Shown: positions 1-11,210 of the stretch, one piece after another
Layout of the letters: every line of letters begins with the position of its first letter
How positions within the stretch are numbered: position 1 is the first letter of the stretch
Assembly: GCA_946481195.1 (NCBI GenBank)
Contig: CAMLNG010000072.1
Coordinates: 1-11,210, forward strand
Origin: an uncultured Chromatiaceae bacterium
Lineage (GTDB): Bacteria; Pseudomonadota; Gammaproteobacteria; Enterobacterales; Alteromonadaceae
DNA length: 11,210 bases
Direction of reading: 5' to 3'
The notes under the pieces: generated by a model
Told to the model about the DNA's origin: nothing
What the model saw: the letters and a program-made list of their open reading frames with translations, nothing else
Databases searched by the model: none
Position numbers and translations under genes: made by a program

Positions 1-2
1 GT

Positions 3-353
3 CCCCGCGTTTTCAGTCTGGCCGTTGGCCTGATAGTGGTCTGGTTAATCACAGGGCCGCTGTTTGACTACAGCGATACCTGGCAGCTGGTGATCAACAC
101 CGGCACCACGATCATCACCTTTTTAATGGTGTTTCTCATCCAAAACACGCAAAACCGCGACACTGAAGCCATTCAGGTCAAACTGGACGAACTGATCCGC
201 GTCACGCAGGGTGCGCATAATGCACTGCTCGATTTGGAAGAGCTGGAGGAAGAAAACCTCGATGCCTTTAAGCGCAAGTATCAGGATTTAGCCGCGATGG
301 CACGTAAACAACTGGAAAGCGGCAACAACGACACGGGCACGCCGGATTTGTGA
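3..353 (+). CDS. Low-affinity iron permease family protein (5' end cut off by window edge)
   Basis: The frame is open from the first bases of the window, so the gene begins upstream and only its C-terminal part is seen. The visible protein starts with a hydrophobic segment (SLAVGLIVVWLITGPLF), followed by the family-typical stretch DTWQLVINTGTTIITFLMVF, then IQNTQNRD and LDELIR, and a charged helical tail with AHNALLDLEELEEE. I recognise this as the bacterial small-protein branch of the low-affinity iron permease family (Iron_permease, PF04120). These are small inner-membrane proteins with two or more transmembrane helices and a cytoplasmic acidic tail. The name comes from similarity to the yeast Fet4 transporter; iron transport by the short bacterial forms is not established. 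An internal GTG at 36 is possible but unlikely as the true start, because the hydrophobic segment continues upstream. The stop is TGA at 351-353. Confidence 0.85.
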   Translation, partial: PRVFSLAVGLIVVWLITGPLFDYSDTWQLVINTGTTIITFLMVFLIQNTQNRDTEAIQVKLDELIRVTQGAHNALLDLEELEEENLDAFKRKYQDLAAMARKQLESGNNDTGTPDL

Positions 354-356
354 GCC

Positions 357-389
357 GGCCATACGTTGGCCATCTGCGGTTTATTTTTG
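357..389 (+). terminator. Possible terminator after the iron permease gene
   Basis: A short inverted repeat, GGCCA (357-361) and TGGCC (367-371) with a 5-base loop, lies just after the stop codon. A T-rich run (about 381-388) follows some nine bases later. The stem is short and the T-run is displaced, so this is only a plausible weak terminator. Confidence 0.3.
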
Positions 390-420
390 CAATTTCCTGA
401 AAGAAAGTAGCGGTTCTGCC

Positions 421-445
421 AGTCTGTATAAAGTTCAATCAGACT
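421..445. repeat. Dyad in the leader of the chemotaxis receptor gene
   Basis: AGTCTG (421-426) and CAGACT (440-445) form a 6-bp inverted repeat. Outside the arms lie GCGG (about 411-414) and CCGC (447-450), which could extend the pairing with a bulge. The AT-rich loop contains TATAAA (427-432), which resembles a -10 box but has no convincing -35 box. It could be an operator or leader hairpin, or chance. Confidence 0.25.
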
Positions 446-456
446 ACCGCAGCTGC

Positions 457-472
457 AGGAAGGTGTGTTTTG
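457..472 (+). promoter_or_regulatory. Ribosome binding site that selects a TTG start
   Basis: AGGAAGG (457-463) is a good Shine-Dalgarno sequence six bases before TTG at 470-472. No ATG in the reading frame lies before the first transmembrane helix, so the TTG is the most sensible start for the chemotaxis receptor. Confidence 0.7.
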
Positions 473-2068
473 GCCCGTTCAGGTTCAGTGAAAAGTCGTA
501 TTTTTGTTGGTTATGCCGCGATTTTCTTCGTCACGCTCATTGCTGCTGTGTTGCTGATCCAAAGCAATCGCCAGCTGATGCGCGAAATTGGTGGTTTTGT
601 CGACCGTTCCGTGCCGGCGTTACAGGCGATTTCCGCACTGCAAAATGTGACGCATCAGCAAGTGCTTGCCGGCTACGAGCTGTACGGCACTACCATCAAA
701 AGTACGGAATTTAGCGATAGACAGCAGGGGATGGAGCAGTCATTACAACGTTATTTGCAGCTGTTGGATAAGGTTGGCGGGCAAGGCTTGCAGACCGGGC
801 AACAACAGTTGCAGCAAGCTTTACAACAACTGCTGAAAGTCATGGCTGCGGAACAGGTGGATTGGGACCAGGCCCGCGAGCAACTCAGTGCTATTAATCA
901 GGCCGCCGGCGCTTTGAACCAACAGTTGGAAACACTCGCCGCGAAAATCACCAAAGATGCACAGACCAGTACAACCAACATCAGCGGATCGCTGGCGCAA
1001 AACAGTACCACTGTGGTGGTGTTATTGCTGTTGATTCTGGTGGTGGCCTTCGGGTTTTTCCTGTTGGCACAAAAACAAATCGCCAATCCGATCATCCGCT
1101 TGTCCGGTGAATTACAGCAAGTTGCCGATAGCCGTGATTTAAACCGCAGCCTCAGTACCGACACTGTGGCGGAAGTGAACAGCGTGGCCGCCAGTATTAA
1201 TTTACTGCTGCGGGTGTTTAAAAGCGGTATCACCGATATCTATCAGGCGATCTCCGGGATCCATCAGGCAGTTGATGCGCTGGCGGGCAGTTCGGCGCAA
1301 TCCTCCAGTGCGGTGCAGCAACTGGAAAAAACACTCGCTGTATTGGTAAGCAGCATGGCGCAGCTGGAACAGCAAATGGAAGACAGTGTCAGCCGTTCGA
1401 TGCATGCAGCCAGTTCGGCGCATGCCGGTGCCGCAGCCATGTCGCAAAGTCAGATTGAGGTGCTGCAAACCTCGGACAGTATCAGTCAATTGTCAGTAGA
1501 TATTGAAACCACCGGCCAAATGCTGCTGACGTTACAGGCGACAGGCACCGAAGTTTCTGGTGTCGTGAAAACTATTGCCGACATTGCCTCACAGACTAAT
1601 TTGCTGGCCCTGAACGCTGCGATTGAAGCGGCACGCGCCGGTGAATCCGGCCGTGGTTTTGCCGTGGTTGCCGACGAAGTGCGGACGCTGGCCGTGCGCA
1701 CCCAACAATCTACGGCGGAAATTAACAACATGCTGGCAAAGATTGTCAGCTCCATTCAGGCGGCAGTGGCCAATATGCAATCCAACCGTGAAACCGCGCA
1801 GCGCTCGGTTGAGCTGGCCGGACAGCTGGTACAAACACTGGAGAGCGGGCGTCAGCTGATTCTGACGCTGGCGGGGGTGAGTCAGGAGGCGGCGGATTTG
1901 GCCAATCATTCCCAGCAAAAAGCCCGTGCACTCAAACACGAAATCGCCGCGTTTGAACAAAATGGCCAGTCGGTCAGTGTCGCCAATCAGGCGGTGGCGT
2001 CAACCAGTCAGGCATTAACAGGATTAGCAGGGCAATTACGCAATACCGCCGGCTTGTTTAAGCTCTGA
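470..2068 (+). CDS. Methyl-accepting chemotaxis protein
   Basis: Transmembrane chemoreceptor of 532 residues that would couple a periplasmic signal to CheA/CheW and flagellar control. TM1 spans about residues 11-31. A mostly helical, Gln-rich periplasmic domain of about 150 residues follows, of the size of a four-helix-bundle sensor (ligand not predictable). TM2 is about 180-202 ([18 protein letters not shown]), then a HAMP-like linker to about 257 and a long cytoplasmic coiled coil. The diagnostic receptor tip is intact: [20 protein letters not shown] and [17 protein letters not shown], about residues 366-405. There is no C-terminal NWETF-type tether for CheR/CheB; the protein ends LFKL. The start is TTG with a good Shine-Dalgarno. 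The gene stands alone, with no che or flagellar neighbour. No sigma-28-type promoter with correct spacing was found upstream. Confidence 0.95.
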
Positions 2069-2108
2069 CGGCTTAGCCACGCCAGTTGTGATATTTCTGC
2101 CAAAGTCG

Positions 2109-2138
2109 GGTGCAGTGAAAGAAAACTGGTGCTGCACC
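2109..2138. repeat. Inverted repeat after the chemoreceptor gene
   Basis: GGTGCAG (2109-2115) and CTGCACC (2132-2138) are perfect 7-bp arms around a 16-base loop, between the chemoreceptor stop and the next gene. No T-run follows directly, so it is not a classic terminator. It may be a Rho-type 3' hairpin, an operator for the downstream gene, or chance. Confidence 0.3.
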
Positions 2139-2178
2139 GGTCCAACACCCGTCAATTTTCCAATTCAGGTTGTTTGAG

Positions 2179-3003
2179 ATGCTGCAAGCTGTATTAATTC
2201 TGATTGCTCTTTCTGCTGCGCTGATGGCGTGGTCATTACAGGCCGGCCAATATGGCGCATTCAGCGCTATTGTGGCCTATTACACCGAAGTGTCGCCGGC
2301 GCTACTGGCGAAGTTAGCCCAACCGCAGATTGGGTTGCTCTGGGTTGTGGTGTTACTGGCGCTGCTGGGCTTGCGCTGGCGTCTGCCGCAGCAGTTACTG
2401 GCGCTGAGTCTGGTCCTGTTCAGTATTTTACCGTTAATCAGTATGTTTGGTGCACTGCACTATATCGCCAGTCTGGGTGGTTTCCCGATGATTGGTTCCG
2501 GTCAGGGCGTCATAAAATTTGTCGCGCTGGTTGCGTTGGCCATCTCATTATGGCGCTGGCCTGTGTCTTCACCGGCCGAACGTTTTTGGCTGAATTATCT
2601 GCCGGTGGGGCTGGTGTTGCTGTGGATTGGCGGCATGAAATTTCTGCCGTTTGAAGCCAAAGGCATTGTGGATTTGGTAGCGTCGTCACCGCTGCTGAGC
2701 TGGTTGTATTGGGTTGCCGACGAGCAGCAGGCCTCCAATCTGATTGGTCTGTACGACTGGCTGGCTTTTGTGTTGCTGGGGTTGGGATTTCGCTGGCGCC
2801 AGTTGTTCTGGCCCGGCTTTTTGCTCAGTCTGGCGGTATTTGTCACCACCCAAAGTTTTTTGCTGAGTTTTGCCGGCGCCTGGAGCGCGCCTGGTGTCCT
2901 GAGCAGCAGCGGTGTGTTTATCATCAAAGACTTATGGTTTATCGCCAATTTGCTGTTGTTGCAACACGCCTGGCGGCAGCTGGCGCCGGGCCGGCGTGTT
3001 TAA
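2179..3003 (+). CDS. Integral membrane protein related to DUF417 (YkgB/RclC)
   Basis: Very hydrophobic protein of 274 residues with about eight predicted membrane segments. The C-terminal half matches the DUF417/RclC family: WIGGMKFLPFEAKGI (about 149-163), ASSPLLSWLY (168-177) and SSSGVFIIKDLWF (242-254), in the order seen in E. coli RclC, an inner-membrane protein of the reactive-chlorine-resistance locus. RclC is about 200 residues, so this protein is longer. The extra N-terminal half echoes the C-terminal half (IGLL..LLGLRWR, GSGQGVIKF), which suggests an internal duplication. I prefer ATG at 2179, with AGG nine bases upstream, over an in-frame TTG at 2170, which has only an adjacent AGG. 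Function unknown; an oxidative or envelope-stress role is inferred only from the family name. It converges on the sensor kinase gene 16 bases away. Confidence 0.8.
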   Translation: MLQAVLILIALSAALMAWSLQAGQYGAFSAIVAYYTEVSPALLAKLAQPQIGLLWVVVLLALLGLRWRLPQQLLALSLVLFSILPLISMFGALHYIASLGGFPMIGSGQGVIKFVALVALAISLWRWPVSSPAERFWLNYLPVGLVLLWIGGMKFLPFEAKGIVDLVASSPLLSWLYWVADEQQASNLIGLYDWLAFVLLGLGFRWRQLFWPGFLLSLAVFVTTQSFLLSFAGAWSAPGVLSSSGVFIIKDLWFIANLLLLQHAWRQLAPGRRV

Positions 3004-3019
3004 TGCTGACCGCCACCCT

Positions 3020-4351
3020 TTAAGCCGCCAGTTCGAGCCGGAAACAGGCTGAAGGTTGTGCGCGGTGCAGCCGCAGTTCACCGCCCATCGCCTGCATCAG
3101 CTGGCGTGACAGCGCCAGGCCAATGCCGCTGCCTTTGGCTTTAGTGGTAAAAAACGGCGTGAACAGACTGCTTTGCGCGCTGTCGCTGATGCCACCGCCC
3201 TGATCGGTGATGTCCAGCCAAAGCCGGCCTTCGGCCAGTTGCAGCTGCAAATCCAGTTGTAGCTGAAAGTCCAGTTGCAGTGGGCCTTGGCCTGGCGCTT
3301 CCTGTGGAGTCGGCACAGTCGGCTCAGCGGTGGGTGGCAGCAACATCGCCTGCACCGCGTTGGTGGCCAGATTCAGCACCACCTGCTCCAGCAGCGCCGG
3401 GTCGAACCAGGCCGCCTGCGACGGCGGCAGCTCTGCGGCCTGCCACTGCCAGCACAGCCGTGGATACTGGCCCTGCAGCAGTTTCAGGCTTTGCTCGACT
3501 GCCGGGCGCAGCGGCAGATACTGCAGCTGACAATGCACCGGCTGGCTCAGGCTGCGAAATTGCACCAGAAACTGCAGCAGATGCTGGCCGCGTTGCTGCA
3601 CTGTGGCAAGCGCCTCGCGCGCATCCTGTAAATCAACCGCATCCGGCTGAAGCAGCAACTGGCCAACCGATTCGGTCAGCGACGTCATCGGCGTAATCGA
3701 ATTGGCCATTTCATGATTGAGCACCCGCAGCAGCTGTTGATATGCCAGCACTTGCTGTTGTTGCAGCGGTGTGCGGATGCTTTGCAGCGTCAACAGATAA
3801 CTCCACTGACCGAGCAGCCGGGTGCGCACCAGACTGACCGCCAGCACATCGTCCGGCAGCTGCAGCGTCTGAGACGCCTGCGGTTTACTCAGCAGCAATA
3901 AACGCAACTGCGGCCACAATGCGGCGCCACTGTGTAGCAGCAGCCGTTCGGCGGCCGGGTTTTGCTCCAGCAATTCGCCTTGTTCGGATAAACGCAGCAC
4001 GGCGATGTCGAGCTGACTGAGCAGGGTTTGCAGATAACTGGCACGGGCTTCGGCCTGCTCGCGGGCGCTTAGCAACTGCTGACGGATTTGCGCAAGCAAA
4101 GCCGCTGTTTCCGGCTGTTGCTGGTCCTGCATCGACAAGTCGGCGTTGGCCAGCGCCTGCAACAAACGACGGGTCGCTTGCTGCGGGCTTTGGTAGTGGC
4201 GCCACAGCTGCCAGAGTGCAGCCAGCAATACCAGCAGACAAAGCAGCAGACGGGCACTGAATTGCTGCTCCTGCAGCCACAAGGTGCTGGCAAGTGCACT
4301 GCTGGCCACCAGCAGCGCCATCAGCAGCCAGAGCCGGCCGGCGCCATTCAT
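3020..4351 (-). CDS. Sensor histidine kinase, partner of the adjacent sigma-54 regulator
   Basis: Membrane histidine kinase of 443 residues. Two transmembrane helices (about 7-25 and 33-50) are separated by only about seven residues, so there is essentially no periplasmic sensor domain. A PAS-like segment follows (about 105-140, with LDIAVLRLSEQGELLEQNPA). The phosphoacceptor is probably His213 in LNHEMANSITPM. The ATPase domain has an N-box (LATNAVQAML, Asn331), a G1 box (DQGGGI, Asp383), an F-box (FTPFFTTK, 397-404) and a G2 box (GSGIGLAL, 407-414). The H-box style resembles NtrY-like kinases. Its ATG overlaps the regulator's TGA (ATGA, 4348-4351), so the two are co-transcribed, probably with coupled translation, and form a two-component pair. 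An unusual Leu/Gln-rich insert lies between the N-box and G1 (about 354-371), encoded by 18-bp tandem repeats. All catalytic motifs are intact. Confidence 0.93.
   Translation of the reverse strand: MNGAGRLWLLMALLVASSALASTLWLQEQQFSARLLLCLLVLLAALWQLWRHYQSPQQATRRLLQALANADLSMQDQQQPETAALLAQIRQQLLSAREQAEARASYLQTLLSQLDIAVLRLSEQGELLEQNPAAERLLLHSGAALWPQLRLLLLSKPQASQTLQLPDDVLAVSLVRTRLLGQWSYLLTLQSIRTPLQQQQVLAYQQLLRVLNHEMANSITPMTSLTESVGQLLLQPDAVDLQDAREALATVQQRGQHLLQFLVQFRSLSQPVHCQLQYLPLRPAVEQSLKLLQGQYPRLCWQWQAAELPPSQAAWFDPALLEQVVLNLATNAVQAMLLPPTAEPTVPTPQEAPGQGPLQLDFQLQLDLQLQLAEGRLWLDITDQGGGISDSAQSSLFTPFFTTKAKGSGIGLALSRQLMQAMGGELRLHRAQPSACFRLELAA
3234..3281 (-). repeat. 18-bp tandem repeat inside the kinase gene
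   Basis: On the plus strand, units beginning at 3234, 3252 and 3270 share the core CCAGTTG(C/T)AG with an 18-base period; the third copy is partial. The repeat is in frame (6 residues per unit) and encodes the alternating stretch LQLDFQLQLDLQLQL between the N-box and G1 box of the kinase. Confidence 0.7.
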
Positions 4352-5757
4352 AAGCCGTATTTCTCCAGCCGGCGATACAAGGCGCCACGGGTCAGCCCGA
4401 GCGCCTGGGCAGCCTGGCTGATATTGCCCTGATAAAAATGCAGGGCCTGGCGGATGGTTTTTTCTTCCACTTGTTCGAGCAAAAACGAATCGGTACCGGC
4501 CGCGGCGTCGGCCTGGTTGCCCGGAGCATGGGCCAGACCGGCTTGTACCGCCTGCGCAACATCGACAAGGTCGCTGGTCTGCGTCAGTTGCAGCTGCGCG
4601 AAATCAAGCTGGCCATTGTCCGACAGCACCACAGCGCGCTCCAGCATATGCGCCAGCTGACGCACATTGCCGGGCCAGTGGTACTGACTCAGCAGCTGCA
4701 GCTGCGCGGCGGATAACCGCAGGCCGGCACGCTGATACTGCCGGGCATAATGGTCGAGGTAATACTGCGCCAGCATCGGGATATCGTCGCGCCGTTCGCG
4801 CAGTGGCGGCAACACAATTTCCACCGTATTGATGCGGTACAACAAATCCTGCCGGAACTGACTCTGGCTGACCAAAGCGCCAAGCTGTTGATTACTGGCA
4901 CAAATAAGCCGGATATCAATGGGCTGCGGTTCAGTGCCACCGACCGGGATCACCTGACGGCTTTGCAGCACGGTGAGCAGCCGGGCCTGGCCGGCCAAAT
5001 CGAGGTTGTGCAGTTCATCGAGTAGCAAAGTGCCGCCTTTTGCTTGCCGGAAGCGGCCTGGTGCATCGGTCACCGCGCCGGTAAATGCGCCTTTTTTGTG
5101 GCCAAACAACTCGCTTTCCAGCAAAGAAGGAGTAATAGCGCCCATATCGACGCAGACCAGCGGTGCTTGGTGGCGCAAGGACGCCTGATGAATGGCTTCG
5201 GCGACCAGTTGTTTACCGGTACCACTTTCACCGAGCAGCAGAATATTGGCGTCGGTGCCGGCTGCTTTTTGGATGAGCTGGCGTACCTGCTGCATCGCCG
5301 GGCTGTTGCCGAGCAATGGCTGGCCGGCGGTGGCCGTGCTGACGGGCGTGGTTTGCGCCAGCTGACGGGCGATGATTTGCCGCAACTGGTCGTTTTGCCA
5401 GGGTTTGGCGACAAAATCACGGGCACCGAGCTGCATCGCCTGCACAGCCAGCTGCACGTCGGCGTAAGCAGTCATCAGCACCACTTTTAAATCCGGCTGC
5501 AATGCGAGTGCTTGTTTGAGGTAAAACAGACCTTCGGCACCGCTGGCAGCATCGCGGCTGAAATTCATGTCCAGCAGCAGCACATCGATCCGCTCACTTC
5601 GCAGCAGCGGCAACAGCTCAGCAGGTTCAGCCAATGTGCGAACCTGACAACCAAGTGGCTTTAAACAGAGTTTACTGGCCAGCAGCAGATCGGTGTTGTC
5701 GTCCAGCACCAGCACGGTCTGCCGCGGATCGGCAGCTGGCTCTCCAGAAACGGCCAT
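4348..5757 (-). CDS. Sigma-54-dependent response regulator, NtrC family
   Basis: Three-domain enhancer-binding protein. Numbering here counts from the in-frame TTG at 5760; subtract one for the chosen ATG at 5757. The receiver domain (about 14-130) has acidic residues Asp20 and Asp21, probable phosphorylation site Asp64 (LLLDMNF) and conserved Lys119. The AAA+ domain (about 148-380) has Walker A GESGTGK (177-183), the sigma-54 contact loop GAFTGA (224-229), Walker B GGTLLLDEL (242-250) and WPGNVRQL (362-369). A Fis-type helix-turn-helix ends the protein (about 435-467, NISQAAQALGLTRGALYRRL). An intact GAFTGA loop means it should open sigma-54 promoters. It is divergent from an exporter operon whose upstream region has a -24/-12 promoter and twin dyads, its likely target. 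ATG at 5757 is preferred because GGAG lies eight bases upstream, against five for the TTG. Confidence 0.95.
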   Translation of the reverse strand: MAVSGEPAADPRQTVLVLDDNTDLLLASKLCLKPLGCQVRTLAEPAELLPLLRSERIDVLLLDMNFSRDAASGAEGLFYLKQALALQPDLKVVLMTAYADVQLAVQAMQLGARDFVAKPWQNDQLRQIIARQLAQTTPVSTATAGQPLLGNSPAMQQVRQLIQKAAGTDANILLLGESGTGKQLVAEAIHQASLRHQAPLVCVDMGAITPSLLESELFGHKKGAFTGAVTDAPGRFRQAKGGTLLLDELHNLDLAGQARLLTVLQSRQVIPVGGTEPQPIDIRLICASNQQLGALVSQSQFRQDLLYRINTVEIVLPPLRERRDDIPMLAQYYLDHYARQYQRAGLRLSAAQLQLLSQYHWPGNVRQLAHMLERAVVLSDNGQLDFAQLQLTQTSDLVDVAQAVQAGLAHAPGNQADAAAGTDSFLLEQVEEKTIRQALHFYQGNISQAAQALGLTRGALYRRLEKYGL

Positions 5758-5769
5758 CAAAAGAACTCC
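5755..5769 (-). promoter_or_regulatory. Ribosome binding site and start choice for the regulator
   Basis: On the minus strand GGAG (complement of 5766-5769) sits eight bases before ATG (5757-5755) and five before the in-frame TTG (5760-5758). The spacing favours the ATG. Confidence 0.6.
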
Positions 5770-5810
5770 GGCATTTTACAAATTTGCAAAGAGGTCAGTA
5801 CCTTAACTGA

Positions 5811-5822
5811 TGCCGGCCGGCA
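5811..5822. repeat. 12-bp palindrome in the divergent region
   Basis: TGCCGGCCGGCA is a perfect palindrome about 55 bases upstream of the regulator start. Its role is unknown. It differs from the twin dyads near the exporter promoter. Confidence 0.4.
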
Positions 5823-5844
5823 CTGGCAAGCGGCACTGGTAAGC
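5819..5844. repeat. 13-bp tandem direct repeat
   Basis: GGCACTGGCAAGC (5819-5831) is followed immediately by GGCACTGGTAAGC (5832-5844), with one mismatch. It lies between the two divergent genes. It may be a recent local duplication or a binding site repeated on one face of the DNA. Confidence 0.6.
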
Positions 5845-5859
5845 GGTCCCGGCTGGACC
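5845..5859. repeat. Short dyad GGTCC-N5-GGACC
   Basis: GGTCC (5845-5849) and GGACC (5855-5859) form a perfect inverted repeat. The core GTCC...GGAC is shared with the twin dyads at 5903 and 5934, but the spacer between GTCC and GGAC is five bases instead of six, so it is at best a degenerate third regulator site. Confidence 0.35.
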
Positions 5860-5882
5860 GGGCTTGTGGCGGGTCTGACAGC

Positions 5883-5894
5883 TGCAACGTTGCA
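5883..5894. repeat. 12-bp palindrome next to the first activator dyad
   Basis: TGCAACGTTGCA is a perfect palindrome ending nine bases before the first TGTCCA dyad. It does not match the dyad sequence, so a second regulator is possible, or chance. Confidence 0.4.
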
Positions 5895-5902
5895 TGCGGC
5901 CA

Positions 5903-5920
5903 GTGTCCATCCGTGGACAC
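5903..5920. promoter_or_regulatory. Upstream activator site 1 (TGTCCA-N4-TGGACA)
   Basis: GTGTCCA-TCCG-TGGACAC is a perfect 7-bp-arm dyad. It is the same TGTCCA-N4-TGGACA element as site 2, with its centre at 5911.5, about 105 bases upstream of the -12 element. Likely bound by a dimer of the divergent NtrC-type regulator through its Fis-type helix-turn-helix; this is inferred from position and duplication. Confidence 0.75.
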
Positions 5921-5933
5921 CTGGTCGGGCTGT

Positions 5934-5953
5934 ACTGTCCACCTATGGACAGT
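5934..5953. promoter_or_regulatory. Upstream activator site 2 (TGTCCA-N4-TGGACA)
   Basis: ACTGTCCA-CCTA-TGGACAGT is a perfect 8-bp-arm dyad centred at 5943.5. That is 32 bp from site 1, close to three helical turns, so both sites face the same side of the DNA. It lies about 73 bases upstream of the -12 element, the usual distance range for sigma-54 enhancers. The bases between it and the promoter (5954-6002) are strikingly AT-rich, as expected for a flexible or IHF-bent stretch, though no good IHF consensus was found. Confidence 0.78.
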
Positions 5954-6002
5954 TATTTTTCGTCAGAAAATGTATCTCATTGAATTTATATGGAAAAATC
6001 TC

Positions 6003-6017
6003 TGGCACGGCCTTTGC
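6003..6017 (+). promoter_or_regulatory. Sigma-54 (-24/-12) promoter of the exporter operon
   Basis: TGGCACG (6003-6009), four bases, then TTGC (6014-6017). The invariant GG (6004-6005) and GC (6016-6017) are separated by exactly ten bases, as the sigma-54 consensus requires. Transcription should start near 6028-6030, leaving a leader of about 33 bases before the adaptor ATG. Together with the GAFTGA-type regulator gene and the twin dyads this is a strong promoter call. Confidence 0.88.
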
Positions 6018-6045
6018 GATAACAAAGCACTCAGTATCTGTTATC
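6018..6045. repeat. Inverted repeat across the exporter transcription start
   Basis: GATAACA (6018-6024) and TGTTATC (6039-6045) are perfect 7-bp arms with a 14-base spacer. The repeat starts directly after the -12 element and ends before the ribosome binding site, so it straddles the predicted transcription start. Only the right arm would be in the RNA, so if functional it acts as a DNA site, for example for a repressor. Confidence 0.4.
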
Positions 6046-6050
6046 CCGCA

Positions 6051-6064
6051 AGGAGTTGACCATG
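6051..6064 (+). promoter_or_regulatory. Ribosome binding site that selects the adaptor ATG
   Basis: AGGAG (6051-6055) is six bases before ATG at 6062. An in-frame TTG at 6056 directly touches the Shine-Dalgarno and cannot be the start. Confidence 0.8.
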
Positions 6065-7339
6065 GACCGCATCATTGCCAAAGCGCCGCTGTGGCGCCAA
6101 CCGAAATTTCGCCTGAGCGCCGTGGCGCTGGCCGGCCTGTTGCTGGCAGGCCACAGCCTGTGGCAATGGCGCGCCAGTGCCAGCCCGCAGGCCGATATGG
6201 CGGTCAGTTCGCTGCAAACCGCGCTGGTGCAGCAACAGGCTTTCAGCGAAACCCTGCAACTGCGTGCCACAGTGTTACCGCAACAAACGGTGTTGCTCGA
6301 TGCCATCGAAGGCGGCCGCGTTGAACAGCGGCTGGTTGAACCGGGCAGTTATGTCAAAGCCGGTCAGCCACTGGTACAGCTGACCAACACCAGCCTGCAG
6401 CTGGATTTTATCAGCCGCGAAGCGCAGGTCAGCGAACAGCTCAGTTTCCTGCGCAACACTGAACTGGCGATGGCGACCACCGAGCTGGATTTAAAGCAGC
6501 AGGTGCTGGACGCCAGCCATGCCATTCGCCAGTTGGAGCGTCAGATTGGTTTCAGCCAGCCGCTGGTGGAGCGAGGTGTGCTGGCCAAAGAACAGCTGCG
6601 CACTTTGGCAGAAGACCTGGCGTATCAGCGTGAACGGCTTGAATTGGCCAAGCAGCGCCAACAACAGCAGTTGGAAGTGCAGCGTACGCAGAAAAAGCAG
6701 CTGCAGGACAGTGTGGCCATGCTGAGTAAAAACCTCGAATTTGCCCGTCAGCAGCTGCAAAACCTGCTGGTGCGGGCGCCGGTCGACGGGTACTTAAGTG
6801 AATTTCAGGTCGAGCCGGGTGAATCCAAAGCACCGGGCAGCCGGCTGGGGCAAATCGATATTCCGGGTCGCTTTAAGCTGCAGGCGCAGGTCGATGAATT
6901 CTATTTAAACCGCATCAGCCAGGGCATGACCGCGACGCTGCAACAACACAGCCAGCCCACCGGCAGCGAAACGCTGACCATCAGCCGGATCGACAGCCGG
7001 GTCGTCAACAATCAGTTCATCGTCGAACTGTTGTTGCCCGAGCAATTTAACGGCAAACGCGGCCAGAGCCTGTCGCTCGATTTATTGCTCGACGCCAGCC
7101 AGAGCCAAAGCCTGGTTTTACCCCGCGGCGCTTATTTATCCGACGGCGGCGGCCAGTTTGTTTATGTGCTGGACGAGGGCGGCAAAGCCAGTCGCCGCGC
7201 TGTCCAGCTGGGCCGCCAAAGCGCCCAGTTCGTTGAGATCCGCACTGGTTTGCAGGCCGGCGAACGTGTCATTATCTCCGGCTACCGCGATTTTCGCCAG
7301 GCTGACCACCTTCAATTCAACACAGGGAATGCATCATGA
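6062..7339 (+). CDS. Periplasmic adaptor (HlyD/MacA-type) of an ABC exporter
   Basis: Membrane-fusion protein of 425 residues that should link the inner-membrane ABC transporter to an outer-membrane channel. Seen in order: a basic N-terminus and a single membrane anchor (about 17-34, no lipobox); the first half of the lipoyl/barrel-sandwich domain (VEQRLVEPGSYVKAGQPLVQ, about 87-106); a long, Gln-rich coiled-coil hairpin (about 113-235); the second lipoyl half (LLVRAPVDGYLSEFQVEPGE, about 235-254); a beta-barrel region (about 270-345); and a C-terminal membrane-proximal domain (about 350-418, LQAGERVIISG). The two lipoyl halves flanking a hairpin define the family. It is the first gene of the operon, directly downstream of the sigma-54 promoter. 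Its TGA overlaps the ATPase ATG by four bases. The substrate is not predictable. Confidence 0.92.
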   Translation: MDRIIAKAPLWRQPKFRLSAVALAGLLLAGHSLWQWRASASPQADMAVSSLQTALVQQQAFSETLQLRATVLPQQTVLLDAIEGGRVEQRLVEPGSYVKAGQPLVQLTNTSLQLDFISREAQVSEQLSFLRNTELAMATTELDLKQQVLDASHAIRQLERQIGFSQPLVERGVLAKEQLRTLAEDLAYQRERLELAKQRQQQQLEVQRTQKKQLQDSVAMLSKNLEFARQQLQNLLVRAPVDGYLSEFQVEPGESKAPGSRLGQIDIPGRFKLQAQVDEFYLNRISQGMTATLQQHSQPTGSETLTISRIDSRVVNNQFIVELLLPEQFNGKRGQSLSLDLLLDASQSQSLVLPRGAYLSDGGGQFVYVLDEGGKASRRAVQLGRQSAQFVEIRTGLQAGERVIISGYRDFRQADHLQFNTGNAS

Positions 7340-8025
7340 TCGAACTGAAACAACTCAGCCGGACTTTTCGCACCGGGCAGCTGGAAACCACTGCGCTGAA
7401 CCAGATTAATCTCAGCATAGGCAGCGGCGAATTTGTCGCCGTGATGGGGCCATCCGGCTGCGGCAAATCAACCTTGCTCAGCATCCTCGGCATGCTGGAC
7501 AGCCCCAGCAGCGGCCAGTATTTATTTAAAGGCCAGGATGTGGCACCACTGCGCGAACAGCAATTGGCCACTATCCGCAAACAACATTTAGGCTTTGTCT
7601 TTCAAAGCTTTAACCTGATAGACGAGTTAAGCGTTGCCGAAAATGTCGAACTGCCGCTGCAATATCTGGGGGTGCCGAAGGCCGAGCGCGAACAGCGTGT
7701 TGCCGCCATGCTGAAGCGGATGGCGATTGACCACCGGGCCGACCATAAACCGCTGCAGTTATCGGGCGGCCAGCAGCAGCGGGTCGCGGTGGCGCGGGCG
7801 CTCGTGATCAACCCGAGCTTGATCCTGGCGGACGAACCGACCGGCAACCTTGACTCGAAAAACTCTGAAGAAGTGATGCAGTTACTGTCCGAATTACACC
7901 GTCAGGGCACCACTATCGTGATGGTGACGCACTCGGAACATGAGGCGCAGTATGCCAGCCGCATCGTGCGGATGCTGGATGGTCAGGTGGTGTCTGAGCG
8001 CGTGCTGGAGGTGAAATATGGCTAA
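7336..8025 (+). CDS. ABC transporter ATPase, MacB/LolD type
   Basis: Cytoplasmic nucleotide-binding subunit of 229 residues, the usual length for the MacB/LolD/FtsE class. All motifs are intact: Walker [10 protein letters not shown] (38-46), Q-loop Gln90 (FVFQSFNLI), ABC signature LSGGQQQRV (142-150), Walker B SLILADEP with Asp166 and catalytic Glu167, D-loop NLDS (171-174) and H-loop His199 (VTHS). [20 protein letters not shown] is typical of the class whose partners are FtsX-like permeases. In this class ATP hydrolysis drives conformational strokes of the permease and adaptor (mechanotransmission) instead of moving substrate through the membrane. It is translationally coupled to the adaptor upstream (ATGA overlap) and overlaps the permease start by eight bases. 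Confidence 0.95.
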
Positions 8026-10456
8026 GCCACAGCAAGCCCCCGTCGCTGCCAAAAGCAGCTTATGGCAGGCACTGAATCTGCGCACCGGCTGGCGCTCGTT
8101 GTGGCGTCAGCAGCTGCATCTGCTGCTGAATTTGTCAGGTCTGGCGGTTGGCCTGGCGGCCGCGCTGCTGATCCTGTTATTTGTCCGCTTTGAACTGGGG
8201 TATGACCAGCATCAGCCCAAAGCTGGCGACACTTACCGGCTGGAGCAGAACTTTGCTTCACTCGGCCAGCGCTTCCCCATCGGCAGCCCATCGATGCTTG
8301 GGCTTTTACAAAATTATGATGCCCGTATCCAGGTGACGCGGATGACGTCGGCAGCGCCCGAACTGGTGGTGCCAGCACGCGGACCCCAGGCACTGAAACT
8401 GCGCGACCCGTTGGCGGTGGAAGCCAACTTCACTGAGTTTTTTCAGGTCCAGGTGCTGCAGGGCGACTTAGCCGCAGTGCTGGCGAGCCCACAACAAATC
8501 GCGTTGTCGTTGCCGGAAGCTGAGCGCTTGTTTGGCCGCCAGGATGTACTGGGCCAGACGCTGCAACTGGGCAGCCAGCCTTACACCGTCGGCGCTGTTT
8601 ATGCCCCGGCGTCGGCACAAAGCCATCTGCAGCCGGCGTCATTACGTCGTCTCGACGACAAAGAAGCCAACCGGCCGCTGCAGATGAACAATGTCTATCT
8701 GTACCTGCAACTGCCGGCAGATATCGATCAACAAGCGCTGACCCGCAGCCTGACCGGCCAGGTAAATCAGCAGGCTTATGGTGGCAAAAATATGACCGAA
8801 CTGGTGCTCAAAAAAATGACCGACATCCATCTGCATTCGGCGCTGCCTTATGAATTTCGGGTCAACGGTTCGGTTGGCACTGTGCAGATTTGTCTGGGCC
8901 TCGCCGCTTTGCTGTTGTTTATCGCCGGCATCAACTTCGTCAACATGAGCATTGCCCGTGCCGGCCAGCGCGCCAAAGAAGTGGGTGTGCGCAAGGCTCT
9001 CGGTGCCAGTCGCAGCCAGCTTGTCCTGCAATTTTTACTGGAATCTGTGCTGCTGGTGGCGATGGCCGGCTTGCTGGCGGCCGTGCTGGTTGAATTCAGC
9101 CTGCCGTGGTTCAGCCAACTGGTCGACCGGCCTTTGGCCCTGGCATATCTGGGTGATTTTGGTCTGATGCTGCTGGCTGTGGTATTGGTCATTGGTGTAC
9201 TGGCGGGCGCTTATCCGGCGTTTTTCCTGTCGGCCTTTGATGCGAAAAAAGTGTTAAGCGGCGACTTCCAACGCGGTCAGACCGCGGTCTGGCTGCGCAA
9301 AATGTTACTGGTGCTGCAGGGCGCTATCAGTGTGGGTCTGCTGGTCAGCACCTGGGTGCTGCAGCAACAGCTGGCGCTGTTGCAAAGCATGCCGACCGGT
9401 TATGAACGCACCGCCCGGCTGACTATCAATGAAATCGACAACAGCCAGCTGTTCTGGGACTCCGGCCACGGTCTGACTGAATTGCTGGCACGCCAGCCCG
9501 GTGTTACGGCGGTGACCATGCTGGACATGAGCCTGCTGGATACCATTTCACAGGCTGGCCGGTTGCAGGTGCCGGGCCAGCCAGAGCTGCCGCCGGTCCG
9601 TCAGCTTGGTGCCGGTTATCAGGTGGTCAAAGCGGCGGGTTTCCGTCTGCTGGCGGGCCGCGATTTTGATGCCAAATATGCTGATTGGTATCAGACCAGC
9701 GACACGGATGCCAAAGCAGCGGTCCTTATCACTGAGTCTTTGCTGCACAAAGCCGGTTTCAGTGATCCGCAACAGGCGATTGGTCAGGTCTGGTCCTTGC
9801 CTGGTGATCAAAAACCGCTGCAAGTGACAGTGGTGGGGGTGATTGCCGACCTGCAAATTGGCTCGGCTATTGGTCAGCCGGAGCCGGTGATCGTGATTTG
9901 TGGCCGTTCGCCGATGACCTTTGCCCAACTGGTGTTACAGCTGGACCCGGCGCAGGCGTTGACATTGCGGCCGCAGCTGGAGCAACTGGTACAGCAAAAA
10001 CTGCAAAAGGCTGAGCTGAAATCAAGCTGGTTGTCGGATGATTTCTACAGCCTGTATCAGGGCCAGCGCCGTCAGAGCCAGGTGGTCAGTCTTTTCGCGC
10101 TGCTGGCAGTGGGCCTGACGCTGGCCGGTTTGTTTGGCTTGTCAGCGTTCAGTACGGCTCAGCGCAGCCGTGAAGTGGCGATGCGTAAGGTGTTGGGGGC
10201 CGGCCGGCTGGCGCTGGTGCAACTGCTGGCCAATGAGTATCTGCGGCTGATGGGGCTGAGCATTGCGCTGGCAGTGCCGCTGACTTACTGGCTGCTGGCG
10301 CAGTGGCTGGGACAGTTTTCGGCGCAGGTAAGCCAGTCGCCGCTGGTGTATCTGGCGGCCGCGACGCTGACGTTGGCACTGAGCTGGCTGACCGTGGCCA
10401 GTCTGGCCTGGCAGGTGACAGGCCGGGCGCCATCGACGGTGCTGCGCCAGTTGTAG
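8018..10456 (+). CDS. ABC transporter permease with two FtsX domains (MacB-like core)
   Basis: Large inner-membrane permease of 812 residues. TM1 (about 33-55) is followed by a MacB-type periplasmic core of about 230 residues. The first FtsX domain (TMs about 288-310, 340-362, 374-396) carries RAKEVGVRKALGAS (about 318-331). TM5 (about 428-447) leads to a second periplasmic domain of about 240 residues, then the second FtsX domain (TMs about 689-711, 742-763, 776-796) with the paralogous motif RSREVAMRKVLGAG (about 715-728). Eight TMs in total, so one polypeptide carries two permease units, unlike classical MacB, which has four TMs and dimerises. Its ATG is preceded by GGAGG (8007-8011) within the ATPase gene. 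Likely a mechanotransmission-type exporter acting with the adaptor; substrate unknown (peptide, lipoprotein, macrolide-like compound and others are possible). Confidence 0.93.
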   Translation: MAKPQQAPVAAKSSLWQALNLRTGWRSLWRQQLHLLLNLSGLAVGLAAALLILLFVRFELGYDQHQPKAGDTYRLEQNFASLGQRFPIGSPSMLGLLQNYDARIQVTRMTSAAPELVVPARGPQALKLRDPLAVEANFTEFFQVQVLQGDLAAVLASPQQIALSLPEAERLFGRQDVLGQTLQLGSQPYTVGAVYAPASAQSHLQPASLRRLDDKEANRPLQMNNVYLYLQLPADIDQQALTRSLTGQVNQQAYGGKNMTELVLKKMTDIHLHSALPYEFRVNGSVGTVQICLGLAALLLFIAGINFVNMSIARAGQRAKEVGVRKALGASRSQLVLQFLLESVLLVAMAGLLAAVLVEFSLPWFSQLVDRPLALAYLGDFGLMLLAVVLVIGVLAGAYPAFFLSAFDAKKVLSGDFQRGQTAVWLRKMLLVLQGAISVGLLVSTWVLQQQLALLQSMPTGYERTARLTINEIDNSQLFWDSGHGLTELLARQPGVTAVTMLDMSLLDTISQAGRLQVPGQPELPPVRQLGAGYQVVKAAGFRLLAGRDFDAKYADWYQTSDTDAKAAVLITESLLHKAGFSDPQQAIGQVWSLPGDQKPLQVTVVGVIADLQIGSAIGQPEPVIVICGRSPMTFAQLVLQLDPAQALTLRPQLEQLVQQKLQKAELKSSWLSDDFYSLYQGQRRQSQVVSLFALLAVGLTLAGLFGLSAFSTAQRSREVAMRKVLGAGRLALVQLLANEYLRLMGLSIALAVPLTYWLLAQWLGQFSAQVSQSPLVYLAAATLTLALSWLTVASLAWQVTGRAPSTVLRQL

Positions 10457-10517
10457 CCGGGCTGTCAGCCAGATGGCATGACGAGCGCCGGGCTTGCCGG
10501 CAACTGAGAGTTTCCTG

Positions 10518-10544
10518 ACAAGGCCTGTCTCTGACAGGCCTTGT
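10518..10544 (+). terminator. Hairpin terminator after the exporter operon
   Basis: A perfect 12-bp stem (ACAAGGCCTGTC and its complement) with a 3-base loop begins 61 bases after the permease stop. The following GGTTTC is only weakly T-rich, so termination may be partial or Rho-assisted. Confidence 0.65.
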
Positions 10545-10698
10545 GGTTTCTGGCTGCTCTAGGGCTTCACCTGCGACAGTGCGACTAAAGGTGAATAATT
10601 TTGCGCTGAAAGATACTGTTTTTCTTTACAGCAAACGACGATAATACCATCTTGGCGCCCGGCATCAGGCCGGTGCGGTCAGCGACCAGAGGATCGGA
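10545..10698 (+). promoter_or_regulatory. Upstream region of the LETM1-like gene
   Basis: AT-rich 154-base stretch between the operon hairpin and the last gene. It contains GATAAT (10640-10645), a fair -10 box, but no convincing -35 at the right distance. AGAGGA (10688-10693) is a good Shine-Dalgarno five bases before ATG 10699. A separate promoter here is likely, but its exact position is not certain. Confidence 0.35.
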
Positions 10699-11124
10699 AT
10701 GAGACTTTTACGTCACCTGCATAAAGCGCCTGTGCGTGTGCTCCGGTTACAACGTCGCAAAAGTATGATGCGGATCCGCTTTGGCATGATCCGGCTGCAA
10801 TGTGCGTTGTCGCAGGAAAAAGCTGAAACCAAACAGATGCTGCGTATTTATCAGCAATATGTGACCGGTCAGGTCAGTAAAGCTGAGTTGCAGCAAGCCA
10901 ATGCCCAGCTGGCCGACGTGCTGCGGGCGACCGGTCTTGGTGTATTTGCCATTCTGCCATTCGCGCCTATCACTATTCCGCTCATCGTCAAACTTGGCCG
11001 TAAGCTTGGTATTGAAGTAATGCCAAGTGCATTTGCACCAAAAGACAAATATCTGCATCCGGGCAAGACCAGCAAAGCGCTGTCAGCACCCGCCGCGAAG
11101 CCGGTGAAAAAGACCGACAGTTAA
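10699..11124 (+). CDS. Small LETM1-like protein
   Basis: Protein of 141 residues: a strongly basic N-terminus (about 1-28), a charged amphipathic helix (about 38-75, SQEKAETKQMLRIYQQYVTG), one hydrophobic segment (about 78-98, GLGVFAILPFAPITIPLIVK), then KLGRKLGIEVMPSAF (98-112) and a Lys/Pro/Ala-rich flexible tail. The hydrophobic segment followed by a Leu/Met-Pro-Ser-x-Phe ending resembles the core of the LETM1 family, which in mitochondria is an inner-membrane protein implicated in K+/H+ or Ca2+/H+ exchange. Short bacterial relatives are mostly uncharacterised. The assignment rests on motif recognition alone; it could be an unrelated one-TM protein. The start is ATG with AGAGGA five bases upstream. 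It is probably transcribed separately from the exporter operon, after the hairpin. Confidence 0.65.
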   Translation: MRLLRHLHKAPVRVLRLQRRKSMMRIRFGMIRLQCALSQEKAETKQMLRIYQQYVTGQVSKAELQQANAQLADVLRATGLGVFAILPFAPITIPLIVKLGRKLGIEVMPSAFAPKDKYLHPGKTSKALSAPAAKPVKKTDS

Positions 11125-11155
11125 GCGCAGCTGTTACCGGCAATTCGCAGAAATA

Positions 11156-11181
11156 ACAAAGCCAGCAATTGCTGGCTTTGT
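11156..11181. terminator. 26-bp palindromic terminator, probably bidirectional
   Basis: A perfect 26-bp palindrome (arm ACAAAGCCAGCAA) starts 32 bases after the LETM1-like stop. It folds with an 11-bp stem and AATT loop. On the minus strand it is followed by TTATTT, giving a good intrinsic terminator for a gene entering from the right. On the plus strand the tail within the stem is GGCTTTGT, so it may also end the plus-strand gene. Confidence 0.7.
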
Positions 11182-11210
11182 GCTGGTTGGGCTGGTGATA
11201 ACCGGGGGTT

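Follow-up and report, generated by a model that had tools for sequence, protein, structure and literature searches.

A predicted sigma-54 switch in front of an exporter operon with a duplicated MacB-type permease, and a possible link to class III lanthipeptides

The intergenic region described here very probably holds a sigma-54 circuit, in which upstream dyads, a -24/-12 promoter and a divergently encoded NtrC-type pair would control an exporter operon. A preliminary description of the window (the whole stretch of DNA analysed, 11,210 nucleotides) had proposed such a circuit, with a sigma-54 promoter, upstream sites, a divergent NtrC-type pair and a double-FtsX exporter, and the sequence comparison of 71 loci supports it. 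Taken as a whole, the window is likely to encode a self-contained, inducible module for lanthipeptide-type export or detoxification, with Bce-like logic and a sigma-54 output; that the cargo or signal belongs to the lanthipeptide-like (class III RiPP) or similar membrane-active peptides is a step that we hold to be somewhat more probable than its opposite.

Organization of the locus

The open reading frames and Pfam matches define two divergent units of five genes in all, with the kinase and NtrC-type regulator genes on the minus strand and the adaptor, ATPase and permease genes on the plus strand (Table 1). Neighbouring genes inside each unit overlap by 4-8 bases, with a 4-base overlap between the regulator and kinase genes, and the regulator reading frame has an alternative TTG start at 5760. 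A gene for a DUF417 membrane protein (2170-3003) is convergent with the kinase gene, and a 141-residue protein with no Pfam match is encoded downstream of the permease (10699-11124). No RNA family scored above its gathering score in the window, and no sigma-70-like site was found at 5700-6120.

Table 1. Coordinates of genes and predicted sites in the window, with the basis for each.
Feature	Position	Strand	Basis
Sensor histidine kinase, 443 aa	3020..4351	-	Pfam HATPase_c; hydropathy; H-box HEMANSITP; structure model
NtrC-type response regulator, ATG start	4348..5757	-	Response_reg, Sigma54_activat, AAA_lid_14, HTH_8; GAFTGA loop
Upstream activator dyad 1 (predicted), TGTCCA-N4-TGGACA	5904..5919	+	Exact match; conservation; shuffles
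Upstream activator dyad 2 (predicted), TGTCCA-N4-TGGACA	5936..5951	+	Exact match; centre-to-centre 32 bases from dyad 1
IHF-like site, YAAN4TTGW with one mismatch	5973..5983	unassigned	Position kept in many relatives
Sigma-54 -24/-12 promoter element (predicted), TGGCACGGCCTTTGCG	6003..6018	+	Pattern match; conservation; shuffles
Ribosome-binding-like AAGGAG ahead of adaptor ATG	6050..6055	+	Sequence
Periplasmic adaptor, HlyD/MacA type, 425 aa	6062..7339	+	HlyD_3, HlyD_D23; best NCBIfam model DarC, under cut-off
MacB-type ATPase, 229 aa, overlapping both neighbours	7336..8025	+	ABC_tran; best NCBIfam model DarD, 292 bits against cut-off 375
Duplicated MacB/FtsX permease, 812 aa	8018..10456	+	MacB_PCD x2, FtsX x2; ADOP and DarB models under cut-off; structure model, PDB matches

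The intergenic regulatory region

The predicted promoter element has one mismatch to TGGCACGN4TTGCW, and ten bases lie between its GG (6004-6005) and its GC (6016-6017), which agrees with the exact GG-N10-GC geometry given in the preliminary description. The window has a single copy of TGGCACGN4TTGC, where shuffles have a mean of 0.0425; when two mismatches are allowed 8 matches are found against 5.09 expected, and since so loose a pattern is not rare the proof lies in conservation rather than in the lone match. A chance promoter was rejected on the conservation across the 71 loci (see below). Most Rheinheimera-like loci have GC as the -12 dinucleotide, others GT, GA or GG, and no pattern of covariation between these bases and the contact loop of the regulator was evident by eye.

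Dinucleotide shuffling of the window, repeated 400 times, never gave an exact copy of the dyad (mean 0.0, maximum 0). The two upstream dyads had been described as identical, which is true of their arms but not of their four-base centres (TCCG versus CCTA). In most relatives the second dyad is degenerate, with at least three mismatches in 32 of the 39 loci counted (L005 and the regulator-less loci being left out). The best second site in these 39 loci lies at a centre-to-centre spacing of 22.5 (23 loci), 33.5 (11), 32 (4) or 29.5 (1) bases, and 38 of them have a gap of 50-53 or 61-64 between the second site and the promoter; the spacings of 22.5, 32 and 33.5, which account for 38 of the 39 loci, together with the two gap classes thus suggest steps of about one helical turn. 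In L197 the activator dyads are separated from the adaptor gene by an expanded tandem repeat with GGACA half-sites, located within ~500 bases upstream of that gene.

The exact dyad was found at 18 sites in 13 of the whole genomes of 24 relatives, 13 of these sites being in this intergenic region and 5 lying elsewhere. A control pattern gave 7 sites in the same 24 genomes, and none of the 5 dyads elsewhere has a promoter-like element within 250 bases. A wider regulon was therefore rejected for these 24 genomes, the exact dyads elsewhere being no more numerous than the control pattern and having no promoter-like element beside them.

Alignments reveal a YAA-N4-TTG-like site between the dyads and the promoter, which we take to be the IHF consensus read on the other strand. 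The strict IHF-like 11-mer was counted in a set of 40 regulator-bearing and 5 regulator-less loci, rather than in the 71-locus set, and is present in 24 of the 40, mostly 30-31 nt before the -24 element, and in one of the 5 (L139); it occurs anywhere in 16.6% of shuffles. The window does not have the strict 11-mer, its site having AT for AA (one mismatch), and this site lies 30 nt before the -24 element. Genes for RpoN and IHF-alpha are present in all five relatives tested.

Conservation among relatives

A search for the permease in 395 genomes, all from the family of a Pseudoalteromonas genome, gave matches at E 1e-120 or better in 63. The 71 loci compared represent all 63 genomes (one via L001), second copies in four genomes, L002, L003, L005 and the window; tandem second permeases within one locus were not counted apart. 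A regulator match lies no more than 4 kb upstream of the adaptor in 64 of the 71 loci, leaving seven with no regulator, and all but one of the 64 have a kinase match too, the exception (L197) running off its contig.

The regulator-bearing loci have a dyad in the 300 bases before the adaptor in 57 of 64 cases with at most one mismatch, and in 60 of 64 with at most two. The strict promoter pattern TGGCAY-N5-YTG is present on the adaptor strand in 57 of the 64 and its relaxed form in 63, and the strict form is on the opposite strand in none of the 64; shuffles of 40 regulator-bearing loci yield a dyad with two mismatches in 0.9% and a strict promoter in 0.55%. The four exceptions for the dyad are diverse: L005 has another perfect dyad plus a -24/-12 element, the L136 dyad has three mismatches, in L186 there is no match within 900 bases, and the dyad of L197 is retained 505 bases upstream, behind the tandem repeat. 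The seven loci that lack the regulator have neither a dyad (3 to 5 mismatches) nor a strict promoter; a relaxed promoter match is present in one of them, L189. Many of the 71 loci are closely related, and these counts are thus not independent. The preliminary description had called for this intergenic region to be compared across relatives and had regarded the module as conserved-looking; where the regulator is retained, the dyad and the -24/-12 element nearly always are too, and in seven loci the dyad, the strict promoter and the regulator are all missing.

A genome scan of mostly Bacteroidota (L004 to L080, 77 loci) gave an adaptor match in 24 loci, 18 of which also have the regulator; the adaptor is within 1 kb of the locus end in five of the six adaptor loci with no regulator. 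The -24/-12 pattern was found in 4 of these 18 regulator-bearing loci (3 of 17 when L005, which is from Pseudoalteromonas, is set aside).

Kinase and regulator

The H-box H-E-x-x-N-x-x-x-P is present in all 40 kinases examined. Hydropathy predicts two N-terminal membrane segments in 37 of these, separated by 2 to 26 residues, and a single one in the kinases of L119, L120 and L138; ten of the 40 have a third, weaker hydropathic stretch further in. The model of the window kinase (mean pLDDT 80.5) has helices at 3-28 and 33-69 joined by a four-residue turn, and the protein is thus predicted to be a membrane hairpin with no periplasmic domain, a layout that we take to be that of intramembrane-sensing kinases such as BceS. 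Its middle region, which has no Pfam match, may be read from the model as PAS-like. By hydropathy and model, this is a kinase predicted to lack an extracellular sensor domain and encoded next to transporter genes, as in Bce modules.

The regulator has the NtrC-type domain set of receiver, AAA+ sigma-54 domain and Fis-type helix-turn-helix (REC, Sigma54_activat, HTH_8). The preliminary description noted an intact GAFTGA loop, which the window regulator does have, but the family as a whole mostly has GAFTDA (50 of 62 gamma rows including the window, with G250 and the paralogues left out). Regulators with the GAFTDA loop face well-conserved -24/-12 elements. According to its available text, a 2025 sigma-54 survey of many phyla (PMC12316311) retained only regulators with GAFTGA, and on that account it would miss most of this regulator family.

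Seven genomes searched for related regulators at E 1e-60 or better contain 7 to 14 each. A tree of 93 regulators places the window group with L005, G250 and 15 Bacteroidota rows (78 rows) apart from 15 paralogues, the separating branch having a support of 99; matches shorter than 380 residues were dropped (L127, and L197 at a contig end). The L127 regulator gene (G297) matches in two overlapping frames and may therefore be frameshifted, or the assembly may be wrong; its dyad and promoter remain. Ten of the 15 paralogous regulator loci fetched have a MacB-type ATPase match within the stretch, so that several parallel exporter circuits seem to be present. Paralogous NtrC-type regulators accompanied by kinase matches are found near other MacB-type ATPases of the same genomes in L164, L165, L166, L169, L170, L171, L172, L175, L176 and L180.

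The exporter

The three plus-strand genes have the composition of a MacB-superfamily tripartite exporter, with a MacB_PCD and FtsX permease, a separate ATPase and an adaptor, and no outer-membrane channel gene was recognised by Pfam among the nine window proteins. The permease model (mean pLDDT 84.9) best matches E. coli YbbAP (E 1.9e-21, TM 0.43), with MacB, LolCDE and BceABS (TM 0.34) as lower matches; its first ~20 residues are poorly modelled, and the start of the permease may thus lie further in. The nearest named permease relatives are in Rheinheimera, then in Alkalimonas and Arsukibacterium, and the 21 plasmid records that match the permease are all under 60% identity. Two or three permease genes stand in a row behind one adaptor in L144, L148, L153, L155 and L157, and one of the two G380 permease copies has one in-frame TAG.

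A possible link to lanthipeptide gene clusters

A class III lanthipeptide synthetase gene is present in four of the seven loci that lack the regulator (L003, L139, L145 and L146); it was identified through its RamC_N, Pkinase and LANC_like domains in L145 and by tblastn in the other three; those of L139 and L003 are cut by the locus end. All four loci also have an ABC half-exporter and a LuxR-type gene, and L145 has three precursor-like frames in a row. The remaining regulator-less loci are at or near a contig end (L151 and L189) or have a different gene order (L204). Since no LanKC synthetase was found in the window or in the 64 regulator-bearing loci, the cargo reading rests on relatives. 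The naive hypergeometric chance that all four synthetase loci fall among the seven is 3.6e-5, calculated on loci that are related and whose downstream flank is mostly short; the L003 synthetase is ~8 kb past the permease, beyond the downstream flank fetched for most loci. In this same locus, from Ferrimonas kyonanensis, an autoinducer synthase gene (Autoind_synth, L003:5188-5988) lies upstream of the regulator-less exporter copy.

A genome-wide search with the L145 synthetase is free of the short-flank fault that affects the locus-based count. At E 1e-80, this query has matches in 11 of the 395 genomes; 7 of these belong to the 63 exporter-bearing genomes, of which the other 56 have no synthetase at this threshold. 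Five of the 11 synthetase-bearing genomes (G303, G340, G189, G250 and G331) have an adaptor-ATPase-permease set beside the synthetase, as does Ferrimonas G003. The other six have no such exporter within the fetched stretch, and four of these (G021, G046, G247 and G322) have a regulator-bearing exporter elsewhere. Besides their lanthipeptide copy, G303 and G340 have a regulator-bearing copy (L174 and L173 respectively).

The most informative of these loci, that of G250 (L214, G250:C14:66001-85900), contains, at 4282-18540, a class III lanthipeptide gene cluster with all five window gene types. A dyad TGTTCG-N4-CGAACA at 4282 is followed by the -24/-12-like TGGCATATCGATTGC at 4374 and then, on one strand, by two precursor-like frames, the synthetase, an ABC half-exporter, a second such dyad (9355), the adaptor, ATPase, permease, NtrC-type regulator and kinase, and a 620-residue protein with no Pfam match. 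These dyads (TGT-N10-ACA) have the same 6-4-6 build as those of the window but a different sequence, and the permease and regulator are 31% and 48% identical to those of the window. The gene order thus places the five-gene set of the window, reordered, within a lanthipeptide gene cluster.

In a FastTree permease tree, from which matches under 700 residues were dropped, the L139 lanthipeptide copy is sister to the window and its two nearest relatives (support 99), L139 being flagged as a long branch. No class III synthetase match was found in these nearest relatives, G180 and G141; this is more easily reconciled with tolerance in non-producers than with the export of a peptide of their own making. 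The preliminary description had named neither cargo nor signal; the sequences of relatives suggest class III lanthipeptides as a lead to the cargo.

Discussion

We propose, by analogy to Bce modules, that the hairpin kinase would sense, inside the membrane, either an amphipathic peptide or the exporter in its loaded state. From what is established for sigma-54 activators, the kinase would phosphorylate the regulator, which would then oligomerise on both dyads and loop to the sigma-54 polymerase, with help from IHF, for ATP-driven opening of the promoter. The exporter would expel the peptide through an outer-membrane channel encoded elsewhere, with the relatives pointing to a peptide as cargo. 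Under this scheme, the form switched by sigma-54 would provide non-producers with immunity or detoxification, and the LuxR-linked or biosynthetic forms would export a self-made peptide. We advance more tentatively, as rather less probable than not, a generalization in which the module is a sigma-54-wired counterpart of Bce modules, with a sensorless kinase that reads the peptide-loaded duplicated MacB exporter in the membrane and drives an all-or-nothing promoter; the set, mostly with GAFTDA, would be common to Gammaproteobacteria and Bacteroidota and would have been recruited at least once (G250) as an autoinducing switch of a lanthipeptide cluster.

The intergenic region can also be read as dyad 2 forming the stem of an intrinsic terminator or attenuator, with the -24/-12 match arising by chance. 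The segment 5934-5953 does form a hairpin followed by a T-rich tail (one found in a terminator scan against 0.4 expected), but a terminator does not account for a dyad 1 that is kept in sequence and not merely in pairing, for a best second site at one-turn spacing steps, or for a dyad and strict promoter that are missing where the regulator is missing. The strict promoter is moreover on the exporter strand in 57 of 64 loci and on the other strand in none. The terminator reading of dyad 2 was rejected on the sequence conservation of dyad 1, the spacing steps and the co-loss with the regulator, and we regard this explanation as a whole as extremely improbable.

Two other explanations accept the sigma-54 circuit and differ as to what it serves. 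The kinase may itself sense general membrane or envelope stress, the pump being a MacAB-like exporter of broad range that serves efflux or envelope maintenance (for lipids, dyes or macrolides), with no special tie to lanthipeptides. This would suit a permease model like YbbAP and MacB, the lack of a class III synthetase at E 1e-80 in 56 of 63 exporter-bearing genomes, and the other MacB-type ATPases near paralogous regulators (10 of 15 loci); the same exporter type does, however, recur in lanthipeptide clusters, once together with kinase and regulator, and we consider this explanation unlikely. Alternatively, the exporter may secrete a self-made product encoded elsewhere, either a peptide or a quorum signal, with kinase and regulator acting as a timing switch and not in defence. 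The autoinducer synthase gene near the Ferrimonas exporter, the LuxR-type genes in the four regulator-less lanthipeptide loci and the tie between switch and biosynthetic cluster in G250 all speak for such a role, but the closest relatives G180 and G141 lack a class III synthetase match and no biosynthetic gene was recognised by Pfam among the nine window proteins scanned, and we think it improbable.

If the reading as a peptide-export and detoxification module is correct, it would provide a Gram-negative counterpart to the transporter-linked antibiotic-sensing modules of the Firmicutes, with a tightly silent sigma-54 output, and would give a family of uncharacterised duplicated MacB permeases a cargo class that can be tested. 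A natural comparison of producer export with acquired tolerance is offered by the exporter copies in lanthipeptide clusters, which lack the regulator, and the stand-alone copies, which have it, and the common GAFTDA loop facing conserved -24/-12 promoters offers a natural test of the strictness of the sigma-54 contact loop.

Comparison with known systems

DarBCD, a RiPP exporter by name, provides the best NCBIfam models for the window adaptor (DarC, 183 against a cut-off of 450) and ATPase (DarD, 292 against 375); for the permease ADOP is nearest, also with a score under its cut-off, and DarB is second (121 against 700). As all three Dar scores are below the curated cut-offs, membership in the darobactin exporter family was rejected. 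MacAB-TolC likewise consists of an adaptor, an ATPase and a MacB-like permease, but in the window the ATPase is a protein apart from the permease, which is duplicated. The MacAB systems of E. coli and Salmonella are under PhoPQ, according to the portion available of PMC5985334.

The 2025 survey reports, in its available text, that FtsX-type antimicrobial-peptide permeases (COG0577) are enriched behind predicted sigma-54 promoters in gamma-Proteobacteria and Bacteroidia (PMC12316311). Sigma-54 control of FtsX-type permeases has thus been reported as a statistical claim, which weakens the suggestion in the preliminary description that MacAB-like exporters are more often under sigma-70 promoters. 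That survey is statistical, and its available text gives no operator, kinase type or cargo for the window module. A Pseudoalteromonas genome has been described, in the available part of the paper (PMC11015633), as having an NRPS region that includes a kinase, a sigma-54 regulator, an ABC ATPase and an adaptor. Among the open-licence literature matches listed, subscription papers being outside the scope, no mention was found of the operator, the kinase type, the IHF-like site, the lanthipeptide link or the shared module.

By operator, the nearest known system is QseE/QseF (GlrK/GlrR) at glmY, which similarly combines a kinase and an NtrC-type regulator with multiple upstream sites, help from IHF and a sigma-54 promoter. 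The QseF sites are given as TGTN12ACA in the available text of PMC6075780, and the window site, TGTN10ACA, is two bases shorter. The target at glmY is a small RNA, whereas that in the window is an exporter; unlike QseE, the window kinase is predicted to lack a periplasmic domain, and no lipoprotein partner is seen beside it.

In Bce-type modules (BceRS-BceAB) a kinase with no sensor domain of its own likewise stands beside the operon of a MacB-superfamily permease, and the window permease model matches the BceABS structures weakly (TM 0.34). Bce modules use an OmpR-type regulator. The window differs in its NtrC-type sigma-54 regulator, its periplasmic adaptor and its duplicated MacB permease, having neither an OmpR-type regulator nor a permease of the Bce type, which is described in the available text of PMC5985334 as having ten helices and one large domain. 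The same text, a review, states that BceS cannot sense antibiotics directly and needs BceB and active BceA (PMC5985334). By analogy, the window module would at most work like a Bce module.
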